Positions 1 through 64,000 of a stretch of 64,000 nt of DNA are shown one piece after another. Below the pieces are notes generated by a model. The model had not been told where the DNA came from, made no database searches, and saw nothing but the letters and a program-made list of their open reading frames with translations. The stretch is taken from the IMG/VR virus record IMGVR_UViG_3300042549_008312, positions 1 through 64,000 of that record; one strand, written 5' to 3'. Both the position numbers and the translations under genes were made by a program. Each line of letters opens with the position of its first letter. Positions within the stretch are counted from its first letter, which is position 1. This DNA comes from a virus.

Positions 1-356
1 TTAATGTTCTATTTTTCTTAGAATTCTCTAATAATTTGGTTTTACCAACATATTCACCTTTATTATATCTTTTAATATAGGCTTGGTAAGCATCACCATC
101 CCAAATATGACAATTGTTATCAACAAGGTATTTGATGTTAGTATCACCACGTAAAAACCACAGAAGTTCGGTTGTTATTGTTTTGAATGGCATTTTCTTT
201 GTGGTTAGTAATGGAAATCCATCTGACATTTTATGACGGATTGTATAACCAAAGATTGATTTGGTTCCTGTGCCTGTCCTGTCTTGTTTTTCAACTCCAT
301 AATCTAAAATAGATTGAAGTAAGTCTGTATGTTGTTTATCAATCGTATTCTTCATA
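1..356 (-). CDS. thyA: Thymidylate synthase, N-terminal part (cut by window edge)
   Basis: The minus-strand frame opens at ATG 354-356 and runs off the left edge without a stop, giving about 118 residues. Visible ThyA motifs are DRTGTGT (folate/dUMP phosphate loop region), FPLLTTKK and [11 protein letters not shown], followed by IWD. ThyA methylates dUMP to dTMP with methylene-tetrahydrofolate and is a common phage nucleotide-supply gene. The catalytic Cys region lies outside the window. Start chosen because the family N-terminus aligns within about 10 residues of this ATG. Confidence 0.93.
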
Positions 357-358
357 GT

Positions 359-661
359 TTAATGTTGATTTATTGTAACCGACTTAACTGTATTGACTGG
401 TGCTACATGTTCAATGGTTATATTACCAATATGAGTTAATTCTTCAATAGTCATACAAGTATCACTAAAATCCAAATAAACTTTTGTTGAGTTGGGTGAA
501 CCCGAAATTCTATGTGGCCTGCAACCACCAGGAAATTTATTAATCATTTTATTTAAAATCTCACTGAATTGAGTCATGTTAAGTGGGTTTGTATATTCAA
601 TAATATACACAACTTCAGTTATTTTAAAAATTCTTTTTAGTTTTTTAATTAATTTTTTCAT
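359..661 (-). CDS. Hypothetical protein, 100 aa
   Basis: Not recognised. A basic N-terminus (about 15 residues rich in Lys) is followed by a mixed alpha/beta-like sequence with one GGCR motif. It ends 2 nt before the thyA start, so the two are probably co-transcribed. A TATTATTG sequence 4 nt before the ATG resembles the leaderless promoter box seen elsewhere in the window. Confidence 0.6.
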   Translation of the reverse strand: MKKLIKKLKRIFKITEVVYIIEYTNPLNMTQFSEILNKMINKFPGGCRPHRISGSPNSTKVYLDFSDTCMTIEELTHIGNITIEHVAPVNTVKSVTINQH

Positions 662-688
662 AGTACAATAATAATAATTTTAATTTAA

Positions 689-1111
689 TTAAGCAAGTGT
701 TTTAGCAACTTCTCTGTTAATATCTCGTTCCTTGATACTCGCTCTTTTATCATGCAGTTTCTTACCACGAGCAAGAACAATTTCTATCTTAAAAAGACCA
801 CGTTCATTCTTAAAAATCTTATAAGGAACGATGGTGAGTCCTTTGACTAAATCCTTTTGTAACTTAACCAACTCCTTCTTCTTAAGCAACAACTTTCGAT
901 CTCTGGTTGGTTCGTGGCTATAAGCAGTACCGTTACCAGTTATGTTAATATTTTTAACATAAAGTTCATCACCAACAAAGACACAGAAAGCTTCGGTCAT
1001 TGATATCTTACCATCCTTAATCGACTTCACCTCTGACCCATGGAGTTGCATACCAGCGACCTCAGTCCTGATAAACTCATATTCAAACCTAGCTTTTTTA
1101 TTTACAAACAT
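689..1111 (-). CDS. smpB: SsrA-binding protein SmpB
   Basis: This 140-aa protein is slightly shorter than cellular SmpB (about 150-160). It shows the family landmarks in order: an N-terminal K(K)ARFEYEF strand, the AGMQLHGSEVKSI core (canonical GixLxGtEVKSl), an RDRKLLLKK segment, LARGKKLHDKR and KERD near the C-terminal tail. SmpB binds the tRNA-like domain of tmRNA and brings it to stalled ribosomes; the C-terminal tail occupies the empty mRNA channel. A tmRNA gene is present at 22325-22708, so the phage carries both halves of trans-translation. It overlaps nothing and lies 4 nt downstream of the 1116-1658 gene. Confidence 0.93.
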   Translation of the reverse strand: MFVNKKARFEYEFIRTEVAGMQLHGSEVKSIKDGKISMTEAFCVFVGDELYVKNINITGNGTAYSHEPTRDRKLLLKKKELVKLQKDLVKGLTIVPYKIFKNERGLFKIEIVLARGKKLHDKRASIKERDINREVAKTLA

Positions 1112-1115
1112 AATT

Positions 1116-1658
1116 TTATTTCTTTAATAGTTCTATTATTTGTTCAAGTTTCATTATATGTTTGTCCTTTGGGTCAACTTCAATGTATTTCTCAACGTTA
1201 CCTCTTATCTTTGGTGTTATGATCGGGTAAGGGTTTGTTCTAACATCCACGAAAAATTCTTTGTTAAGATTGATACCACGAATGATCTTCTTACCGTTTT
1301 GTTTATCATCTTGTACATGAAGTATTAAATGTAACTTGCCTTCACCAGTAACAACTTTTTTGTAAGTGTTATTCAGTTTGTCTGGTCTGAACCATAGGTC
1401 ATCAAATATCATCATAGGTACATTGGGCCCAGTAACCTCAATATGTATATCTTTGCTTTCGATATACAAGTCAGCGTCACCTTTCTCATGGTTATTCTCC
1501 TGGGCGCTACCAGATATGTAATCGGTTGTACCAGCACCAAGACCAACGATGTCAACCTTTAACCCAGTTTCAGATTCGATTATCTCTTTAATAAGATTCT
1601 CCTTGGTTGCTGATTGCTCCCAACTATCTTTATATGCGTCCTTCCAAAAATTACTCAT
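1116..1658 (-). CDS. Hypothetical protein, possible nuclease-like fold, 180 aa
   Basis: Not firmly recognised. The central stretch GDADLYI...IHIEVTG resembles the D-(X)n-E-x-x core of PD-(D/E)XK nucleases, but the usual Lys is replaced (EVT), so this is only a hint. It overlaps the upstream gene (1651-2151) by 8 nt and precedes smpB by 4 nt, indicating one transcript. Confidence 0.6.
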   Translation of the reverse strand: MSNFWKDAYKDSWEQSATKENLIKEIIESETGLKVDIVGLGAGTTDYISGSAQENNHEKGDADLYIESKDIHIEVTGPNVPMMIFDDLWFRPDKLNNTYKKVVTGEGKLHLILHVQDDKQNGKKIIRGINLNKEFFVDVRTNPYPIITPKIRGNVEKYIEVDPKDKHIMKLEQIIELLKK

Positions 1659-2151
1659 TATTATTTAACATATTGTTTATATAATTTAAACCGATTGTAC
1701 TACCTGATATATAACCCGTAAAATTACTCATGAAATTTGGGTCAAATGTCATTGTATCCATAAAAGTTTCACCATCATCAATTTGATACCAGGTTTTAAA
1801 TTCGGATTCAGCTTCTTTAGATCTCTTGATCTCAATTTTTTCTTCAGAAACTGTTCCACCGCATAATGAACATATTTGTTTAACCACAGTTATATCACCA
1901 ATAATACCAGGTATTATTATTTTATGTTCTTTATCAGTAGCCACTGAACCATCCTCATTTGTATGGTCGCATAGTTTGGGAAACTGTTTGATCTTCTCCT
2001 CGGTATCAAGCAATAAATTTCTATGAACCTCAGTAAAGGCTTCTAATTTACGTTCTAGATCTTCCTTTATTTTTTTTATATCAGAAGCTATCTTATCTTT
2101 TTTAAGATGAAGCGCTATTAATTCCCCCTTTCTTTCTATAAACGGATTCAT
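1651..2151 (-). CDS. Coiled-coil plus zinc-ribbon protein, 166 aa
   Basis: Start taken at ATG 2149-2151 (MNPFIER) because a TATTTTTG promoter box sits 4 nt upstream and a longer reading would run through the terminator at 2192-2220. Residues about 15-55 are Lys/Glu-rich and probably coiled coil. A CDH...CSLC pattern (about residues 60-100) suggests one zinc site. The C-terminus is acidic. Function unknown. Confidence 0.65.
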   Translation of the reverse strand: MNPFIERKGELIALHLKKDKIASDIKKIKEDLERKLEAFTEVHRNLLLDTEEKIKQFPKLCDHTNEDGSVATDKEHKIIIPGIIGDITVVKQICSLCGGTVSEEKIEIKRSKEAESEFKTWYQIDDGETFMDTMTFDPNFMSNFTGYISGSTIGLNYINNMLNNNE

Positions 2152-2155
2152 GCAA

Positions 2156-2163
2156 CAAAAATA
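2156..2163 (-). promoter_or_regulatory. Bacteroidota-type promoter box TATTTTTG
   Basis: TAnnTTTG match with a 4-nt gap to the ATG at 2151, so transcription would start at or next to the start codon. It supports the MNPFIER start. Confidence 0.55.
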
Positions 2164-2191
2164 GGAAAAATAATTAATAAAACCAAATAAA

Positions 2192-2220
2192 AAAACCCCA
2201 CTTTTTTGGAGTGGGGTTTT
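2192..2220 (-). terminator. Rho-independent terminator
   Basis: AAAACCCCAC pairs with GTGGGGTTTT around a 9-nt loop and, on the minus strand, is followed by T residues. It lies after the ferritin-like gene (2250-2831). Confidence 0.8.
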
Positions 2221-2249
2221 AATCATTGATTATTACTCAAACTATTTTA

Positions 2250-2831
2250 TTACAAATACCTCAATTTATATATTGTTGAATTGATTAACTCAACAAATGT
2301 GTCGATTTGGTTTTGTAAATAAGATTCTTTTACTGAACCCCTATTTGATTCGATTTTTGTCTCTAAATCTTGGAAGTATTTTATTAACGCTTCACCTGAT
2401 TCAAAATCTGAAAAACCTTCTGGGCATTTGTAACTCTTCATTATACCATACTTACCTTGATAGCTTTCAACAAAACCATCGATTAATGGAATGATACCCT
2501 CATAATATAATTGTAAAGCCTGGTGCATCGCTAAGCTATGCTCACCAGTGGTTTGCCAATGAAATATGTGTGACTGTGTTCTAGAGTGTAAAATTTCAGC
2601 TATTACATCTTTGAAATCACCGTTGTTTTTAGGTGTTTCTTCCTTAGTTTCTTCATTATCAGACTCTTCATTATCAGAATCTTTATTCTCTTCATCTTTT
2701 GACTCCTCATCCTCGGGTTTGATCTCTTCTAATTCAGTTGATGTTAACTCTTTTTCTTCTGCTTCGTTAACAACTTTTTTATTAAGGTTTAATCCCATAA
2801 ACTCAGATTTTTTAAATTTAAAATTACTCAT
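2250..2831 (-). CDS. Ferritin-like (Dps/DUF5856-type) protein with acidic N-terminal region
   Basis: 193 aa. Residues 1-70 are a low-complexity Glu/Asp/Lys region that contains VVNE followed by A, the small-residue cleavage-like motif seen in several virion-type proteins here. Residues about 75-193 look like a four-helix ferritin-like domain: H-S-R-T-Q-S-H-x-F-H-W followed by an A-x-H-x-A-L-x-x-Y-Y segment, as in phage DUF5856 proteins. Family assignment is from motif memory. A TATTTATA motif lies 14 nt before the ATG, suggesting late expression. Confidence 0.65.
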   Translation of the reverse strand: MSNFKFKKSEFMGLNLNKKVVNEAEEKELTSTELEEIKPEDEESKDEENKDSDNEESDNEETKEETPKNNGDFKDVIAEILHSRTQSHIFHWQTTGEHSLAMHQALQLYYEGIIPLIDGFVESYQGKYGIMKSYKCPEGFSDFESGEALIKYFQDLETKIESNRGSVKESYLQNQIDTFVELINSTIYKLRYL

Positions 2832-2845
2832 ATCCTTTGTTTTAC

Positions 2846-2853
2846 TATAAATA
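2846..2853 (-). promoter_or_regulatory. Candidate late promoter element TATTTATA
   Basis: Coding-strand TATTTATA, 14 nt upstream of the ATG at 2831. One of about ten copies before virion-type genes. Confidence 0.45.
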
Positions 2854-2877
2854 CACGGGAATATTTAAAAAGATAAG

Positions 2878-3441
2878 TTAAGGGCAATAAAGTATAGTTG
2901 GGTTATCTTTGTGTATGTCAATCCCCCAGGTAAATTTTTTTAAACTAAATGGACCTGAAATTATATGACAACCATTTTTGGTTGGGACCTCAGCATAGAT
3001 TTTACCACCAGCTTTGATAATATCCTGAACTCTATCATCCTTCTCAGGCATCCATTCGTCATCAAAGTCAACGATCCATTTCTTGTTCTTATCAGAATGG
3101 TGTTTACCACAAATCGTATCGTAGGTGTTCTTTATTGCTTTGTGATTACCGTCAGCAATCAGGTTGGCCATTCTTCTTAAACACTCTAACGCAATCTTCT
3201 TATCATCACGAACATTCAACCTAAGATAGGCTCTGGCGTTGTTTAATTGACACTCACGAACAGAATAAAGATAATACTTGTGATAATCCTCAAGCGAATA
3301 GATCTGGTAATTGGCTATAACCTTGTTATTACCAGAAAGTTCTGGGTTATCCTTCCTACGTTTTATTACTTGTAGGAAGTAGAACTTTGAGTCATCCTCA
3401 AAGTTCATGAAAGGTTTAAGTAGTTCGAAATTATCAACCAT
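2878..3441 (-). CDS. Hypothetical protein with AEP-primase-like motifs, 187 aa
   Basis: Not firmly recognised. A WIVDFDDEW stretch followed about 30 residues later by TKNGCHIIS recalls motif I (hhDxDD) and motif II (SxH-like) of archaeo-eukaryotic primase/ligase-D-type nucleotidyltransferases, but the protein is short and the resemblance is weak. Its start overlaps the stop of the 3441-3875 gene by one base (TAATG coupling), tying it to the RNA-repair set. Confidence 0.5.
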   Translation of the reverse strand: MVDNFELLKPFMNFEDDSKFYFLQVIKRRKDNPELSGNNKVIANYQIYSLEDYHKYYLYSVRECQLNNARAYLRLNVRDDKKIALECLRRMANLIADGNHKAIKNTYDTICGKHHSDKNKKWIVDFDDEWMPEKDDRVQDIIKAGGKIYAEVPTKNGCHIISGPFSLKKFTWGIDIHKDNPTILYCP

Positions 3442-3875
3442 TACATACCGTATTGATTAGGTTCAACAGTGTGTTCAATTTGAACTCTGACGCAATCCTG
3501 TGGTAAACGATTAATATGTCGATAGTTATTAATGTAACCCATCATATTGGCACTACCAATAGCATTTGCAGAATGAATTACCACTTTACAAACTGGGGAT
3601 CCATCCATCCACCTTTCAATTAGCCATTTTGTGCAATCCATTCCTGTCTTCTCAGTAATGTTATCATAGTTTAATTCGTAATTGCGATAAACATTCTTAT
3701 GCCACTCTGCCATAGCGGAGTCACCCAAATCGTGATCCAATGAAATCATTTCAATGTTATCTAAACCGATTTCTGTAACCTTCTCAACAAATTCCTGATA
3801 GCTTCTAACAACAACCCATTCATTTGAAGTGGGTGTGCGTACATCATCTAAGTATATATTATATTTTTGTGTCAT
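3441..3875 (-). CDS. Cyclic-phosphate-processing receiver-like protein (cREC family)
   Basis: 144 aa. YLDDVRTP at the N-terminus, ISLDHDLG about residue 43 and VVIHSANAIG near residue 98 match the atypical receiver domain described in RNA-repair contexts (cREC), thought to handle cyclic phosphate ends. Family recall, not a search. A TACTTTTG box 4 nt before the ATG gives it its own leaderless promoter. It lies downstream of two HAD phosphatases of the same functional theme. Confidence 0.7.
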   Translation of the reverse strand: MTQKYNIYLDDVRTPTSNEWVVVRSYQEFVEKVTEIGLDNIEMISLDHDLGDSAMAEWHKNVYRNYELNYDNITEKTGMDCTKWLIERWMDGSPVCKVVIHSANAIGSANMMGYINNYRHINRLPQDCVRVQIEHTVEPNQYGM

Positions 3876-3879
3876 AACA

Positions 3880-3887
3880 CAAAAGTA
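3880..3887 (-). promoter_or_regulatory. Promoter box TACTTTTG
   Basis: TAnnTTTG with a 4-nt gap to the ATG at 3875; predicted leaderless transcript. Confidence 0.55.
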
Positions 3888-3911
3888 ATAAAACTTATTT
3901 AAATAACCAAA

Positions 3912-4133
3912 CTATTTTAGTGATTTTTTATTGAAGAAAAAATATAGCCCAAAGAAAAGACCCGCTATACAATAGAAAATAACGTCCGTAATCCAATAAG
4001 AACCTGTTAAGTCCATCGTCATCTTGAAAAGTGCATCGAACCCAAAAGGGTTGAAAAACATAGCAAGCATTAAACAGATAGTGGAAAGCTTTTTTAAAAA
4101 AGTTGCTCGCCAAGTTTTGATTTCTACTGTCAT
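3912..4133 (-). CDS. Small membrane protein, two TM segments, 73 aa
   Basis: Two hydrophobic stretches (about residues 14-32 and 46-66) joined by a short loop and ending in a Lys-rich tail. It uses a TAG stop. A second frame (3928-4140) overlaps it almost fully but gives a less membrane-like product, so this frame was chosen. Function unknown. Confidence 0.6.
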   Translation of the reverse strand: MTVEIKTWRATFLKKLSTICLMLAMFFNPFGFDALFKMTMDLTGSYWITDVIFYCIAGLFFGLYFFFNKKSLK

Positions 4134-4211
4134 CGTCCATACTTAGATATTAAAATGTTTATAATCAACACTGAACGTGTATCATAAACATAAATATGGG
4201 CTATTTACGCT

Positions 4212-4778
4212 TTATCCTAAAAATGCGATAATTTTTTCTTTGATACCAGATTGTTTAATACCCTCAACACCACTTGGTGTGAGTACGAAGTTATCCAACC
4301 CCCAGTCTTTCCATGATTCACCGTTCTTACCCATATCAAGGTCATCAACTGAAACCCAATGAGTAATCTCAGGGTGATCGTGTAGATACTGTTTAATTTC
4401 AATAACACGAGTCATCTCCAAGTCCCATCGCGGTGACCATATCCAATTATTATACCATGTACATTGACCCAAATCTGGTGTCAACGCAATTGGTTTCTTG
4501 ATGATACCTTTGGATTCGTAGTACTCACCCATCTCTTCAAGGTTTGCCCATCGTTTCCAATCAGATGATACAACAATCTCGGCACCTGTCTCTTCAATAA
4601 TTTGATTTAATACTTTAACAGCTTTCTGATTAAAGTTATCGAATCGATATTCAATTGGCATTTCTCTTGTGGTCATAGATAATTTACGGCCGCCCCATTT
4701 TGCTTGTTTCTTAAAACGATTACCCCACTCTGTGGATAGACAGATTACTCCGTCATGATCTAAAAATATAACTTTCAT
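4212..4778 (-). CDS. HAD-superfamily phosphatase, RNA-repair (SAK) type
   Basis: 188 aa. Motif I is FLDHDGV at residues 5-11 (nucleophile Asp and acid/base Asp), motif II is VVSSDWKRW, and motif III is an acidic VDDLDMG. The layout matches HAD domains found in Swiss-army-knife RNA-repair proteins, related to the 3'-phosphatase of T4 Pnkp. It likely removes phosphate from RNA ends before ligation. Neighbouring gene 4780-5352 is a paralogue, one nt away. Confidence 0.75.
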   Translation of the reverse strand: MKVIFLDHDGVICLSTEWGNRFKKQAKWGGRKLSMTTREMPIEYRFDNFNQKAVKVLNQIIEETGAEIVVSSDWKRWANLEEMGEYYESKGIIKKPIALTPDLGQCTWYNNWIWSPRWDLEMTRVIEIKQYLHDHPEITHWVSVDDLDMGKNGESWKDWGLDNFVLTPSGVEGIKQSGIKEKIIAFLG

Positions 4779-4779
4779 A

Positions 4780-5352
4780 TTAATAATTTAATTCTATTAC
4801 GGTTTTTTCCAACATTGCTTTTGCTATTTCATAATAGTGTTGGTTAAACCCATCTTTATTTCTTGGCGATGGTAGTACATGAACAAAATGATTTCTTTGG
4901 TTGTATAACATATCAGAATCATCATCTATAATTATATAATTCTCAATACCAGACTCGTCCATTCTTTTTTGTTGTTCTTCTTCTGACCAGTTTATATTAT
5001 GGAATTTCAAATCATTTTCTAAAAAGTGTTTAATCTCCATACCCCTTGGTATGTTTATACCTGAAGTTCTTATTGAAGGTGTGACACCTATAATATTACC
5101 ACTCATGTTTTCAAGATCCCATACCTTTCTCATAAACTCAATACCGCTATGTCTCCAGGTTGATGATATTACAATCTTCGCACCAGTTTCATCAATGAGT
5201 TTATTCAATAGATCTTTGCTACGAACACAGAACCTTTGGTAATGGTCTTTACGACCATCTTCCCAAATCCATTCTTGGTATTGACACTCACCACCACGGT
5301 AAGCGTTCTCACAGTTTAAAACACCATCTATGTCCAAAAAGATTACTTTCAT
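4780..5352 (-). CDS. HAD-superfamily phosphatase, RNA-repair (SAK) type
   Basis: 190 aa. FLDIDGVLN at residues 5-13, VISSTWRHSG as motif II and IIDDDSDM as motif III. It is the second of two adjacent HAD proteins and differs clearly from the first, suggesting separate substrates. Its start overlaps the stop of the exonuclease gene by 4 nt (ATGA), so translation is probably coupled. Confidence 0.8.
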   Translation of the reverse strand: MKVIFLDIDGVLNCENAYRGGECQYQEWIWEDGRKDHYQRFCVRSKDLLNKLIDETGAKIVISSTWRHSGIEFMRKVWDLENMSGNIIGVTPSIRTSGINIPRGMEIKHFLENDLKFHNINWSEEEQQKRMDESGIENYIIIDDDSDMLYNQRNHFVHVLPSPRNKDGFNQHYYEIAKAMLEKTVIELNY

Positions 5353-6029
5353 GCGTACTGAGTCCTCAATAGTTTAACGATATCCATAGCATCATCAATG
5401 GCGTTGTGTGTAACATGTGGGTCCAAATGTGCACGCTCTTTGCAAAGCGACAGTCCTGGGATAGCCTCATCATTCTTCCAGTCAACAAATAAGATTGATG
5501 GATCGATTGTTCTACCTCTAGCTCTTAACACTTGTTTCCATCTTGGTAACCTTTCCAAGAACTTGTTATCAAAGTTCGCAAAGTTCTTACCAGCACCGTT
5601 AAAGTAATACGGTTTCATCTTTGATGTCAACATTGGATATGTTTTACCATTAACAACCTCAACCATTCTATTTGGGTCAAACAACTCAGGACCACCGTCC
5701 AAAGCTTTGTGATCATATAAGAAATGGAATATTCTTTTGGTTACGTTTTCTTCGGTAAGATATTCACGGCCAGTCTTGACTTCAATCTCTTTACGTTCTA
5801 AGGCAGTCTTAGCTATTTTATAACTAAGGATATCAGAAATGAGATCTCTGTTCATGTTAAGAGCAAAGATCTCACCTTCCAATCTTTCATGTATGATGGC
5901 AATCTCAAGTTTGGGTAATTCTTCAAATGGTTTTAGGTTGTTGGTGTCTTCGACAACCAACCCTATTGACAGTGTTTGGGTGTTCTCACCCAAACCTGTT
6001 GTTTCTATGTCAATGCTTACGTATGTCAT
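5349..6029 (-). CDS. DEDDh 3'-5' exonuclease (DnaQ/RNase T-like)
   Basis: 226 aa. Exo I is SIDIETTGLG at residues 5-14, Exo II contains FANFDNKFL, and Exo III is HNAIDDA with the catalytic His five residues before Asp. DEDDh enzymes trim DNA or RNA 3' ends. In this operon, between a ligase and phosphatases, an RNA-trimming role is plausible but not shown. Its start base is shared with the ligase stop (6029). Confidence 0.85.
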   Translation of the reverse strand: MTYVSIDIETTGLGENTQTLSIGLVVEDTNNLKPFEELPKLEIAIIHERLEGEIFALNMNRDLISDILSYKIAKTALERKEIEVKTGREYLTEENVTKRIFHFLYDHKALDGGPELFDPNRMVEVVNGKTYPMLTSKMKPYYFNGAGKNFANFDNKFLERLPRWKQVLRARGRTIDPSILFVDWKNDEAIPGLSLCKERAHLDPHVTHNAIDDAMDIVKLLRTQYA

Positions 6030-7048
6030 TATTTTTCGTTTAATAAAAATTTATTTGAAATTGCTTTGAAGCTGATCTTTCTATCCATACTTCTAATAAC
6101 AACACCCTCTCTATCGAACCTATCATTAAGAACTGATTTACCATCAGCATAAGCCAACATCTCATCAATTGTTTCTGGTAGTTTCATTGTAAGGTTTGTT
6201 AAAAATGGTACGGTTTCCAATTTTAACCCGTGTTGCATGGTAGCCAAGAACATTGGTAATCCATAGTAAGTTTGAAAATCAATGTCAAATACATTAAAGA
6301 ATTTAACGGTGTGACCTTTAATTTTGTAAGGGTTTCCTTGAATACCCTCTCCAATCAATTCACCTTGTATAGCCAGGTTCCGTCCGTTCTCACGTAACTT
6401 CTCTTCAAGTTTTAACTCACGAGCCACCTTCCAGAAAGTATTACCCTCAGTTTCTTCAAGGTCTAAGTTTCTGGAACAAACACCAAATAGATCATCTCTT
6501 AAATAGAACGTTGCAGAGCTACCATCAAGTTTTTCAGTTACATAGAAATCCAAACCTTCCTCAACCCATTTTGCGTAGTCTTTGGTTAGATTCTGCACAC
6601 GCTCCTCATCTGTCTTATGTAAGAAACCTGGGAAGTTACCACGAACCTTACCAGCAAGTTCAGCTGGGATAGGTGGTTCGTATTTAACGATAGCCAATCT
6701 CTCGGTAACATCAAGACCTTCATACGCTGTCCAACCAAAGTCTCCGAAGACACTCATAGGTAAGATCAAACCTTGTGAAACTTGTCCACGAAGTCTAATC
6801 GTTTTAAGACGGAAACCTTCTTGGTCACCCATTCTTTTAAATGAACTCTTACGCAAGAACTCAAACTCTTCTCTAACAGGTAGAAATGAGTCGATCTCAC
6901 AGTAAACTACATGGTCACCAACTTTGTGACCAACATTCTTTGCTACAACAACATCCCAGTTGTTGATACGTGCAACTTCAATAGCATCAGCACCCTCAAT
7001 AGGTCTGATATCAGCTATTATTTGTATGCTTGCTAATTTTCTTTCCAT
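6029..7048 (-). CDS. RNA ligase, Rnl5-like (Deinococcus Rnl type)
   Basis: 339 aa. Residues 1-100 resemble the N-terminal OB-type module of DraRnl-like ligases, and the nucleotidyltransferase motif I EKLDGSS places the AMP-accepting Lys at 173. Motif IV-like EGVVIRS and motif V-like SFKAISNKF follow. These ligases join 3'-OH to 5'-phosphate ends, often at nicks in duplex RNA. That is the geometry at the break of the permuted tRNA (32502/32587), where the nick lies inside the anticodon stem. Confidence 0.88.
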   Translation of the reverse strand: MERKLASIQIIADIRPIEGADAIEVARINNWDVVVAKNVGHKVGDHVVYCEIDSFLPVREEFEFLRKSSFKRMGDQEGFRLKTIRLRGQVSQGLILPMSVFGDFGWTAYEGLDVTERLAIVKYEPPIPAELAGKVRGNFPGFLHKTDEERVQNLTKDYAKWVEEGLDFYVTEKLDGSSATFYLRDDLFGVCSRNLDLEETEGNTFWKVARELKLEEKLRENGRNLAIQGELIGEGIQGNPYKIKGHTVKFFNVFDIDFQTYYGLPMFLATMQHGLKLETVPFLTNLTMKLPETIDEMLAYADGKSVLNDRFDREGVVIRSMDRKISFKAISNKFLLNEK

Positions 7049-7332
7049 TCTTTTTTATATATTAATTCCCAATGTTTTCTATATTCTCTAACGTTAATCA
7101 TTTTGATAGGGTATTCCCAATACACATCTTCGTAAGAAATATGAAGGTACAAAACAATTGTTGACGGTGGAACGTAATTATCTTTAGCCCATTTAAATAA
7201 TTGTTTGATGTTCTTTTTTAACCTCATCTTCTTAGCAAAGGTGGGGTAATCACAATCCCAAATTTGTGGGAATGCGCTTAACACACCTCTACCAATACCC
7301 TGGTATCCTATATTAAATACGACTTGTTTCAT
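7033..7332 (-). CDS. Hypothetical protein, 99 aa
   Basis: Not recognised. It is Tyr/Trp-rich with a basic C-terminus. It overlaps the ligase start by 16 nt and touches the kinase stop at 7332, so it is a member of the RNA-repair operon by position. Confidence 0.55.
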   Translation of the reverse strand: MKQVVFNIGYQGIGRGVLSAFPQIWDCDYPTFAKKMRLKKNIKQLFKWAKDNYVPPSTIVLYLHISYEDVYWEYPIKMINVREYRKHWELIYKKEWKEN

Positions 7333-7747
7333 TACAATTTAATTTCGAAACGATCCTTCATTTTTTGTATTGTTTCTTCTGGACAGTCGTGTTCGTTCAC
7401 ACCACCGTGTCTGTTCTCAACGATGATACTGAATACTTTATAGTTCCATTGTTCTGCCAATAGAAAATACGGAACCATTTCCCACTCCTGTGTGAATGTG
7501 TTTGAGACAATGATGATGCTATTATCACCAGTTGTATGGTTCAATAACATCGCTCGTTCAACACTATCTTGACACCACTTATGCGCATCTCTTATTTTAG
7601 CGGGGTTGAATTTATATTCCCCGTCTTCCATAAAATACATGTCGGCTTCAAAATGTGCATAGCCAGCCCCACCAGCTCCCAACAACTTGGCAGTGGTGCT
7701 CTTACCTGATCCAGGTATTCCTCTTAATAATATTAATTCTTTACTCA

Positions 7748-7748
<1 letters not shown>
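7332..7748 (-). CDS. P-loop kinase, polynucleotide 5'-kinase-like
   Basis: 138 aa. Walker A GIPGSGKST lies at residues 10-18; a middle ADMYF Asp and SNTFT segment match the AAA_33/T4 Pnkp kinase-like group (acid residue and lid positions). Short single-domain form, with phosphatase activity supplied by the separate HAD genes. It would phosphorylate 5'-OH RNA ends for the ligases. Start and stop bases are shared with both neighbours. Confidence 0.78.
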
Positions 7749-8078
<330 letters not shown>

Positions 8079-8086
<8 letters not shown>

Positions 8087-8714
8087 GGTGGTCGTATGCG
8101 ATCATTGATCTATTTTCTCTTTTTTCCATTAACTTCAGGATGTCTTTTAATTCGTATGGTTCCATCCCGTTTGAACCATCCATTCCAACGTCCATCATTT
8201 TACCTGGACCAAACTTCAAGTGCGCTGGTAAGTGAACGTGCCCATGCAAATGTATAACCCCTTGGTTAAGGTCATGCCATGATGCAATCGGAAAGTGACA
8301 CAGAACCATTCGGTGAACGTCATGAGAGCCACCCTTATCCACTTTAAGTGTTAAGTAATGGTATTTACTCACAGAAGCAAATAAGCTCTGTATATCCTCT
8401 TTATTTCGATCGATATGGTGGTCATGATTACCAAGCACCAGGTGAATGTTCTGACACATGATTCTGTGTCGAAGTTCAGCGATTCTTTCAAACCCGCCAA
8501 AAGACCAGTCACCCAAGTGAAATAGTATATCGTCTGGACCAACGTTGTTGTTGATCGCATTAACAATCGCAGCGTTCATCTTATCCAAAGATTCAAAATC
8601 CCTGGTCTTGCCCTCATCTGGCCAATTAGACGTAGCACGGCAAATGTTGCTGTGTCCGTAATGTGTATCTGATGTGAACCATACCTTTTGGTCCCTTGCT
8701 ACATTTATTTTCAT
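8079..8714 (-). CDS. Calcineurin-like metallophosphoesterase
   Basis: 211 aa from ATG 8712-8714, chosen because a TATATTTG box lies 4 nt upstream. Metal-binding motifs in order: DTHYGH, GDWSFGG, GNHDHH and HGHVHLP. Such phage proteins hydrolyse phosphodiesters, and some act on RNA 2',3'-cyclic phosphates, which would suit this operon; substrate is not visible from sequence. Confidence 0.82.
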
Positions 8715-8718
8715 ATTG

Positions 8719-8726
8719 CAAATATA
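8719..8726 (-). promoter_or_regulatory. Promoter box TATATTTG
   Basis: 4 nt before ATG 8714; internal promoter inside the RNA-repair operon, predicted leaderless. Confidence 0.55.
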
Positions 8727-8727
8727 A

Positions 8728-8979
8728 TTAAAAATAATCACAACACCAAATTGGTGTTTTTTCACCCACATACCCACCGTGGATATTGTAGTAATAATGC
8801 TCTAAAGCATCTTCTTCTGTCATCCCATCATCAATGATAAGGATGTCAATGATTTTACTCATGGAATAGATAAGTCTACCAGTTTGGTCATCATAACCTA
8901 TGATAGCCTCATCCAATCCATCAGCTTTTAAGAACTCATCCTCTGGATTCTGTTCTATTATTGTTTCTAGCATGCTCAT
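8728..8979 (-). CDS. Hypothetical acidic phage protein, 83 aa
   Basis: Start at ATG 8977-8979 overlaps the ligase stop (ATGA). The sequence contains IIGYDDQTGRLIYS and a DALEHYYYNIHGGY segment, a type of small acidic protein I associate with many large phages, function unknown. Translation probably coupled to the Rnl1-like gene. Confidence 0.65.
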   Translation of the reverse strand: MSMLETIIEQNPEDEFLKADGLDEAIIGYDDQTGRLIYSMSKIIDILIIDDGMTEEDALEHYYYNIHGGYVGEKTPIWCCDYF

Positions 8980-10046
8980 ATTTTTCTGTATTCTGGATAA
9001 ATTAAATCCCAAATTATTTTACTGTGATCTCTTTCGTCTAACATAGTGAACAACAAAGATGGGTGTTTGTACTGTAGAGCATATTGAGCAAAGGTTGCTC
9101 TATATTTTTCTTTTGGTACATTATGGTTTTCCAAACCTTTAACTATTGTATTAAAGATCCAAGTGTATTCTCTTTCAATCGTTTGGAACTGGGTGGTTAA
9201 CTCATCTACATAGACTCTTATCTTTGCGTGAAACTCATCAGGTACATCAACCAATGAAGCCATTAAATCTTCACCGTTGGCCAATGTTTCCCAGATGTTT
9301 CTTGTTGAGAAGTTTGTCATGATTTTGTGTAATCTAACATACTCCTCAAACTTGATCTTAACACGATAACCAGATGGGTAGAATCTGATTACAAATCCTT
9401 CTTTACCAGATTCATTTAAATTTTGGTATCTTTTAAATAAATCTTCAGTTAATGGGTCCATCGAAGTCCAAACAACATCCTCATAGTCTATACCAGAAGC
9501 TCTAAACATAGATTTTGCTGTCGCCCAATTCAACTCAAATTCAGGTGTTGTTGCACCAAGAAATGTTATCATCTCCTCACCGTAGTCAACAACAATCCTG
9601 TTCTCAGGATAAATGATCTCACATAAGTAAGTAACATTAGGAATAAAACGTTTTAAATCGTATTTTGATTTAAGAATCTCCAAACCTTTAACAGCTTGGT
9701 CGGATGTAAACGAACCCCTTGTTGCTAATAACCATTCACCGTTATAGTTAAATAAGATACCCAAAGAACCATCCATTTTTTCTTGGACATATACGTACTC
9801 ACTATCCCATGGAATAACATCCTTATCAATAACCTCTTCGTAGTTAAAGAACTTTGGAAATGGTTTAGCAATCACAGCACCAGAATCATCAGTGACAAGT
9901 CCACGGCATGCGATGGTAACCTCATCCCATAACATTTCGTACTGCACCTTTTCGCTGTAGTTCCAAATTGTCAATGGAAGAGTTGGGTGTGTTTGTTTGT
10001 ACAACAACCCATCTTCGTGATACTTGTTTAATGTTTCTAAGTTCAT
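8976..10046 (-). CDS. RNA ligase, T4 Rnl1-like
   Basis: 356 aa, near T4 Rnl1 length (374). Motif I EKMDGSLG puts the adenylated Lys at residue 90; further motifs include ATRGSF (motif III region), EGFVIRF (motif IV) and YRVKIKFEEY (motif V), with the family signature upstream (ACRGLV). T4 Rnl1 reseals tRNA broken in the anticodon loop by host anticodon nucleases. With kinase and phosphatases nearby this forms a complete heal-and-seal set. Confidence 0.92.
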   Translation of the reverse strand: MNLETLNKYHEDGLLYKQTHPTLPLTIWNYSEKVQYEMLWDEVTIACRGLVTDDSGAVIAKPFPKFFNYEEVIDKDVIPWDSEYVYVQEKMDGSLGILFNYNGEWLLATRGSFTSDQAVKGLEILKSKYDLKRFIPNVTYLCEIIYPENRIVVDYGEEMITFLGATTPEFELNWATAKSMFRASGIDYEDVVWTSMDPLTEDLFKRYQNLNESGKEGFVIRFYPSGYRVKIKFEEYVRLHKIMTNFSTRNIWETLANGEDLMASLVDVPDEFHAKIRVYVDELTTQFQTIEREYTWIFNTIVKGLENHNVPKEKYRATFAQYALQYKHPSLLFTMLDERDHSKIIWDLIYPEYRKI

Positions 10047-10306
10047 AACCTGTCTGCTATTTTTTTGATAATCTCTTCTTCTTCGTTTGTTAAGCGTAAT
10101 CGACCTCTGCCACCCAATTTACCCATAACCACATCCCAATCTTCATCCATAAGATTCTTATCGTTTTCTGGGATATGGTTACCAGGTTTGGTGATGTGAC
10201 CATCTTCAACTAACGCATCGATTAGTTCTTCAATCTCTCTTGAGTTACATGATGATACAAATTCATCTGGATCAATGTCAATGTCTTCTGTGTAAAATGT
10301 TGGCAT
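10043..10306 (-). CDS. Hypothetical acidic protein, 87 aa
   Basis: First gene of the RNA-repair operon; stop overlaps the Rnl1-like start (ATGA). Acidic N-terminus (EDIDIDPDEF) and a basic GGRGRLRL stretch. Unknown function. A TACTTTTG box lies 19 nt upstream of its ATG. Confidence 0.6.
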   Translation of the reverse strand: MPTFYTEDIDIDPDEFVSSCNSREIEELIDALVEDGHITKPGNHIPENDKNLMDEDWDVVMGKLGGRGRLRLTNEEEEIIKKIADRL

Positions 10307-10325
10307 AGTATTTTTATTTGTTCAA

Positions 10326-10333
10326 CAAAAGTA
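10326..10333 (-). promoter_or_regulatory. Promoter box TACTTTTG of RNA-repair operon
   Basis: Bacteroidota-type box with a short leader (19 nt) before the first gene of the operon at 10306. Confidence 0.55.
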
Positions 10334-10386
10334 AACAAAAAACACTTAACAAACAAATTTTTTTAAAAAAATTATTTGGAAATAAA

Positions 10387-10408
10387 AAAGCCCCATCTCT
10401 GGGGCTTT
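10387..10408 (-). terminator. Rho-independent terminator
   Basis: AAAGCCCC and GGGGCTTT arms around a 6-nt loop, followed on the minus strand by a T run; ends the 1123-aa gene. Confidence 0.85.
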
Positions 10409-10411
10409 CTA

Positions 10412-13400
10412 TTATGCTGGTTGTTCGCCAGTCATTGGTATTTGTTTATCTGGTCTCAGATATTTTTTGTTTAATGTATCAATTAAGAGTTTCATAACTA
10501 TTAACATATTCTTCTCATCCAACTTGGTATTTGTTTGTCTGCTAATAATTGTAGCCGCTTTTTTAGATAAACCGATTCTAAATGAATCTTTTTGTCCTTT
10601 TAAGTCGTAACCACCAACATTGTCTGGTCTAAAAGTATCAATAGGGAAATTCCCGCCCTCTATTTGTTCACCTGGCTCAAGTACTGTTATATTAGCAAGA
10701 GCTTTTCTATACATAGATGCGTCACCACCACTTTCATTAATATACATTACCATTAGATTTCTGGAAATCATTGCAGCACCAATTAACACGGATTGTAAAA
10801 ATGCGGCTAATTTTGGTGCACTAAGTTGGTCAACAGGGTTTTGTTGGTTATACTTCGTTGCAATCTTACTTTGGAAATCAGTAATTACGCTGGATAAAGC
10901 CATCATTAATTTATAATTTGGTTCTTTTTTAAGCTTATCTATATTATTACTCGCTTCGTCAATTCTATTTAATGCGGAAACAAAAGAACTTATTTCACCA
11001 CCACCATTTTTAATAAATTTTCTCATTCTATTTTCTGGTACAAAAGCTAATCCATTTAATGTAACAGTTAAATAGTTTCTTAGTTTTGTTGGGCTTATTT
11101 TTTGGTCCTCTGGGTACATATCATTGTAACCCTTAGCAATTCTTTGCGCATAAGTTGGTGCAACCAAAGCCAAAGCTTTCATTATCTTAAAGAATCTACC
11201 GTTTTGGTTTACAACTTCTTTTGGTTTTTGTTCCCCGCCTTCTTCTGGTGCAACTCTAGCCTCTTCGATCATTATAGCAATCATCTCAGCTTTAGTAAGA
11301 ATTGAACCTTCTTCTAAGTTTTGACCAGCTGCTCTAAAACCACCAAATGTGTCACCACTTTTAGCAGCGTTCAACCCTTTATTCACTTGAGTTTTATCGG
11401 TAGACGTTAATCCTGGGCTTTGTTTACCACCTTTTTGTCCAGTTAAGTAATCAGCTTGTGCTTCTTTATTACCTTCTGGGTTTTTAGTCATCTGATCAAT
11501 TAAGTAAGAGAAGATTAAAAATAAACTATTCATATAACCTGGTAAATTAGCTAAGAATGTACGTCTATCATTATAAACTTTATTCATCGAACCTTTAGAT
11601 TGAACTCTTTCAGCTCTTTCTTTAAGTTTATTAATTTGTATTTTACCTAATTGATCAATAAGGCTGTTACCATCCCTAGATTCACCATCATCACCTCTAC
11701 CTTTCTTAAGTTTAGTGGAATATAAAGCTTTATTAAAATCACTAACAAATATTTTTAAACTTTTAGCGTCTGATTGTAACAAACTATCAATTGTTAAATC
11801 TTTAGTGCTAACTACTGGGTTTTGGTTAGCGCTTTGAATCATCGCATTTAACTTAGGGTCTTGGCTATTAAAACCTTTGACCATATCCATAAGTTGTTTT
11901 AATTTTTCAATATTTGTTTTAAGTAATCTTAATTGGTTTGAACTTAAACCAATATCTTCCAATGTTTCTTCAGATACAGTTTGTAGACTCTCCATTAATT
12001 TTATTAAATCACCAGCATCTTGAGGTGTTATCTCTAAATTACTTGGAACCTCACCATCACCGCTGTAAACTTTTTCAATATTGCTTGTACCACCTTTACC
12101 ATATGTATCGGTGTTAGCTTGTGATTTAAAGTTATAAAGGTCTTTAAAATAATTTTTAAGTTTGTTATATAATATAAGATCCCCACCTTGTTTTGTTTTT
12201 TTAGGGTCTGAATTTGGATCTGGATCCTTATTTGGGTCCTTATTTGGGTCCTTATTTGGATCTGGATCAATTGGGTTCTCATCACTTAGGGCAACTGGTC
12301 TTAAGCGTTGCATTAAATCATTTAAAATCTGCGCTCTTGAGGATTTCCTACCTTTATATCTAAGCAAAGCAAGGGCAACAGCACCAGCAATTGCGGCACC
12401 ACCCATGAAAATTAAACCTTTTTTACCTAAAGTAGCTGTTGCAACTGTTGTTGTGATTGTTCTTGTTTTCCAGATAGTTGCTGTATTAACAATCATACCA
12501 ACTATTTGGCCACCTCTAATTGTTGTAAGTAAGTCACCCATTACTTTACCAGTACCAGCCAATATTCCTTTAAAAATTTCCCCTAGTTTTTTATCTTTAA
12601 ATTCTGCTCCTGATACAACAGCATTCATAATTTCCCTGGCTTCTGTTGGGTTTTTACAAATACCTTTTTGTGCTGTTACATACTCAATACCCTTTTTATA
12701 ATCACCACCACCTATTGCCGCAAACGCTTGTTTTAATTCAGCTGGGCTTGAGTTTGGTGTTATGGTTATATTGCTCCCAAGGGTTTTAAGAGACGCATTC
12801 ATACATTGTGTTATACCCTCTCCGTATTTTTGTGTATGTAATACCGCTGGGTTTAACCTTTCTTCAGTAACTTTTTCAACCTCTTCTGTGGTCATTGTCT
12901 TAACCTCATCAGGTGTAAGTAAACCTTTAACTAACCAACCAACACCACTTAAACCCATTAAAGTTGGTAAAGTCCAAGATTTTAATGTTTTCATTCTGTC
13001 GGAATCGTAGGCCTGTAATTCACCTTTCTTAATACCAGCTTTTGTATCAGCAGCTTTTCCAGCTAATTGACTTTTTTGTCTTTCAATTTCAGCATCCCTA
13101 GCTTTATCTTCTTCTATACCTAATTCTACTTCATATAACTCATTTTCTTCACCAATCTCTTCACCTTCATTAAAAGAACTAAAAACTGCGCTTAAATCAT
13201 AATCTAAGAACTTTTTAACATATTCTCTTAAATCATCAATTAACGAGTTGGCTTGAACATCGGTTAAATATTTTTTATCATTTGGATCTAATTTGGAGTT
13301 TGCAACGATTGTATCGTAAACAGCACCAATTTGTGATACAGTGGTAACGAATACTAATTGATCTGTTATGTTGGGGAAATTTGGTGCCATTCTTTTAATC

Positions 13401-13783
13401 TGGGCATCCAAATCTCTGATAATCTGATTGTTTTCTTTTTCTAAAATTGCTTTAATTTTGGCTTCAGCGTCTTTTGTTACACCCCATCTGGTTTGTAACT
13501 GCCAGTTCGCTGGGTTCCATCCGCTACGATCAAATTTTGCACCAATAGTATTACCTGTTATGTCGGTTCTACGGTTTGTTTTTAATTTTGCAAGGGCAAC
13601 ACCACCTTTTTTATAACTACCCAATTTGGCTAATTGACCTTTGATTTTTTCCCACATACCCTCATCTAGATTTTCTAGATCAAGTTTTGAGATTTGAAGT
13701 TCGAGTAATTCTACTTCGTTCAATGTTTGTAAACCCATTTTCTCTCTAATGGTATTAACCTCATTTAATATATTTTTTTCCAT
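10412..13783 (-). CDS. Large virion-associated-type protein, 1123 aa
   Basis: Not recognised. N-terminus is amphipathic with LNE motifs (residues about 6 and 22). A hydrophobic Ala/Gly-rich segment (about residues 455-475) may span a membrane, and just after it lies a DPNK tandem repeat. The rest is helical, Lys/Gln-rich with several similar internal blocks (AIMIEE..., LTVTLNG..., ALSSVITDF) suggesting repeated helical domains. Size, single gene transcription and the late motif at 13808 fit an internal or ejected virion protein; this is inference. Confidence 0.6.
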   Translation of the reverse strand: MEKNILNEVNTIREKMGLQTLNEVELLELQISKLDLENLDEGMWEKIKGQLAKLGSYKKGGVALAKLKTNRRTDITGNTIGAKFDRSGWNPANWQLQTRWGVTKDAEAKIKAILEKENNQIIRDLDAQIKRMAPNFPNITDQLVFVTTVSQIGAVYDTIVANSKLDPNDKKYLTDVQANSLIDDLREYVKKFLDYDLSAVFSSFNEGEEIGEENELYEVELGIEEDKARDAEIERQKSQLAGKAADTKAGIKKGELQAYDSDRMKTLKSWTLPTLMGLSGVGWLVKGLLTPDEVKTMTTEEVEKVTEERLNPAVLHTQKYGEGITQCMNASLKTLGSNITITPNSSPAELKQAFAAIGGGDYKKGIEYVTAQKGICKNPTEAREIMNAVVSGAEFKDKKLGEIFKGILAGTGKVMGDLLTTIRGGQIVGMIVNTATIWKTRTITTTVATATLGKKGLIFMGGAAIAGAVALALLRYKGRKSSRAQILNDLMQRLRPVALSDENPIDPDPNKDPNKDPNKDPDPNSDPKKTKQGGDLILYNKLKNYFKDLYNFKSQANTDTYGKGGTSNIEKVYSGDGEVPSNLEITPQDAGDLIKLMESLQTVSEETLEDIGLSSNQLRLLKTNIEKLKQLMDMVKGFNSQDPKLNAMIQSANQNPVVSTKDLTIDSLLQSDAKSLKIFVSDFNKALYSTKLKKGRGDDGESRDGNSLIDQLGKIQINKLKERAERVQSKGSMNKVYNDRRTFLANLPGYMNSLFLIFSYLIDQMTKNPEGNKEAQADYLTGQKGGKQSPGLTSTDKTQVNKGLNAAKSGDTFGGFRAAGQNLEEGSILTKAEMIAIMIEEARVAPEEGGEQKPKEVVNQNGRFFKIMKALALVAPTYAQRIAKGYNDMYPEDQKISPTKLRNYLTVTLNGLAFVPENRMRKFIKNGGGEISSFVSALNRIDEASNNIDKLKKEPNYKLMMALSSVITDFQSKIATKYNQQNPVDQLSAPKLAAFLQSVLIGAAMISRNLMVMYINESGGDASMYRKALANITVLEPGEQIEGGNFPIDTFRPDNVGGYDLKGQKDSFRIGLSKKAATIISRQTNTKLDEKNMLIVMKLLIDTLNKKYLRPDKQIPMTGEQPA
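12225..12260. repeat. 12-bp tandem repeat encoding DPNK
   Basis: Three near-identical units reading TCCTTATTTGGG on the plus strand, giving DPNK repeats in the 1123-aa protein, flanked by diverged DPDPN units. Confidence 0.85.
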
Positions 13784-13807
13784 AATTTAAAAGCGTATTT
13801 AGATACC

Positions 13808-13815
13808 TATAAATA
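13808..13815 (-). promoter_or_regulatory. Candidate late promoter TATTTATA
   Basis: 24 nt upstream of ATG 13783 of the large virion-type gene. Confidence 0.45.
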
Positions 13816-13830
13816 TCTAGTTTTATTATA

Positions 13831-13847
13831 AAAAACCCAAATTGGGT
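13831..13847. terminator. Small palindromic terminator ACCCAAATTGGGT
   Basis: AACCCAAATTGGGTATT palindrome flanked by A and T runs on both sides, so it can act in both directions; it follows the 13902-14081 gene. Confidence 0.55.
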
Positions 13848-13901
13848 ATTTTTTATACCCTATACCAAACTTATCAATTGATGAATATGGTATATATTTA
13901 A

Positions 13902-14081
13902 TTAATTATATAAAAAACAATATTTGTTATCTTTTTCTGTCAACCCAACACGATGCACTGTACCGTTGTAGTTAACCTTTATTGTGTTGTTTTCAATTAC
14001 TGGGTCAACAACAAAACCTTTATATAAAGCACCTAAAAAGTTAAAGGTTACTTCCTCACCTCTTTTAAATTTTATGACCAC
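13902..14081 (-). CDS. Small beta-rich (KOW/SH3-like?) protein, 59 aa, GTG start
   Basis: No ATG is present, but an uninterrupted frame starts at GTG 14079-14081 (or ATA 14073-14075), overlapping the stop of the upstream gene. The product has alternating hydrophobic strands: KRGEEVTFNFLGALYKGFVV then IKVNYNGTVHRV, the pattern of a small beta barrel. Function unknown. Confidence 0.6.
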   Translation of the reverse strand: MVIKFKRGEEVTFNFLGALYKGFVVDPVIENNTIKVNYNGTVHRVGLTEKDNKYCFLYN

Positions 14082-14920
14082 CAGCGCTCAATATTTTCTT
14101 CCATCAATTTAAAGAGTAATTTTCTTGCTCTATTATGATTATAGTGACCGATATTCATAGCAATTCTTTGTTTAGCATCACCCTCAGTTTCACTATCTCT
14201 TGGTTCTATTCCAAAGATCTGTAGTTTTTTATCTGCTAAAACCTTTTTATAAGCTGATGGATGTTTCTTAAAGAAGTCATCAAAGTTTTCTTTAAGTTGT
14301 CTTGACTCCCATGAGCTATAACCTTCTTTATCAGGCACTGGTTCAAACCAATGTTTGGTTTTATGATAATCCATGTATTCTGAACTATAATGCTCGTCTT
14401 TAACTAATTTCATTAGACGAACACACGTCATCATGATTTCAGAATCTCTTTGTGCGCTGGTATGCCAATCTCTGTCACCAATATATTTGGCTTGGGCTTT
14501 AAGTTTGTGCATCATAACCTCAAAGATATAATGGTCATCCCAATGGCGATCTTTCCAGATAATAGGAAACCAATACCAAAGATTCTTCAATCCAGTCCAA
14601 ACAGTCTTATGTAGATATTTACCATCATTGCTCCACCACATTGGAATGAACTCAATTTTTCTAATGATCCAGGGTTTACTTTCTCTTTTTTCGGCCCATT
14701 GGTCGAATATGTCTTTTTCTGGTTCCATATTTTCTTTAGAAAAAGAGGTGATGCGGTCGAATATATCATCGCCTCTCATGTTACATGTTGATCCAACTGG
14801 GCAACATTCGTCATCACAATGTAATTTTGTAACTGGACAAATCATATCATCCTTTACTATGTAATCCTTTCTTGTTCCTAGATCGATATCTTTTATTTTT
14901 TTTGCGTTTTCTAGTCCCAT
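14072..14920 (-). CDS. Hypothetical protein with N-terminal Cys cluster, 282 aa
   Basis: Not recognised. The cluster CPVTKLHCDDECCPVG then C (residues about 28-47) could bind zinc or a metal cluster. The remainder is rich in Trp and His (FIPMWWSN, WYWFPIIW, HWDDHYIFE), and I associate this layout with conserved unknown proteins of large phages. Overlaps the upstream gene by 10 nt. Confidence 0.6.
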   Translation of the reverse strand: MGLENAKKIKDIDLGTRKDYIVKDDMICPVTKLHCDDECCPVGSTCNMRGDDIFDRITSFSKENMEPEKDIFDQWAEKRESKPWIIRKIEFIPMWWSNDGKYLHKTVWTGLKNLWYWFPIIWKDRHWDDHYIFEVMMHKLKAQAKYIGDRDWHTSAQRDSEIMMTCVRLMKLVKDEHYSSEYMDYHKTKHWFEPVPDKEGYSSWESRQLKENFDDFFKKHPSAYKKVLADKKLQIFGIEPRDSETEGDAKQRIAMNIGHYNHNRARKLLFKLMEENIERWWS

Positions 14921-15312
14921 ACCGCTCTTTTTGTTTTTTTAATAAATCTTATGACGCTGATATTAATTCGTCTTTTAAAACATTTAAACTTAATATTAAA
15001 TTGTTTTAGGTGATCCATTTTGTAGTCAGCTCTAATAAAAGAGTTTAATTCTCTAATCATTTTTTTATCACGCCTCATCGGTTTAATGTAATACTCATTA
15101 AAGAGATTATCATTATAGATGGTGTATTTGCCGTTGTTATAATCAGCCAACTCACTTGTGGTTCTAGTCAACGCATCAAAAGATAATATCTTAAAGGTAT
15201 TAGTTTCATACGGGTTTCGCTCAACAACCAGTTGGTTGTAATCGTCTACAGCTAATAACACCTTTACAATAGGTGCACGCTTAAAATCTAAATCTGTTTC
15301 AGTATATAACAT
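14911..15312 (-). CDS. Hypothetical basic protein, 133 aa
   Basis: Not recognised. C-terminal third is Lys/Arg-rich (KFKCFKRRIN, KKTKRAV). Overlaps the next gene by 10 nt; operon member. Confidence 0.55.
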   Translation of the reverse strand: MLYTETDLDFKRAPIVKVLLAVDDYNQLVVERNPYETNTFKILSFDALTRTTSELADYNNGKYTIYNDNLFNEYYIKPMRRDKKMIRELNSFIRADYKMDHLKQFNIKFKCFKRRINISVIRFIKKTKRAVWD

Positions 15313-15317
15313 AAAGT

Positions 15318-15533
15318 TTATTTTTCTTTTTCTATTTTGTTGTTACTAACATGTATTAAAAGACTAAATAATATCTTTAATCCAAATGCTTGTAAAAAAG
15401 TGATCGACTTGATCCCAGGTATAGCTGGGATTAGACAGTAATTCCATAATAACATAATTGGTAACGCTGTTATCACAGCGTATAAAGCCAATATGAATAA
15501 AAAACCTAAAATTGTTCCTAAAAATTTAAACAT
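15318..15533 (-). CDS. Small membrane protein, 71 aa
   Basis: Two hydrophobic segments (about residues 4-30 and 40-60). Ends in a charged tail. Unknown function. Confidence 0.6.
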   Translation of the reverse strand: MFKFLGTILGFLFILALYAVITALPIMLLWNYCLIPAIPGIKSITFLQAFGLKILFSLLIHVSNNKIEKEK

Positions 15534-15554
15534 AATATATTTTGTAATTTAATT

Positions 15555-15728
15555 TTATCCGTTATACCAATTATCATAGTCATCGTGTTGCCAAGTAATT
15601 GGTTTTTTGTATTTTTTTTTAATCTCTTCCACCTTATTAAGGTAGTTGTTTATATCAAACTCCTCTGGTTTAATATCTGTTAGAGTTGATTTTATTTCTT
15701 CAAAAATGAGACTATTTAAGTTTTGCAT
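15555..15728 (-). CDS. Small acidic protein, 57 aa
   Basis: Read directly from 15728 (ATG) to TAA at 15555. Starts MQNLNSLIFEE, ends DDYDNWYNG. Its start overlaps the end of the 15712-15888 gene by 17 nt. No recognised domain. Confidence 0.6.
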   Translation of the reverse strand: MQNLNSLIFEEIKSTLTDIKPEEFDINNYLNKVEEIKKKYKKPITWQHDDYDNWYNG

Positions 15729-15888
15729 TTTCAATTTTTTGTGCTTGCTTTACTTGATTTTTATTATTAACATAATTGATACCAATTACGGTTAATGCTA
15801 TAATAATATGTAATGCGATTAATACTGATAGTATTCTACCGTATAAATCACACTTACTGTTCTGTGAGTTCTGTTTTGAGTATGACAT
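15712..15888 (-). CDS. Single-pass membrane protein, 58 aa
   Basis: Starts MSYSKQNSQNSK; hydrophobic stretch LSVLIALHIIIALTVIGI at about residues 20-38, then a basic tail. TAG stop. Overlaps neighbours on both sides, in different frames, as is common here. Confidence 0.6.
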   Translation of the reverse strand: MSYSKQNSQNSKCDLYGRILSVLIALHIIIALTVIGINYVNNKNQVKQAQKIENAKLK

Positions 15889-16396
15889 AATTTTTTTGTT
15901 GAAAGTCTACATTAAATTTCCTCATTAAAGTTTTTAAAGAGTCAATTGGGTTTAATAACGGATATAACTCAGCCGCATCCTTTGGCATGTTATAGTTTGG
16001 GTAACTGTGTCCAGATTCTTTAATCCATTTATGATTTTGGTTCATAAACTGAAAAGACCTGCCTGACTCATCAATAAAGTCAAATCTTTCCCAACCTGTT
16101 TTATCTCTTGGTTCGGACCAACTCTCCTCATGCTTAACAAACCTGTCAATATGGCCAGTAATTTTATCGGGATTATCATATATGTCATGTAAATCACCAA
16201 TTATTTTATATTTGTTACATTCAATACCTGTAAATTCCAAAAGAATATCGATATCTTCACCCTGTTTTTTTATTAACTTACAAGTGGTCTCATCGATATA
16301 TATCTCATCGTGAGGACCTTCCAACAAAACAAACAAAAGTCTTGCCGTGTAAGTATCAGCTGGGATACCTGACCAAATTCTATTTTCATTACTCAT
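15854..16396 (-). CDS. Hypothetical protein, 180 aa
   Basis: Not recognised; acidic, mixed alpha/beta. Divergent from the NUC1 nuclease gene. TATATTTG lies 7 nt before the ATG. Confidence 0.6.
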   Translation of the reverse strand: MSNENRIWSGIPADTYTARLLFVLLEGPHDEIYIDETTCKLIKKQGEDIDILLEFTGIECNKYKIIGDLHDIYDNPDKITGHIDRFVKHEESWSEPRDKTGWERFDFIDESGRSFQFMNQNHKWIKESGHSYPNYNMPKDAAELYPLLNPIDSLKTLMRKFNVDFQQKNYVILKTELTEQ

Positions 16397-16403
16397 ATAG
16401 TTA

Positions 16404-16411
16404 CAAATATA
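16404..16411 (-). promoter_or_regulatory. Promoter box TATATTTG
   Basis: 7 nt upstream of ATG 16396; near-leaderless. Confidence 0.5.
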
Positions 16412-16478
16412 ATAAAAGTTTAAGAATAAACAAATTTTTTTACCAAGAAACTTCTATTTATCTTAAATAGAACGAAAC

Positions 16479-17078
16479 ATGAAAAAAAATTTACTGTTAA
16501 TATTCTTCGGATTATTACTGATTACGCAACAAGCTTTTGCACAAAGAGCTCAAGTCGCTTTCAAAAATGAACTTTTTAGTGGGGTTTACTCAGAAGTTTA
16601 TCAACAACCTTTATGGATAACTTACAAAGTATTATGCCCAAATGGGAAAGCGTCAAGAGAAGGTATGGATTTCTACACCAATGATAGTATTAAAACCTCA
16701 GATCATCTTGACTACGCTTCTAACGAATATGACAAGGGTCATTTAGCACCAGCAGCTGATTTTAATTGTGATAAAAAAATGTTATTACAAACATTTAGTT
16801 ATCTAAATTGTGCCCTTCAACAAGAAAACCTAAACCGTGGTGTTTGGAGATTTCTTGAGGTTCATGAAAGAGAGTTGGCAAAAAGCGGTGCTAGTGTTAG
16901 TGTTAAAATAGAACTTATTTTCTCACCTAAATCAAAAAAATTACCAACAGGTGCTACAATTCCAGATGGTTTTACAAAAACCATTATGGTTAACAGTAAA
17001 GTTATCGAAAAATACTATTTTCCAAACATCGCACCAGAAAAAGGTAAAAAGTATTTAGACTACAGTGTTAAATTTTAA
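16479..17078 (+). CDS. Secreted DNA/RNA non-specific endonuclease (NUC1 family)
   Basis: 199 aa. Residues 1-21 form a signal peptide (Lys-Lys-Asn, hydrophobic core, cleavage near AFA-Q). YDKGHLAPAADF holds the DRGH-type catalytic His at 88, and LNCALQQENLNRGVW supplies the conserved metal-binding Asn and NRG. NUC1/EndoG enzymes cut DNA and RNA without sequence preference. A signal peptide means it acts in the periplasm or outside, perhaps on host DNA released at lysis or competing phage DNA; inference. Plus strand, opposite to neighbours. Confidence 0.85.
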   Translation: MKKNLLLIFFGLLLITQQAFAQRAQVAFKNELFSGVYSEVYQQPLWITYKVLCPNGKASREGMDFYTNDSIKTSDHLDYASNEYDKGHLAPAADFNCDKKMLLQTFSYLNCALQQENLNRGVWRFLEVHERELAKSGASVSVKIELIFSPKSKKLPTGATIPDGFTKTIMVNSKVIEKYYFPNIAPEKGKKYLDYSVKF

Positions 17079-17199
17079 CGGTGGTTTTTTTCTTATTTAC
17101 TTTACCAGCTTTTTTAATGGTTTTGGTATAGTTTTCAAGCATTTTACCCTGATTAACCATAGAGGTCTTTACCTCGGTAAGTTTTATATACGTTTTCAT
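17068..17199 (-). CDS. Small basic protein, 43 aa
   Basis: ATG at 17197-17199, TAA at 17068; starts MKTYIKLTEV and ends in a Lys-rich tail. Supported mainly by the TATATTTG box 4 nt before its ATG. Overlaps the 3' end of the nuclease gene convergently by 11 nt. Confidence 0.5.
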   Translation of the reverse strand: MKTYIKLTEVKTSMVNQGKMLENYTKTIKKAGKVNKKKTTVKI

Positions 17200-17203
17200 T
17201 GTG

Positions 17204-17211
17204 CAAATATA
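17204..17211 (-). promoter_or_regulatory. Promoter box TATATTTG
   Basis: 4 nt before ATG 17199; leaderless pattern. Confidence 0.5.
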
Positions 17212-17253
17212 ATATAAAATTTATTAACAACAAAATTTTTTATGTTTTAAAAG

Positions 17254-17261
17254 TATTTATA
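17254..17261 (+). promoter_or_regulatory. Candidate late promoter TATTTATA
   Basis: Upstream of the plus-strand virion-type gene at 17318. Confidence 0.4.
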
Positions 17262-17317
17262 TTAAAATAAAGTGGTAATATCTTATCAACAAAAGAATTA
17301 ACAGAAAAAAATAAATA

Positions 17318-17986
17318 ATGCCAGTTCCAATTACAAACGTAAAATTCAGTGACATGTGGGCTGAAGCTAATGGTACCGCATATACAACGGGAAGTCTTAG
17401 TTTAAACGATATGAGTTTTTTTTCATATTTTGCTGGTCCTAATGGTTCTGGTGCCCGAACAGACAATAACTGGGGTCAAGGAGAAGCGTTAGGGGCAAAT
17501 AGAATATACGGTACTGGTGCTAAAACAACAAATATTCAAGTAGGTGATTTTGATGGGTTAAGATATTTTTATGATAATAGCACTTTATCGATTGATGTGG
17601 ATTTCATTAATAACCTACCCCCAAACGTCCCATTTCCACCACCAGGTACAAATAATGATTTGAATATAGATGTGGGGCTATATGATAGCACTTACACTTA
17701 TAATTATGTTTCTTCTGGTGCTATTATGGTTCCACCTGGTACTAATTCCCTCACAACAATTTCTCTAACCACCACTCCGATTATTTTTAGAGCGTATTGG
17801 ATAGTTAATATTGTAGCAACCCCACAACTTATACCAGGAGCTGTGGTTGACATATTAATTAATGGTAATGCTAAAGTTGTTGGTGGGGTGATAAACGCAG
17901 GTCCGCCAACAAGTTTTGATGGTATCACTTATGGTACTGAAGATGTCGCAGGTTTTGGATTAGATATCCAAGTTGTTTGTTACTAA
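17318..17986 (+). CDS. Probable virion surface/structural protein, 222 aa
   Basis: Not recognised by family. Gly/Thr/Asn/Pro-rich, low in Lys, beta-like, with a YGTGAKTTN and a PPNVPFPPPGTNN loop. Composition resembles phage tail or decoration proteins. Plus strand, alone between two minus-strand units. Confidence 0.55.
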   Translation: MPVPITNVKFSDMWAEANGTAYTTGSLSLNDMSFFSYFAGPNGSGARTDNNWGQGEALGANRIYGTGAKTTNIQVGDFDGLRYFYDNSTLSIDVDFINNLPPNVPFPPPGTNNDLNIDVGLYDSTYTYNYVSSGAIMVPPGTNSLTTISLTTTPIIFRAYWIVNIVATPQLIPGAVVDILINGNAKVVGGVINAGPPTSFDGITYGTEDVAGFGLDIQVVCY

Positions 17987-17990
17987 AATG

Positions 17991-18575
17991 TTAAAGAATC
18001 TTATCAATGATTTTATATTTTAAACCCTCTTGGGCTGACATATACCAATCATCTTTACGAGCTTTATAATCATTCATCTTAGCAACGGGTATTTTTGTTC
18101 TACTTAAAACATAGTCATCATACACCTTTTGGATTCTTTCACATTCCTTAATATTTTGTTTTGCACCTGTAATATTACCCCAGAACACGTCTGATATTTC
18201 ATGGTACATCAGGGTTGATGTTTTATGTGCAAACCTAACGTGGGTTGAAATATAAATGATAAAACCCATGGACATCGCTGAACCATAGCAATACCCGTGA
18301 ATTGGTGTCTTTGAATGTTCGATCGCAGCAATTAAAGCAAAACCGTCATATACTGAACCACCAAAACTATTAACAACTAATTTAATAGGTTCTCTGTAAT
18401 AATCTTGTAAATCACCCTCAAATTCATCGTCAAGTGTATTGATGTCGAGAATTGATTCTATTATATCCGCAACGCTTGATGAGGTTATGTCGGAACTTAA
18501 TACGATGTTCCTGGAATTATTATCCTTCACATCAATATTTGATTTAAATTTTTTCTTATATGATTTTTTTAACAT
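17991..18575 (-). CDS. ClpP-like serine protease (first of two)
   Basis: 194 aa. The ClpP core is visible: VNSFGGSVYDGFA (oxyanion-strand region), GSAMSMGF with nucleophile Ser about 102, and TLMYHEIS with catalytic His about 125. N-terminus is basic and lacks the usual ClpP loop start. Phage ClpP-like proteins can be cytosolic proteases or prohead proteases; which one this is cannot be told. Adjacent to a thioredoxin gene (3 nt). Confidence 0.8.
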   Translation of the reverse strand: MLKKSYKKKFKSNIDVKDNNSRNIVLSSDITSSSVADIIESILDINTLDDEFEGDLQDYYREPIKLVVNSFGGSVYDGFALIAAIEHSKTPIHGYCYGSAMSMGFIIYISTHVRFAHKTSTLMYHEISDVFWGNITGAKQNIKECERIQKVYDDYVLSRTKIPVAKMNDYKARKDDWYMSAQEGLKYKIIDKIL

Positions 18576-18578
18576 AAA

Positions 18579-18896
18579 CTACATAATTTCACTAATGGAT
18601 TCCGTAATCAATGTGGTAGGTTGGATCCCTATTGTTGTTTTAATAACTTCACCCTTTTTAACATATTTTATTGTCGGTATTGACCTAATGCCGTATGATT
18701 TAGACAATTCTTCGTTTTGATCAACATTGATTTTGCAAAACACAACATCTTTATATTTTTCATCCTCAATAATGGTTTCCAAAATTGGTATCAGCTGTTT
18801 GCATGGACCACACCAATCTGCGTAAAAATCCATAACCACCGCACTATTCTTACTAAGAATCTGCTCTAAATGTTCTTTGTTTTCTATCTGTATCAT
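18579..18896 (-). CDS. Thioredoxin
   Basis: 105 aa, full thioredoxin length. Active site WCGPC at residues 28-32, cis-Pro in SIPTIKYV, and the conserved VDQNEELSKSYGIRS stretch. Reduces disulfides, for example for ribonucleotide reductase. TAG stop. Confidence 0.93.
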   Translation of the reverse strand: MIQIENKEHLEQILSKNSAVVMDFYADWCGPCKQLIPILETIIEDEKYKDVVFCKINVDQNEELSKSYGIRSIPTIKYVKKGEVIKTTIGIQPTTLITESISEIM

Positions 18897-18936
18897 ATCT
18901 ATAATTATAGTATTATATTGTAAAGAGTAAAGAATT

Positions 18937-19341
18937 TTAACCTTTTGGTTTGTAAGTTTCCTTCAATTCTCTCGTCTTATCAATGAGGGATAAATTTCCC
19001 TCATCGGTACCAAACACAATGGTTTCGTAATCAAACATATCTATTTTAGCTATTTCAGCTAATAATTTAAAACTTTCCTGATTATTGGTAACAAAAGATG
19101 GTTTTGAGTGGAGTTGTAACCACCCCGTTATTGCATCGGTTATATAGTTTTCTGAGTCTTTTAAAGTAATCATAGATCTATCCTCATTACCCTCAAAATG
19201 AAACATATAGTCGTTGTAAAGTAAACCTTCAACGATAACCCCATCATTAACAGGTTCAGCATATAGACTACCAACACTACTTAACAAGTATAAAGCATTT
19301 AGCTTGTCACCACTTATTAATGTATTAAAATATATATTCAT
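18937..19341 (-). CDS. Hypothetical protein, 134 aa
   Basis: Not recognised. Own promoter box TAATTTTG 4 nt before ATG. Confidence 0.6.
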   Translation of the reverse strand: MNIYFNTLISGDKLNALYLLSSVGSLYAEPVNDGVIVEGLLYNDYMFHFEGNEDRSMITLKDSENYITDAITGWLQLHSKPSFVTNNQESFKLLAEIAKIDMFDYETIVFGTDEGNLSLIDKTRELKETYKPKG

Positions 19342-19345
19342 GTTA

Positions 19346-19353
19346 CAAAATTA
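19346..19353 (-). promoter_or_regulatory. Promoter box TAATTTTG
   Basis: 4-nt gap to ATG 19341; leaderless pattern. Confidence 0.5.
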
Positions 19354-19365
19354 ATAAATTAGTTT

Positions 19366-19920
19366 TTAATAACCAAATGTAAGAACCAAATCTTTATATT
19401 TTATTTTATCTGGTCTCATTGAAACCATGTCCATGTGATCTATATCAATGATTTTTTCATCATTAATACTTTTCTCGTAATTGGTTGTTTGTCTGGTAAA
19501 TTTGTTGTATTTTTCTAGGTTATCAGCCATAAATTTATTAATATCATCACGTTCTTCTGGTGAGGTTTCGGTTATTACTATTCTAACCAAATAAAATGTG
19601 TGTTTATCATACTTCCCTTGATATCTTGGTATGAAAACAAATGATAACCTGTTTCTAAATCTTGAAAAAAAGTTTAATAATTCATTATCAAAACGATTTT
19701 TAGCAAATTCATTTTTATTCAAGTTTAATAAAATACCTAATTGTGAGACGGTAAAAATATTTTTTTCAGCTGATAATTGGTCATTAATATTTAAATCTTG
19801 TGCAATTAAATAATATAACGATTTTTTATATAAGAAATTGTTATTAAATGAGCAATAATCATTTTTCATTTTATCGAAAAATGTTATAAAACCCTTTTTA
19901 ATATCGGTATTTTTCCCCAT
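19366..19920 (-). CDS. Hypothetical protein, 184 aa
   Basis: Not recognised. Lys/Asn/Phe-rich. A TATATTTG box lies 5 nt before the ATG. Confidence 0.6.
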   Translation of the reverse strand: MGKNTDIKKGFITFFDKMKNDYCSFNNNFLYKKSLYYLIAQDLNINDQLSAEKNIFTVSQLGILLNLNKNEFAKNRFDNELLNFFSRFRNRLSFVFIPRYQGKYDKHTFYLVRIVITETSPEERDDINKFMADNLEKYNKFTRQTTNYEKSINDEKIIDIDHMDMVSMRPDKIKYKDLVLTFGY

Positions 19921-19925
19921 CGTTA

Positions 19926-19933
19926 CAAATATA
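19926..19933 (-). promoter_or_regulatory. Promoter box TATATTTG
   Basis: 5-nt gap to ATG 19920. Confidence 0.55.
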
Positions 19934-19944
19934 ATAAAAAGATT

Positions 19945-20346
19945 TTAATAATCAAAAACAAATTTTGTTGTCATGTCTTTTTCGTTTTTACCCTTTTTAA
20001 TAACTTCTTTAATATTAATACCAACCTGGGCGAATAATTTCATTATCTTTTTCTTAATGGCAATACCTGTTTTATTACTATCGCAGTTATATAAAATAAA
20101 CATCGGTACCAATTCATCTGTATTATATTGAAACACAAAATATAATTTTGTTTTAAATAAAGATAACTCATTAAAGAACGAGTTATCAAGTGAGGACATT
20201 AAATGGTTTTGTGTTTTTGTTAAGGTAACAAGTATGTGTAAATTATAAAAATTAATGACAGTTGTTGTGTGTTCGTATTTTTTAAGACCTAAATACTTTA
20301 TTACATTATCATCCGCTCTTATGAAAGTAGCGTATATCTGTGGCAT
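19945..20346 (-). CDS. Hypothetical protein, 133 aa
   Basis: Not recognised; shares its first base with the stop of the upstream 107-aa gene, so coupled. Confidence 0.55.
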   Translation of the reverse strand: MPQIYATFIRADDNVIKYLGLKKYEHTTTVINFYNLHILVTLTKTQNHLMSSLDNSFFNELSLFKTKLYFVFQYNTDELVPMFILYNCDSNKTGIAIKKKIMKLFAQVGINIKEVIKKGKNEKDMTTKFVFDY

Positions 20347-20669
20347 TAAAATGAAAATTTGTGGGTCTCTTCAAGATCACCTTTTGTTATATTATCCAGT
20401 AACCAGATATGTTCTTCTTTGATGAGAATTAATGTACCAAAACCTTGAGCAAAAATTTTGTAATTATCAAAGTTAGCCTCGTTATAATCACCATTTTTCA
20501 GTATATCAACAAAAACTTTACCGTTGATAATGTACTCTGGTTTGATTAAAAACCTTTCGTTAACAAAAAATATCTCAGGGTTCTCTTTTACGCTTAAATT
20601 GTTTTTAAGACACCAATTTAAAAAAGATCGGTTAAGTTCAATATTTATTTTCTTATTCTGATTACTCAT
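20346..20669 (-). CDS. Hypothetical protein, 107 aa
   Basis: Not recognised. Probably the first gene of a two-gene unit with 19945-20346. TATTTATA lies 3 nt before the ATG. Confidence 0.55.
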   Translation of the reverse strand: MSNQNKKINIELNRSFLNWCLKNNLSVKENPEIFFVNERFLIKPEYIINGKVFVDILKNGDYNEANFDNYKIFAQGFGTLILIKEEHIWLLDNITKGDLEETHKFSF

Positions 20670-20672
20670 ACA

Positions 20673-20680
20673 TATAAATA
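20673..20680 (-). promoter_or_regulatory. Candidate late promoter TATTTATA
   Basis: 3 nt upstream of ATG 20669. Confidence 0.4.
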
Positions 20681-20702
20681 CATCTGATTAATACATTAAT
20701 AT

Positions 20703-20719
20703 AAAAAAGGGGTTCTTTG
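20703..20719. repeat. Inverted repeat arm, 17 bp
   Basis: AAAAAAGGGGTTCTTTG; perfect inverted copy at 21167-21183. The pair brackets the 20730-21137 gene. Confidence 0.9.
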
Positions 20720-20729
20720 TTATTTTATT

Positions 20730-21137
20730 TTAACCTTGTAAAAGGTCTTTCTTTTCGCTAAGTTTATTATGGTCAGCAATTATTTTGCTGACATTGTCCA
20801 ACGTTTTATCGAAACGTGAATCAACATATTTGTTTAATTCATCGACATGTCGGTGGGCTTCTTGATCAACCCTTTCAATCTCTCTTGAGAGATCGGTGGA
20901 TCTTTCATGGATTGTTCGATGAACCTCATCAAATTGTTTGTGAATTTCTCTTCGGAGTTCATCCAAATCACGCACAAGGTCATTTCTACCTTCTTGGTTA
21001 TATCTTTCGATATGGTTTATTGTATTTTCTTGGTTTGTTTGTTTTTTCGTTAATCTAACAACCATCACAACCCCGATCACAAGTAAAATTGCAACCAAAG
21101 CAGTAACGATCCCTAAACTGAAATAAATTGTTTCCAT
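20730..21137 (-). CDS. Membrane-anchored coiled-coil protein, 135 aa
   Basis: TM helix at residues about 8-28 (IVTALVAILLVIGVVMVV), then a long charged heptad-type coiled coil to the C-terminus (EIHKQFDEVHRTIHER, DELNKYVDSRFDKTLDN). Lies directly downstream of tRNA-Ser(GCU) and is enclosed by a 17-bp inverted repeat. Function unknown. Confidence 0.65.
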   Translation of the reverse strand: METIYFSLGIVTALVAILLVIGVVMVVRLTKKQTNQENTINHIERYNQEGRNDLVRDLDELRREIHKQFDEVHRTIHERSTDLSREIERVDQEAHRHVDELNKYVDSRFDKTLDNVSKIIADHNKLSEKKDLLQG

Positions 21138-21166
21138 GTTTAAAAATTTTTTTTAATGTATTATGT

Positions 21167-21183
21167 CAAAGAACCCCTTTTTT
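21167..21183. repeat. Inverted repeat arm, 17 bp
   Basis: CAAAGAACCCCTTTTTT; partner of 20703-20719. Confidence 0.9.
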
Positions 21184-21185
21184 TG

Positions 21186-21274
21186 CGGAAGGTACTGGAC
21201 TCGAACCAGTGGATCCCCTTTCGAGGATCAACAGTTTAGCAAACTGCCGCATTCGGCCTCTCTGCCAACCTTCC
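21186..21274 (-). tRNA. tRNA-Ser(GCU)
   Basis: Class II cloverleaf: acceptor GGAAGGT/ACCTTCC, anticodon arm GCAGT-TTGCTAA-ACTGT, long variable arm, T loop TTCGAGT, discriminator G. CCA not encoded. Last of three tRNAs in this cluster. Confidence 0.93.
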
Positions 21275-21278
21275 AGTG

Positions 21279-21353
21279 TGGACCCTGTAGGGCTCGAACC
21301 TACGACCTACTGATTATGAGTCAGTTGCTACTAACCAACTGAGCTAAAGGTCC
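21279..21353 (-). tRNA. tRNA-Met(CAU) or tRNA-Ile2
   Basis: Acceptor GGACCTT/AGGGTCC, anticodon arm ACTGA-CTCATAA-TCAGT, T loop TTCGAGC, discriminator A, CCA not encoded. Elongator Met versus lysidine-modified Ile cannot be decided here. Confidence 0.9.
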
Positions 21354-21444
21354 AAATTCGGTGTAAAGTAGTCACGGCCACTTCTAGTCCATTACACCTG
21401 TTTTTATAACCGTGGCACAATGTGGCTCGACCCTGGTTATAATT
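21354..21444 (-). ncRNA. Folded inter-tRNA spacer (two hairpins)
   Basis: Two perfect closing stems: GGTGTAA/TTACACC (21360-21366 with 21392-21398) and TTATAACC/GGTTATAA (21404-21411 with 21435-21442). The second abuts the 3' end of tRNA-Ser(UGA). Confidence 0.6.
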
Positions 21445-21535
21445 TGGCGGAAGGAGTAGGATTCGAACCCACGGAACGGTTTCCCGTTCTTCAGATTTCA
21501 AGTCTGACGCAATCGACCAACTCTGCCATCCTTCC
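21445..21535 (-). tRNA. tRNA-Ser(UGA)
   Basis: Class II: acceptor GGAAGGA/TCCTTCC, anticodon arm TCAGA-CTTGAAA-TCTGA, variable arm AACGG-GAAA-CCGTT, discriminator G, CCA encoded. Confidence 0.94.
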
Positions 21536-21569
21536 GTATTATATTATAAATATAAGCAAAAACTTTTAT

Positions 21570-22034
21570 TTAAACAAGTTTTTCTTTATCTTTTTCAATT
21601 GTTTTTTTAGAGACCAGACCTCTACCGTATTTGGTTATACGTTCTTTGTATCTTTCTTTAACGTGTGGGCTAATTGGTATTGGTGTACCATCTTCATCAA
21701 TTCTAACAAATTTGATGTTGGTGTGGGTAACGATTTCCTGGTCACCTGTACGCACATTGTGTTTTCTAACTTCGATGTATAAGGACACTGATGTGTTACC
21801 AAACTCAATAACTTTACCGTAGATTTTAAGTAACGCATTAACCTTAACGGCTTTCTTAAAGATTAACTCATCGATCTTAATTGTAACAACCATTGGTGTG
21901 TCACAAATCTGTGCAGCGTATGCGGCCGAAGCGTCATCAATTAAACTCACTAATGTACCACCGAACATATTGTCGTGTACACCGATATCACCCTTCTTAC
22001 AAATGTAAGTCGTTATTAATTCCATCTGTTCCAT
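21570..22034 (-). CDS. Hotdog-fold acyl-CoA thioesterase-like protein
   Basis: 154 aa. The N-terminal part has DNMFGGTLVSLIDDASAAYA, the hotdog helix and catalytic Asp region of YciA/acyl-CoA thioesterases, followed by a long beta strand series ending GDQEIVTHTNIKFVRID. Such enzymes hydrolyse acyl-CoA or acyl-ACP. Unusual in a phage; possibly linked to the FabH-like gene at 27825. Overlaps the upstream gene by 38 nt. Confidence 0.75.
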   Translation of the reverse strand: MEQMELITTYICKKGDIGVHDNMFGGTLVSLIDDASAAYAAQICDTPMVVTIKIDELIFKKAVKVNALLKIYGKVIEFGNTSVSLYIEVRKHNVRTGDQEIVTHTNIKFVRIDEDGTPIPISPHVKERYKERITKYGRGLVSKKTIEKDKEKLV

Positions 22035-22281
22035 TAAACAATTTTAAGTACTTATTCCTAATTTCTAAAGATTTTCTTTTAAGACTGAAAGAATCGCTAT
22101 CAACCGCCTTAGCGATAATTTCCTCTTCTTCTTTAGTTACATGTTCTAACATAAAATCAAATTCATTGTCAGTTAAATTGTAAAATGATAAAAACATATC
22201 ATCCATTAAATCAAACATACCATGTTGTCCTGGTTGGTTTGTTTTTAAACATTCTTGCACCTCTGGCCTTAATACTTTCAT
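21997..22281 (-). CDS. Hypothetical helical protein, 94 aa
   Basis: Start at ATG 22279-22281 (MKVLRPEVQ). Helical, acidic middle (KEEEEIIAKAVDS). A longer reading would enter the tmRNA 3' region. Unknown. Confidence 0.55.
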   Translation of the reverse strand: MKVLRPEVQECLKTNQPGQHGMFDLMDDMFLSFYNLTDNEFDFMLEHVTKEEEEIIAKAVDSDSFSLKRKSLEIRNKYLKLFNGTDGINNDLHL

Positions 22282-22324
22282 AATTAAAAAATTAGGGCGA
22301 TACCAAAATAATACCGCCAATTTG

Positions 22325-22708
22325 TGGAGATGAGGGGATTCGAACCCCTGTCTTGTCTAGCCATTAATTAACCCTCGTTCACATGCTTATTCAATTTTTC
22401 TAAACTGACAAACTTCACAATTCCCTTATTTTGACGGTTCGGTTTACTGAGAACTAATCTTCCGCTCGCTTATAAGATAGCGACACATCTTTTTGCAGTT
22501 TTGGGTGACTGTTGTTAGCCAAGCTTTCGCTTAGACTAATTCTAGATCTGCAAACTCAACAGACTGACCATTAAACGTGATGTTTCCGTCAGCATCGATA
22601 TAGCTTTCGCCATTTAAAACTGTATATAGGTTATTAAAGTGTTTCCAATACTAACACTGCATGCATCAAATTAAAGAACGTATCTATCAATCAATTCCAG
22701 TCATCCCC
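22325..22708 (-). ncRNA. ssrA: tmRNA (SsrA RNA), phage-encoded
   Basis: One-piece tmRNA, 384 nt. The ends form a 7-bp acceptor GGGGATG (22702-22708) with CATCTCC; T arm AGGGG-TTCGAAT-CCCCT; discriminator A; CCA not encoded (ACAA). A P2-type helix forms between CGTTC near the 5' end and GAACG near the 3' end. The tag frame lies at 22531-22611. tmRNA rescues stalled ribosomes with SmpB, which is encoded at 689-1111. It is expressed with tRNA-Leu from the box at 22817. Confidence 0.93.
22531..22611 (-). other. tmRNA tag-peptide frame, 26 residues
   Basis: Resume codon GGC at 22609-22611, stop TAA at 22531-22533. The tag begins GESYIDADGN and ends FADLELV. The GES start is like Bacteroidota tags (GE then polar residues, then Y), but it is much longer than the usual 9-10 residues and lacks the terminal LAA/AA proteolysis signal. 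Resume codon is inferred from Bacteroidota tags. Confidence 0.75.
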
Positions 22709-22715
22709 ATATTTA

Positions 22716-22802
22716 TGGTACCGAGGGCGGGACTCGAACCCGCACGAACGTAATGTCCAAGGGATTTTAAGTCCCTCGTGTCTACCATTCCACCACCTCG
22801 GC
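22716..22802 (-). tRNA. tRNA-Leu(UAA)
   Basis: Class II: acceptor GCCGAGG/CCTCGGT, anticodon arm with TAA in a CTTAAAA-type loop, T loop TTCGAGT, discriminator A, CCA encoded. It lies 7 nt upstream of ssrA. Confidence 0.94.
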
Positions 22803-22816
22803 ATTGAAATATGATA

Positions 22817-22824
22817 CAAAAGTA
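22817..22824 (-). promoter_or_regulatory. Promoter box TACTTTTG for tRNA-Leu/ssrA
   Basis: 14 nt upstream of the tRNA-Leu 5' end; likely drives the tRNA-tmRNA unit. Confidence 0.6.
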
Positions 22825-22893
22825 GTAAATAAATATGGACTATACAAGTGTTTTAATAAAAATTTTCAATTATTTTGTGATATTTATCTATAT

Positions 22894-23673
22894 ATGGGGT
22901 TAATTGAGGAAATAAAAAGAATGAGACAGATTATGTCCGTTATTAATGAAGAAAAAGGTCATGTGTCAGTATCTTGTCCAAAGTGTGATCACTCATGGAA
23001 AATTGAGGATGATGACCCTGATCCATATCTATGTCATACCTGTGGTTATGATAAACTTGAAGGTAAGTATGAACCTGAAAAACTGGCTAAATGGAAAAAA
23101 GAGTCTGGTCTAGAGGAGAATGATGATGAAGAAGTTGAAGATGATGATAACGATTTTTTTGGTATAAGAGAAGATCTAGCTGACCTTAAGAAAGAATTGG
23201 TTGCTGCTGGTGTAAACGATAATACAAGATTACATCTAACACATGATAGTGAATTAAAAAGAGTTAACACACCACAAAAAGCAACAGGGCCAAAACCAAA
23301 TGGTCTTTGGTATTGTGTTGGTTTTGGTTGGTTAGATTTCACAACCAGCGATTTCAAAACTTTTTATACAATCGGTAACCGTGTTCATGCTTTTGACATT
23401 AGTCTTGATGGTTTGGATGTGCTTCTTATAAGAAATTATGACCAATTGGTCAGATTTGAAAATAGATACTTGGTTAAGGATGAAACAAATTACTCAAGAA
23501 AAAATAACTTTAGCATTAACTGGGCTAAAGTTGCTGAAGATTATGATGGTATAGAGATAGCGCCATACATATATGAAGCTAGATATGAGCATGCCTGGTA
23601 TTACGGTTGGGACGTTGCTTCTGGATGTATCTGGAACACAAGTGGTTTAAAATCAAAAAAACTCCTACAATAA
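22894..23673 (+). CDS. Zinc-ribbon protein with packaging-type N-terminus, 259 aa
   Basis: Start placed at ATG 22894 (MGLIEEIKRMRQ); the longer frame has no support. VINE-E lies near residue 20. A CPKC...CHTC ribbon spans residues about 31-56, then an acidic linker and a C-terminal domain containing FGWLDFTTSDFKTFY and AWYYGWDVASG. Function unknown; plus strand with the next gene. Confidence 0.6.
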   Translation: MGLIEEIKRMRQIMSVINEEKGHVSVSCPKCDHSWKIEDDDPDPYLCHTCGYDKLEGKYEPEKLAKWKKESGLEENDDEEVEDDDNDFFGIREDLADLKKELVAAGVNDNTRLHLTHDSELKRVNTPQKATGPKPNGLWYCVGFGWLDFTTSDFKTFYTIGNRVHAFDISLDGLDVLLIRNYDQLVRFENRYLVKDETNYSRKNNFSINWAKVAEDYDGIEIAPYIYEARYEHAWYYGWDVASGCIWNTSGLKSKKLLQ

Positions 23674-23696
23674 AGGTATTTATTAAAAACACAAAC

Positions 23697-23704
23697 TATT
23701 TATA
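23697..23704 (+). promoter_or_regulatory. Candidate late promoter TATTTATA
   Basis: 21 nt upstream of ATG 23726, within ACTATTTATAATATAG. Confidence 0.45.
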
Positions 23705-23725
23705 ATATAGCAAAATCATATAATC

Positions 23726-24475
23726 ATGAAAATTAAATTAACCTTAAAGCAAATAAAGAATTTAATCAATGAAGGTAAATTACCTTATAGATTCTTGGAA
23801 GATAATAACCCAGAAGAGACTGAAACTATTGATGGTGAAATGTCTGGTGATGGTGAGAAGATGTCAAACGAACCTGAAATGTCAGCTGATGAACAAATCA
23901 GAAGTATTAAAGGTGGTAGCATTATTGACTTCTTACAGCAAATGCCAAGAAGAGGTTCATACGGTTATGTTTATTATACAGCTGAAATCCCTGTTAATAA
24001 AAACTATATCGATGATGACGGTGTTAAGAAACCAAACCCTATAGTTGGTAAACTATACAAAAACACCGTATTTAAATTCCAATTTGATAAATCTTATAAA
24101 AGAGCTGTTGAAATTAAAAACGAAAAAACTGGTGATGATTATGAGGTTGGATCTAGACAAGCGGTCTATAAAGATGTTGAGGGTTACAATATGTTATTAG
24201 AAGGCCCAAAAGGTTTATATTTCCCTATTGTATTAGACGACCCTAAAGGTGATCAAAGCGCAAATTACATGTTAATGAATGACAACGGTGGTTTTGATGT
24301 TGTATCGAAAGAACAAATAAAAAAATATTTAAAACCCGTTTCAGGTACATCAACATATATTAATTACAGATCTTTAATTGTCCAAAAAATATTTAAAATT
24401 AAAGCTGGGGGTAGGGCGTTTAGCAACTCAGAGTTCCCTTACGAATATTTAGGACCAGAAAACTTACAGAAATAA
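23726..24475 (+). CDS. Virion-type protein with cleavable N-terminus, 249 aa
   Basis: N-terminus MKIKLTLKQIKNLINEGK carries INE-G, a T4 prohead-protease-like site, after a basic amphipathic helix. Residues 25-60 are acidic, then an alpha/beta domain of unknown type. Preceded by the TATTTATA motif and followed by a terminator, so a single late gene. Confidence 0.6.
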   Translation: MKIKLTLKQIKNLINEGKLPYRFLEDNNPEETETIDGEMSGDGEKMSNEPEMSADEQIRSIKGGSIIDFLQQMPRRGSYGYVYYTAEIPVNKNYIDDDGVKKPNPIVGKLYKNTVFKFQFDKSYKRAVEIKNEKTGDDYEVGSRQAVYKDVEGYNMLLEGPKGLYFPIVLDDPKGDQSANYMLMNDNGGFDVVSKEQIKKYLKPVSGTSTYINYRSLIVQKIFKIKAGGRAFSNSEFPYEYLGPENLQK

Positions 24476-24502
24476 AAAAAGCCCCAATTTAAGGGGCTTT
24501 TT
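24476..24502. terminator. Bidirectional Rho-independent terminator
   Basis: AAAAGCCCC and GGGGCTTTT arms, loop AATTTAA, A run and T run on either side; serves converging genes 23726-24475 and 24506-25537. Confidence 0.88.
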
Positions 24503-24505
24503 CTT

Positions 24506-25537
24506 TTACTTATTAAATCGTTTAAACGATGCTTCCGTTATCAGATTATATTTGGCACGTCCAATAAACTCACTAAGATTCTTTGCATCCGTATAACTCA
24601 TAGCTGATGTTAGATAATGTTTAAAGTTATCAACCCAACCATCTATAGTATATTCAACAGCATGCACCCTTACAACACCTTCAGATGTTTTAACGTCCGT
24701 CTTACCCCAACTTGCTTGCACCTCTTTGGTTGACATCCCTCTGAATTTCTTGTATAGTTTACCACCAGCTTTAAAAAATTCTTTTGCTTTTAAATTGTAC
24801 TGATTAATACGTTCACCATCCTCATCTACGGTATCACCAGCACTTTCCAGGGCTTTATTAAAGATTGAACCAAGCATTACATAGTCAGCACCAAGGGCCA
24901 ATGCTTTAATTACATCTGAATACTTTTTAAACCCACCGTCAGCAACAATTTGCGCTGGTTTTTCTAAAGTGCATGAAACTTTATATGTTTCAACAATCAA
25001 TGAGGCCATTGGATACCCGACACCTGTGTGTACAGTTGTTAAACAACCACCACCGTTTCCAATACCAATTCTAACATAGTCAGCACCAGCATCAGATAAT
25101 AAAGCGTATGTTTCTGGATTGGCAACATTACCAACCATCAATACCAATGAATCACCATATTTCTCCTTCGCTGTTCTGGTTAATTCGTGTACAGCTGGCA
25201 TATGGCCGTTTGCAACATCTAAAAGAATGTGATGTTTTGATTCTTTTGGTTGATCGTTCTTAATGAACACATCTTCGAATTGAGTAAGCCCATATGAAAT
25301 CCACTCACTAAAACTTGTCTTGGGATGTAAATCTGTATTGGCTGTTCTTGGTAAGATCACATTAATACATTGCTCTTTAAAATAATGAGCGTTGTGTATG
25401 TTCACAACTGTATCCATGGGCGCTGTGAATAAAGGTAATCCACCTTTATCATCAAAGGGGTATATTTCCGATCTGGAGTTAATTCTGGTTATTGCCGATG
25501 GCATTAACAACACATCATCAAAGTCAAATAAAGTCAT
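24506..25537 (-). CDS. IMP dehydrogenase / GMP reductase family protein
   Basis: 343 aa, GMP-reductase length, without CBS domains. FDDVLLMPS at the N-terminus, TAPMDTV, VGNVANPETY, the GIGNGGGCLTT loop carrying the catalytic Cys (about 168), VADGGFKKYSDVIKALALGA and YKKFRGMST. It acts in purine interconversion (IMP to XMP, or GMP to IMP). The loop is GNGGG instead of GPGS, so substrate choice is unclear. Transcribed alone, with a 24-nt leader from 25562. Confidence 0.88.
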   Translation of the reverse strand: MTLFDFDDVLLMPSAITRINSRSEIYPFDDKGGLPLFTAPMDTVVNIHNAHYFKEQCINVILPRTANTDLHPKTSFSEWISYGLTQFEDVFIKNDQPKESKHHILLDVANGHMPAVHELTRTAKEKYGDSLVLMVGNVANPETYALLSDAGADYVRIGIGNGGGCLTTVHTGVGYPMASLIVETYKVSCTLEKPAQIVADGGFKKYSDVIKALALGADYVMLGSIFNKALESAGDTVDEDGERINQYNLKAKEFFKAGGKLYKKFRGMSTKEVQASWGKTDVKTSEGVVRVHAVEYTIDGWVDNFKHYLTSAMSYTDAKNLSEFIGRAKYNLITEASFKRFNK

Positions 25538-25561
25538 ATTGTTTTATTTTATGTTATGGGA

Positions 25562-25569
25562 CAAAAGTA
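25562..25569 (-). promoter_or_regulatory. Promoter box TACTTTTG
   Basis: Upstream of the IMPDH/GMPR-like gene with a 24-nt leader. Confidence 0.5.
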
Positions 25570-25594
25570 GTAACTAATTTGGTATAAACCAAAT

Positions 25595-26239
25595 TTAAAC
25601 CCACTTTGGTTTATCTAAAATATATTTTTCTCCATAAACCTTTAGATCACTATTTATTATATCATCAAAATTACTTACATAGTTTTTTGAGGTCGACATT
25701 TTACCAAAAAGCTTAAAACCTAGATAACCGTAACAAGGTTTAGGTGAGTACTGATGTAAATACTCATCACCAGCATAATGAATTAAATCTTGTGGTATTG
25801 GTGTGTATAAATCTGTTTTACCAAAAATAAGTGTACCCCACCCATAATCCCTATTATAATGAACTCTTAAACCGAAAACATATGGTTTTATTTTAATCTC
25901 CAATTGGGTTTTATCCATACCGATTAAATTAACTTCATCATCCTCGTTATAAAATCTAACAACATCATCAATCATTTTCCCATTAAATAATATATCATCA
26001 TTACATAAAGCGTAATATTTTGACTTGGTTAATAATACACCTAAATTCCAAGATTTATTACACATTAGATTTGATCCAGTGTTTACGATTTTAAGTTTTT
26101 CATATTCAGGTAGTCTCACCCGATTTTCAGAATTTTCAATTAAAATAATCTCACTAACTAATGGATGAAAATTTAACATTTCCAATAAAAATGGCATTGT
26201 TTCAGCCATATATACGGTTGGTATGATAAAGGTTACCAT
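25595..26239 (-). CDS. Glycosyltransferase, family-2-like
   Basis: 214 aa. FIIPTVYMAETMPFLLE at the N-terminus, ENSEN, a GSNLMCNKSWNLG segment (GT2 N-x-G-x-x-x-A/S-x-N-x-G-like) and the metal-binding CNDDIL. Transfers sugar from a nucleotide donor. Last gene of a glycan cluster running from 30548 to here. Confidence 0.75.
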   Translation of the reverse strand: MVTFIIPTVYMAETMPFLLEMLNFHPLVSEIILIENSENRVRLPEYEKLKIVNTGSNLMCNKSWNLGVLLTKSKYYALCNDDILFNGKMIDDVVRFYNEDDEVNLIGMDKTQLEIKIKPYVFGLRVHYNRDYGWGTLIFGKTDLYTPIPQDLIHYAGDEYLHQYSPKPCYGYLGFKLFGKMSTSKNYVSNFDDIINSDLKVYGEKYILDKPKWV

Positions 26240-26245
26240 ATTTAA

Positions 26246-26791
26246 TTATCGTTTAATACCCCAAAAATACAAATCACATGTTTCTGGTTCGTATTTAAAT
26301 TCATATTCGGTGAAAATATTATTCACATCAAGAACTTTTTTAATATCGCTTTCTGTTAAATTTTTATAGTAGTTAGCCCATTCTTCACTAAATTGGGAAA
26401 GAAATGGTGCGTTTTCTGGTGTTGTCCTCAAAGTACCATGCTCATGTCTACTTGTTGAGGCACATGTAAATACCATTAAACCACCAGATCTTAATAACCT
26501 AACCATGTTATTTAAAGACCTCGCATAATACATATCATGTTCAAAACATTCCCCAGATGTTACAATATCAAATTGGAAACCAGAGTCATATAAATGAGCT
26601 GGGCAAATAACATCAACATTGGGTCCGCTAGCTAAGTCTAAACCAATATAATAATATGGTTGTTGAAATAGGTGTCTAACATTACCGTTGATATCTAATG
26701 AACCAATATCCAGTATTTTAACATCAGTGAAAAGGTTTGGGTATTTTTCTTTAACTGATCTAAAGAAGTTTTGTTGTTGTTCGTGTGCCAT
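26246..26791 (-). CDS. SAM-dependent class I methyltransferase
   Basis: 181 aa. ILDIGSLDING (motif I), GLDLASGPNVDVICP (motif II region), FDIVTSGECFEH and LLRSGGLMVFT. Resembles sugar or glycan methyltransferases in polysaccharide clusters. 6 nt from the glycosyltransferase gene. Confidence 0.8.
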   Translation of the reverse strand: MAHEQQQNFFRSVKEKYPNLFTDVKILDIGSLDINGNVRHLFQQPYYYIGLDLASGPNVDVICPAHLYDSGFQFDIVTSGECFEHDMYYARSLNNMVRLLRSGGLMVFTCASTSRHEHGTLRTTPENAPFLSQFSEEWANYYKNLTESDIKKVLDVNNIFTEYEFKYEPETCDLYFWGIKR

Positions 26792-26833
26792 ATTTTTTTT
26801 ATAAAAATAGAGAAACTTTTTAATAAAACCAAA

Positions 26834-27823
26834 TTATTCCTCAACAATTCTTGCTGAATCAATGTAAAACCTATCATTGGGGTTGGTTAGATTTAATTCT
26901 TTAAATAAAGAACCATTGACAAATATTTTTATGTGAGCAGCGTCCGCATAATTAACCTTTAAGTTAATCCAAACACACCTATAATAAGGTACAATAAAAG
27001 TTTTTGTTACCCCATTTTTGTTTTTATCAATAACAACCACGTCAATAATGTTCCCGTCTAACTTACTCAAATTATCATGAGCAATATGTAACACGCCATC
27101 AACTGTGTGTAAACAGTATTTATCAGATAAACCAATAAATGTTTGATTAGTGTTAATCTTCATTACATCTTTTATCTTATCAGTACTCTCAACTTTAATT
27201 TTTAGTTTTGACCATAGGGTATCATATATCATACCCTCTGTAAGAGGAAACGTTTGTTTATGATATCTTGATTTATATTCGGATACCAAATACTCCTCAT
27301 CATATTTTAAGTCATCAAATGATAGTTTTTTTAAGTTAAAGCTAATGGGTAAAAGTAAATGTTTAGTTTCTTTATGGCTTGCTGGTTCAAAACCAACCAA
27401 ATCGCATTCACCATCACATATTAACGCTTTAGCTTCCTCAAAGTGTGTAAAATCGTTTATTTCAGAATCATATTCCAAATAATGAACAATGTCATACCCA
27501 AGAGCTTTTAGGTAAGCAAAACCACCAGATTGTAATGTCCAACAAGCTAAAAGTGTAGTGGCTGATTTTAAATTTATAAATGTAAATTTTATATTACCGA
27601 TTTTGGTATTAGACCAATATTGTATTGTTGGATCAAGTATTAATTTATTTTCGTTATCAAATATTGTGTATTTACACATTTCTTCAATATCTTTTGGTAT
27701 TGGTGAATGTGATATAACCATTATGTCCTTACCTTGTTTACTAATACTATCAACCAAAGACCTTAAAACTTGTTGTTTTTTAAAAGTAGGGGTATAGGCG
27801 GTTATTAAATAAATTTCTTTCAT
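26834..27823 (-). CDS. Putative glycosyltransferase (GT-A-like), 329 aa
   Basis: N-terminus MKEIYLITAYTPTFKKQQ with LVDSISKQGKDIMVISHSP is GT-A-like, and a YLEYDSEI acidic motif may bind metal. The C-terminal 80 residues look like a beta-sandwich (VWINLKVNY, KIFVNGSLF), possibly carbohydrate-binding. Begins 1 nt after the FabH-like gene stop region. Confidence 0.6.
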   Translation of the reverse strand: MKEIYLITAYTPTFKKQQVLRSLVDSISKQGKDIMVISHSPIPKDIEEMCKYTIFDNENKLILDPTIQYWSNTKIGNIKFTFINLKSATTLLACWTLQSGGFAYLKALGYDIVHYLEYDSEINDFTHFEEAKALICDGECDLVGFEPASHKETKHLLLPISFNLKKLSFDDLKYDEEYLVSEYKSRYHKQTFPLTEGMIYDTLWSKLKIKVESTDKIKDVMKINTNQTFIGLSDKYCLHTVDGVLHIAHDNLSKLDGNIIDVVVIDKNKNGVTKTFIVPYYRCVWINLKVNYADAAHIKIFVNGSLFKELNLTNPNDRFYIDSARIVEE

Positions 27824-27824
27824 A

Positions 27825-28766
27825 TTATTTAACCCATTTCATTATAGTTGAACCCCAGGCCCAACCAGAACCAATCGCTGTGAATACGATGATATCACCT
27901 TTATTAATCTGATTATTCATAACAGCGTCATCTAATGCTATGGGTACCGATGCACCAGCAATGTTAGCGTATTTATGCATAACAGTTTTAACCTTTTCCA
28001 TTGGTAAACCAACTTCATCAGCAACTATTTTTAATATATTGATACTTGGTTGGTGTGGTATAAGCATATCAACTTCCTCAGCTTTAATATTTGATTTTTT
28101 AAGTACACTCTTTATCGATATTGGTAAAACCTTAATAGCTTGTTCCCAAACCTCTTTACCTCTCATTATGAAAGGTGCGTTAAGTGGCATGTTGAAACCA
28201 GTCATACCAGTGTCCTTACCATTTGCACTACTTTCAAATGACATCCAACCATCTTCATCATAACCCAAAACAATTGCACCAGCACCATCACCAAAAAATA
28301 CGGAGTGTTGGTTAGTCCAATCTGTATGTTTTGAGTAAGCTTCTGTTGCAATAATTAAAACGTTTTTATGTACCTTATGACTTATAAGTGGTATCATAAG
28401 ATTAATTGCGTAAACAAAACCAGAACAAACAGCGTTTATATCAAAAGCTGGTATATCTCTATCAATATTAAATTTATTGTGTATGATACATGCTGTTGAT
28501 GGTGATATTTTTTCTGGACTAGATGTTGCAACAATAATTAAATCAATACCATCAATTCCCATATTAGCCGACTCAAGCGCTTTTAAGGCAGCTTTATAAC
28601 CCATCTCGGATGGTGTTTCTTCGGCAACTCTTCTTTCATCAATACCAAGTTTATCTTTAACCCAAACATGTGTTGTATTAACAGTTTTTTCAAGGTCATG
28701 ATTAGTTACAATCTTATTAGGTAAATAAGAGCCAACACCTTTTATACTAACATTATTATAAATCAT
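27825..28766 (-). CDS. 3-oxoacyl-ACP synthase III (FabH)-like
   Basis: 313 aa, full KAS III length. Catalytic triad visible: Cys114 in NAVCSGF, His in LIPHQPSIN and Asn in KYANIAGAS. The C-terminus GSGWAWGS is family-like. FabH condenses acyl-CoA with malonyl-ACP, and homologues in surface-glycan clusters make acyl groups for amino-sugar decoration. Between two acyltransferase/aminotransferase genes and glycosyltransferases, the glycan role is the better guess. Confidence 0.88.
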   Translation of the reverse strand: MIYNNVSIKGVGSYLPNKIVTNHDLEKTVNTTHVWVKDKLGIDERRVAEETPSEMGYKAALKALESANMGIDGIDLIIVATSSPEKISPSTACIIHNKFNIDRDIPAFDINAVCSGFVYAINLMIPLISHKVHKNVLIIATEAYSKHTDWTNQHSVFFGDGAGAIVLGYDEDGWMSFESSANGKDTGMTGFNMPLNAPFIMRGKEVWEQAIKVLPISIKSVLKKSNIKAEEVDMLIPHQPSINILKIVADEVGLPMEKVKTVMHKYANIAGASVPIALDDAVMNNQINKGDIIVFTAIGSGWAWGSTIMKWVK

Positions 28767-29298
28767 ATTCTAACATTTTATTCTCCCTGTTTTTAATTAA
28801 TTTAATCGGGTTACCACCATATATACCATAAGCAGGTAGATCTTTACTGACTAAACTTAATGCACCAACTGCCGTACCCTCTTCAATTGTTACACCTGGT
28901 AAAACAACCACGTTACAACCAAGAACAACATACTTCTTTAAATGCACGGTTTTGCTTCTAACGTTAGTAAATTCTTTAGGTACTGTTGGCCCAACTAAAT
29001 AATTACCAGAAAAATCATCTGATGATGAGTAAATTGAAACTTTTCCTGATATTTGCGAATGATCCTCACAAATTATAGCACCAGAACCTATTAAATGAGC
29101 ATAACACGCAATATGTATATAATTACCCAATTTAATACCACCTTCACCAGCACTTAAGATACAAAAATCATCTATTCTAACATTTGAACCGATCTCGATA
29201 TTTTTAGCGTTATATATTGACGCTTTGTCCGATATTAAAACGTTTTCACCTAACGATTTAAAACCCATTTCTAATAATTCATTTCTACTGTAAAACAT
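28756..29298 (-). CDS. Hexapeptide-repeat acyltransferase
   Basis: 180 aa from ATG 29296-29298, one nt after the DegT-like stop. Left-handed beta-helix repeats are visible: VRIDDFCILSAGEG, KLGNYIHIACYAHLIGSG, GCNVVVLPGVTIEEGTAVGALS, then SLVSKDLPAYGIYGGNP, the usual family C-terminus. Transfers an acetyl or acyl group to a sugar. Confidence 0.85.
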   Translation of the reverse strand: MFYSRNELLEMGFKSLGENVLISDKASIYNAKNIEIGSNVRIDDFCILSAGEGGIKLGNYIHIACYAHLIGSGAIICEDHSQISGKVSIYSSSDDFSGNYLVGPTVPKEFTNVRSKTVHLKKYVVLGCNVVVLPGVTIEEGTAVGALSLVSKDLPAYGIYGGNPIKLIKNRENKMLEYDL

Positions 29299-29299
29299 A

Positions 29300-29953
29300 T
29301 TATCTATTAGCTTTTGTGTAAATCTCAAATTTAGATAAATCTGGGTATGGTAATTCTAAATCAGCATTATGTTTTGGTTTACCGTTTATATCATAAAATT
29401 GACCCATTAATAATAAACCCCTAGTTGCTAACTCTGGCATCATATAATAGTTCCAACCCAACATATCAAGATTGTCATCATGGTATGAACATTCACGTCT
29501 ACCAGAATATCTCGCACGTTTAAACCAAAGATAAGCTTCATGACTATCTGTTAAAATAGCACCACCTTTTGACAACTTAAAATGTTTGTAAGGACCTGTA
29601 AATGAAACACACATATGTGTTTCAGGGATATACATATCCGCTGTAAATCTTAACGCTGAATCCCATACATTACTACCTTTAAGTTCGTAAGCACCCTTAA
29701 TAGTTTTACCTTCAACATGATCAAAACCAACTTTTAAACCAGTATGAATAATTTCACATGGTACAGATGGGTATGTTCTACTAGGTATGGTGATTGTATC
29801 ACCAGTTATAGATTTTTTTACGTTTTTTTCGTAATATAATGCTAAAAATAATGCATTACTTTGGTTATCAACTGTAACCACATAAGGAGCACCAGTGTAA
29901 TCACTTAATGCTTTTTCAAAGTCTTCTGTTATTTTGTAAATTCCGTTTGCCAT
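29300..29953 (-). CDS. DegT/DnrJ-type sugar aminotransferase-like, short form
   Basis: 217 aa versus about 370 for the family. Substrate-entry and PLP-region motifs are present: VVTVDNQSNALFLAL, TITIPSRTYPSVP and SFTGPYKHFKLSKGGA with the candidate PLP Lys. The C-terminal small domain is missing, so it is compact or truncated. Overlaps the next gene upstream by 38 nt. Confidence 0.7.
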   Translation of the reverse strand: MANGIYKITEDFEKALSDYTGAPYVVTVDNQSNALFLALYYEKNVKKSITGDTITIPSRTYPSVPCEIIHTGLKVGFDHVEGKTIKGAYELKGSNVWDSALRFTADMYIPETHMCVSFTGPYKHFKLSKGGAILTDSHEAYLWFKRARYSGRRECSYHDDNLDMLGWNYYMMPELATRGLLLMGQFYDINGKPKHNADLELPYPDLSKFEIYTKANR

Positions 29954-30548
29954 ATATTTTTTTATTAATTATTTTTTTTTTACAGGGTACTCCCACATAA
30001 GTTCCTGATTCTAATATGTTATTAACAACAGCGCCATTCATTCCAATAACACAATCAGATGTAATTTGTATCTTTTCTTTAATATTAGAACAGCTACCCA
30101 TATAAACTCTATCACCAATTTCAACATTTCCACCAACAACAGCGTTTGGCATTGCGCTGAAATAATTGCCGATAATACAATCATGCCCTATTTGATTACC
30201 TCTATTTAAAATAGCGTGTTCACCTATATTAATATTGGTTGTGAGTATACTATATGCACCAATAAAACTACCCTCACCAATTTTAACATCACCGATTAAT
30301 AGAGCGGTTGGGTGAATGAAGGTAAAAAATTGAGTGTCTTTTGGTAATCTTTGGGTGATGTCATATCTATCTCTTGAGTCAGCGACCGCAATCATTGCGA
30401 TATGTTTTTTTGGGTCAAATAATGATAATGGTAATACGTCTTCACTATGTTTAACATATTGGTCATCAACAAATCTATCTAATTTAACACCCATCTGAGC
30501 CATCACTTCTCTAGAGTGGCCACCACCACCTATTAAAACTTTTTCCAT
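29916..30548 (-). CDS. PglD/NeuD-type sugar O/N-acyltransferase
   Basis: 210 aa. N-terminal Rossmann part VLIGGGGHSREVM, then hexapeptide repeats (KIGEGSFIGAYSILTTN, GEHAILNRGNQIGHDCIIG) with catalytic His in GHDC, and GVPCKK at the end. First gene of the glycan cluster. Acylates an amino sugar made by the DegT-like enzyme. Confidence 0.85.
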   Translation of the reverse strand: MEKVLIGGGGHSREVMAQMGVKLDRFVDDQYVKHSEDVLPLSLFDPKKHIAMIAVADSRDRYDITQRLPKDTQFFTFIHPTALLIGDVKIGEGSFIGAYSILTTNINIGEHAILNRGNQIGHDCIIGNYFSAMPNAVVGGNVEIGDRVYMGSCSNIKEKIQITSDCVIGMNGAVVNNILESGTYVGVPCKKKIINKKIYGKRNLQNNRRL

Positions 30549-30627
30549 GATCTATTCGTATTATTATATAATAATATGAAAATGTATAGAAAAAACAAGT
30601 ATTTAAAAAAACATATTGGAAAATAAA

Positions 30628-30713
30628 TGGAGCCTTCTGTTGGATTCGAACCAACGTGTCCTTTCGGATCCTGATTACAAGTCAGGTGCAATCAACCACT
30701 ATGCGAAGAAGGC
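30628..30713 (-). tRNA. tRNA-Thr(UGU) with extra-long variable arm
   Basis: Acceptor GCCTTCT/AGAAGGC, anticodon arm CCTGA-CTTGTAA-TCAGG, T loop TTCGAAT, discriminator T, CCA encoded. The variable region is 14 nt and folds as TCC-GAAA-GGA, a class-II-like feature not normal for Thr. Confidence 0.85.
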
Positions 30714-30715
30714 AT

Positions 30716-30792
30716 TGGAGCGGGTAGCGAGACTCAAACTCGCAACCCCCAGCTTGGAAGGCTAGTGCTCTAGTCAATTGAGCTATACCCGC
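30716..30792 (-). tRNA. tRNA-Gly(UCC)
   Basis: Acceptor GCGGGTA/TACCCGC, anticodon arm CTAGC-CTTCCAA-GCTGG, T loop TTTGAGT, discriminator T, CCA encoded. Confidence 0.93.
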
Positions 30793-30878
30793 AATTTGGT
30801 CTGGATCAGAGTCCTTCTGCCAGACGAGACCTCGTAGTTGACTTTCGTCAGAGCTTATCGAGACACTATTTTTTTTTG
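30793..30878 (-). ncRNA. Folded inter-tRNA spacer
   Basis: Hairpins TGAC-GAAA-GTCA inside a CTCG/CGAG stem, and GTCTGG/CCAGAC (30799-30804 with 30820-30825) enclosing CAGA-AGGAC-TCTG. Confidence 0.5.
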
Positions 30879-30969
30879 TGGCTGACACAGGACTCGAACC
30901 TGCACTGGGCAACCTTACAACCTTTCGGCCTTGGGGGTTTGGGCACCATCCCGCATTACACAGTCAGCC
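30879..30969 (-). ncRNA. tRNA-like RNA without an anticodon loop
   Basis: Acceptor GGCTGAC/GTCAGCC and T arm GCAGG-TTCGAGT-CCTGT are intact, discriminator A. The middle has no 7-nt loop with T33. Instead it can fold into an extended hairpin: AACC/GGTT, CAA/TTG, CC/GG capped by GAAA. A D-like hairpin GGG/CCC precedes it. It sits in the array like a tRNA. Confidence 0.65.
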
Positions 30970-31237
30970 ATTTGTCCCCATCCTGAGATCATGGATGAGT
31001 AGTCATATCGGTTTGTTTACTTTGAAACAACCTGCTGGGCATCCCCGTTAAAAAAAGTCAAACTACTGGGAGCCTCTGTTACCTAGCTTTATTCCCACGA
31101 GACTGGCGTTTTATAGAGCCACACCCAGTTTCTACCCATGAGATAGTCTTCTATGTGGATATTAGGATGTCCAGTCCGATACCCTATCAAGTTTAAATGA
31201 GACATTGACAAGTCTACTGAGTATCTCTTACCCATTG
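30970..31237 (-). ncRNA. Long structured inter-tRNA spacer, 268 nt
   Basis: No convincing gene; only a 16-codon frame. Several local hairpins (GATAC/GTATC, AGAC/GTCT, CATCC/GGATG). No clear closing stem found by eye. Confidence 0.4.
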
Positions 31238-31311
31238 TAGTGATAACGAGACTCGAACTCGTAACCTAATGCGTATAAGGCATGTGCTCTCACCAATTGA
31301 GCTATACCACT
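31238..31311 (-). tRNA. tRNA-Ile(UAU)
   Basis: Acceptor AGTGGTA/TATCACT, anticodon arm CATGC-CTTATAC-GCATT (outer pair C-T mismatched), T loop TTCGAGT, discriminator A. UAU anticodon is rare in bacteria, which usually read AUA with modified CAU. Confidence 0.82.
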
Positions 31312-31396
31312 AATTATTGCCATGGTCTGCCTCGTAGTACAGACTGTACCCCTTTAAGTGACTCACTAACCCTAGGTGTGGGTAGCATAGCAATTG
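31312..31396 (-). ncRNA. Folded inter-tRNA spacer, cloverleaf-like
   Basis: Closing stem ATTGCTATG/CATGGCAAT (31386-31394 with 31316-31324, one G-U) around three hairpins: ACCC/GGGT, AGTGA/TCACT, GTCTG/CAGAC. Confidence 0.55.
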
Positions 31397-31468
31397 TAGT
31401 CCCTACGGGAATCGAACCCGTCTTTTCAGGATGAAAACCTGATGACCTAACCGATAGTCGAAAGGACC
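31397..31468 (-). tRNA. tRNA-Glu(UUC)
   Basis: Acceptor GGTCCTT/AGGGACT, anticodon arm TCAGG-TTTTCAT-CCTGA, T loop TTCGATT, discriminator A. Confidence 0.93.
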
Positions 31469-31609
31469 AAATAGGACAATGATGGAGTACCCGTCTCGCT
31501 CCAATCTTAATTGCTTCCTGAGTTTTAATGAGGCCTCAGCAAAGGGTGATGAATTCCGATTCCACTCTGGATTGTCGACATCCGTTGAACGGGGAAAACC
31601 ATTGTCTTG
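31469..31609 (-). ncRNA. Folded inter-tRNA spacer
   Basis: Closing stem GACAATG/CATTGTC (31600-31606 with 31475-31481) directly between tRNA ends; inner hairpins GGAT/ATCC, CTGAG/CTCAG within TTGC/GCAA, and GGAG/CTCC. Confidence 0.55.
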
Positions 31610-31681
31610 CTGTGATGGGGAATTCCGAGATCCCGACCTGAGAGTTAACAGCTCCCTGCTCTACCTCTGAGCTACATCACA
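31610..31681 (-). tRNA. tRNA-Asn(GUU) with atypical T loop
   Basis: Acceptor TGTGATG/CATCACA, D arm GCTC-GAGC, anticodon arm GGGAG-CTGTTAA-CTCTC, discriminator G. The T arm reads GGGA-TCTCGGAAT-TCCC, without the TTCRA loop of the other tRNAs. Confidence 0.75.
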
Positions 31682-31891
31682 AAATAATTGATGATTCGAC
31701 CACATTTCTTACCAGAGCGGGACAAAGGGGTCTATTGGTATTGTACCCTCATGCACTCAATTGGGATTGCGGCCCCGTGAGTCTCCCGATGCGCCATTGT
31801 CTTTCATTAACTTTTCTCCGTCCTATCTGTTGTGGGATTCTGGCAGTGTTCCCTCAGGATACTCGTTTAATTACTCTTTCATCATCAATTG
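31682..31891 (-). ncRNA. Folded inter-tRNA spacer, 210 nt
   Basis: Perfect 10-bp closing stem AATTGATGAT/ATCATCAATT (31881-31890 with 31686-31695) right next to both tRNA ends. Interior fold not resolved by eye; no gene seen. Confidence 0.55.
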
Positions 31892-31962
31892 AGCGATAGA
31901 CAGGATTCGAACCTGCGACCCTAACCTAGAGGATTATGCTCTACCAACTGAGCTACTATCGC
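31892..31962 (-). tRNA. tRNA with contracted anticodon loop (Arg UCU?)
   Basis: Acceptor GCGATAG/CTATCGC, D arm GCTC/GAGC, T arm GCAGG-TTCGAAT-CCTGT, discriminator T: all normal. The anticodon arm is 2 nt short: TAATC-CTCTA-GGTTA leaves a 5-nt loop, or a 4-bp stem with loop CCTCTAG (UCU, but C33). Identity uncertain. Confidence 0.6.
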
Positions 31963-32178
31963 AATTTGGCTACTCCTTTGGGGAAGTTTCGCCATTAACG
32001 TGAATGGGGTGATCAAACCCACTAACATCACGGGTATAGGTTTTAACAACAAAACCATTACCAAAAAACGCCAGTTTTTAACGCCCAAAACTGAATAAAC
32101 GGCTCGACTCTTCTGTGGACTCAATTTTAAGTGCGCTCCACATCACCTCTCAAGCTGAACAATACTGCGAACACTCCC
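31963..32178 (-). ncRNA. Folded inter-tRNA spacer, 216 nt
   Basis: Closing stem with 10 of 12 positions paired (32167-32178 with 31981-31992). Inner hairpins CAGTTTT/AAAACTG, GGTTTT/AAAACC, GTGGA/TCCAC and CATT/AATG. Confidence 0.55.
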
Positions 32179-32253
32179 TGGTTGCGGGGGCAGGATTCGA
32201 ACCTGCGACCCCGAGCTTATGAGGCTCGTGAGCTACCTCTGCTCTACCCCGCA
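32179..32253 (-). tRNA. tRNA-Met(CAU), initiator-like
   Basis: Acceptor TGCGGGG/CCCCGCA, D arm AGAGC...GCTC as in bacterial initiators, anticodon arm CGAGC-CTCATAA-GCTCG, discriminator A, CCA encoded. It has T1-A72 rather than a mismatch and lacks the three G-C pairs, so initiator status is uncertain. Confidence 0.88.
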
Positions 32254-32326
32254 ATATCTTATGGTTTTGCCTCACCAAAAAGCTTCCATTGTATGAAGTC
32301 CAATAGATAAAGTCCTCGGTTTGTTG
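32254..32326 (-). ncRNA. Inter-tRNA spacer, 73 nt
   Basis: Weaker structure than others: TATCT/AGATA closing stem and ATTG/CAAT inner hairpin. Confidence 0.35.
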
Positions 32327-32400
32327 TATCCCCGACAGGATTCGAACCTGTGACCTATTCATTAGAAGTGAATTGCTCTATCCAGCTGAGCTACGAAGAC
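32327..32400 (-). tRNA. tRNA-Arg(UCU)
   Basis: Acceptor GTCTTCG/CGGGGAT (several G-U pairs), anticodon arm ATTCA-CTTCTAA-TGAAT, T loop TTCGAAT, discriminator A. Different in sequence from the permuted Arg(UCU) next to it. Confidence 0.93.
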
Positions 32401-32476
32401 ATAATTTCGGAATGCGTTTTTTTCAAAGTAGAAGTTTGATTTTGTAAAATTTGCTGAATGCATTCCCATTAAGTTA
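32401..32476 (-). ncRNA. Folded inter-tRNA spacer with anticodon-arm-like hairpin
   Basis: Closing 7-bp stem GGAATGC/GCATTCC (32460-32466 with 32409-32415) around TCAAA-CTTCTAC-TTTGA, a 7-nt loop resembling a UCU anticodon arm. No D or T arm. Confidence 0.5.
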
Positions 32477-32624
32477 AGATAAAATACAGGATGAATTTAT
32501 ACGTGCTCTAACCAGCTGAGCTACCTGGGATGCCGAAGCATTGTCCCAGGGTTGGATTCGAACCAACGACCACGAGGTTAGAAGCCTGAAGTAAATTGCT
32601 GTAACCATCCTCATTATTTTATCT
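32477..32624 (-). other. Flanking helices that close the permuted tRNA precursor
   Basis: Three helices pair upstream and downstream flanks: AGATAAAATA/TATTTTATCT (32615-32624 with 32477-32486), AGGATG/CATCCT (32606-32611 with 32488-32493) and AATTTA/TAAATT (32592-32597 with 32494-32499). Together 22 bp bring 32502 next to 32587. Confidence 0.75.
32502..32587 (-). tRNA. Circularly permuted tRNA-Arg(UCU) gene
   Basis: In transcription order: the 3' half (32587-32544: AGG, loop CTTCTAA, CCTCG, TGGTC, T arm GTTGG-TTCGAAT-CCAAC, CCTGGGA), a 13-nt linker folding as TGC-TTCG-GCA (32531-32543), then the 5' half (32530-32502: TCCCAGG, TA, GCTC-AGCTGGTTA-GAGC, A, CG). Rejoining G28 to A29 gives a 73-nt cloverleaf with every helix and loop of standard length: acceptor TCCCAGG/CCTGGGA and anticodon stem CGAGG/CCTCG, anticodon UCU. 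The base after the acceptor is C. Maturation would need cleavage at both ends, linker removal and ligation. Confidence 0.88.
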
Positions 32625-33265
32625 TATATCTTTCTACCTTTTGACCAACCATTATTTAGGTAATCTTCAAGGTTTTCTTTTTTAATTTTTTTATTAACAC
32701 CATCTTTAGTTATCCAACAAGTTCCGTATTGTGAGTTTTTTTCACCAACACCAATACCTTTACTAGAATTACTCATTTTTTGTTTAGTTTCTTCTGAATG
32801 CGTTTTACCTTCAAAGGTATTGTACTTAATTTTACCCTCTTTGTGACTTTTTTTCATGGTATTACGCAATCTTTCAACAACAACATCCCTATATTCAAGA
32901 TCGTCAAACATTTTTTGTTTATGTGCTTTACCCCCGCAAATTGATCGGTGTCTTTGTTGTTCGTCACTAATAAAACCACCAGTACCACCACCCATTAAAT
33001 TCATACAATTTTTATCAACAAGCATTTCAGGTGTGATGGCAACTTTTTCGGCCTCAATTAATAAATCCCTATTCTCAAAGAATTCAAGTATTTGTTTTTC
33101 ATGGTTTTCAATACCATATTTTCTAATACTCTTTCTTAATCTTCTACCGCTACCTATATAACCATCTTCTAAGTTATCTGCGCTATGCATACCTATATAA
33201 TACCTGTTTGTTACCAAACAAGTTGTTTTATACAAGTAATGTATTGTTTTTTGTTTCCTTGGCAT
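32624..33265 (-). CDS. GIY-YIG homing endonuclease (Seg-like)
   Basis: 213 aa. YLYKTT...YYIGMHS is the GIY-YIG signature, GYIGSGRRLRKSIRKYG follows, and the C-terminus has HSEETKQKMSNSSKG, a DNA-binding repeat (NUMOD3-like), and a CWITKDG segment. Free-standing in the tRNA array; its TAA overlaps the first helix that encloses the permuted tRNA. TATTTATA lies 15 nt before its ATG. Confidence 0.9.
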   Translation of the reverse strand: MPRKQKTIHYLYKTTCLVTNRYYIGMHSADNLEDGYIGSGRRLRKSIRKYGIENHEKQILEFFENRDLLIEAEKVAITPEMLVDKNCMNLMGGGTGGFISDEQQRHRSICGGKAHKQKMFDDLEYRDVVVERLRNTMKKSHKEGKIKYNTFEGKTHSEETKQKMSNSSKGIGVGEKNSQYGTCWITKDGVNKKIKKENLEDYLNNGWSKGRKI

Positions 33266-33280
33266 AATCTACATTTTTAA

Positions 33281-33288
33281 TATAAATA
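33281..33288 (-). promoter_or_regulatory. Candidate late promoter TATTTATA
   Basis: In ACTATTTATATTA, 15 nt upstream of ATG 33265. Confidence 0.45.
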
Positions 33289-33314
33289 GTACCAAAGAAC
33301 AAAAAAGTTCTAGG

Positions 33315-33386
33315 CGGTCCATGCGGGAATCGAACCCGCCTCACCACCGTGACAGGGTGGCATCCTAGCCGATGAACGAATAGACC
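33315..33386 (-). tRNA. tRNA-Asp(GUC)
   Basis: Acceptor GGTCTAT/ATGGACC, anticodon arm CCACC-CTGTCAC-GGTGG, T loop TTCGATT, discriminator G. Confidence 0.94.
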
Positions 33387-33457
33387 ATTTTTGATTTTCC
33401 AATATGTCAAAGAACTTAATAGGAAACCACAGTTTTACGACAACGTCAACCTATCTT
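33387..33457 (-). ncRNA. Folded inter-tRNA spacer
   Basis: CAAAGATAGG (33450-33459, overlapping the end of tRNA-Phe) pairs with CCTAT (33419-33423) and CTTTG (33408-33412) across a 6-nt bulge. Confidence 0.45.
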
Positions 33458-33533
33458 TGGTGGTGCGGGCAGGAATCGAACCTGCGACACAAGGATTTTC
33501 AGTCCTTTGCTCTACCAACTGAGCTACCGCACC
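33458..33533 (-). tRNA. tRNA-Phe(GAA)
   Basis: Acceptor GGTGCGG/CCGCACC, anticodon arm AAGGA-CTGAAAA-TCCTT, T loop TTCGATT, discriminator A, CCA encoded. First tRNA of the array. Confidence 0.95.
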
Positions 33534-33884
33534 AAATTCGGGATGGATTTTGTTTGTATTTATCCGTTACATGTAATGTGCTGTAACCATCCCCATTTTC
33601 TAATCTGTTACAAAACTAAGAAGTAATTTCTATACTTCCAAATCTTTTTTAAATTTTTTTCATTTTTTTTCTTTTAAACGAAAAAACCCAGAGATCTCTC
33701 CCTGGGTTCCTTATTGTATCTAGTATATTTTTTACTTGAGATTTTTACAATAGGAACCCAGGGCGATTCTCATCACCAAATGTTCTTCCTATATTTGTAA
33801 AGTTTCTCATCGAAATTCTTGTTATTTTCCTATATATACTTCAATTTTACTAAAAGTTTCAAAAAAAGAAATATTTTTTTAAAA
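33534..33884. other. Leader of the tRNA array and terminator region, no gene seen
   Basis: Contains a hairpin GGGATG-GTTACA/TGTAAC-CCATCCC before tRNA-Phe (about 33541-33595), an AT-rich stretch, the terminator at 33685-33708 and a second partial copy of its GGAACCCAGG arm near 33750. A TATATTTG sequence on the plus strand near 33790 has no gene behind it. Confidence 0.5.
33685..33708 (-). terminator. Rho-independent terminator
   Basis: AACCCAG and CTGGGTT arms, T run on the minus strand; ends the unit containing 33885-34352. Confidence 0.75.
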
Positions 33885-34352
33885 TTATCTGCAATAATTA
33901 TCTGCTGCGGAGCTTGCGGCCCACGCATCTGGTTTACCAACGGCATCATATCCCATTGATTTAGCGTAACCAATACCCGCTTCATACAATTGATTTGACT
34001 TCTCACTTTGCTTTGAGTTGTAATCAACGTGTACAGTTATTTTTGTGTCTATGTCTTTCAATATTTCGGCTGCGTTAACTGATCTAACAACCTCAGACCA
34101 TAGCTTTGGATGCATGTTCGCTATTGGATCACCTTTCTTTGGTCTTGGTTCGATTTCTTTACAGTGAATGACGTGAGCACCCTTACCAAACTCATATAAA
34201 CAAATTGTTGTAACATAATTAACATTGCTTCCAACTTCTTGTGAGTCGCAACCAATATAAATTTCAGACTCTGGATGTTTTACCAACCATTCTGATACAT
34301 ATTCGGACACATTCTCAATAATCAACCCATCTTTTGTCCTAAAATCTTTCAT
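33885..34352 (-). CDS. RNase H-like protein (YkuK/DUF458 type)
   Basis: 155 aa. IYIGCDSQEV...YVTTICLYEFG gives the first Asp strand of an RNase H fold, KITVHVDYN the second strand, and SAADNYC near the end. Matches the YkuK group of predicted RNase H-like nucleases. Follows the metallophospho-esterase gene by 3 nt. Confidence 0.75.
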   Translation of the reverse strand: MKDFRTKDGLIIENVSEYVSEWLVKHPESEIYIGCDSQEVGSNVNYVTTICLYEFGKGAHVIHCKEIEPRPKKGDPIANMHPKLWSEVVRSVNAAEILKDIDTKITVHVDYNSKQSEKSNQLYEAGIGYAKSMGYDAVGKPDAWAASSAADNYCR

Positions 34353-34355
34353 TTC

Positions 34356-35945
34356 TTACATTTTAAATGTGGTAAACCCTGTTTCACCACTGTTATCTTT
34401 TATAAAATTAATATGTTGTGCTCTCCCATCTTTATGGATGATCACATGCGATTGTAACCATGAGCTTGGTCCGATATTGTAACCAACTCTTAGTTTTGTT
34501 GAGGTACCAACCGCTAAAGCACCGTCTTTTCTCCCTGGTGAGTGGTAATGACCAACAATGACCTTTGTATTAAGCGTTCTAAACTGATTTAGAGACCCTC
34601 TGCTGCCATTTGATCCAACATCACCATGTTGACCCAACTCCCAATCTTTAACCATGTAAGAAGCGTTCCTATTCAATGTAATGAACTTGGGGAATCTTTG
34701 GTTGATCACCTCAGGTATTACACCTTTAATTTCACCCTTAGCATGCTGTCTCAAAAGCATTGCGGAGTATTCCATGTATACCAATGAGTTTTTGCTTGTC
34801 GGTTGTCTTTTCCAATCCTCATTTGTTAACCAGCGATCCAAAAAGTCATCATGGTTACTTCTAACAATAACAACGTTTTTATAATCTTTGAATGACTCCA
34901 ACCCATCGAGCATGTTATTTATTTCCCTCTCAACAGAATTGGTGCCGTTCATTTCTTTTGCAAATTGAATGAATGGGTTTTTCATTTCATGGTGGCTGAT
35001 TGAGTTGCCATCGAATACGTCATGTAATACAACATGCTCTGGTTTCATCTTGCCTAACAACTCATGTGTCTTATCAATCACATCTTGATCATGATGACCA
35101 TAGTGAATGTCACCAAACACAATTGCTGATAATGAATCAACCTTACTTACCTCTCCACCCTCAACTCTATGACAAAGATCGGTAAAGTTACCAGTCTTAT
35201 CATGTGCGGTTACTTGTCTAACATAGAACGTATCCTCATCCTTAATTTCAACGATGGCAAAACCATATGTGTGATGGAACTCGCCTTTCTTACCAGATTT
35301 TGAATCCGTGTAATTCATCTTTGTTACCGCACCAGTTGTAAGCATCATTTTAGGTTTATTACCCTCAAGAACTGAGATCATCTCAAGTTGTACCTTTGGT
35401 GCTCCAAAGATGCATGAGTTAATACCACTTACACCTTGCAAACCACTCATTGGGTTTGTTGCTGTTGGTTGAATTTTTAAATCTGACATAATTGACACAT
35501 ATTTGTGAACATCATGTCTATTCGCATCCAAATAAGGTACAACAGCGTTATCCCATTCTTCATGATCTTTATCAGTGAACACCGATGTTGGGTTTTTATA
35601 ACGTCCAGCAATTACGTGGATATCAGCACCCAAAAATTCAGCATACGCTTTAATATTTTCAAAGAGTGGTTTATGAACTGGTGTGTCATTCTGAGCCCAA
35701 GTAATAAGGAACATTTTTTGTTCTTTATTAGTCGGTCTTTGTTTGGCCGTCAGATATTGTTCCGATTCAACCTCAACCTTCTCCTTAAAGTTTAATTTTT
35801 CAGAACACCATTTTCTAACTGTTCTTTCGGATTTACCGAATAAAGCCACAAGCGAGTTCATTCTATCATCCCAAGATAACTCCTTATTAAGGTAGATGTT
35901 TCTTGCTTTGTCAATTTCTTGTTCTGTTAAGTCTTTAAATTTCAT
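34356..35945 (-). CDS. HTH plus metallophosphoesterase protein, 529 aa
   Basis: Residues about 25-50 (DRMNSLVALFGKSERTVRKW) look like a helix-turn-helix. The C-terminal half is a calcineurin-like phosphoesterase: FGDIHYGHH, DVFDGN, RSNHDD and GHYHSPGR. Domain order resembles phage DNA-metabolism phosphoesterases such as T5 A1, an inference. Substrate unknown. Confidence 0.75.
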   Translation of the reverse strand: MKFKDLTEQEIDKARNIYLNKELSWDDRMNSLVALFGKSERTVRKWCSEKLNFKEKVEVESEQYLTAKQRPTNKEQKMFLITWAQNDTPVHKPLFENIKAYAEFLGADIHVIAGRYKNPTSVFTDKDHEEWDNAVVPYLDANRHDVHKYVSIMSDLKIQPTATNPMSGLQGVSGINSCIFGAPKVQLEMISVLEGNKPKMMLTTGAVTKMNYTDSKSGKKGEFHHTYGFAIVEIKDEDTFYVRQVTAHDKTGNFTDLCHRVEGGEVSKVDSLSAIVFGDIHYGHHDQDVIDKTHELLGKMKPEHVVLHDVFDGNSISHHEMKNPFIQFAKEMNGTNSVEREINNMLDGLESFKDYKNVVIVRSNHDDFLDRWLTNEDWKRQPTSKNSLVYMEYSAMLLRQHAKGEIKGVIPEVINQRFPKFITLNRNASYMVKDWELGQHGDVGSNGSRGSLNQFRTLNTKVIVGHYHSPGRKDGALAVGTSTKLRVGYNIGPSSWLQSHVIIHKDGRAQHINFIKDNSGETGFTTFKM

Positions 35946-36334
35946 AATTTACTTTCAAGTTTTTGTAATTGTTCGTGTGTTTTTTTAAAATCGTCTACTA
36001 ATAGCTCATGTTCGTCAATGGCTTTATTAATAATGGTCATTTTATTATACCAAATATTCGTCATGGTTGTTTTGATCGTATTTTCATTTGTTTCAGCTAA
36101 TAAAGTCATAACAGTTGGTTCGATTATCTCAATGAGTTCATTCTGTAGTTCGATTATCTCAACACGTTTCAAAGCAAATTCATCTTGTAAGGATACCAAC
36201 TTTTCATTTAAAGAAATGGCCGCATTTCTAATTTTTTTTGTGTAATTATCCGTTTCAACAATGTCGGTGAGATCAACACCTTGTTTAATTAATTTATTAA
36301 CGCTCCATTTAGCTATACTGTATAATAATCCCAT
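35942..36334 (-). CDS. Coiled-coil hypothetical protein, 130 aa
   Basis: Almost entirely helical heptads (LNEKLVSLQDEFALKRVEI...). Stop overlaps the start of the next gene by 4 nt. Confidence 0.6.
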   Translation of the reverse strand: MGLLYSIAKWSVNKLIKQGVDLTDIVETDNYTKKIRNAAISLNEKLVSLQDEFALKRVEIIELQNELIEIIEPTVMTLLAETNENTIKTTMTNIWYNKMTIINKAIDEHELLVDDFKKTHEQLQKLESKL

Positions 36335-36394
36335 ATATTATAATAATAAAAATTTTTTTACTAAAAAACAAATCCTAACCAACATTTTTTTGTT

Positions 36395-36643
36395 TTAATT
36401 ACTTTCGGTTTCTCCATTTTCTAAACTAAAAATTCTAAGTGCGTTTATTATTACTTCAGACTCCTCAAGAGAGAAAGCGCCTTTTGATTGCGCATGTCTT
36501 AATGCAGCATTTATTGTTAAAACAATTTCTGCTTCTGAACCTTCTTTTACTTTTGTTAAAAAAGTTTGATACTCTTCATCGGTATTATAAGCCAATACGC
36601 TAAATAAAACACCTTTTGGTTTTTGTTCTTGTTCGTTACTCAT
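36395..36643 (-). CDS. Hypothetical helical protein, 82 aa
   Basis: Start at ATG 36641-36643 (MSNEQEQKPK), adjacent to the stop of the phosphoesterase gene. Not recognised. Confidence 0.6.
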   Translation of the reverse strand: MSNEQEQKPKGVLFSVLAYNTDEEYQTFLTKVKEGSEAEIVLTINAALRHAQSKGAFSLEESEVIINALRIFSLENGETESN

Positions 36644-36644
36644 A

Positions 36645-37334
36645 TTAATTATTAAATTCGTAAAATTTATCGATACCAAGCAAAATAAAGTTGGTATCTC
36701 CTATTAATTCTTCTTTTGTAAAATGGAAATGCCCGTTGAACCAATATTCAACTCTATTGCCATTAAGTTTTAGTGTTTCATACATAACCTTAAAACGTTC
36801 TCTTTCTTCTAATAATGTGTTATGTAATGATGGGTCTTGTGCTATAAAGTACCAAACCAACTCGTTAAAATGAACTGGTTCGCAGAAACTAGGAGAGCTA
36901 TGTGCAATTACAACATCAATGTTTTCTTCAATCGCATTTAACTTATCGATATCCAAAATAAATTGTTCATCCAACCAATAATCAACACCAGCTTTTCTTT
37001 GACATCTGTCAATACTAATAGCACCACCAACAAATAGATAACTTCTACCTTCAATGTTTCTGACAGTATAGTCAGGTAAGAACTCTATGTTACTAAAGTT
37101 ATAGTTACCATCAAAATAAGATGGGTCATCGTGATTACCACGAATAACTAATAAATTGTTGTTATTTTTTGCTAGTTTTTTATTGATGTCAACCATCTCT
37201 TCATCCATCCTAGCACGATTACGAAACCCCACACCAAAATCACCAACCTGTATAATGGTGGTGTCTTTTACGGCCATGGCCTTCATGTAAAGTTTTTGGA
37301 AATTACCGTGAATATCCCCTAATATCTGTACCAT
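36645..37334 (-). CDS. Metallophosphoesterase, 229 aa
   Basis: Motifs GDIHGN, VGDFGVG, RGNHDDP, AHSSP and NGHFH in order give a complete calcineurin-like active site. Own TATTTTTG box 5 nt before the ATG. Third phosphoesterase of the window. Confidence 0.88.
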   Translation of the reverse strand: MVQILGDIHGNFQKLYMKAMAVKDTTIIQVGDFGVGFRNRARMDEEMVDINKKLAKNNNNLLVIRGNHDDPSYFDGNYNFSNIEFLPDYTVRNIEGRSYLFVGGAISIDRCQRKAGVDYWLDEQFILDIDKLNAIEENIDVVIAHSSPSFCEPVHFNELVWYFIAQDPSLHNTLLEERERFKVMYETLKLNGNRVEYWFNGHFHFTKEELIGDTNFILLGIDKFYEFNN

Positions 37335-37339
37335 AGGTA

Positions 37340-37347
37340 CAAAAATA
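37340..37347 (-). promoter_or_regulatory. Promoter box TATTTTTG
   Basis: 5-nt gap to ATG 37334; leaderless pattern. Confidence 0.5.
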
Positions 37348-37352
37348 ATAAA

Positions 37353-37589
37353 TTATTGGTTAATAACCAACTCTTTATGGTCAATTTTTTTCAATTCGGT
37401 ATCTAATTCATGTTTTTTTCTTTTATTATGACTGTATTTGTAAACATTAAACGTCAAATACGGTAAATAAATCAGATAGAATGACCATAAGAATAATGGT
37501 ACCCCGCCACCGAATAATAATAGAAATGGTGAAAAAATGATAACTATATCCATGGTACAGGATATTATTTCAATCTGTCTATAACTCAT
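37353..37589 (-). CDS. Small membrane protein, 78 aa
   Basis: Hydrophobic residues about 12-52 make two TM segments; charged C-terminal tail. Overlaps the 406-aa gene stop by 4 nt. Confidence 0.6.
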   Translation of the reverse strand: MSYRQIEIISCTMDIVIIFSPFLLLFGGGVPLFLWSFYLIYLPYLTFNVYKYSHNKRKKHELDTELKKIDHKELVINQ

Positions 37590-38806
37590 GTTGTTACTCT
37601 TCTAAGTTTCCCGTTTAAGAAGGATTTATAATTAGGACCTTTCAAAATAATAATCTCATTACCTTCTCTTTTAAATCTGAAGATACCAGCGGCTTCCGCT
37701 GCATCAAGCAATGTTTGTAAATAACCTTGCTTATGTTTTAAATTATTTTGTTCAAAAAAGTCGTCCAGAATTGGTTTTCTAGCTGTGCTAATGAAACCTA
37801 TTAAGTCTAAAATAATTTTGTTCTTATTTGGTGAACTAAAAGAATACGAGAAACTTGGATTGTCTGTTTTCCAGAAAATAAACTCAGTATTAAACGGTTC
37901 TAATGTGATAACTCTAGTATCAATGAATTTTTTAAGTAGGTTAAAATATGTTTTACGGAAAAATCTTTCGGCAACAAAGGCATCCGTTGGGATTCTGTAG
38001 ATTTCTAAGAAGTGGTTGATAAAGATTTTACCTTGTCTATTCTTAACTTTAATCTTAACTTTGTTTGAATCACCTGGAAATAAAACTGTTTCAACAAGTA
38101 TTGTTGGTGCTTTAACTGATTCCCATGTAATCATTAACTTACCATCTTCTTTCAAAGTTTTAATAGGTTTCCAATCACCAAGATCGCTTGATAATTTATA
38201 ATCATTGAACTTACTTTCAAACACAGATTTTAAAACCAAATCCACCCTTCTTGGGTTTTGTGTTTTTTTAACCTTTGCTTGTGTTGGTATGTGTGGTGTT
38301 TGCCCAGCGGTTGGTTCCTTTGTAATAGGAACATCTTTTACCGTATTTTTAATTTGTTTGTTAATAACAGGTGCTGGCGCTGGTGCAGCGGGTCTTGGTG
38401 CTGGCGCTGGCGCTGGAACAGGCTTTGGTTCTAATTCAGCATCAATTTCACTAAATAGGTCTTCCAATAACTCTTCATTTTCTTTTAAGATTGGTATTTT
38501 CATTTGATACCCGTCATAAAAATCAGATGAATTAATATCAACAGCATCCATGTCAATGGAATACCCAGACTCTTCTAAAACTTCTGAGATTCTGTTATGT
38601 AAGAAATCTTCTAGAAAAAATTCTAAAGAGCTTTCTTCATCAAAGTTTCTTGTCGCTTTTTTAATCTCATTAATTGTGATGATTTCACGATATAAACCCG
38701 TATTTTCTAATCGATTATATGATAATTGAACACGATTGTTTTCCGACTTACCTTCACTAAGGATTTGCTCAACTATCAATTTTCTATATTGGTCAGATTT
38801 TCTCAT
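37586..38806 (-). CDS. Virion-type protein with Pro/Ala linker, 406 aa
   Basis: N-terminus holds QILSE-G (residues about 14-19), a prohead-protease-like site after a basic helix. Residues about 130-150 form a Pro-Ala linker (PAPAPAPRPAAPAPAP) separating two unknown domains. TATTTATA 5 nt before the ATG. Likely a packaged or structural protein; inference. Confidence 0.6.
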   Translation of the reverse strand: MRKSDQYRKLIVEQILSEGKSENNRVQLSYNRLENTGLYREIITINEIKKATRNFDEESSLEFFLEDFLHNRISEVLEESGYSIDMDAVDINSSDFYDGYQMKIPILKENEELLEDLFSEIDAELEPKPVPAPAPAPRPAAPAPAPVINKQIKNTVKDVPITKEPTAGQTPHIPTQAKVKKTQNPRRVDLVLKSVFESKFNDYKLSSDLGDWKPIKTLKEDGKLMITWESVKAPTILVETVLFPGDSNKVKIKVKNRQGKIFINHFLEIYRIPTDAFVAERFFRKTYFNLLKKFIDTRVITLEPFNTEFIFWKTDNPSFSYSFSSPNKNKIILDLIGFISTARKPILDDFFEQNNLKHKQGYLQTLLDAAEAAGIFRFKREGNEIIILKGPNYKSFLNGKLRRVTT

Positions 38807-38811
38807 TATAA

Positions 38812-38819
38812 TATAAATA
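38812..38819 (-). promoter_or_regulatory. Candidate late promoter TATTTATA
   Basis: 5 nt upstream of ATG 38806. Confidence 0.4.
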
Positions 38820-38899
38820 TCTTGTTTTTTAGCTTTATTCTTAAAAATAAAACTAATATTATTGTATTAATGATTTTAGAGGTAAGAATATGCAAAAAA

Positions 38900-39055
38900 A
38901 TGGCTGAAGTTCATGTCATTGACGGTATTAGCAAACGCCCAATTTCAATAATAAAAAGCAGTTTAGAGGCTCTAAATTCACTTATTATTGATCTTATGGG
39001 AAAATACACCATAACAACAATTAAACGTAACAGAAAGCGTTTATTGACGTATTAA
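38900..39055 (+). CDS. Small basic protein, 51 aa
   Basis: Plus-strand frame from ATG 38900 (alternative ATG 38870) to TAA, starting MAEVHVIDGISKRP and ending in a basic tail. It fills a gap between divergent and convergent minus genes. No recognised domain; could be spurious. Confidence 0.45.
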   Translation: MAEVHVIDGISKRPISIIKSSLEALNSLIIDLMGKYTITTIKRNRKRLLTY

Positions 39056-40734
39056 TTATCGTATTTGATAATTGTAACTTCTGGCCCTCTTTTATTTTTA
39101 TTTAAAGAGGATATTTTTTCGTTTGTTATTGCGGTATCATCAATACAAATTGCAATAATTTCTGGTAGTGAACTTAATTTATCAGGAATGTTCGATAATT
39201 TTTCATTACCATGAAAATCCACCAAATATAACTTATCACAACCCAATATTTCATCTGTAATCGTTTTTATATTACAGTTAGAGGCTGTTAATCTAGCCAA
39301 GTTGGTTAATGTGTTAATGCCAGTTGGTAATTCCTTTAATTTAGCGTTATAATCCAAAACAATATCCGTTAGGTTAATCAAACCAGTTAAATCAAATTTA
39401 TTTTCAATCTTGCAACCAGAAAAATCAACAAAATTTAAATCTGTTAATTGGTTAATCCAAGATGGTACCTCAGTTAATAAATTATTTCTAACTTTTAGGT
39501 ATTTTAAATTCTTAAGATTTTTAATTGAGTTTGGTAATGACTCTAAACCGCAATCAGAAAAGTCTAATTTTTCCAAACTTTCTATGTCACCGATCTCATT
39601 CAAGATATCAGAATCCATTTTATTACCACTGAAATCTAAAACTTTTGGTTTAGACTCTTTCAACATCTTAATAATTTGATCACCGTATCCTAATTTTAAT
39701 AGGAACTGGATATCATCGTTAACTTTGTTCTTTAACTGTCTTTTTGGTAAAACAGTTTTGGTGATGTACTTTTTGAAGTAGTCTTTAATATCTTTATTCG
39801 TATAAAAGAAATCGTTAATATCAATCGGCCTGTCTGGGATGTTCATGTATTGCTGATCCTCAAAATGGAATTGCATACGAACATTTGGGTCATTCTTAGC
39901 GGCTTTTTTAGAACCATAACCTTTTTTGATTAAAACAAACAACTCCCCACGGCCATGATATGAATCAAACATACTACCATATCTTGTACCAGCTGTACAC
40001 CAAGTTGTATATTTACCAAATTCAACATTTGCTTCTTTATCGTGAGTTATAACAATAACCCAATCTTTATTTTCAAATACTAATTCAGCACGACCAACGG
40101 TTTCATCATAATCTTTACTTTTTTCAATAAAAAGTTGGTGATTCTTAATGCAATTTAATTCTTTGGGGTCAAGTGTATGCACATTATCGGAAGATCCGTC
40201 ATCATCCATCATCGTATATGGCAACACAACCTCACTAAGTGTTTGGTAATCTGGATATTTGTTGATATCTCTCTTACTTTCATTCAAAACATTTGATTTT
40301 TTTAATAAAGAGAATGTGTCCAATGAACCTTTAACTGTTGTGTATAGATCTTCGTAGAAATTACTATTAATATTGGCATCTCGATCTGTTGGTGTGTAGG
40401 AAATTAATTGATTTTTGTATAAACCAAGTAACCATTGTAAATTTTCTTTGTTTGGTGTTGGGTCACATTCAACTAAAAAATTAAACACAACTTCTCTTGG
40501 TGTATTTTCATCACCAATATAGTTTGAGATAGGAATTTGCATATTTGACAAAAACGTAAATAAGTAACGATCATAAAAGAAGTCCTCTGGTTCTTTATAT
40601 GTCATACCATGGAGACTAGTAAAACCCTCGTGTCTTGGGTTAAACTTATCTAACTGTCCTCTTTTAACAGCTTTTCCATATGTTGCTTTAAATGAGTTTT
40701 CATATAGAAACTCAACTCGTGTTTTCTTTTCCAT
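39052..40734 (-). CDS. Leucine-rich-repeat protein, 560 aa
   Basis: Residues about 370-550 hold at least seven LRRs (LEKLDFSDCGLESLP, LKYLKVRNNLLTEVP, LTDIVLDYNAKLKELP). The N-terminal part contains KYTTWCTAG, YHGRGELFVLI and MQFHFEDQQYMN, a globular domain I associate with large-phage proteins of unknown function. LRRs bind proteins, so a host-interaction role is possible. TACTTTTG box 4 nt before the ATG suggests early expression. Confidence 0.75.
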   Translation of the reverse strand: MEKKTRVEFLYENSFKATYGKAVKRGQLDKFNPRHEGFTSLHGMTYKEPEDFFYDRYLFTFLSNMQIPISNYIGDENTPREVVFNFLVECDPTPNKENLQWLLGLYKNQLISYTPTDRDANINSNFYEDLYTTVKGSLDTFSLLKKSNVLNESKRDINKYPDYQTLSEVVLPYTMMDDDGSSDNVHTLDPKELNCIKNHQLFIEKSKDYDETVGRAELVFENKDWVIVITHDKEANVEFGKYTTWCTAGTRYGSMFDSYHGRGELFVLIKKGYGSKKAAKNDPNVRMQFHFEDQQYMNIPDRPIDINDFFYTNKDIKDYFKKYITKTVLPKRQLKNKVNDDIQFLLKLGYGDQIIKMLKESKPKVLDFSGNKMDSDILNEIGDIESLEKLDFSDCGLESLPNSIKNLKNLKYLKVRNNLLTEVPSWINQLTDLNFVDFSGCKIENKFDLTGLINLTDIVLDYNAKLKELPTGINTLTNLARLTASNCNIKTITDEILGCDKLYLVDFHGNEKLSNIPDKLSSLPEIIAICIDDTAITNEKISSLNKNKRGPEVTIIKYDN

Positions 40735-40738
40735 ATTA

Positions 40739-40746
40739 CAAAAGTA
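40739..40746 (-). promoter_or_regulatory. Promoter box TACTTTTG
   Basis: 4-nt gap to ATG 40734; leaderless pattern. Confidence 0.55.
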
Positions 40747-40793
40747 TACAAAAAATCCTTAACAACAAAGTGTTTCGAATAAAATTTTTAAAA

Positions 40794-41264
40794 TTAAAGA
40801 AGAACTCTAGTTGAATTGATATAATCAACCGATTCGAATAGGTTTTTACCTTTTTCTTGTGTTTTGATGAATTTCTTAACCAATTGGCCAGCAATTGCGT
40901 TTGCCTCATCCTCTATTTCACCACCAATGTCTTGTACTGGTTTTACAATACGATCATCCTCATATTGTTTCTTATGAACCATTTCATGAGCAACACTTCT
41001 CATTACATCACCCAACATTCTATTCTTAGCGTAAACACAAACAAGTTTATCTTTATCACGATAAAACGCTGTTGTTACAACACCGTTTTTATCTCTATCA
41101 TGACATAATAAGCATTCGAAGTCACCAGATAAATCCAATTCCTTACAACAAAACTCTATGAAAGATTTTGCTGTTTCAAACTTATCTTCAGGAAACTCAA
41201 GACCATCCTCGATTTTTAAATCGCAAGACGGTGCTTTACCTTTTATGACTTCTAGTAATTTCAT
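40794..41264 (-). CDS. Zinc metalloprotease-like (HExxH), 156 aa
   Basis: VAHEMVHKKQ at residues 91-100 is a gluzincin/SprT-type HExxH site, with a later GEIEDEANAIA that could supply the third ligand. Starts at the base where the fibre gene stops. Role unknown; near fibre genes it might process virion proteins. Confidence 0.7.
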   Translation of the reverse strand: MKLLEVIKGKAPSCDLKIEDGLEFPEDKFETAKSFIEFCCKELDLSGDFECLLCHDRDKNGVVTTAFYRDKDKLVCVYAKNRMLGDVMRSVAHEMVHKKQYEDDRIVKPVQDIGGEIEDEANAIAGQLVKKFIKTQEKGKNLFESVDYINSTRVLL

Positions 41265-44200
41265 TATAATAAATTATTTATATCCCTATTCTTAAATGAA
41301 CCTGCGGTTCCGTTTGTTCCCATTAAGTAGTTAACTGATGGCGCTTGTACATATTGTTGTTTCTGTGTGTTAACAACCAACCAATCGAAACCATCATATA
41401 ATAACTCAACACTTTCTAAAGTTTCCAATGGGAAAAAATAACCAGCGTTAGTGAGTCTTGTATTAATGTTGGATGCGATGATTCTATCCTGTGTACCACC
41501 TGAAACCCATTTACTCGCAACAATCAAATCATTTATGTTATTTAAGTTGTTTCTTTTTGTAACAAATTTAATAACCCTACTCTCATCGTTCGCACTTACA
41601 AATGGTGGTAACACAACAATATAATTTTCTGTTGATCCTGTGCTAACAACATCCAAAACAACATATGTTAATTTAGATGTAAAACCTGTTATTTGTAACT
41701 CTTTAACTTGTATTGGATCTGTATTAGCACTTGTTGTAAATATAAGATTAAAAGTGTCACCAGTAAAGCTATTTTCATCTAAGAATATAAATCCGTGTGT
41801 TGTTACACCTTCTTTTGATTGAGCATCATTGGTTGGGTCAAAGTCAACTTGAACTGTTGAGCTATCACTATTTTGTATTTCAAGTACTGTGTTGGTTAAT
41901 GTTGCACCTGTTACAATGGCACCACTTAAACCTGATGTACCAGAACTACCGTTTTCGCCAGCTGTTCCTGAAGACCCGTTTTCTCCGCTTGTTCCAGAAG
42001 AACCTGATTCACCACTTGTACCATTCTCTCCTGATGTACCTGAAGACCCTGATTCACCACTTGTTCCTGAAGAACCGCTTTCACCAGCTGTTCCTGAAAT
42101 ACCAGAAGTTCCGTTGGTACCATCTACACCAGACAAACCTGAAGAACCGTTTTCTCCTGAAGATCCTGAAGAACCATCAACACCACTTGTTCCATTCTCT
42201 CCACTTGTTCCTGAAACACCAGAAGTGCCAGCTGTTCCTGTTTCACCGCTTGAACCAGATGATCCCGACTCACCAGATGTACCTGAAGAACCACTTTCCC
42301 CAGCTGTTCCTGAAGATCCTGTTTCACCAGAAGTTCCTGAAGAACCACTTTCCCCAGAAGATCCAGAAGATCCTGTTTCACCAGAAGTTCCTGAAGAACC
42401 ACTTTCTCCACTTGTTCCCGACTCACCAGAAGAACCTGAAGAACCGCTTTCCCCAGAAGTTCCTGAAGATCCTGATTCACCTGATGATCCTGAAGAACCA
42501 TCAACACCACTTGTTCCAGTTTCACCACTTGTTCCTGATTCACCTGAAGTACCAGCTGTTCCTGTTTCACCGCTTGAACCAGATGTTCCTGTTTCTCCCG
42601 ATGTTCCTGAAGAACCACTTTCACCAGCTGTACCTGATTCACCTGAAGTACCAGATGTTCCAGATTCACCAGATGTTCCTGTTTCTCCCGATGTTCCTGA
42701 AGAACCACTTTCACCAGCTGTACCTGATTCACCTGAAGTACCAGATGTTCCAGATTCACCAGATGTTCCTGAGGTTCCTGATGAACCTGAAGTTCCACTT
42801 GTGCCTACGCAAACTCCGTTACTTAAAATCGTACCATTACCCGAAATTATAACTATGCTGGGAGTACTCCCGAAACTAAGCGCACAAAATGTTAAAGAAC
42901 CACTTGTTACAGGCCCCACACTTACTAAAGCACCCGAGCAATCATTGTAATCAAAATATAAATCACCGCCACCTACTTGATAGGTTACAGTATAACTTAA
43001 ACAACTTAAACCATCAACACCTGATGTTCCAGAAGATCCATCAACACCCGAAGTTCCAGAAGATCCATCAACACCTGATGTTCCAGAAGATCCAGCCTCA
43101 CCACTCGTCCCACTTTCTCCTGAAGTACCAGATGATCCAGTTTCGCCAGAAGTTCCTGATTCACCACTTGTTCCTGAAGAACCAGTTTCGCCAGATGTAC
43201 CTGAAGATCCGCTTTCTCCAGCTGTACCTGATTCACCAGATGTTCCTGAAGATCCACTTTCTCCAGCTGTTCCTGATTCACCTGAAGTACCAGCTGTTCC
43301 TGTTTCTCCGCTTGTTCCTGAAGAACCACTTTCCCCTGATGTTCCAGTTTCACCTGATGTTCCTGAAGAACCAGACTCACCAGATGTTCCAGTTTCACCG
43401 CTTGTTCCGCTTTCTCCTGAAGTACCAGAAGATCCACTTTCTCCAGCTGTTCCTGAAGATCCCGATTCACCAGATGTACCCGAAGAACCGCTTTCCCCAG
43501 CTGTTCCTGAAACACCAGAAGTTCCGTTAGTACCATCTACACCAGACAAACCTGAAGATCCGTTTTCTCCTGAAGACCCTGAAGATCCAGATTCACCTGA
43601 TGTTCCATTATCACCACTTGTTCCTGAAGATCCTGTTTCACCAGAAGTACCTGAAGAACCGCTTTCTCCAGCTGTACCACTTTCCCCACTTGTTCCTGAA
43701 GAACCCGACTCACCACTTGTTCCTGAAGACCCTGTTTCACCAGAAGTTCCTGAAGAACCAGACTCACCAGATGTTCCAGTTTCACCGCTTGTTCCTGAAG
43801 AACCAGTTTCACCTGAAGTACCAGAAGATCCGCTTTCCCCAGATGTTCCAGTTTCACCGCTTGTTCCTGATTCACCAGAAGTACCAGAAGATCCAGTTTC
43901 ACCGCTTGTTCCTGAAGAACCACTTTCTCCAGCTGTTCCTGAAGAACCGCTTTCACCAGAAGTTCCTGAAGATCCAGTTGCCCCACTTGTTCCTGAAGTT
44001 CCAGCGACACCGCCAGTTCCAGCCCCACCAGTACCTGGTACCAATGGCCAACCTAAAAATGCAGCGGTTGTATTACTAATCTTTATATAAACAGGTAATG
44101 GATTACTACCTGGTTTTACATCTGTTACATAATTGGTTGTTGTACCAGTCATGTCATAATATAAGACATCACCAATGGAACCAAGACCAGTTAAACTTAA

Positions 44201-44923
44201 ACCACCAGTAATTTTACCGAATGGTCTAACTGTCATGTTACCATCCTCTGGTTCATTAACACTTGTGATTACACCAAAAGCTTTTTCTAATTGGGATTGA
44301 TTTGTGTCATCAACAACTTGAAATTGTCCAGTTGAATCTAAATAAACTAATTGGCTGACTGTATAACCAGTTGCATATAATAAACTTGTATCATCATTAT
44401 TATAGTAAGAAGCTATTAAATTTCTATATTGAAATCTTGCGTATAAGTCATTTACCCAATAGTTAATATCTGGTAAATTACTTCTAAGTAATTCAACCGA
44501 ACTTAATACTGGATCACCATCGTCAGATAGGTTAAATAATAAACCATAATTACCATCAATTGGTATGTTATTACCACTTAAAGAAGTATCAGATAATAAA
44601 TTATATAGACCGACATCTTTTAAAACAACATCAATCTCAGTAGCACTTGTTGGTGATGATACACTAATAATTTCGTATGAAAAACCGTTATTCGATTGAC
44701 CAAACCACATACCCGCAACTACTTGGTTGGCATCGTATGTATAAGCATTCGGTGTAATTCTATCATCTGATGTGATAGTTGGTATAACCTCTAATGTTGC
44801 GGTAAACGTATAACCATACCCATTGTATATACTACTAGGATTTGTATATGTTGTATCAGTAGCAACTGTACCAGACTTAATTCTGGCAACAAATGTTATT
44901 GGTAATGTTGATAAATTAGCCAT
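41264..44923 (-). CDS. Collagen-like fibre protein, 1219 aa
   Basis: N-terminal 300 residues are a globular, beta-rich domain. Then two long Gly-X-Y blocks (GTSGESGSSGTSG type) of several hundred residues are interrupted by a globular insert of about 60 aa with four Cys (about residues 630-695). The C-terminal 180 residues form a globular tip. Collagen-like stalks are common in phage tail fibres and capsid appendages. Ends next to a metalloprotease gene. Confidence 0.85.
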   Translation of the reverse strand: MANLSTLPITFVARIKSGTVATDTTYTNPSSIYNGYGYTFTATLEVIPTITSDDRITPNAYTYDANQVVAGMWFGQSNNGFSYEIISVSSPTSATEIDVVLKDVGLYNLLSDTSLSGNNIPIDGNYGLLFNLSDDGDPVLSSVELLRSNLPDINYWVNDLYARFQYRNLIASYYNNDDTSLLYATGYTVSQLVYLDSTGQFQVVDDTNQSQLEKAFGVITSVNEPEDGNMTVRPFGKITGGLSLTGLGSIGDVLYYDMTGTTTNYVTDVKPGSNPLPVYIKISNTTAAFLGWPLVPGTGGAGTGGVAGTSGTSGATGSSGTSGESGSSGTAGESGSSGTSGETGSSGTSGESGTSGETGTSGESGSSGTSGETGSSGTSGETGTSGESGSSGTSGETGSSGTSGESGSSGTSGESGTAGESGSSGTSGETGSSGTSGDNGTSGESGSSGSSGENGSSGLSGVDGTNGTSGVSGTAGESGSSGTSGESGSSGTAGESGSSGTSGESGTSGETGTSGESGSSGTSGETGTSGESGSSGTSGETGTAGTSGESGTAGESGSSGTSGESGTAGESGSSGTSGETGSSGTSGESGTSGETGSSGTSGESGTSGEAGSSGTSGVDGSSGTSGVDGSSGTSGVDGLSCLSYTVTYQVGGGDLYFDYNDCSGALVSVGPVTSGSLTFCALSFGSTPSIVIISGNGTILSNGVCVGTSGTSGSSGTSGTSGESGTSGTSGESGTAGESGSSGTSGETGTSGESGTSGTSGESGTAGESGSSGTSGETGTSGSSGETGTAGTSGESGTSGETGTSGVDGSSGSSGESGSSGTSGESGSSGSSGESGTSGESGSSGTSGETGSSGSSGESGSSGTSGETGSSGTAGESGSSGTSGESGSSGSSGETGTAGTSGVSGTSGENGTSGVDGSSGSSGENGSSGLSGVDGTNGTSGISGTAGESGSSGTSGESGSSGTSGENGTSGESGSSGTSGENGSSGTAGENGSSGTSGLSGAIVTGATLTNTVLEIQNSDSSTVQVDFDPTNDAQSKEGVTTHGFIFLDENSFTGDTFNLIFTTSANTDPIQVKELQITGFTSKLTYVVLDVVSTGSTENYIVVLPPFVSANDESRVIKFVTKRNNLNNINDLIVASKWVSGGTQDRIIASNINTRLTNAGYFFPLETLESVELLYDGFDWLVVNTQKQQYVQAPSVNYLMGTNGTAGSFKNRDINNLL
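41930..44030. repeat. Degenerate tandem repeats encoding Gly-X-Y
   Basis: Repeats of 9-48 nt built from (plus strand) CCAGATGTTCCTGAAGAACC-like units; interrupted at 42800-43020 by the Cys-containing insert. Such repeats recombine easily. Confidence 0.9.
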
Positions 44924-44933
44924 TTATTAATTT

Positions 44934-47309
44934 TTATATATAGATGTCGTTAGTTGGTAATTGAAATGTTATATAACCATATGCGGTACCCGTACCATAT
45001 ATACCCATATTTAATGTAGATAACGATTTAAAGTTCATTGTTGTTTTAGCTGTGTTCTGTACAACCACTGATTGTGATGTCGCTGTACCATGCATCATCC
45101 TACTCATGAAATCACCAGTACTTAATTGTGCGTGTGTCATAAAGTTAATTGGCCAGACACCTAATGGATGTGTTATTGTTATTTCATTCGCACCGTTTCT
45201 TGTAAATATCCAACCACCAGAACCTGATGCGATTGTAGCGCCTGAAGGATCTTTAGCTAAAACAAAAGGAGACCCAATCAAACTACCACCACTATATTCT
45301 AATTTAATAATATAAACACCTGAACCACCCGCTGGTGAAGTACCACTTGTACCAGCGGCACCAGATGTTCCTGATGAACCAATGCCACCATCGGCACCCG
45401 CAGTACCAGAAGAACCGCTTTCCCCAGAAGAACCAGAAGTACCAGGACCACCAGATGTTCCTGAAGAACCAGCTTCACCAGATGTTCCTGAAGAACCAGC
45501 TTCACCAGATGTTCCTGTTAAACCAGATGTTCCTGAAGAGCCTGATTCACCACTTGTTCCTGAAGAACCGCTTTCCCCAGCTGTTCCTGAAGAACCTGAT
45601 TCACCACTTGTTCCTGAAGAACCAGAAGTACCAGGGCCACCAGAAGTACCAGCTGAACCAGATGTTCCATTTTCACCGCTTGTTCCTGAAGAACCTGATT
45701 CACCGCTTGTTCCTGAAGATCCAGCTGTTCCTGTTAAACCTGAAGATCCACTTGTTCCTGAAGAACCTGATTCCCCAGAAGATCCAGAAGATCCGCTTTC
45801 TCCTGAAGTACCACTTGAGCCTGATTCCCCAGAAGATCCAGAAGATCCTGTTGCACCAATTGTACCTTGTAAGTTGCTTGTTGAAGGTGTTACACCACCA
45901 GATGTGGCAAAAACAATATTTGTTAAAGTAATCTCTAATTGACCAGTAGCTGGGTTATAAGTAATAACCCTACCTTCAGCGTAATTTGAGATATCATATG
46001 CTACAACAACCGATTCACCAGGCGAATAAGATAAATTAGGTGTTGTTGTTACAGTCATTGGTGTTGGAGTACTTAAAGATGAATAATCAACAGGGGCTAG
46101 TACCGAACCCAGATATTTATCACTTACACCAGCAGTTCCAGAAGTTCCACCGCCACCATCAGTTCCAGAAGTTCCAGGGCCACCGCTTGTTCCTGATGTT
46201 CCAGGTCCACCACTTGTTCCTGAAGTACCTGCTGTTCCAGAAGATCCTGATGATCCAGTACTACCACTTGTTCCTGATGAACCAGATGTTCCTGAAGAAC
46301 CAGCAGATCCTGAAGATCCATCACCACCAGAAGCACCGTCTAAGTTGATAGTCCAGCTAGTATGTAAACCAGCGCCAACAACTCTTGTTGGGACACCGAA
46401 TGTTAATAAACCTATTGTACCGTCATAAGTTATAACTTCACATTCTTGATAATTATTTATATCATATGTAATTACAATTGATTGAGCAGTGGTATAAGCT
46501 AACCCAGTACCAACTGTTATCGTACCAGGAAGACCTAATGTATGTGATGTTGAGGATGTTGTTTTATATAAATCACCATTGGCACCACTTGTTCCTGTTT
46601 CACCTGACGATCCTGAAGAACCACTTACACCAGCTGTTCCAGTAAAACCTGATGATCCTGAAGAACCAGATTCACCTGATGTTCCCGAAGAACCAGATTC
46701 ACCTGATGTTCCCGAAGAACCATCGGGACCTACAACACTTAGACCATCAGCACCCGAAGATCCAGATGAACCAGTAAAACCTGAAGTTCCAGATGAACCA
46801 GATGAACCAGATGTGCCGTATGATAAACCAGAAGATCCAGCTGAACCAGCTGTTCCAGTTAAACCAGATGTACCTGAAGACCCAGAGTTACCAGATGTTC
46901 CTGAAGTACCAGTACCGCCACCAGCTATTGAACTTAAATCAATATCAACCGTGCTGCCATCAGCAGCTGTGAAGGTTATAATATTTGTACCACTATCAAA
47001 TTCAGCGTTAACAAATTCAGCGCCAGTCCCACCACCACTTCCAGAGATTTTTCTCCAAAGAGTAATAGGTGTACCGTCAACTGTTATTGTTTCAGCGAAA
47101 TCACCACTATTATTATCATAGACAAACGCAGTGTGTGTCTGAAGGCACAAGTATAATGTTGTTGTCCCAGTTACTGTTACGTATGCAAACTGATCAGCCC
47201 TGAAGTCTTTTGCCGACCATTCGACAATCTCAAGGAACTGCATATTTGCATCTAACTCATTATGTGTTAATGGTCTGGATAGATTCGCTCTTAATACTAA
47301 ATTTGACAT
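44934..47309 (-). CDS. Collagen-like fibre protein, 791 aa
   Basis: N-terminal domain about 120 aa, then Gly-X-Y blocks separated by two related globular inserts (both with Y-E-x-x-V-I-T-Y-type strands), and a C-terminal domain ending in FQLPTNDIYI. N-terminus SNLVLRANLSRPLTHNELD is typical of phage fibre proteins. Two TATTTATA motifs lie upstream. Likely the same appendage as the 1219-aa protein, 10 nt away. Confidence 0.85.
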   Translation of the reverse strand: MSNLVLRANLSRPLTHNELDANMQFLEIVEWSAKDFRADQFAYVTVTGTTTLYLCLQTHTAFVYDNNSGDFAETITVDGTPITLWRKISGSGGGTGAEFVNAEFDSGTNIITFTAADGSTVDIDLSSIAGGGTGTSGTSGNSGSSGTSGLTGTAGSAGSSGLSYGTSGSSGSSGTSGFTGSSGSSGADGLSVVGPDGSSGTSGESGSSGTSGESGSSGSSGFTGTAGVSGSSGSSGETGTSGANGDLYKTTSSTSHTLGLPGTITVGTGLAYTTAQSIVITYDINNYQECEVITYDGTIGLLTFGVPTRVVGAGLHTSWTINLDGASGGDGSSGSAGSSGTSGSSGTSGSTGSSGSSGTAGTSGTSGGPGTSGTSGGPGTSGTDGGGGTSGTAGVSDKYLGSVLAPVDYSSLSTPTPMTVTTTPNLSYSPGESVVVAYDISNYAEGRVITYNPATGQLEITLTNIVFATSGGVTPSTSNLQGTIGATGSSGSSGESGSSGTSGESGSSGSSGESGSSGTSGSSGLTGTAGSSGTSGESGSSGTSGENGTSGSAGTSGGPGTSGSSGTSGESGSSGTAGESGSSGTSGESGSSGTSGLTGTSGEAGSSGTSGEAGSSGTSGGPGTSGSSGESGSSGTAGADGGIGSSGTSGAAGTSGTSPAGGSGVYIIKLEYSGGSLIGSPFVLAKDPSGATIASGSGGWIFTRNGANEITITHPLGVWPINFMTHAQLSTGDFMSRMMHGTATSQSVVVQNTAKTTMNFKSLSTLNMGIYGTGTAYGYITFQLPTNDIYI
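45350..46910. repeat. Degenerate Gly-X-Y coding repeats
   Basis: Three repeat blocks (about 45350-45850, 46130-46330, 46580-46910) in the second fibre gene, near-identical in unit sequence to those at 41930-44030. Confidence 0.88.
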
Positions 47310-47347
47310 TTTTTATATAAAATTTCTTTGATTTTATTATTACTTAA

Positions 47348-47355
47348 TATAAATA
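47348..47355 (-). promoter_or_regulatory. Candidate late promoter TATTTATA
   Basis: In ACTATTTATATTAAG, about 38 nt upstream of ATG 47309; a second copy lies at 47418-47425. Confidence 0.5.
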
Positions 47356-47440
47356 GTTATTAATAGGAGAAAATGTCAGTCAAACCGATTAAAACTTAAT
47401 TTATTGAAAAATGTGCATATAAATAGCAATAGGGCATAAA

Positions 47441-47463
47441 AAAAGCCACTCGAAGGTGGCTTA
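47441..47463 (-). terminator. Rho-independent terminator
   Basis: AAGCCAC and GTGGCTT arms, T run on the minus strand; ends the clpP gene. Confidence 0.82.
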
Positions 47464-47468
47464 GTTTA

Positions 47469-48137
47469 TTATTTCTTTGGTTTTCGATTCATGACCGAAT
47501 CGATCATCCCGTATTCCTTGGCTTCATCAGCTCTCATCCAGTAATCCCTTTCAGAATCAGCATATACTTTATCATACTCTTGTCCAGTGTGGTGTGAAAT
47601 GATATCATACAATTCTTTCTTCAATTTACCGATCTCTCTTGCTGTGATTTCAATATCAGTTGCCTGACCTTCAGCACCACCTAATGGTTGGTGAATCATC
47701 ACTCTTGAGTGCGGTAATGCGTAACGTTTTCCTTCAGCTCCAGCACAAAGTAATACAGCGGCCATTGATGCGGCTAATCCTGTACATATTGTTGATACCT
47801 CTGGTTTAATGTATTGCATTGTATCATAGATACCCAAACCAGAATAAACAGAACCACCTGGAGAGTTTATGTAGATCTGAATACCAGCTTCTTTATCGAT
47901 TGATTCCAAGAAAAGTAATTGCGCCTGGATAATGTTGGATACTTGATCGTTGATGCCAGTACCCAAAAAGATAACCCTTTCCATCATTAAACGTGAGAAT
48001 ACATCCATCTGTGTGACGTTCATCTCTCTTTCCTCAATAATATAAGGGGTTATTGAACTGTTAAATCTGATAAGTGTTTCAGATTTAATTCCCATGTGCT
48101 TTGTAGCGTACTGATTAAACTCTTTTCCTAAATTCAT
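47469..48137 (-). CDS. clpP: ATP-dependent Clp protease proteolytic subunit (ClpP)
   Basis: 222 aa, slightly longer than E. coli ClpP. NSPGGSVYSGLGIYD, TGLAASMAA with Ser124, VMIHQP with His149 and DYWMRADEAKEYGMID near the end give a complete catalytic triad and handle. ClpP needs a Clp ATPase, not seen here, so it may use the host partner or act alone. Clp proteases degrade tmRNA-tagged proteins in bacteria, which links it to smpB/ssrA. Confidence 0.92.
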   Translation of the reverse strand: MNLGKEFNQYATKHMGIKSETLIRFNSSITPYIIEEREMNVTQMDVFSRLMMERVIFLGTGINDQVSNIIQAQLLFLESIDKEAGIQIYINSPGGSVYSGLGIYDTMQYIKPEVSTICTGLAASMAAVLLCAGAEGKRYALPHSRVMIHQPLGGAEGQATDIEITAREIGKLKKELYDIISHHTGQEYDKVYADSERDYWMRADEAKEYGMIDSVMNRKPKK

Positions 48138-48157
48138 ATGTTATTTTTTATTTGTTA

Positions 48158-48165
48158 CAAATGTA
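48158..48165 (-). promoter_or_regulatory. Promoter box TACATTTG
   Basis: Upstream of clpP with a 20-nt leader. Confidence 0.5.
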
Positions 48166-48171
48166 ATGATA

Positions 48172-49875
48172 TTATGTTAGATAAACAAGATTTTTCATGA
48201 TTGATTTCAAATCTTTTTCTGAATACTTTTCTTTAAGTAATCTCTCAAATTCTTTTCTTGAGTAATGAGCTTTTAGACCCACATATTTTGCCTTGTTTTT
48301 GTTTTTATTGTAGTTACGATTAAACTTAGAAAAATGCTGTTTTAAAACACAATTTTTTGTTTCATCAAGGGCTGATAAACTAATCCCTTTATTATAAACA
48401 CGATCATTCATAAAGTTCTCATGTACCATTAATCTCATTTTTTCTTTTCTGTGACTTAAGATTATTGTTGCAAATCTTTTATCATCATAATCATGCTCAA
48501 CTTTCCAAAAAATTGATTCTGAGTTTGTCGTGATTCTTTTATTTATGTGTTTGGTAATAGAGCACTTTGACCCTTTTGGTAATTGTTTCTTTAAACGATT
48601 TAAAAAAGTTTGGGACACCGTATACAAACCAGTTCTTTCAACCGCATTTGCTAATGATGATAAAACACCATCAATTGATATTGACCCAAAATACATAATA
48701 TCAGTATTAATCTTAACGCAATAAACATCACGTAAAACACGCATTACATTAAGCATGTTTGTGATTGAGTGGATGCAACCATCAAGGTTAACCTCATTAG
48801 TATTTTCTATTACGGACTTAAAAAAGGTTTTATTTTCAATTAAAATGTCCAAAGGTAATTTTGATGGGTTAAGATAAAAGCCAGTTGTATTATCACGAGA
48901 ATAAACCAATTTAAAAAGTTTGCTATTCTTTATTTCATGTGCTGTGTAACCAAGTTTATATAAAACTGTTAAAGCATTTTCATTTATTGTGTAATATATT
49001 TCTTTAATATCACTGTCTGTTTGTTTTTCACTAAACCAATCACATTTTTCTTCCTTACCTTTATTGTGGTAGTATATGTTGGTGTTTAGTAGTTCCTTAT
49101 AACCAATTAAGTTAGCAACAAATTCTTCATCGGTATCAAAATATTTAGCGTAATAAGCATACATGGTTTTACCCCTATAATCCTTCTTATCATCCCTAAA
49201 ATTTCTTGCGTATTCTAAAACACTACAAGCTTCTGGTAAGATTAGGTTAAGTTTTCTAAAGTAATTAAGCATTATAAAAACACTAAAATAATCACTTATT
49301 TTTAATCTCTTGCTATCATCACGAAAAACTTTTTTTAGGTAACCTTCAGTAATAATTTCATTTATCTTTTCGTTATAACCTAAAACACTTAAAGATTTAT
49401 TAATACCCTCGTAGATAGCATTTTTATCTATTAAATTAAGATCAAAAATCCCCTCAATAATTGACAGTACTTGAGTCGTAAAAACAGTTTGTCTAATAAT
49501 TGGTTTTGGTTTTCTTTTTCTTGTCCCACTTTCTATTTTATACACAGAAAATTCACCTGTTGCCATGTCAATCGCCAAACTAGCGTAGCTCTTATACGTT
49601 TTGAGTCTTAAGGTTTTTAATTTCTTAATTTCAACAGAAGTTTTTCTAACAAAATATTTTTTAAAAATAATTTTATTTTTTTCAGTGTCATGTTCAACAA
49701 CAAATGTTTCTCTATGTACATAACAAGGGGTGTTATTTTTCAAAGACTCCTTAAAATGTTCTTCATTGGTTTCTACTAGTTTGGATGACACCCCAAAAAT
49801 TTCATCACTACCTAAGGTATCAGGTACCTCAACTTGAAGTTTTTCTACTATTGATCTATGAATTGTATTAACCAT
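48172..49875 (-). CDS. Hypothetical protein, 567 aa
   Basis: Start placed at ATG 49873-49875 (MVNTIHRSIVEKL), since the longer frame would start inside the terminator at 49927-49950. Lys/Asn-rich, mostly helical, no motif recognised; the C-terminus is very basic (KFNRNYNKNKNKAKY), suggesting nucleic acid contact. It follows the Ro-like gene and its RNA. Confidence 0.6.
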   Translation of the reverse strand: MVNTIHRSIVEKLQVEVPDTLGSDEIFGVSSKLVETNEEHFKESLKNNTPCYVHRETFVVEHDTEKNKIIFKKYFVRKTSVEIKKLKTLRLKTYKSYASLAIDMATGEFSVYKIESGTRKRKPKPIIRQTVFTTQVLSIIEGIFDLNLIDKNAIYEGINKSLSVLGYNEKINEIITEGYLKKVFRDDSKRLKISDYFSVFIMLNYFRKLNLILPEACSVLEYARNFRDDKKDYRGKTMYAYYAKYFDTDEEFVANLIGYKELLNTNIYYHNKGKEEKCDWFSEKQTDSDIKEIYYTINENALTVLYKLGYTAHEIKNSKLFKLVYSRDNTTGFYLNPSKLPLDILIENKTFFKSVIENTNEVNLDGCIHSITNMLNVMRVLRDVYCVKINTDIMYFGSISIDGVLSSLANAVERTGLYTVSQTFLNRLKKQLPKGSKCSITKHINKRITTNSESIFWKVEHDYDDKRFATIILSHRKEKMRLMVHENFMNDRVYNKGISLSALDETKNCVLKQHFSKFNRNYNKNKNKAKYVGLKAHYSRKEFERLLKEKYSEKDLKSIMKNLVYLT

Positions 49876-49926
49876 ATTATTATTTTGATTTAGGCAAAGA
49901 TAAACAAAAAAACTTAACAAACAAAA

Positions 49927-49950
49927 AAAGGTGAGAAAAATCTCACCTTT
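49927..49950 (-). terminator. Strong Rho-independent terminator
   Basis: Ten-bp stem AAAGGTGAGA/TCTCACCTTT, loop of four, seven T on the minus strand. Ends the unit of the Ro-like gene and the structured RNA. Confidence 0.9.
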
Positions 49951-49959
49951 TAAAGTCAT

Positions 49960-50129
49960 GAACGGTATCGGAATCAGGTCCCAGGTTTTAATGTCCCTGT
50001 AACATGGTGTTTTACATTTACGCAGCGTCTCTCGACCTACGGTTTAGTACCCACTCTACACCTTGTGGTGGGGTTTTTTCTGGCTTAGTTGTATATTTGT
50101 AAAACTTGCCGAAAGTATTCCCACCGTTC
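49960..50129 (-). ncRNA. Structured RNA closed by a terminal stem, next to a Ro-like gene
   Basis: 170 nt between the stop of the DUF2828 gene and the terminator. Ends pair as GAACGGT/ACCGTTC (50123-50129 with 49960-49966) and GGAAT/ATTCC (50117-50121 with 49970-49974), with a small asymmetric internal loop between. Inside: CCCAC/GTGGG around CAC-AAG-GTG, and GTC-GAGA-GAC. End-pairing with an internal loop is how Y RNAs present their Ro-binding site. Function inferred from position and fold only. Confidence 0.6.
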
Positions 50130-50136
50130 AATATTT

Positions 50137-51534
50137 TTAAGCTGTTATGCAAGCATAACGTTCGCTATTCACTGTTTTGTTCATGATAGCAACTGGTGTG
50201 AAGTCGTCCCCTGCTAAAAGCGACTTTAAGATCGCTGGAGAGAATCCGCTTACCAGTGCAGTACCGTTTTTACCGAAGCTAACTGGTACGTTATCATGTC
50301 TGCTTTGAATGTTCCAGAACACAATTTTTGGGATTGTGTATCCAGCTTCGCTGTATTTATTTTCAATCATTTTGATAGCCGTTTCATTAGAACGAACAGC
50401 TTGATTGAATTCCATATCTGACATAATCAAGATAGTTGTTGGCATTTCTTCTTGTGGAAGAGAATGTTTAGTAGCTTGATCCAAAATCATTTTGAAAGTA
50501 GCTTCAAGATCTGTACTCATACCCCACTCAGCTCTTTCCAATTGTAGCATTCTGTCAACAATACTACCGTTTAAGTATTGCAACTGTGGGTTTGATGAGA
50601 ACGTAATGAAAGCATCTTTAAATTTACCCACGTTTCTTTCAGAGATATATAACCCCAAAGAAACACAAACATCCATACAAGAAAGATTTTGGTTGTTACC
50701 TGCTGGAGTGCTCATCGAACCCGATACATCACACACTGGTAAAATTCTTTCTTCAGTGTTTGTCAAATAGTTTGGAAGTGATTCCCATTGTTTAGTTCCA
50801 ACAACTTTGTCACCACCGTATCTCAACGACTTTAACACATCATATGGGTACAAAGCACCAGCCTTAATTGTTTTTGCGGTGTTTTTGAACTCATCAAATC
50901 TAACGCTATCGTTTTTAACAAACGCTTTAGTGTATCTTGACATAGCCAAAGATGGTACGTGGTTGTAAGTGATTTGTGACCACTGACCAGCACACATCAA
51001 CTGCTCAACAACTTTGGTTTTTTCTACCAATGATTTACGGTATTCTTTTGGGGATAAACCAAGATGTCTTTCCAAAGCAATTGCTTGCTTACCCTTTCTT
51101 GGCATCCATTTAGCACAAAGACCATCGTTGTTGTTTAAAGCAACCTCAATCAATCCCTTAGCTTGTCCTTCCAAAGGAGTACCAAATAATGACAACATGT
51201 CATCCCAACGACCAAACTCAGGGATATACTGAATATTCTTAGCCAAAGACTCAGAATGATTCTCAGCAAGATATTTAAGGATATCTCTAAATACTTTTCT
51301 TTCACCAGCACCAGAGCGTGCATCTCTAGCCCAAAAAAGAATTCTTAAAGCGGTTACAGGGTTTTCGTTAAAGGCTTTGCTATATTTAGCAATTAACCTG
51401 CCGACATCTTGACCACGCATTGCACCTATTACAAAGAATAAGTCAACACATGCATTCAAAGATGATGAATTAGTAACCATACCATTTTCTGTGGTGGTAT
51501 TTTCTGTTCTTAAAGCGTCAACGAAACGTGTCAT
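50137..51534 (-). CDS. DUF2828 / Ro60-like protein (helical repeats plus VWA)
   Basis: 465 aa. Residues about 25-240 are helical repeats with DUF2828 landmarks (ILFWARDARSGAGERKVF, IPEFGRWDDML, CAKWMPRKGK, LGLSPKEYRK). Residues about 262-465 are a von Willebrand A domain with MIDAS DVSGSMS near 268. The layout parallels Ro60/TROVE proteins, which ring-bind misfolded RNAs and Y RNAs. Promoter box TATATTTG with a 25-nt leader. A structured RNA follows immediately. Confidence 0.82.
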   Translation of the reverse strand: MTRFVDALRTENTTTENGMVTNSSSLNACVDLFFVIGAMRGQDVGRLIAKYSKAFNENPVTALRILFWARDARSGAGERKVFRDILKYLAENHSESLAKNIQYIPEFGRWDDMLSLFGTPLEGQAKGLIEVALNNNDGLCAKWMPRKGKQAIALERHLGLSPKEYRKSLVEKTKVVEQLMCAGQWSQITYNHVPSLAMSRYTKAFVKNDSVRFDEFKNTAKTIKAGALYPYDVLKSLRYGGDKVVGTKQWESLPNYLTNTEERILPVCDVSGSMSTPAGNNQNLSCMDVCVSLGLYISERNVGKFKDAFITFSSNPQLQYLNGSIVDRMLQLERAEWGMSTDLEATFKMILDQATKHSLPQEEMPTTILIMSDMEFNQAVRSNETAIKMIENKYSEAGYTIPKIVFWNIQSRHDNVPVSFGKNGTALVSGFSPAILKSLLAGDDFTPVAIMNKTVNSERYACITA

Positions 51535-51559
51535 ATTGTTTATTATTTTAAATCTGTTA

Positions 51560-51567
51560 CAAATATA
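51560..51567 (-). promoter_or_regulatory. Promoter box TATATTTG
   Basis: Upstream of the Ro-like gene; drives protein and probably the RNA behind it. Confidence 0.5.
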
Positions 51568-51609
51568 GTAATAGAGTTGTGAAAAACCAAATTTTTTTAA
51601 AAGTTTTTT

Positions 51610-51915
51610 TTAAATTTCTTTTGGGCCGTACAAAAATTCACCGTTTTCATCCACGCCTTTAACTTGAATCAGATCATCTTTCAATAAATCTTCAAAAGTC
51701 TCGGATATGATATACTTATTGGTTTTATCAATTAAATACTCTAACTGCCCTTCCATTAAAATGCAAGAACCAGTTTCTTCGTAATTTTCTGTTACGGTTT
51801 CAGTTATGAACTTTTTTAAAATTTTTCGGTCCATAAACAAACCAGCTTTTTTAAAAAAGTTTTCTGAGTCCAAAACATACATAATATGTTTTACGTATTC
51901 TGTTATTTCTTTCAT
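51610..51915 (-). CDS. Hypothetical acidic protein, 101 aa
   Basis: Not recognised; helical N-terminus, C-terminal QVKGVDENGEFLYGPKE resembles a winged-helix tail but no more can be said. Confidence 0.6.
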   Translation of the reverse strand: MKEITEYVKHIMYVLDSENFFKKAGLFMDRKILKKFITETVTENYEETGSCILMEGQLEYLIDKTNKYIISETFEDLLKDDLIQVKGVDENGEFLYGPKEI

Positions 51916-51938
51916 TGTACAATATTAAGGACTATTCC

Positions 51939-52295
51939 TTAAATAACCAAATTTTTACCATAAATTTTTTCAATATCGTCAATATAACCCTTTGACCAAC
52001 TTTTTAGTATGTTAAAGTACCTTATGAAATCTTTGTAGTTCTTTCTGTTAATAATAAATGTTTCGGTGTGTGTATCCTCAAACATGGTTTTTGTTTTTGA
52101 ATTTAAGTAAAGGCTTCCTATCGAACACTTGTGCTGGTGATCAGCGTCTTGTATCTGATTTACGGACATGTATTCATGATTACCATCTGGTGAGATGTAG
52201 TAAATTTTAAATTCGTGATTTACATAATCACTCAAGCTGTACTTGCAAATAAACAAACTGTTCATTTGCGTTAATTTAATTGTGAAGTCTTTCAT
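51939..52295 (-). CDS. Hypothetical protein, 118 aa
   Basis: Not recognised; beta-rich N-terminal half, basic middle. Confidence 0.55.
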   Translation of the reverse strand: MKDFTIKLTQMNSLFICKYSLSDYVNHEFKIYYISPDGNHEYMSVNQIQDADHQHKCSIGSLYLNSKTKTMFEDTHTETFIINRKNYKDFIRYFNILKSWSKGYIDDIEKIYGKNLVI

Positions 52296-52314
52296 CTTTT
52301 TTCCTTTTTTAGAC

Positions 52315-52322
52315 TATTTATT
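52315..52322 (+). promoter_or_regulatory. Late-motif variant TATTTATT
   Basis: One mismatch to TATTTATA, in GACTATTTATTATTA before the plus-strand gene at 52370. Confidence 0.35.
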
Positions 52323-52369
52323 ATTAACTGGAGATAATAAAACGACTTCACTAATAAATACATCAGATT

Positions 52370-52774
52370 ATGACAAAAAAAGTAAGATTCACAGAAAGAC
52401 AAATAAAAATGCTTGCGGAAGTAGAGGCTCAAAAATTGAAAAATCCTGTTAATGAGGGTATTGAAGATATGTTGAGTAAACACCTAGGTGATGATGAAGA
52501 TAAAAAAATTGAATATCCTTCACAAGAAGATTTAGAAGGTGGTATAGATTCAGACACTGAAATGGATGGAGATGACACCATTAAAGTTACTGATATGAAA
52601 GGTGCTTCAGAATTATTAGGTTATTTAGATAAACTAGAAGAAGCGAAATCCGTTTTAAGCAAAATTGCTGCTAAAGAGGATGATGATAACATCAAAGGTA
52701 GGATCTACGCACATTACGAAAAAACACAAAAACTAATCTTTGAGTTAATCAAAGAATTTGGAATTGTTCACTAA
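52370..52774 (+). CDS. Acidic virion-type protein, 134 aa
   Basis: N-terminus TKKVRFTERQIKMLAEVEAQ... reaches NPVNE-G at about residue 28, the same cleavage-like motif as other proteins here. Then an acidic linker and a helical C-terminus. Single gene with terminator. Function unknown. Confidence 0.6.
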   Translation: MTKKVRFTERQIKMLAEVEAQKLKNPVNEGIEDMLSKHLGDDEDKKIEYPSQEDLEGGIDSDTEMDGDDTIKVTDMKGASELLGYLDKLEEAKSVLSKIAAKEDDDNIKGRIYAHYEKTQKLIFELIKEFGIVH

Positions 52775-52783
52775 AAACTTTGG

Positions 52784-52808
52784 GCCCTCTTAACCGAGGG
52801 CTTTTTTG
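52784..52808 (+). terminator. Rho-independent terminator
   Basis: GCCCTC/GAGGGC stem followed by six T. Confidence 0.85.
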
Positions 52809-52842
52809 TTTATTTTAATCCTATTCCCCCTATATTTATAGG

Positions 52843-53481
52843 GTGTCTAAACCATATAAAATATTATTATATAATAACGGTAAACGTGTTAAAGTTATCG
52901 ATCAGATCACCACGTATAATGAATCCGTTAAGATATATAACCAAATACTGGGTGCCAATGTATGTTTTTTTCCAAAAGAATACGATTGGTTGGGTAAAGA
53001 AACTGATTATGAATTAGTTTTGATAGGCCCAAAGACAGGTACCTCAATAAGTCATTTTAGGAATGATATGGGTGCACTCGTTAAAGTTAAACCTAAGGGT
53101 GATTTTGTTATAAAGAAAATTAACCCATACCCCATCGAAGAAGTGTTTAAACATAAGAACACTGATCAAAAGCACACGTTTAAATCTTTAGTTAAGAATT
53201 TCCTGGTGAATAGTGGTAACACAAGAGTTATCCTATCTTTCAATAATAAACTTGTTATTGAATATTTTGAAAATGAGAGGCTTGATGTGTTTGTACTTAA
53301 AAATCAAGAAGACTCGTTAAGATTGAATGAAACCATTAAAGTTTTTACACAAACAAATGGTTTAACAAACTTTATATTTTTTAATGACCCAACAATTGAT
53401 ACTGTAAGAAGGGTTTATGATGCCTTAGAAGCTAATTATGGGATTTCAAGAGAATGGATGGCTAGAACATCAACAAGGTAA
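52843..53481 (+). CDS. Hypothetical protein, 212 aa, GTG start
   Basis: Frame opens at GTG 52843 (SKPYKILLYNNGKRV). A TATTTATA motif ends 2 nt before it, so either leaderless initiation or a later start is used. Alpha/beta, no recognised family. Confidence 0.55.
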   Translation: MSKPYKILLYNNGKRVKVIDQITTYNESVKIYNQILGANVCFFPKEYDWLGKETDYELVLIGPKTGTSISHFRNDMGALVKVKPKGDFVIKKINPYPIEEVFKHKNTDQKHTFKSLVKNFLVNSGNTRVILSFNNKLVIEYFENERLDVFVLKNQEDSLRLNETIKVFTQTNGLTNFIFFNDPTIDTVRRVYDALEANYGISREWMARTSTR

Positions 53482-53697
53482 TTAAACTCTTTTAAAAATA
53501 AACCTAACATCGTTTATTATGATCTCAAAGGTTTTTTTAGAGACATACCCATGTATTGTCTTATTTATAAACCTAAAAACCTCTTGTTGTAATACCTCGT
53601 GTCTACCTTCATTTAATTTAACATAAATTTCGGTATTTTTGTTTTCACCAGTATTTGAGATCGTTGTTGCGATATTATTTATCTGCTCTAATTTCAT
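53482..53697 (-). CDS. Hypothetical protein, 71 aa
   Basis: Not recognised; overlaps the next gene by 4 nt. Converges on the 52843-53481 gene without a spacer. Confidence 0.5.
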   Translation of the reverse strand: MKLEQINNIATTISNTGENKNTEIYVKLNEGRHEVLQQEVFRFINKTIHGYVSKKTFEIIINDVRFIFKRV

Positions 53698-53900
53698 ATA
53701 TATCTAAATACTTTTGATACAAAATTTTTAAATTTTGCCCATCTGGATGGTTCTTTTTTAATGTAATTGTCAAAATTATTAATTTCTTTACCTAAACCTT
53801 TTTTTACTGCGTCAGCATAAGCTTTTTTAGCTTTTTCAATATCAAAATTATCTTTATTTATCTCTTTTTCAAATGTCCTGTAAAGTCTATCGTCTTCCAT
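53694..53900 (-). CDS. Hypothetical protein, 68 aa
   Basis: Charged helical protein ending FKNFVSKVFRYI. A TATTTATA motif (53913-53920) precedes it inside the end of the methyltransferase gene. Confidence 0.5.
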   Translation of the reverse strand: MEDDRLYRTFEKEINKDNFDIEKAKKAYADAVKKGLGKEINNFDNYIKKEPSRWAKFKNFVSKVFRYI

Positions 53901-53901
53901 A

Positions 53902-54477
53902 TTATTTTTTTATATAAATAGTAAAATCTTCATTTTCCAAATAACCTTGTATCAATTCTGGTTTTGCGATATGCGATAATCGACTAACCATGTCTTCTGG
54001 GTTATATAAATTTAAAGGTGATAAACCAGACCTCTCATCTAAAAAATTAAAGGCCACACCTTTATTACACATTTTATAAGCCAACTCAATTTTCTCAATA
54101 ACCTCATTCATCTCAACAAACCAGGTAAAAACACCTGACCCTATTATATAATCAAAGTTACCTTCAACATCACCTATGTCAGAACATATGAATTTATTTG
54201 TTGGGTATAATTGATTTGCGTAGATAATATACTTGTGGTTAATATCAATTCCTGTGTAATCTATACTGTTATGGTTGTTATTAGCCATATAATCGTTTAA
54301 ATGACCCAATCCACAGCCATAATCAAGCAAAGATGAGTTATCTTCTACCCCAATGTCAAATAAGGCCTTAAATCGCTTCTCTTGCGTTTCTTTGGTTGTC
54401 CAACCAACAGCCATTGGTGTTGTAATTGGGTAATCCTCAAGATACATGTTGTATACGCCAATAATATCACTGTTCAT
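53902..54477 (-). CDS. SAM-dependent methyltransferase
   Basis: 191 aa from ATG 54475-54477 (MNSDIIGVYN). LLDYGCGLGHLNDYM is motif I, YTGIDINHKYIIYAN motif II, and FDYIIGSGVFTWF motif IV. Class I fold; small-molecule or protein substrate unknown. A longer reading from 54507 would overlap the upstream gene more. Confidence 0.78.
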   Translation of the reverse strand: MNSDIIGVYNMYLEDYPITTPMAVGWTTKETQEKRFKALFDIGVEDNSSLLDYGCGLGHLNDYMANNNHNSIDYTGIDINHKYIIYANQLYPTNKFICSDIGDVEGNFDYIIGSGVFTWFVEMNEVIEKIELAYKMCNKGVAFNFLDERSGLSPLNLYNPEDMVSRLSHIAKPELIQGYLENEDFTIYIKK

Positions 54478-54811
54478 CTGGTAATTTTGATTCAATGTAT
54501 AATTCAATAATGTTTATGTAATAAACAACCCCTGATATAAATGCCGCATCAAAGATAGTAAAAAGAATCTTATCCAACAAACTTAAATTTATTTTACCGA
54601 AAAGAATAACTGTTGGTGAAAACCCTAAAACTGGTACAACAAATAAACCAACCCAAAAACCAAAACACATCATACAACTTAATAAAGAACCCAAAAAAAC
54701 CGATTTGGCTTTTATGGTTTCTCTAAATGGTTTAAATAACTTGCTTTGCACAACAATTGATGTTAGACCATAGGATATGAAAATAAAGTATACGAGGGTT
54801 ATCCAATTCAT
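54467..54811 (-). CDS. DUF1360-like membrane protein, 114 aa
   Basis: Three or four hydrophobic segments; SCMMCFGFWVG matches the Cys-x-x-Cys-x-G-F/W hallmark of DUF1360 membrane proteins. Function unknown. Confidence 0.65.
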   Translation of the reverse strand: MNWITLVYFIFISYGLTSIVVQSKLFKPFRETIKAKSVFLGSLLSCMMCFGFWVGLFVVPVLGFSPTVILFGKINLSLLDKILFTIFDAAFISGVVYYINIIELYIESKLPDEQ

Positions 54812-54812
54812 T

Positions 54813-55298
54813 TTATTCTTCAGTTTTAGCTATATCAGCTTCAACCTCATTATTTTCGGTGTTTAATTCAGGTTCCTCAGTGATGGGTTCCTCAACTTTC
54901 TTAGATCTTTTTTTACCACCACCCATTATAGATAATGGTGTGTCAAAAGAAAGTTGTTTAAGTTCATCATAACTTAACTTACCAAATAACCCTTTTAGTT
55001 CCGTCATTTTTTCACTGAACAAATCCTGTTTCTTTTGTAGGTCGAGATTATACTCAATTATCCTACTAAAGATGGTATACATCTCTTCAAATGCGAATAA
55101 ATCACTGAACATGATATAGTAGATAAACCCAGTATCCTCGGAAACTTTTTGTTTTTTTAATTTAATTTCTTCTGGCACATGATCTTCAAGTATTGACCAG
55201 GTTGGGTCCAACCAAAAATCAATAACCCTAACATCAGCGTTAATCCTAAAACCAATAAGGTTATCAGGATATTTTTTAAACATTTCGTCTAATTTCAT
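54813..55298 (-). CDS. Hypothetical protein, acidic tail, 161 aa
   Basis: Globular N-terminal part, then KKRSKKVEEPITEEPE and an acidic C-terminus. Overlaps the next gene by 4 nt. Confidence 0.55.
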   Translation of the reverse strand: MKLDEMFKKYPDNLIGFRINADVRVIDFWLDPTWSILEDHVPEEIKLKKQKVSEDTGFIYYIMFSDLFAFEEMYTIFSRIIEYNLDLQKKQDLFSEKMTELKGLFGKLSYDELKQLSFDTPLSIMGGGKKRSKKVEEPITEEPELNTENNEVEADIAKTEE

Positions 55299-55504
55299 AT
55301 GTTAATTCCGTTTATAATACATGTTATTATGTAAGAGACAGATAATCCGAGATAGATTAGCTCTTTTTGTGTCAATGTGTATTTTTTAGGTTCAATATCA
55401 ACAATATTACGGTAGAATAGGAATATATGTCTTAATATCACCAAAATAGATAATATAAGGCCTGCTAAAAGCACCTTATTGATTAGTCCAAGTAGTATGT
55501 CCAT
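55295..55504 (-). CDS. Small membrane protein, 69 aa
   Basis: Two TM segments (about 8-28 and 48-66). Unknown. Confidence 0.55.
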   Translation of the reverse strand: MDILLGLINKVLLAGLILSILVILRHIFLFYRNIVDIEPKKYTLTQKELIYLGLSVSYIITCIINGINI

Positions 55505-55546
55505 GATTTTATTTTTTTATAAAAATAGGTATAAAAACTGATATTA

Positions 55547-56020
55547 TCAATAATTGTTTAAAAAATACTTATCAAGTGTTTTATATACCTCAAAAAAAAG
55601 ATCGTGTTCAGATTTTGTTTTGGTTATTTCAATTGACATAACGTCATCCCAAAAATTAATGATCTTAGCAAATAAACCTTTTGTTTTAGTGCTATTACCA
55701 TAATAGATGTCCATAAAATAGGCTAAAAAATAGTAATAATGCTCACCCCTTTCCTGGAATAAGATATTTTCCTTTTTGAAGTTGTCTATGTTTTTTTTCC
55801 AACACCAGTTAAAATGATTTACTTGGTCGTCTTGGTAAAGAATAACATCATCACCAAGATAAGTATCTTCGATTATGTATGTTAATGAAATGGAGAAGTC
55901 TCTAAATAATTCAACCTTTTCAGTTGTGATATTATTTATTGTGTTTAAATAGGTTAACTGTTCAAAACTTAATGGTTTTGAAAAGTATTCTAAAAACTTA
56001 TGTATGTGTCCCCTACTCAT
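55547..56020 (-). CDS. Hypothetical protein, 157 aa
   Basis: Helical, aromatic-rich; not recognised. Confidence 0.55.
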   Translation of the reverse strand: MSRGHIHKFLEYFSKPLSFEQLTYLNTINNITTEKVELFRDFSISLTYIIEDTYLGDDVILYQDDQVNHFNWCWKKNIDNFKKENILFQERGEHYYYFLAYFMDIYYGNSTKTKGLFAKIINFWDDVMSIEITKTKSEHDLFFEVYKTLDKYFLNNY

Positions 56021-56032
56021 CCCTTATAATAA

Positions 56033-56062
56033 ATAAGGGCCTCATGTTGATGAAGCCCTTAT
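56033..56062 (-). terminator. Rho-independent terminator-like hairpin
   Basis: ATAAGGGC/GCCCTTAT outer stem with CTCAT/ATGAA inner pairing; after the 1052-aa gene. Confidence 0.65.
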
Positions 56063-56100
56063 AAATATAAATTTTAAAAAAAAAATGTAAACTAAATGAC

Positions 56101-59100
56101 TTACAATAATTTTTTCTTGCTAACGCTTTTCCAGAAAACATCGTTTTCATTACTTTGTTTAGCTTTTTTCTCTTCAAAAATTACGTTTTGATCATAAGAA
56201 ACCATTTTCATCATTTTTTGTATTTCCAATGAAACAACATCTTCTTTCAAAGCATCACTTTTTTCATAAGAAAAATCTTTATCAATGTTAAGTCCTTTTG
56301 AACCGTAATCCATATCTCTTTCAGGTCTTCTTGCTTTCACAGCATCTTTTAATTTTTTACCACCTTTTGACTCATGGTCAACATTAGCATGATCTTTTGG
56401 TGCTAACCCATCTGTTTCTTTTTCAACTCTATTTTTAAAAGCCTCAGAAGCGTCATTAGTATAATCAAGGTCTAACATATTATTTCTTCCGTGTTGTCTT
56501 AAAGCAGCTTCATCTTCGAAACTATTGTTTTCGTATTTTTGGTTTTTAAGATTGTCAATTTTTTCTTCAGTTGTTTCTTGTGTTTCCTCAGCGTCTTTCA
56601 TAGCTTCTTTATTTTCTTTTTCAGAAGATTTTTTGTTTTCAGAATCAACATTTTTACCTTTTTTGTCAACAAATTTAGCCAACTCAGCTTCCCCTAAGAA
56701 ATCTATATCATCACCACTGTCAACGTCAAAATTACCCATTTTTTCGATATTTTTTAAGCCACTTTTTTCGATCTTTTTCAAAGCATCCGTTGATGGCTCT
56801 TCGTCAGAAAAATCATCATCTTCAGTGTCTTTGTATTTACTGTCTTGTTTTTCAGTGTAAGATTTGATAAACTCAGCTTTTTTCATAACTATAGGTTGTG
56901 AGTCAGCAACTGTATCCAAAGCGTCTGTTAAATTATCATCCATCATTAAACCAGTCTTATCTAAGAAACCTCTTTTAGTTGGGGATACTAATAAATTTAA
57001 TATACTATAATTTGGATTAACCTCATCTTTATTTACGTTAGGCCCTCTTTCGAATAATCTGTCGCAATACTCTAAATAACTTTCCTCAGGGGTTTTTTGT
57101 ATAAATTTAATAAAATTATTAGCGTTAGCGTCTCTGCTTGAGGCACGTTCACTAAAATACTTATTAAATTCAAGTTTAATTTTATCTGAACTTAAAGCTT
57201 TAGCCACCGTACCCATAGATTTTTCAATAGCGTTCATGAAATTTGTGAAATATTTCATTTCTCTTTCATATTGATCACTAACAGATACATTATCGTCTTC
57301 CATATCATCTTCTTCACTATATTCCATAAGTTTATCTTCTGGTCCTTCAATACCCATTGGTCCAACTGGTGTCATGTCCATTGGAGCTGGTGTCATATCA
57401 CCTTCTGGTGCACCTTCACCTTCTATCTCATTCATCAAGAAATCAAACACATGGCTCAAATTTTCTTTTGTAACAGCCATATGATCAGCAGCCCAATCAT
57501 GTCCGCTATTTAAAATAGCTTCAATCTTACCGTGGTCAAATTTCATTAAAACATCGGCTTGTCTTTTGATTTGTTCCAAATTAGAGAAGAACATGTATCT
57601 GCTACTGTCTTCACTACCTTCTTCTAATTCATTAATTTCATATTTAGCTCTATCTTCTGGGCTCATATAATCTGGGTTTGATCCACCATATTTAGCAAAA
57701 TTAGTACCATGTAAATTATCCATATATTTAGAAATACCATCATTTTTTGCCCAATTATTTGAATCATATGGATCAACACCTTTTTTCTTTAAATAACTAG
57801 CTGTCACCAAATTAAAGTCTTTTGGTGCCCAATCATTATCTTTAATATCCATCACACAATAATCTTTTATAGATTGTTTATCGGTTTCTGCGCTATATTC
57901 CCATCCATTAAAAATTTGACCAGTAGCTTTATTAACAGCAAAATAGTTATAACTTGGGTCTACTTCAAAAGAACCTTCTCCTAAATCCATTTCATTCATC
58001 CAACCTTCTTCTTCCAATTCAACACCATCTCTTTTATCTTTACCAAATTTTTCTTTGGCTTCAAGATAATCTTCCATTGAAAGATCCCATCCCCCTTTTC
58101 CATCCTCACTTTTTTCTTTAACAGCTTTATCAACATGTTCTTTGGCTTGATCATAAGTATGACCCTGTTTAATGCAATATTCTAATTGGTCGTGGATAGC
58201 TGGGTTAATACCCTCAGCTTCATCTACCATTTCACCTTCTTCTTCTAAATATATACCACCTTCTTCTGGATCCACACCAGCGTAATAAGCATCTTCGTAC
58301 ATTGGTTGTTCAGAGGCCATAGATCCTTTATTGTGATAAGATTCTGAGATATAATTAGCAATTTCGTTGGCACAAGAAGAACCTTCATTCATCATGCAAG
58401 ATTTTACCATCTCCATGCAAATTTCAGCATCTTCCATCATTGTTTTACAGTAACCTTCATATGTCTCACCTTCATTTAGTGTTTCAGGTAAAAAACCTTC
58501 TTGAACCAAAGTTTCGTACATGCAGCCTGAAAGTTGTTTATTTTCCATAATACCGCTCATGCATTTTGATGCGAATTCGGGCGTTAATTGTATGTTTTCC
58601 ATAGTATTTGTATTTTCTAAGTTTTTATTTTCTTCTGTATAATTTTCATCCAATAATTCGATGGATTCGTTTAATTGTTCAATAACGGATTCATTGATAT
58701 TTTCCATTTTAACCATATCAATTGTTTCCGCTAAATATTTTTCTCTGATTAATTTTGCAACAAATTCTGGTGACTTACCAGTTTCTTCAGCGATATGAGA
58801 GCAATACCCATAACAACCCTCACACATTTCTTCTTTTGATTTACCAATAAGTTTGATTGGTTTATCAATAGCGCCTTGTGAGCAATATGGGAATGCAAGA
58901 CATTTAGGTTCAATAGCAACTAGCTGACCACCATTGTAAGCTGGTTTTTGTTTTAAATCACCACCAAACCAATCTAATAAATCACCTTCGGTAACCAAAG
59001 CACCTTCAGTACTATATATGTGTTCCTTAACATAACCTTGTGGTGGTATAGCTATTCTACCCACACCAACACCGTTTTTAACACTAGAATCTTTCCATGT

Positions 59101-59259
59101 TTGAAAAAGTCTACTGTTTAATTTCTTTTTTGATATCCTACCCAAAGGACCAATAAACCCACCGTAGTTTGGGCTACCTGGGTCACCTAAGACAGAGGCT
59201 GTTGATGTTGCCTCACCTTCTTCATTTAATAAACTTTTTAAAAAATCCTCTTTTTTCAT
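56101..59259 (-). CDS. Large virion-type protein, 1052 aa
   Basis: N-terminus MKKEDFLKSLLNEEGEA has a short basic helix then LLNE-E-G, a cleavage-like site. Residues about 120-155 carry a Cys cluster (CLAFPYCS...CEGCYGYCS), probably metal-binding. The rest is very acidic, with long Glu/Asp/Lys stretches and a disordered C-terminus. Size and order (with 59259-59597, sharing one base) suggest an internal virion or scaffold-like protein; inference. Confidence 0.6.
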   Translation of the reverse strand: MKKEDFLKSLLNEEGEATSTASVLGDPGSPNYGGFIGPLGRISKKKLNSRLFQTWKDSSVKNGVGVGRIAIPPQGYVKEHIYSTEGALVTEGDLLDWFGGDLKQKPAYNGGQLVAIEPKCLAFPYCSQGAIDKPIKLIGKSKEEMCEGCYGYCSHIAEETGKSPEFVAKLIREKYLAETIDMVKMENINESVIEQLNESIELLDENYTEENKNLENTNTMENIQLTPEFASKCMSGIMENKQLSGCMYETLVQEGFLPETLNEGETYEGYCKTMMEDAEICMEMVKSCMMNEGSSCANEIANYISESYHNKGSMASEQPMYEDAYYAGVDPEEGGIYLEEEGEMVDEAEGINPAIHDQLEYCIKQGHTYDQAKEHVDKAVKEKSEDGKGGWDLSMEDYLEAKEKFGKDKRDGVELEEEGWMNEMDLGEGSFEVDPSYNYFAVNKATGQIFNGWEYSAETDKQSIKDYCVMDIKDNDWAPKDFNLVTASYLKKKGVDPYDSNNWAKNDGISKYMDNLHGTNFAKYGGSNPDYMSPEDRAKYEINELEEGSEDSSRYMFFSNLEQIKRQADVLMKFDHGKIEAILNSGHDWAADHMAVTKENLSHVFDFLMNEIEGEGAPEGDMTPAPMDMTPVGPMGIEGPEDKLMEYSEEDDMEDDNVSVSDQYEREMKYFTNFMNAIEKSMGTVAKALSSDKIKLEFNKYFSERASSRDANANNFIKFIQKTPEESYLEYCDRLFERGPNVNKDEVNPNYSILNLLVSPTKRGFLDKTGLMMDDNLTDALDTVADSQPIVMKKAEFIKSYTEKQDSKYKDTEDDDFSDEEPSTDALKKIEKSGLKNIEKMGNFDVDSGDDIDFLGEAELAKFVDKKGKNVDSENKKSSEKENKEAMKDAEETQETTEEKIDNLKNQKYENNSFEDEAALRQHGRNNMLDLDYTNDASEAFKNRVEKETDGLAPKDHANVDHESKGGKKLKDAVKARRPERDMDYGSKGLNIDKDFSYEKSDALKEDVVSLEIQKMMKMVSYDQNVIFEEKKAKQSNENDVFWKSVSKKKLL

Positions 59260-59597
59260 TAATTGGGTGAATTTCTAAGGTCATTTACCCAGAAACTTCT
59301 TCTGGTCCATAACTGTTTATATAATTGAACCAACACGTTTCTTGTTATTTCAACCACTTTATTTTCAAAATCTTTGTTACCTTTAAAAGTATCTTTTACA
59401 ATATCCTTTACCTTTGTTTCAAACTGAGAACCACGTGTTATGTTTAAGAAATCTTTTATTTCATTCTTAATCAAAACTTTAATATCACTCTTATCCGTTG
59501 GGCTAAGTGCTTCATTAATTGGTGTTTTGTCATCCATTTCAAACAAACATTCTTTCAAATATTGATTTAATTGGCTATCAGTTATTTTAACTTTCAT
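59259..59597 (-). CDS. Virion-type small protein, 112 aa
   Basis: MKVKITDSQLNQYLKECLFE... reaches PINE-A at about residue 29, the same motif class. Helical remainder. TATTTATA lies 15 nt before the ATG. Confidence 0.6.
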   Translation of the reverse strand: MKVKITDSQLNQYLKECLFEMDDKTPINEALSPTDKSDIKVLIKNEIKDFLNITRGSQFETKVKDIVKDTFKGNKDFENKVVEITRNVLVQLYKQLWTRRSFWVNDLRNSPN

Positions 59598-59612
59598 GGT
59601 GCTTTTTATTAA

Positions 59613-59620
59613 TATAAATA
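59613..59620 (-). promoter_or_regulatory. Candidate late promoter TATTTATA
   Basis: In GACTATTTATATTAA, 15 nt upstream of ATG 59597. Confidence 0.5.
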
Positions 59621-59638
59621 GTCTTTAAATCGTAAATG

Positions 59639-60046
59639 TTACAATAAAAGTAGTAATGTTAGTATAAAAACTCCACCGCTAGTTATATAGGAAATATTTC
59701 TTTGTCTTTTATAACCTTTTATATTATGATTTAAATCTGAAATATGTTCGTCTTTTGTTTGAATGACCTTATCTTTAGTGGTTATTATAGTATCTTTTTC
59801 CGTTATAATATGTTTTTGGTCAATGATGATACTATCTTTTTCAACCGACTGTTTGGTTATTAAATTAAGACTATCCCTTGTAACACCTATTTCAGCTTTT
59901 AATAACTTATGGTCCTTTTTGAGGATCAATGCGTTTCTTATTGCCGCACAAGGTACGCAGCAGGTTGAATCACTTAAATTCGTCTGCGAAAGAGCTGGAG
60001 AGCTCACCGCTAGACATAGCATTAATACGATTAATATCTTGTTCAT
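59639..60046 (-). CDS. Exported coiled-coil protein, spanin-like partner, 135 aa
   Basis: Signal peptide (about residues 1-20, ALS-Q), CC motif, long coiled coil with a repeated IITxKDxxI pattern, then a C-terminal TM (about 115-135). Overlaps the next gene by 77 nt in another frame, as Rz/Rz1 pairs do. No clear lipobox, so outer-membrane attachment is not shown. Confidence 0.6.
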   Translation of the reverse strand: MNKILIVLMLCLAVSSPALSQTNLSDSTCCVPCAAIRNALILKKDHKLLKAEIGVTRDSLNLITKQSVEKDSIIIDQKHIITEKDTIITTKDKVIQTKDEHISDLNHNIKGYKRQRNISYITSGGVFILTLLLLL

Positions 60047-60308
60047 GTGCCTTTTTTTCCTTATTTAGTTTATTTTTTAAACCAGCCAACTCAACATTAA
60101 ATGCTGCGATTTTAGCATTTCTATTCTCAACGGATTTGTTTAAAGAATCTATTCTTAGATTACTTTTTGTGATTTTTATATTTAATGAATCAATTGTTTT
60201 TTGATAGTGGCTTGTATCGATTACGTTGTTTTTTTTATTAAAAACACTCGTATAGATTAAAAAACCAATACCCAAAAAAAAGATTAAAAAAAGTATATTT
60301 TTTTTCAT
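59970..60308 (-). CDS. Inner-membrane spanin-like (Rz-like) protein, 112 aa
   Basis: N-terminal TM anchor (about residues 4-22) followed by a periplasmic coiled coil (IDSLNIKITKSNLRIDSLNK...). Size, topology, overlap with the neighbour and proximity to the amidase fit an i-spanin that disrupts the outer membrane at lysis. Inference from layout. Confidence 0.6.
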   Translation of the reverse strand: MKKNILFLIFFLGIGFLIYTSVFNKKNNVIDTSHYQKTIDSLNIKITKSNLRIDSLNKSVENRNAKIAAFNVELAGLKNKLNKEKKAHEQDINRINAMSSGELSSSFADEFK

Positions 60309-60871
60309 TATTGTAAAGGGTTTTGTGATTGCTTGTTTTGTGTGATCTTAATCAAATTATTTCTTCCGATTTGTGGGTCGTTATATGATCTACCAATTGT
60401 GTTTAATAAATTTAACAAATCTTGGTTTAAAATCAAGGTTCCACCAATTAAATTAATCTTAGGGTCCTCTTCATCAGTATCAACCACAATCTCTTTAACA
60501 CCATCCAAAGTAGGATTTTTAATGACATCAGCTGTTAATATTACACGACCATTCTCTAACCTGATATTAACGTACGGTAACATCAAACCAGTGGCACCAA
60601 TAAAATCACCAATAGCTTTTGTAAACTCAGTTTTACTTTCATCAGATAACTGAATATCATCAGCTTTACTTAAATAACCAACGGTATTAATATTGTCAAA
60701 TGTTAATTCCTCACCATCCTTTGATTCAACCTCAACAGGTTCTGTTCTAACCATTTCATCGTTTTCATTTAATAATGATTTAGTTTTTTTAGCCGATTCC
60801 TGTAATTGAACCGTTCTTACTTTGTGTAGTAATGATTTAATATCATCGTAGCTTTTATCGTAATTGTTCAT
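60308..60871 (-). CDS. Hypothetical virion-type protein, 187 aa
   Basis: N-terminal helix with VQLQE-S and SLLNE motifs, then an acidic linker and a mixed domain. Starts inside the end of the amidase gene (17-nt overlap). Confidence 0.5.
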   Translation of the reverse strand: MNNYDKSYDDIKSLLHKVRTVQLQESAKKTKSLLNENDEMVRTEPVEVESKDGEELTFDNINTVGYLSKADDIQLSDESKTEFTKAIGDFIGATGLMLPYVNIRLENGRVILTADVIKNPTLDGVKEIVVDTDEEDPKINLIGGTLILNQDLLNLLNTIGRSYNDPQIGRNNLIKITQNKQSQNPLQ

Positions 60872-61481
60872 GTTTGTATTCTTTATTTATTAATTCATTT
60901 ATTTTCTTAAAATCGGCTGCTGGTGACAAATCATAGTTGTTTTTTGTGTAATTACTCCTATTCAATACCCCTTTTTGTAAGTTTGGTTTATTTATAACAA
61001 TATTATTCCCTATAAAATCTTTTATTATGCCGTATTCTATACATAAATAGTCTATTAATTCCGCAAGTTTCGTGTACTGTTCATCGGAATAAGTAGCCCA
61101 ATGTTTTTTATTTCTCCAAGGTATATCAACTACATCACCAAAATATTCAGAACCTTTCCAGGTAAAATATTTATCTAAAGCAAGGTCTTTACTTAACCAA
61201 CCAACATTTTCTAAACAAATTGTTATTGAATTTTTTTCTATTTGCTGTTCCCACATAAGTAGGCTATAGTATTTAGGATCAAAGTGCTGGTAAATTTCTC
61301 CGCTTTGTGAAATAAAAAAACACGGCAATCGGTTGTATTTACCGTTGTACCGTGTTTTAATTTTTACCAAGTACTCACCAATGGTACATGACGTATGTGT
61401 AAGAATTATTTGTTTCTTTTTGGTTTTGTTTTTCTGTATGCTCTCATTACTATCAAAGTAATATTCCTTATTGACCACCAT
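60855..61481 (-). CDS. N-acetylmuramoyl-L-alanine amidase (Amidase_2) endolysin
   Basis: 208 aa. ILTHTS near residue 27 supplies the first zinc His, SITICLENVGW and YSDEQYTKLAELIDYLC match the family. The third ligand region reads NYTKNNYDLSPAADF, where the usual His appears replaced by Asn, so activity is not certain. Would cut peptidoglycan at lysis; neighbours are spanin-like genes and a membrane protein. Confidence 0.75.
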   Translation of the reverse strand: MVVNKEYYFDSNESIQKNKTKKKQIILTHTSCTIGEYLVKIKTRYNGKYNRLPCFFISQSGEIYQHFDPKYYSLLMWEQQIEKNSITICLENVGWLSKDLALDKYFTWKGSEYFGDVVDIPWRNKKHWATYSDEQYTKLAELIDYLCIEYGIIKDFIGNNIVINKPNLQKGVLNRSNYTKNNYDLSPAADFKKINELINKEYKHEQLR

Positions 61482-62337
61482 CTTTTGTGAAAACCATAAT
61501 ATTTTCTATTCCGTTATTCTTAATTTCATCAGTTTTATCGTAAACAGGATAGTTTTCTAAATCGTTTTCAGTTGGGGTTTCTTCAATAGCGGGTTCTTCG
61601 ACAATTTCTGGTTCTGTGTTAATTTGAATATCTATTAAAGAATCTTCTTCAAAATTATTATCCAGATCATCATCCACATCTTCACCAGTTTCATATGGTG
61701 TGAAAGCTAAAGCTGTTGGTTCATCCTCTAAATCATCTTGAGTAATTTCGGGTAATTTACCCTCTTTACGTAATTCATCAACTTTTTCCCAAACTTTTTT
61801 AGCCTCATCATTTAAATTTGATTGTGTAACCGCATCAGTTATTTGTGTTTGTGTTACAGAATCGGTTATTTGGTCATTTACTGCGGTTGTTGTCTCGTCA
61901 TCTGGTCTTATATAATCAACCAATGATTTAATAAAACCTAAAGCCACTAATGGTAAGATTGCCCCACTAACAATTGACAATATTCTTTTTTGTTCAATGG
62001 GGTCACTATCAACTAAACCAAATAATTCAATCCATGACTGGTAGTTAGTTAAATGGGTATAAGCAAAAAAAGCATTACCCATCGCCTGCATTGCCGTTAA
62101 CATAAAAAATAAGGCCCATACAATACCCTTATTCATTTTCTTAAGGGCTATAATGGATGCTAACGATGCTGCGGCACCAACCTCAAAGGCCAGCGCCAAT
62201 GTTACGGCTAGCCATCTTGGGTTTGATAACTCAAAGAAATCAATTACGTGGATTGTTGATATCAAAGATACCATCACATACAATGTGACAAACGTTCCAA
62301 TTATAAAGTTTCTTGTTAATTTATTTTCTGATCGCAT
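61468..62337 (-). CDS. Polytopic membrane protein with acidic tail, 289 aa
   Basis: Four TM segments (about 10-32, 42-64, 72-92 and 120-140), then a long acidic cytoplasmic tail. Located between endolysin and ArdC-like genes. A holin-like role is possible but the length is unusual. Confidence 0.6.
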   Translation of the reverse strand: MRSENKLTRNFIIGTFVTLYVMVSLISTIHVIDFFELSNPRWLAVTLALAFEVGAAASLASIIALKKMNKGIVWALFFMLTAMQAMGNAFFAYTHLTNYQSWIELFGLVDSDPIEQKRILSIVSGAILPLVALGFIKSLVDYIRPDDETTTAVNDQITDSVTQTQITDAVTQSNLNDEAKKVWEKVDELRKEGKLPEITQDDLEDEPTALAFTPYETGEDVDDDLDNNFEEDSLIDIQINTEPEIVEEPAIEETPTENDLENYPVYDKTDEIKNNGIENIMVFTKDGGQ

Positions 62338-63863
62338 TAATTCAAAATTGTTTTAAATATGTTTTTTGTTTCGTTAATTTCTTCCATAACCTCATCAAGT
62401 GAGTCTTCTTTTTTACCCAAAGGAGCTTTTAATAATTTAGCGACCTCACCTTGCGTAACCAAATCACCGTGAATAATTTGTTCTTCAGCCTCACCCATAA
62501 CAACATGTTTGTTAATGTTTCTGATAACAACATTTGCTGTTGTTGTGATTACATCCAAATTACCGATGATACTATCTTTAGTACCCTGCCAAAGAGCAAT
62601 ATAATTTACAGCGTATTTTAAACCTGGTACGTCAAAAGATTTTAAAACAACATATGCAACTGATTCAGCTTGTAATTCCAAAACTTTAGGTAGGTCTCTA
62701 CCAACATACGCATCCAAAATATGTTTTGATTTTTCACTTAAATTACCATCTTTAGTTTCTTCAGCCTTGGCTTTTGTTTTTAAAAATTCCTGGTGCATTA
62801 ATTCATGGGCAAATTCGTGTATGGCTGTTGAAGCTTTACCAACACCAACAGCATCGCTAGAGATTCTAACTTTACCACCAGCTGAATAACCTTTTTCACC
62901 ACCTTTGGAATCTTCAACAGCGAAATCAATACCATAATCTTGGTAAACTTTAACCATCGCATCAAAGATCTTATCAGCAACTTCATTTTCTTCAGTACTA
63001 AACCAGTCTAGTTTTGGTTTTTCAACAGAAGAAGCACCTTCACCTTTATCATTAACAACATCGGCAGTATCATAAACAGGATATAGTATATACGGCATTG
63101 ACGCAACTGGATCATTCATCATTTTTTCCATTTTTTGTTGCATATCTGGGGATAATTTACCACCTTTACCAAACTTCTTCATGAATTCCTCTTTTCTAGT
63201 TTTTTTATCTAGAGCCGTAGGCGGTTTAAGTGTTGGTCTCCAAATAATAATTTGTTGAGCACCTTCTTTTGGGGCATAACCTAATTTAGACCAACCAGAT
63301 CTTGAATTAACTTTTGTCGCATCCCTTTTTTGAATATAAATCAAAATTTGGTTATTGAATGAATAACCTGGAAATTTAGCCAACCAGTCAAAATATTCTT
63401 TAATCTTCCCAGTTAAAGTAACGCTATCAACCTCATCAGCCAATTCATTAATAAAGCCCTCAATCTTTTTAATAATGTCATCTTTTGACACATCAGACTC
63501 GGGTGCAATAGGTGCTGACATAACAGCATCTTTAACATCCTCGAGCTTTTGTATTAACTCATTAGCTTCGTTTGAACCACCTAAAGATTTATTTGCTTCC
63601 GCAACAGCTCTTTTAGCTATCTCAATAACAGCCTCAATCGGTTTAAACTTATCGTTCAACCACCATTGTTTATTGGTGCCGTCCCACATAAAACCGTTTC
63701 TCTTTAATATATCTTTAGCTGCGATTACTTCTTTTGTAGCAGCATTAGGCTCTTCTAAATCGGAGACAACAATAACTCTGTTTGACCCGAATTGATCTTT
63801 AACGACTTTAGCTAAAGTTAAAGCCTCATTAATTGATGATTTTGTGTGTTTAAATACTAACAT
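62337..63863 (-). CDS. ArdC-like antirestriction protein with HExxH peptidase domain
   Basis: 508 aa. SINE-A sits at residues 10-14. Residues about 165-215 match the ArdC N-terminal ssDNA-binding type (FNNQILIYIQKRDATKV, GWSKLGY, IIIWRP). HEFAH at 349-353 with ELQAESVAYVV downstream forms the metallopeptidase. ArdC protects incoming DNA from restriction. With the cleavable N-terminus, packaging and injection with the DNA is an attractive inference. Confidence 0.78.
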   Translation of the reverse strand: MLVFKHTKSSINEALTLAKVVKDQFGSNRVIVVSDLEEPNAATKEVIAAKDILKRNGFMWDGTNKQWWLNDKFKPIEAVIEIAKRAVAEANKSLGGSNEANELIQKLEDVKDAVMSAPIAPESDVSKDDIIKKIEGFINELADEVDSVTLTGKIKEYFDWLAKFPGYSFNNQILIYIQKRDATKVNSRSGWSKLGYAPKEGAQQIIIWRPTLKPPTALDKKTRKEEFMKKFGKGGKLSPDMQQKMEKMMNDPVASMPYILYPVYDTADVVNDKGEGASSVEKPKLDWFSTEENEVADKIFDAMVKVYQDYGIDFAVEDSKGGEKGYSAGGKVRISSDAVGVGKASTAIHEFAHELMHQEFLKTKAKAEETKDGNLSEKSKHILDAYVGRDLPKVLELQAESVAYVVLKSFDVPGLKYAVNYIALWQGTKDSIIGNLDVITTTANVVIRNINKHVVMGEAEEQIIHGDLVTQGEVAKLLKAPLGKKEDSLDEVMEEINETKNIFKTILN

Positions 63864-63867
63864 TTGA

Positions 63868-64000
63868 TTATTTGTTTTCCAAAGCGTTTATTTCTTTATC
63901 GATTTCAGCTTGTCTGGTAACATCTAACATTTTTCTATCGGTTGATTGGATCATACGTTTTTCGGTTCTAAGACCTTCAAGTCTTAAATCTTCGTGTGTG
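63868..64000 (-). CDS. Hypothetical helical protein, C-terminal part (cut by window edge)
   Basis: Open frame from the right edge to TAA at 63868-63870; charged heptads (DLRLEGLRTEKRM, TRQAEIDKEINALE). Confidence 0.6.
   Translation of the reverse strand, partial: THEDLRLEGLRTEKRMIQSTDRKMLDVTRQAEIDKEINALENK

Follow-up and report, generated by a model that had tools for sequence, protein, structure and literature searches.

The window analyzed here is a 64,000-nt stretch of a 165.8-kb virus record (IMGVR_UViG_3300042549_008312). It carries a phage tmRNA (ssrA) gene whose long peptide tag does not have the usual AA end. This raises the question of what would become of the tagged products: whether they are degraded, and by which protease, or whether ribosomes are rescued while the tagged proteins survive. 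The coordinates of the features discussed below are collected in Table 1.

Identification of a full-length phage tmRNA

Comparison of the minus strand at 22322-22708 with the tmRNA model RF00023 revealed a match of 69.0 bits (E 8.7e-25; gathering score, 47 bits) that covers model positions 1 to 374 completely. This result confirms the phage tmRNA that a sequence-only reading of the window had proposed. The one-piece tmRNA is the sole full tmRNA found on the whole record. ARAGORN made no call for a tmRNA at 22325-22708. All seven pairs of the acceptor stem are formed, and G3:U70 and A73 are present, as they are in 28 of the 28 phage tmRNAs checked. The G3:U70 pair is the identity pair for alanyl-tRNA synthetase. 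The 7-bp acceptor stem, G3:U70, and A73 thus correspond to the predicted alanine-accepting tRNA-like domain of RF00023 tmRNAs; the SmpB partner gene (689-1111) and an A at position -4 followed by an in-frame tag and a stop (UAAAU/GGC...UAA) were also found. The bases 3' of A73 are CAA, and CCA must therefore be added to the tmRNA.

Table 1. Features of the tmRNA locus and of the associated phage genes in the window
Feature	Position	Strand	Basis or remark
Phage tmRNA (ssrA)	22325..22708	-	G1 (5') to discriminator A73; CCA absent from gene
Acceptor-stem 3' strand CAUCUCC, carries U70	22326..22332	-	Acceptor-pair check
Candidate helix around tag stop, UUAGUC/GGCUAA, inner stem GAAA-capped	22515..22539	-	Inferred from sequence
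Tag stop UAA	22531..22533	-	Read from sequence
Tag frame GESYIDADGNITFNGQSVEFADLELV	22534..22611	-	Purifying selection on the frame in seven GESY-type tmRNAs
UAAAU, sets the frame, directly 5' of the resume codon	22612..22616	-	U at -5, A at -4
tRNA-Leu (UAA)	22716..22802	-	ARAGORN and Rfam; 7 nt upstream of tmRNA
SmpB, 140 aa, GKKLHDKR motif, IKERD tail	689..1111	-	PF01668, 149 bits, E 1.1e-43; TIGR00086
ClpP peptidase, full-length, 222 aa	47469..48137	-	PF00574, 263 bits, E 1.5e-78

The tRNA-Leu gene lies on the same strand as the tmRNA gene, and the spacing suggests that both are probably part of a shared transcript. The minimum-energy fold of the whole tmRNA gave a weakly informative z of -1.9, with pseudoknots outside the model. 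A nucleotide search of isolate phages returned short T-arm matches only. Within the 3' half of the tmRNA, a block of about 45 nt (TTAGTTCTCAGTAAACCGAACC...AATAAGGGAATTGTGAAGTTT) is nearly identical in three tmRNAs (L223, L224, and L232) despite quite different tags, which suggests an exchange of pseudoknot modules among the tmRNAs of phages.

Several other genes of the window were recorded. The tmRNA is surrounded by host-like metabolic genes encoding a thioesterase (4HBT; 21570-22034), a GMP-reductase-like protein (24506-25537), and FabH (27825-28766). An extra tRNA (31610-31681; Rfam, 49 bits) was missed by ARAGORN. This tRNA-rich phage also encodes a T4 RNA ligase 1-like protein (8976-10046), possibly involved in tRNA repair, and an RNA-binding protein common to many large phages (50137-51534; phrog_850, for which annotated records give the name "RNA-binding protein" or DUF2828).

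Resume codon and selection on the tag frame

The frame of a tmRNA is chosen mainly by an A at -4, with a U at -5 (PMC2481249). The U-A-A-A-U before GGC fits this rule, and therefore GGC was assigned as the resume codon and GESYIDADGNITFNGQSVEFADLELV as the tag. The codons GGC GAA AGC UAU ... GAA UUA GUC UAA (22611-22531) encode 26 residues. The sequence-only reading had given this tag exactly.

The frame was further examined in seven tmRNAs with a GESY-type tag (that of the phage included), in which the tag aligns gap-free and the frame is kept. The pN/pS ratio was 0.39 in the tag frame. The two alternative frames, interrupted by stops in nearly all seven sequences, gave ratios of 1.00 and 0.85. 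Shuffling of the alignment columns gave equally few amino acid states in 2 of 1,000 trials. Because of the low pN/pS ratio, the stops in the other frames, and the shuffling result, the tag is, as judged from this alignment, a translated and selected peptide. A mis-set tag frame is ruled out by the A at -4 together with the selection on the tag frame. The candidate helix around the tag stop agrees only in part with the minimum-energy fold. A direct pattern scan of viral contigs for the tag, whose 26 residues are too few for a locus search, gave no match.

Tag ends in related phages

Relatives were gathered by scans of viral contigs with the T-arm plus acceptor sequence and with neighboring genes. 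In 50 such records, RF00023 revealed 22 full-length tmRNAs, 21 above the cutoff and one at 41.6 bits. The seven GESY-type tags end in LELV (two), LELA, LEVA (two), YELA, and PAFA. The tags of the remaining relatives are quite different, with 21 to 30 residues and the ends VA, LAA, AAA, MAA, or ALV. A larger set of 29 phage tags also takes in Lak phages, Bacillus phage G, a Streptomyces phage, and a 735-kb phage whose candidate tmRNA (L309) is tentative, with 21 bits only. The last residue in this set is Ala in 26 tags and Val in 3 and is never charged or polar. The canonical AA end occurs in 9 of the 29 tags and in only 5 of the 23 tags from the phage and its relatives.

These comparisons modify the claim of a missing degradation end. 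The C-terminal LAA (or close AA end) of a ClpXP-type ssrA degron is indeed absent, since the tag ends in ELV, and a non-AA end is shared by siblings ending in LA, VA, FA, or LV. The claim is not supported in the sense of a nondegrading rescue tag, given the LAA, AAA, and MAA ends of other relatives and the Ala or Val at the end of 29 of 29 tags. The last Val codon (GTC) differs from Ala (GCC) by a single base, so LV is one change from LA, and this change would keep the flanking helix by converting C:G to U:G. The tag is thus best described, as far as its sequence can tell, as having a variant hydrophobic end rather than a demonstrably missing degradation end. Conservation of a small hydrophobic C terminus would be expected for a degron but not for a tail that is neutral or protective. 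The ends LVA, AAV, and ASV still lead to degradation of tagged proteins in E. coli, more slowly for AAV and ASV (PMC9097571; PMC9382460).

Non-AA tag ends were compared with the presence of clpC in the same records. The ratio was 11:1 against 7:4, which is suggestive, not significant (Fisher p = 0.15), and confounded by fragments and kinship.

SmpB and ClpP encoded by the phage

The SmpB protein scored 154 bits against TIGR00086 (cutoff, 119). SmpB was found in 14 of the 50 related records, and the motif GKKx(H/Y)DK(R/K) is present in all 11 relatives whose SmpB C terminus was read. A genome scan with SmpB, meant to sample the tags of cellular Bacteroidota, gave matches in other phyla.

The phage ClpP invoked by the sequence-only reading does exist. 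The protein is full-length, aligns closely to solved ClpPs, and carries the catalytic triad of Ser (GLAASMA), His (MIHQP), and Asp (ERDYWM). It scored 360 bits against NCBIfam PRK14514 and 97 bits against the head-maturation model, and thus above head-protease models; the score is 1 bit below the PRK14514 cutoff and above the PRK00277 and PRK12553 cutoffs. PHROG hits had suggested a mere head-maturation protease, a reading rejected on the basis of the full-length ClpP matches. A shorter, separate ClpP-like protein of the type expected for head maturation occurs besides the full ClpP in three relatives (G001, G015, and G035). Full-length ClpP was present in 17 of the 50 related records, in one of them with an internal stop.

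Clp ATPases and gene neighborhoods in related phages

A search for a Clp ATPase on the record of the phage, which has incomplete ends, found none. In two long relatives (G015 and G035), smpB, tmRNA, and clpP follow the same order as in the phage, and the Clp ATPase lies about 84 to 109 kb left of smpB. For circular genomes, this position would correspond to about 150 to 160 kb on the right side of clpP. Neither site is covered by the record of the phage, and the absence of the ATPase there therefore says little.

A strong AAA_2 Clp ATPase was found in 14 of the 38 related records searched. These ATPases combine AAA_2 and D2-small domains with a [VI]GF loop (VGY in one), and a UVR motif was seen in the two scanned with Pfam. 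The UVR motif and the [VI]GF ClpP-docking loop are marks of ClpC. A ClpC model was absent among the NCBIfam hits of these proteins, which are putatively ClpC-type. The tmRNA, SmpB, ClpP, and a ClpC-type ATPase occur together in five relatives (G015, G035, G045, G047, and G048), with the ATPase of G048 broken by an intein-like stretch. Intein- or homing-endonuclease-like insertions are apparent in the ClpC genes L355:4208-7921 (G012) and L368:1410-2582 (G048).

In G008, G014, and G040, the tmRNA follows clpP on the same strand after 118, 123, and 786 bp, within a one-strand row of genes encoding DnaJ, a metallopeptidase-like protein, an ORF product, and ClpP. In L362, L363, and L364, DnaJ and a metallopeptidase-like phage protein share one row with a small ORF, ClpP, and the tmRNA, possibly a phage protein-quality operon. 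In G009, G012, G033, G039, G044, G047, and G050, the tmRNA shares a strand with clpC at a distance of 2.0 to 3.0 kb, and in G050, smpB is adjacent as well. Genes on the opposite strand separate clpC from the tmRNA in this group, and the two are therefore neighbors and not parts of one operon. One of the intervening opposite-strand genes is an ORF of 263 to 277 aa (L356:3633-4424 and its equivalents in L355 and L357-L361) with a weak likeness to M42/M28/M20/PepT peptidases, and its product might finish off Clp products.

Two separate arrangements thus tie the tmRNA to a Clp protease, which is good but not conclusive evidence of a link. The chance of such a tmRNA-clp spacing in a single genome is 0.01 to 0.11, and relatives within a clade do not count as independent cases.

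A proposed route from the phage tmRNA to proteolysis

We favor, with a probability of roughly 0.6, a phage-owned trans-translation system of tmRNA and SmpB that feeds a Clp protease containing the phage ClpP, with the long tag as the proteolysis signal. The phage tmRNA would work with the phage's own SmpB and would, as its acceptor stem suggests, be charged with alanine. The charged tmRNA would enter ribosomes stalled on broken messages during infection; translation would resume at GGC, add A-GESYIDADGNITFNGQSVEFADLELV to the stalled product, and end with release at UAA. The -LV end, a sister of -LA and -VA, may serve as a variant hydrophobic signal for degradation. A Clp protease including the phage ClpP would then read the tag, with either a phage ClpC or a host Clp ATPase as the presumed unfoldase; the phage ClpC, present in relatives, would lie beyond the partial record. 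The association of the tmRNA with clpP and clpC in relatives points towards proteolysis. Counting against this reading, smpB, tmRNA, and clpP are about 21 to 25 kb apart in the phage, and the phage ClpP could serve head maturation instead.

A tag that deliberately carries no degron, so that ribosomes are recycled and tagged proteins survive, would agree with the -ELV end without LAA and with the finding that ribosome release, not degradation, is the part that cell survival needs (PMC8012679). We consider this improbable: a small hydrophobic end is not expected to persist in a tag that drifts or protects, yet the last residue is always Ala or Val in the 29 tags, siblings end in LA, VA, or FA, other relatives in LAA, AAA, or MAA, and clp genes lie near related tmRNAs. 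The tag might instead be read by a host protease, either Clp (ClpXP or ClpCP) as a weakened host tag or Lon as a Mesoplasma-like tag, with the phage ClpP unrelated to it. The degradation retained by the E. coli LVA, AAV, and ASV variants is consistent with this explanation, as are the long M. florum tag, which ends in NYAFA and goes to Lon, and a sibling tag (L244) that ends in AFA. Since phage-borne ClpP and ClpC co-occur with the tmRNA and lie near it in relatives, we regard this explanation as unlikely, if somewhat more likely than a tag without a degron.

A decaying or accidental copy, that is, a functionless relic of capture or only a decoy, could account for the failure of ARAGORN to recognize the tmRNA and for several broken consensus pairs in the RF00023 match. 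It is very improbable in view of the G3:U70 pair, A73, A at -4, and tag frame kept across diverged relatives, the compensating acceptor pairs, the pN/pS ratio of 0.39, and the retained SmpB.

The favored route to a Clp protease may tentatively be extended to a private, orthogonal pathway, in which the diverged tags of large Bacteroidota-type phages route products to phage ClpC-ClpP. Since non-AA ends showed no significant association with phage ClpC, a private degron is only a possibility, which we rate below even odds. If true, such a pathway would keep phage protein quality control, or the breakdown of host proteins into reusable amino acids, apart from host ClpXP and its adaptors. The tag and the phage Clp may offer a new degron-protease pair. 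One lineage with tmRNA, SmpB, and ClpP, whose relatives add a ClpC-type ATPase, makes the question of why phages keep a tmRNA directly testable.

Detection of phage tmRNAs and earlier surveys

Phage tmRNAs have been surveyed before (PMC9004378; PMC4131195; PMC11915505), and ARAGORN was used in two of the earlier studies on phage tmRNA. Among the 29 phage tmRNAs examined here, ARAGORN found 9 and missed 20, and at least three of its tags (L223, L229, and L230) were set wrongly. Surveys by ARAGORN alone thus miss most long-tag phage tmRNAs. A literature search that covered a minority of subscription papers returned none combining ClpP, tmRNA, SmpB, and phage genomes; the Clp linkage and the tag divergence provisionally look new.

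Comparison with known systems

The phage tmRNA shares with bacterial one-piece tmRNAs (RF00023) the G3:U70 tRNA-like domain, the A at -4, the in-frame tag with stop, and the SmpB partner. It differs in being phage-borne with its own SmpB and in its 26-aa tag, which ends in LELV and not in LAA. The commonest tmRNA tag length is 10 (PMC11915505). The presence of tmRNA and SmpB in huge phages, and thus of both trans-translation parts on large phage genomes, was already reported by Al-Shayeb et al. in 2020, who used ARAGORN for tmRNA finding and mentioned neither Clp nor proteases in the main text (PMC7162821).

Among other phages, Flavobacterium phage immuto, which is the closest isolate when thioesterase genes are compared, gave no match for tmRNA, Clp ATPase, or ClpP. 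The tag of Streptomyces phage Sushi23 is of the canonical ALAA type, and this phage lacks Clp genes. In two independent lineages, the Lak phages and Bacillus phage G, tmRNA, ClpP, and Clp ATPase are all present. The one-piece tmRNAs of two Lak phages (L301 and L302), both missed by ARAGORN, encode the short tags DDEIDFRMAA and DDEIEFRMAA. In phage G (NC_023719; positions 187823-189357 and 412060-412371), ClpP lies next to a Clp ATPase and the tag, which reads NNELQVA when the frame is set from the A at -4, also ends in VA; unlike the phage studied here, phage G has a short tag, a Bacillus host, and another phage lineage.

The E. coli ssrA variants LVA, AAV, and ASV likewise have small hydrophobic non-LAA ends that still direct degradation, but they are engineered, short, and read by E. 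coli proteases. The ssrA tag of Mesoplasma florum is, like the phage tag, long and without an LAA end, and it is matched to a particular protease, which is Lon and not Clp, in a cellular and not a phage system. By analogy, the M. florum pair may serve as a precedent for a long non-LAA tag with its own protease.

Follow-up and report, generated by a model that had tools for sequence, protein, structure and literature searches.

Both permuted tRNA genes and Y RNAs that resemble tRNAs have been described before. A review of the permuted genes lists cases from algae and archaea only, with junctions at 20/21, 37/38, 50/51 and 59/60 (PMC3978253). The genes of algae and Thermofilum place the 3′ half first, carry a linker between the acceptor ends and leave the arms intact, and a linker of 1 nt occurs in an accepted Thermofilum gene (PMC3978253). 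The permuted two-piece tmRNA gene likewise has a spacer that joins the acceptor ends, and some phage and bacterial tRNA genes hold group I introns as inserts in the anticodon arm. YrlA, a bacterial Y RNA and partner of Ro60/Rsr, consists of a permuted tRNA-like domain (T arm, acceptor hairpin, D arm) whose stalk is made from the two ends of the RNA, and the tRNA-like part of Salmonella YrlA has been suggested to inhibit an anticodon nuclease in a decoy role (PMC7790460). For a Listeria P100-like phage with a Ro60-like protein, three very abundant unannotated RNAs near tRNA genes have been proposed to be Y RNAs (PMC12282133). Our literature search returned no description of a permuted tRNA that has its break at 28|29, a full anticodon arm, a linear twin and a home in phages with Ro60-type proteins. 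Phage Y RNAs near Ro60 were reportedly described by Chen et al. in 2014 (RNA 20:1715), and that work may show some copies of the element described here.

The window, as we call the whole 64,000-nucleotide stretch analysed, comes from a 165,848-base virus record in IMG/VR. On its minus strand lies an element (32475..32626) made of a stalk and a permuted tRNA-like domain, kept in the related loci L005, L018, L019, L020 and L034. Read 5′ to 3′ on that strand, it begins with the outer stalk helix strand UAAGAUAAAAUA (32615-32626, pairing with UAUUUUAUCUUA at 32475-32486), the stalk helix P1 strand AGGAUG (32606-32611, pairing with CAUCCU at 32488-32493) and a junction strand, GUUACAGCAAUUUACUUC, which carries a CNGCA motif and adjoins nt 29 (32588..32605). 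The tRNA 3′ half follows (nt 29-72; 32544..32587), with the anticodon arm AGG CUUCUAA CCU, the T arm and the acceptor 3′ strand, and then the linker CAAUGCUUCGGCA (32531..32543), which closes the acceptor stem with a UGC-UUCG-GCA hairpin and whose length among relatives ranges from 1 to 22 nt. The 5′ half (nt 1-28; 32502..32530) supplies the acceptor 5′ strand, the D arm and nt 27-28, and is followed by a second junction strand, UAUAAAUU (32494..32501), which is UAAAA/UAUAAA-like in nearly all copies, and by the 3′ strands of P1 and the outer helix (32475..32493). Joining 32502 to 32587 (28|29) gives a 73-nt canonical class I tRNA shape with the anticodon loop CUUCUAA and stems of 7 bp (acceptor), 4 bp (D), 5 bp (anticodon; CGAGG/CCUCG, 27-31/39-43) and 5 bp (T). 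The fold z-score is −4.85, and none of 200 shuffles was equally stable. The initial annotation had proposed the reversed order of the halves, the 73-nt product with canonical arms and the UUCG hairpin in the linker, and direct reading of the minus strand bears out all three, coordinates and arm lengths included.

That annotation also had the flanks pair over 10+6+6 bp, so that the break is held in place. Both the outer helix and P1 covary, are conserved and do hold the break, but the middle 6 bp (AAUUUA/UAAAUU) are not conserved, and in their place is an asymmetric internal loop with the conserved CNGCA motif. The outer helix in L005 is AAUAAAACA/UGUUUUAUU, with one pair changed and pairing kept, and P1 in L018 is AGGGUG/CACCCU against AGGAUG/CAUCCU in the window. 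The junction is a three-way stalk with a one-sided loop and not a bulge-helix-bulge. A break in the anticodon stem had been called unusual, and 28|29 is indeed absent from the junction types of the review (PMC3978253). ARAGORN did not call the permuted gene in the window, Rfam matched neither a ribozyme nor a group I intron in the element, and a BLAST of the element against named phages returned mostly ordinary tRNA halves, with no record spanning most of it. An ORF with NUMOD3 motifs and a GIY-YIG-like start (32624-33265, minus strand) is inserted directly before the element, its stop at 32624 falling within the outer stalk helix. A homing-endonuclease origin was considered and rejected, as this ORF is missing beside the element in L005, L019, L020 and L034, where the element is kept.

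The initial annotation knew of no permuted tRNA gene in phages. This one is no phage singleton; the permuted gene recurs in at least 16 phage records, as 18 distinct sequences from phages of several bacterial groups. A pattern scan gave five contigs that are nearly identical, plus L005, a diverged relative, and loci reached through a neighbouring protein (window 34356-35945) gave four further permuted genes in the same place (L018, L019, L020 and L034), each of which differs in the acceptor stem, T stem or linker. A scan for the 5′ half only, AGCTCAGNNGGNNAGAGCACGTANAA, found 25 stretches, and a matching 3′ half was found for 24. The 3′ half lies upstream (permuted) in L041, L042, L045, L055 and the window family, and downstream, interrupted at the same site (linear), in L038, L039 and L047-L054. 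The AGCTCAGNNGGNNAGAGCACGTANAA pattern carries no information on the 3′ half and is therefore a fair test of the 3′-half partner. The pattern does prescribe CG at nt 27-28; the copies identified by other means (Vibrio Glu and Pro, L039 Cys, L055 Gly and the actinophages) are likewise broken at 28|29. L046, which fits the search pattern and has no clear stalk, was excluded. The phage of L045 (record G010) has a second permuted tRNA (L088, ~16174, minus strand) with the anticodon loop GUGGGGA and a break nearer 30|31, so there is some latitude in where the break falls.

A covariance check proposed with the initial annotation came out in its favour, with both halves and the flank helices changing together in relatives. 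Across the 18 permuted genes, 99.2% of cells are paired compared to 68.5% when shuffled and at most 44% when slid, although the scanner by which most copies were identified demands paired stems, a requirement that raises the paired percentage but leaves the diversity of pairs unaffected. The covariation score is 0.82 versus 0.20, and the acceptor, anticodon and T stems covary. Changes on both sides were seen at 15 of 21 pairs, including pair 28-42 across the permuted junction, while 27-43, the other junction-spanning pair, is invariant. Within the same gene 123 of 126 acceptor pairs are formed, compared to 3.4 of 7 after the halves of different genes have been exchanged, and the match is therefore not due to chance. 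It is important to note that only copies read by eye were used, as model R1 gives many 20-45-bit matches that are tandem ordinary tRNAs, as are several near 50 bits.

Linear counterparts were found in other phages. The Vibrio phages D479 and D482 and the KVP40-like phages nt-1, V09 and phi-Grn1 each have several linear stalk-bearing tRNA genes, which where annotated appear as tRNAs of 110-124 nt and become canonical once a hairpin insert of 38-49 nt at 28|29 is removed. The Vibrio insert starts with UA..AA, forms a single hairpin and ends in CNGCA plus about ten bases; in some Vibrio copies it apparently sits in the anticodon loop instead. Linear inserts overall measure 38-59 nt and share the 28|29 site and the flanking motif of the permuted form, and the permuted gene is the linear insert gene with its hairpin loop opened. 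Rfam matched no group I core in the linear copies with these 38-59 nt inserts; a group I intron or small ribozyme was rejected as a candidate, Rfam having given no support. The linear copies share an anticodon-arm insert with group I intron tRNA genes, but differ in their insert size, in the missing group I core and in a site in the stem and not the loop. Permuted copies are present in the Microbacterium phages Big4, Zooman, Pumpernickel, SM23 and FuzzBuster, Gordonia phage VanLee, Mycobacterium phage Phabba, Klebsiella phage KP13-16 and the Felix-O1-like E. coli phage wV8. Read by eye, the wV8 copy carries the UUUACAGCA motif and has its halves in permuted order, with a less regular anticodon stem and a break that can be placed only approximately.

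Other stalk elements accompany these genes. In the window, one precedes tRNA-Arg (32409..32467, minus strand; GGGAAUG...CAUUCC, UUCAGCA), where the hairpin UCAAA-CUUCUAC-UUUGA resembles a bare anticodon arm, and another precedes tRNA-Phe (33540..33594, minus strand; GGGGAUG GUUACAGCA ... CAUCCC). Stalk elements such as GAAAGCG UUACUU ... CGCUUUC lie upstream of linear stalk-bearing tRNA-Asn genes in L038 (10499-10700, minus strand), L053 and L060, and one in L038 has a bare anticodon-arm-like hairpin, CAGACUGCAAAUCCGUU, comparable to that at 32409-32467. The tRNA region of wV8 has a further ACAGAAGACCGUUUACAGCAA stalk element (L125, from 990 on) in which a hairpin replaces the tRNA body, and in a tRNA-like gene of L005 (2568-2689) and L020 (15075-15196) a stalk (CAUCC AGUGU GGAUG AUUUCAGCA) replaces the recognisable anticodon arm. 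A tRNA-like RNA at 30880-30969 (minus strand) of the window has a perfect acceptor and T arm with a GGCCGAAAGGUU hairpin instead of a normal anticodon arm; it is kept in relatives, including L015 and L019, and ARAGORN misses it. Long inter-tRNA spacers at 31312-31395, 31469-31609 and 31682-31890 (minus strand) are closed by end helices (e.g. AAUUGAUGAU/AUCAUCAAUU), the core AAACUCANGAAGCA...UUGG of the second being common to L005 1960-2080, and the spacers are possibly further structured RNAs. In L021, from a relative of the window phage, ARAGORN calls a tRNA-Pyl with a CTA anticodon (219-294), a possible amber suppressor tRNA.

The initial annotation named the product tRNA-Arg(UCU). This label is doubtful because the anticodons of relatives at the same locus are AUU (L005, L018 and L034), GUU (L019) and GUC (L020) and because position 73, which is C, or U in relatives, is unfitting for Arg, Asn and Asp; the Ro60 link and YrlA matches described below also speak against it. 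Ordinary Asp(GUC) and Arg(UCU) tRNAs next to the element retain their anticodons, and between close relatives the tRNA body of the element stays constant while the anticodon differs. KVP40-like loci also switch anticodon (UUC, UCU and UCA; AGG and UAG). Discriminators were scored with one lenient table of bacterial discriminator bases. None of the six window-family copies had a fitting base, and overall 7/19 permuted and 6/20 linear copies fitted compared to 188/208 ordinary tRNAs (Fisher p 2e-7 and 4e-9), in a test framed after the data had been seen and on records that are not phylogenetically independent. The L055 pair (Gly UCC with U73 and Met CAU with A73, both with 17-nt AU-rich linkers) and the Big4/Zooman copies (Thr UGU with A73) look like usable tRNAs, and since the L055 and Big4 discriminators fit, some copies may still be working tRNAs. 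Compared to the permuted genes of algae and Thermofilum, the phage element differs in its 28|29 break, the lack of a bulge-helix-bulge, its bacterial virus host and its unfitting anticodon and discriminator. It also differs from the permuted tmRNA in not being a tmRNA; the phage has its own unpermuted one (22322-22708, minus strand; Rfam 69 bits) and a protein that looks like SmpB by sequence (689-1111, minus strand), giving a full trans-translation pair.

Comparison to YrlA brought the element closer to Y RNAs. Several permuted copies match the YrlA model (Rfam RF02553) at 30.8-41.2 bits, the window copy at 38.1, below the gathering cut-off of 69. Both have the permuted tRNA-like domain on a terminal-end stalk, a short closed acceptor loop, similar CUA and GUA at the junction and a Ro60-type protein in the genome. 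The phage element differs in its CNGCA stalk motif, its linear counterparts and a full anticodon arm with a normal 7-nt loop; this arm is present in 18/18 permuted copies and is handled as a 13-nt insert in the YrlA alignment, in which the stalk strands align poorly.

The proposed binding partner in the window is a DUF2828/DUF7788 protein (50137..51534, minus strand) that profile and structure comparison assign to the Ro60 (TROVE + vWA) fold. A model built from a 12-sequence alignment (pLDDT 77; a single-sequence model at pLDDT 39 was unusable) gave TROVE/Ro60 structures as best Foldseek matches over its full length (~490 columns, E 2.6e-9 to 5e-5), among them the Trove domain 9kop, Ro60 of Thermus phage phiLo and human Ro60. 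The DUF2828 profile matched TROVE chains in the PDB (E 4e-4) and aligns with phage TROVE proteins in the vWA region. The predicted structure, with a TROVE HEAT ring and vWA fold, identifies DUF2828 as a Ro60 relative. A Ro60-type gene turned up in all carrier records of useful size but G010 (L045) and G018 (L134), both possibly incomplete; G018 was initially a Ro60 negative control, turned out to hold a permuted copy and is counted as an exception, and G002 and G005 are small fragments. TROVE genes occur in Big4, Zooman, Phabba, SM23, Pumpernickel, FuzzBuster, VanLee, the L038 family and L055, and DUF2828 in the window genome, G001, G003, G004, G008, G009 (weak), G013, D479, D482, nt-1, V09, phi-Grn1, KP13-16 and wV8; the background frequency of DUF2828 is 681 of 50,697 phage records. 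The copy adjoins a gene named Ro-like RNA binding protein in FuzzBuster and VanLee and an RNA-binding-protein gene in TROVE-bearing SM23, and lies shortly downstream of DUF2828 in KP13-16 and wV8, while in the window 17.5 kb separate the element from the DUF2828 gene, a difference from YrlA-type genes, which neighbour the Ro60 gene. CNGCA within 20 nt before nt 29 was present in 12/12 DUF2828 records and 1/13 TROVE records, most of which have GUUAC or GUUAU in its place (Fisher p 2.7e-6, only indicative because the pattern had been spotted before the count was made and relatedness makes the records non-independent). Such a match between motif and protein is what would be expected if the protein bound at the junction loop.

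Since this design recurs in many unrelated phages with Ro60-type proteins, we lean towards the element being a Y-RNA-like tRNA mimic that keeps its anticodon arm intact and is probably bound by the phage Ro60-type protein, and not an ordinary tRNA gene; the Ro60-type link and the YrlA matches both indicate a mimic. A Y-RNA-like particle, in which the stalk would bind the Ro60-type protein and present the tRNA shape, is the most economical model. A stalk inserted into the anticodon stem at 28|29 would carry a complete tRNA shape with its anticodon arm. Where the gene is permuted, the 5′ and 3′ ends of the transcript would make the stalk and the short linker would seal the acceptor stem, while in the linear version of other phages the stalk would be a closed hairpin inside a normally ordered tRNA. 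The internal loop by the break (CNGCA in the window) may be read by the Ro60-fold DUF2828 protein to form a particle like that of Ro60 and Y RNA. Its most likely use would be as a decoy or tether showing varied anticodon arms to host anticodon nucleases, a role to which a quickly changing anticodon would be suited; alternatively, it could recruit tRNA-handling enzymes to the particle. We infer from the comparisons that the element is transcribed, bound by the protein, left unspliced and used as a decoy.

The main competing reading, which we consider possible though doubtful, is that of a true permuted tRNA gene in which the stalk would be an intron with its loop opened, with the linear genes as ordinary intron-containing versions and a working tRNA as the result. 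An endonuclease would cut at 28|29, a kinase, phosphatase and RNA ligase of the phage would join the ends into a circle, and RNase P and a 3′ nuclease would open the linker. The joined halves are canonical, the cut site is common to permuted and linear genes, the L055 and Big4 discriminators fit, and the window holds RNA repair genes on its minus strand (4212..10046), namely two HAD_SAK_2 genes (4212-4778 and 4780-5352), an RNA_ligase with an OB fold (6029-7048), an AAA_33 kinase (7332-7748) and an Rnl1-type ligase (8976-10046). We keep this reading in play because ligases are common in carriers and the exons fit so well. RNA ligase was itself considered and rejected as the shared factor: in a survey of carriers other than the actinophages, KVP40-like records and KP13-16/wV8, most large ones have a ligase, but from different families, making it less specific than the Ro60 link. 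Linker length was dropped as proof against maturation, given the 1-nt linker of Thermofilum, a point that favours splicing (PMC3978253). Weighing against a working tRNA are the anticodon switching and unfitting discriminators in most copies, Rfam results without a ribozyme or group I intron match, a three-way stalk junction instead of a bulge-helix-bulge, a junction motif that follows the Ro60-type protein, and closed acceptor loops of 3-5 nt in copies next to Ro genes. The mimic has points against it as well: the ligases in most large carriers, G010 and G018 without a Ro60-type gene, the usable-looking L055 and Big4/Zooman copies and the 17.5-kb distance. It is rather unlikely that the stalks are tiny (38-59 nt) phage tRNA introns spliced by protein enzymes with a Ro60-type helper and that the window holds the permuted form of one; the bacterial YrlA Y RNAs would then derive from permuted tRNAs of this kind that lost the anticodon arm. 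Membership in the YrlA family itself, as an unusual Y RNA for which the Rfam model is too narrow, would account for the same permuted order, the 31-41 bit matches, the Ro60-type protein in the genome and the phage Y RNAs said to lie near Ro60 (Chen et al. 2014), but seems improbable when the YrlA consensus lacks the anticodon arm that all 18 copies have, every score is below the cut-off of 69, linear counterparts exist and the stalk strands align poorly. Tandem arrays do yield neighbouring 3′ and 5′ halves and the window is a tRNA array, yet a functionless, degenerate relic of tandem tRNA duplication is very improbable, being already refuted by the covariation in 18 sequences unless the alignment is wrong, and the stalk is conserved and the break site constant.

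The element joins three things that have been studied separately: permuted tRNA genes, interrupted tRNA genes and the Y RNAs of Ro60. Permuted and linear stalk-bearing genes are missed or mislabelled by current tRNA finders. Cultured carriers are available for E. coli (wV8), Klebsiella, Vibrio (nt-1, V09 and phi-Grn1), Mycobacterium smegmatis (Phabba) and Microbacterium (Big4). These elements suggest a possible origin of the bacterial tRNA-like Y RNAs and, with their fast-changing anticodon, are a specific candidate for a decoy that phages could set against anticodon nucleases.
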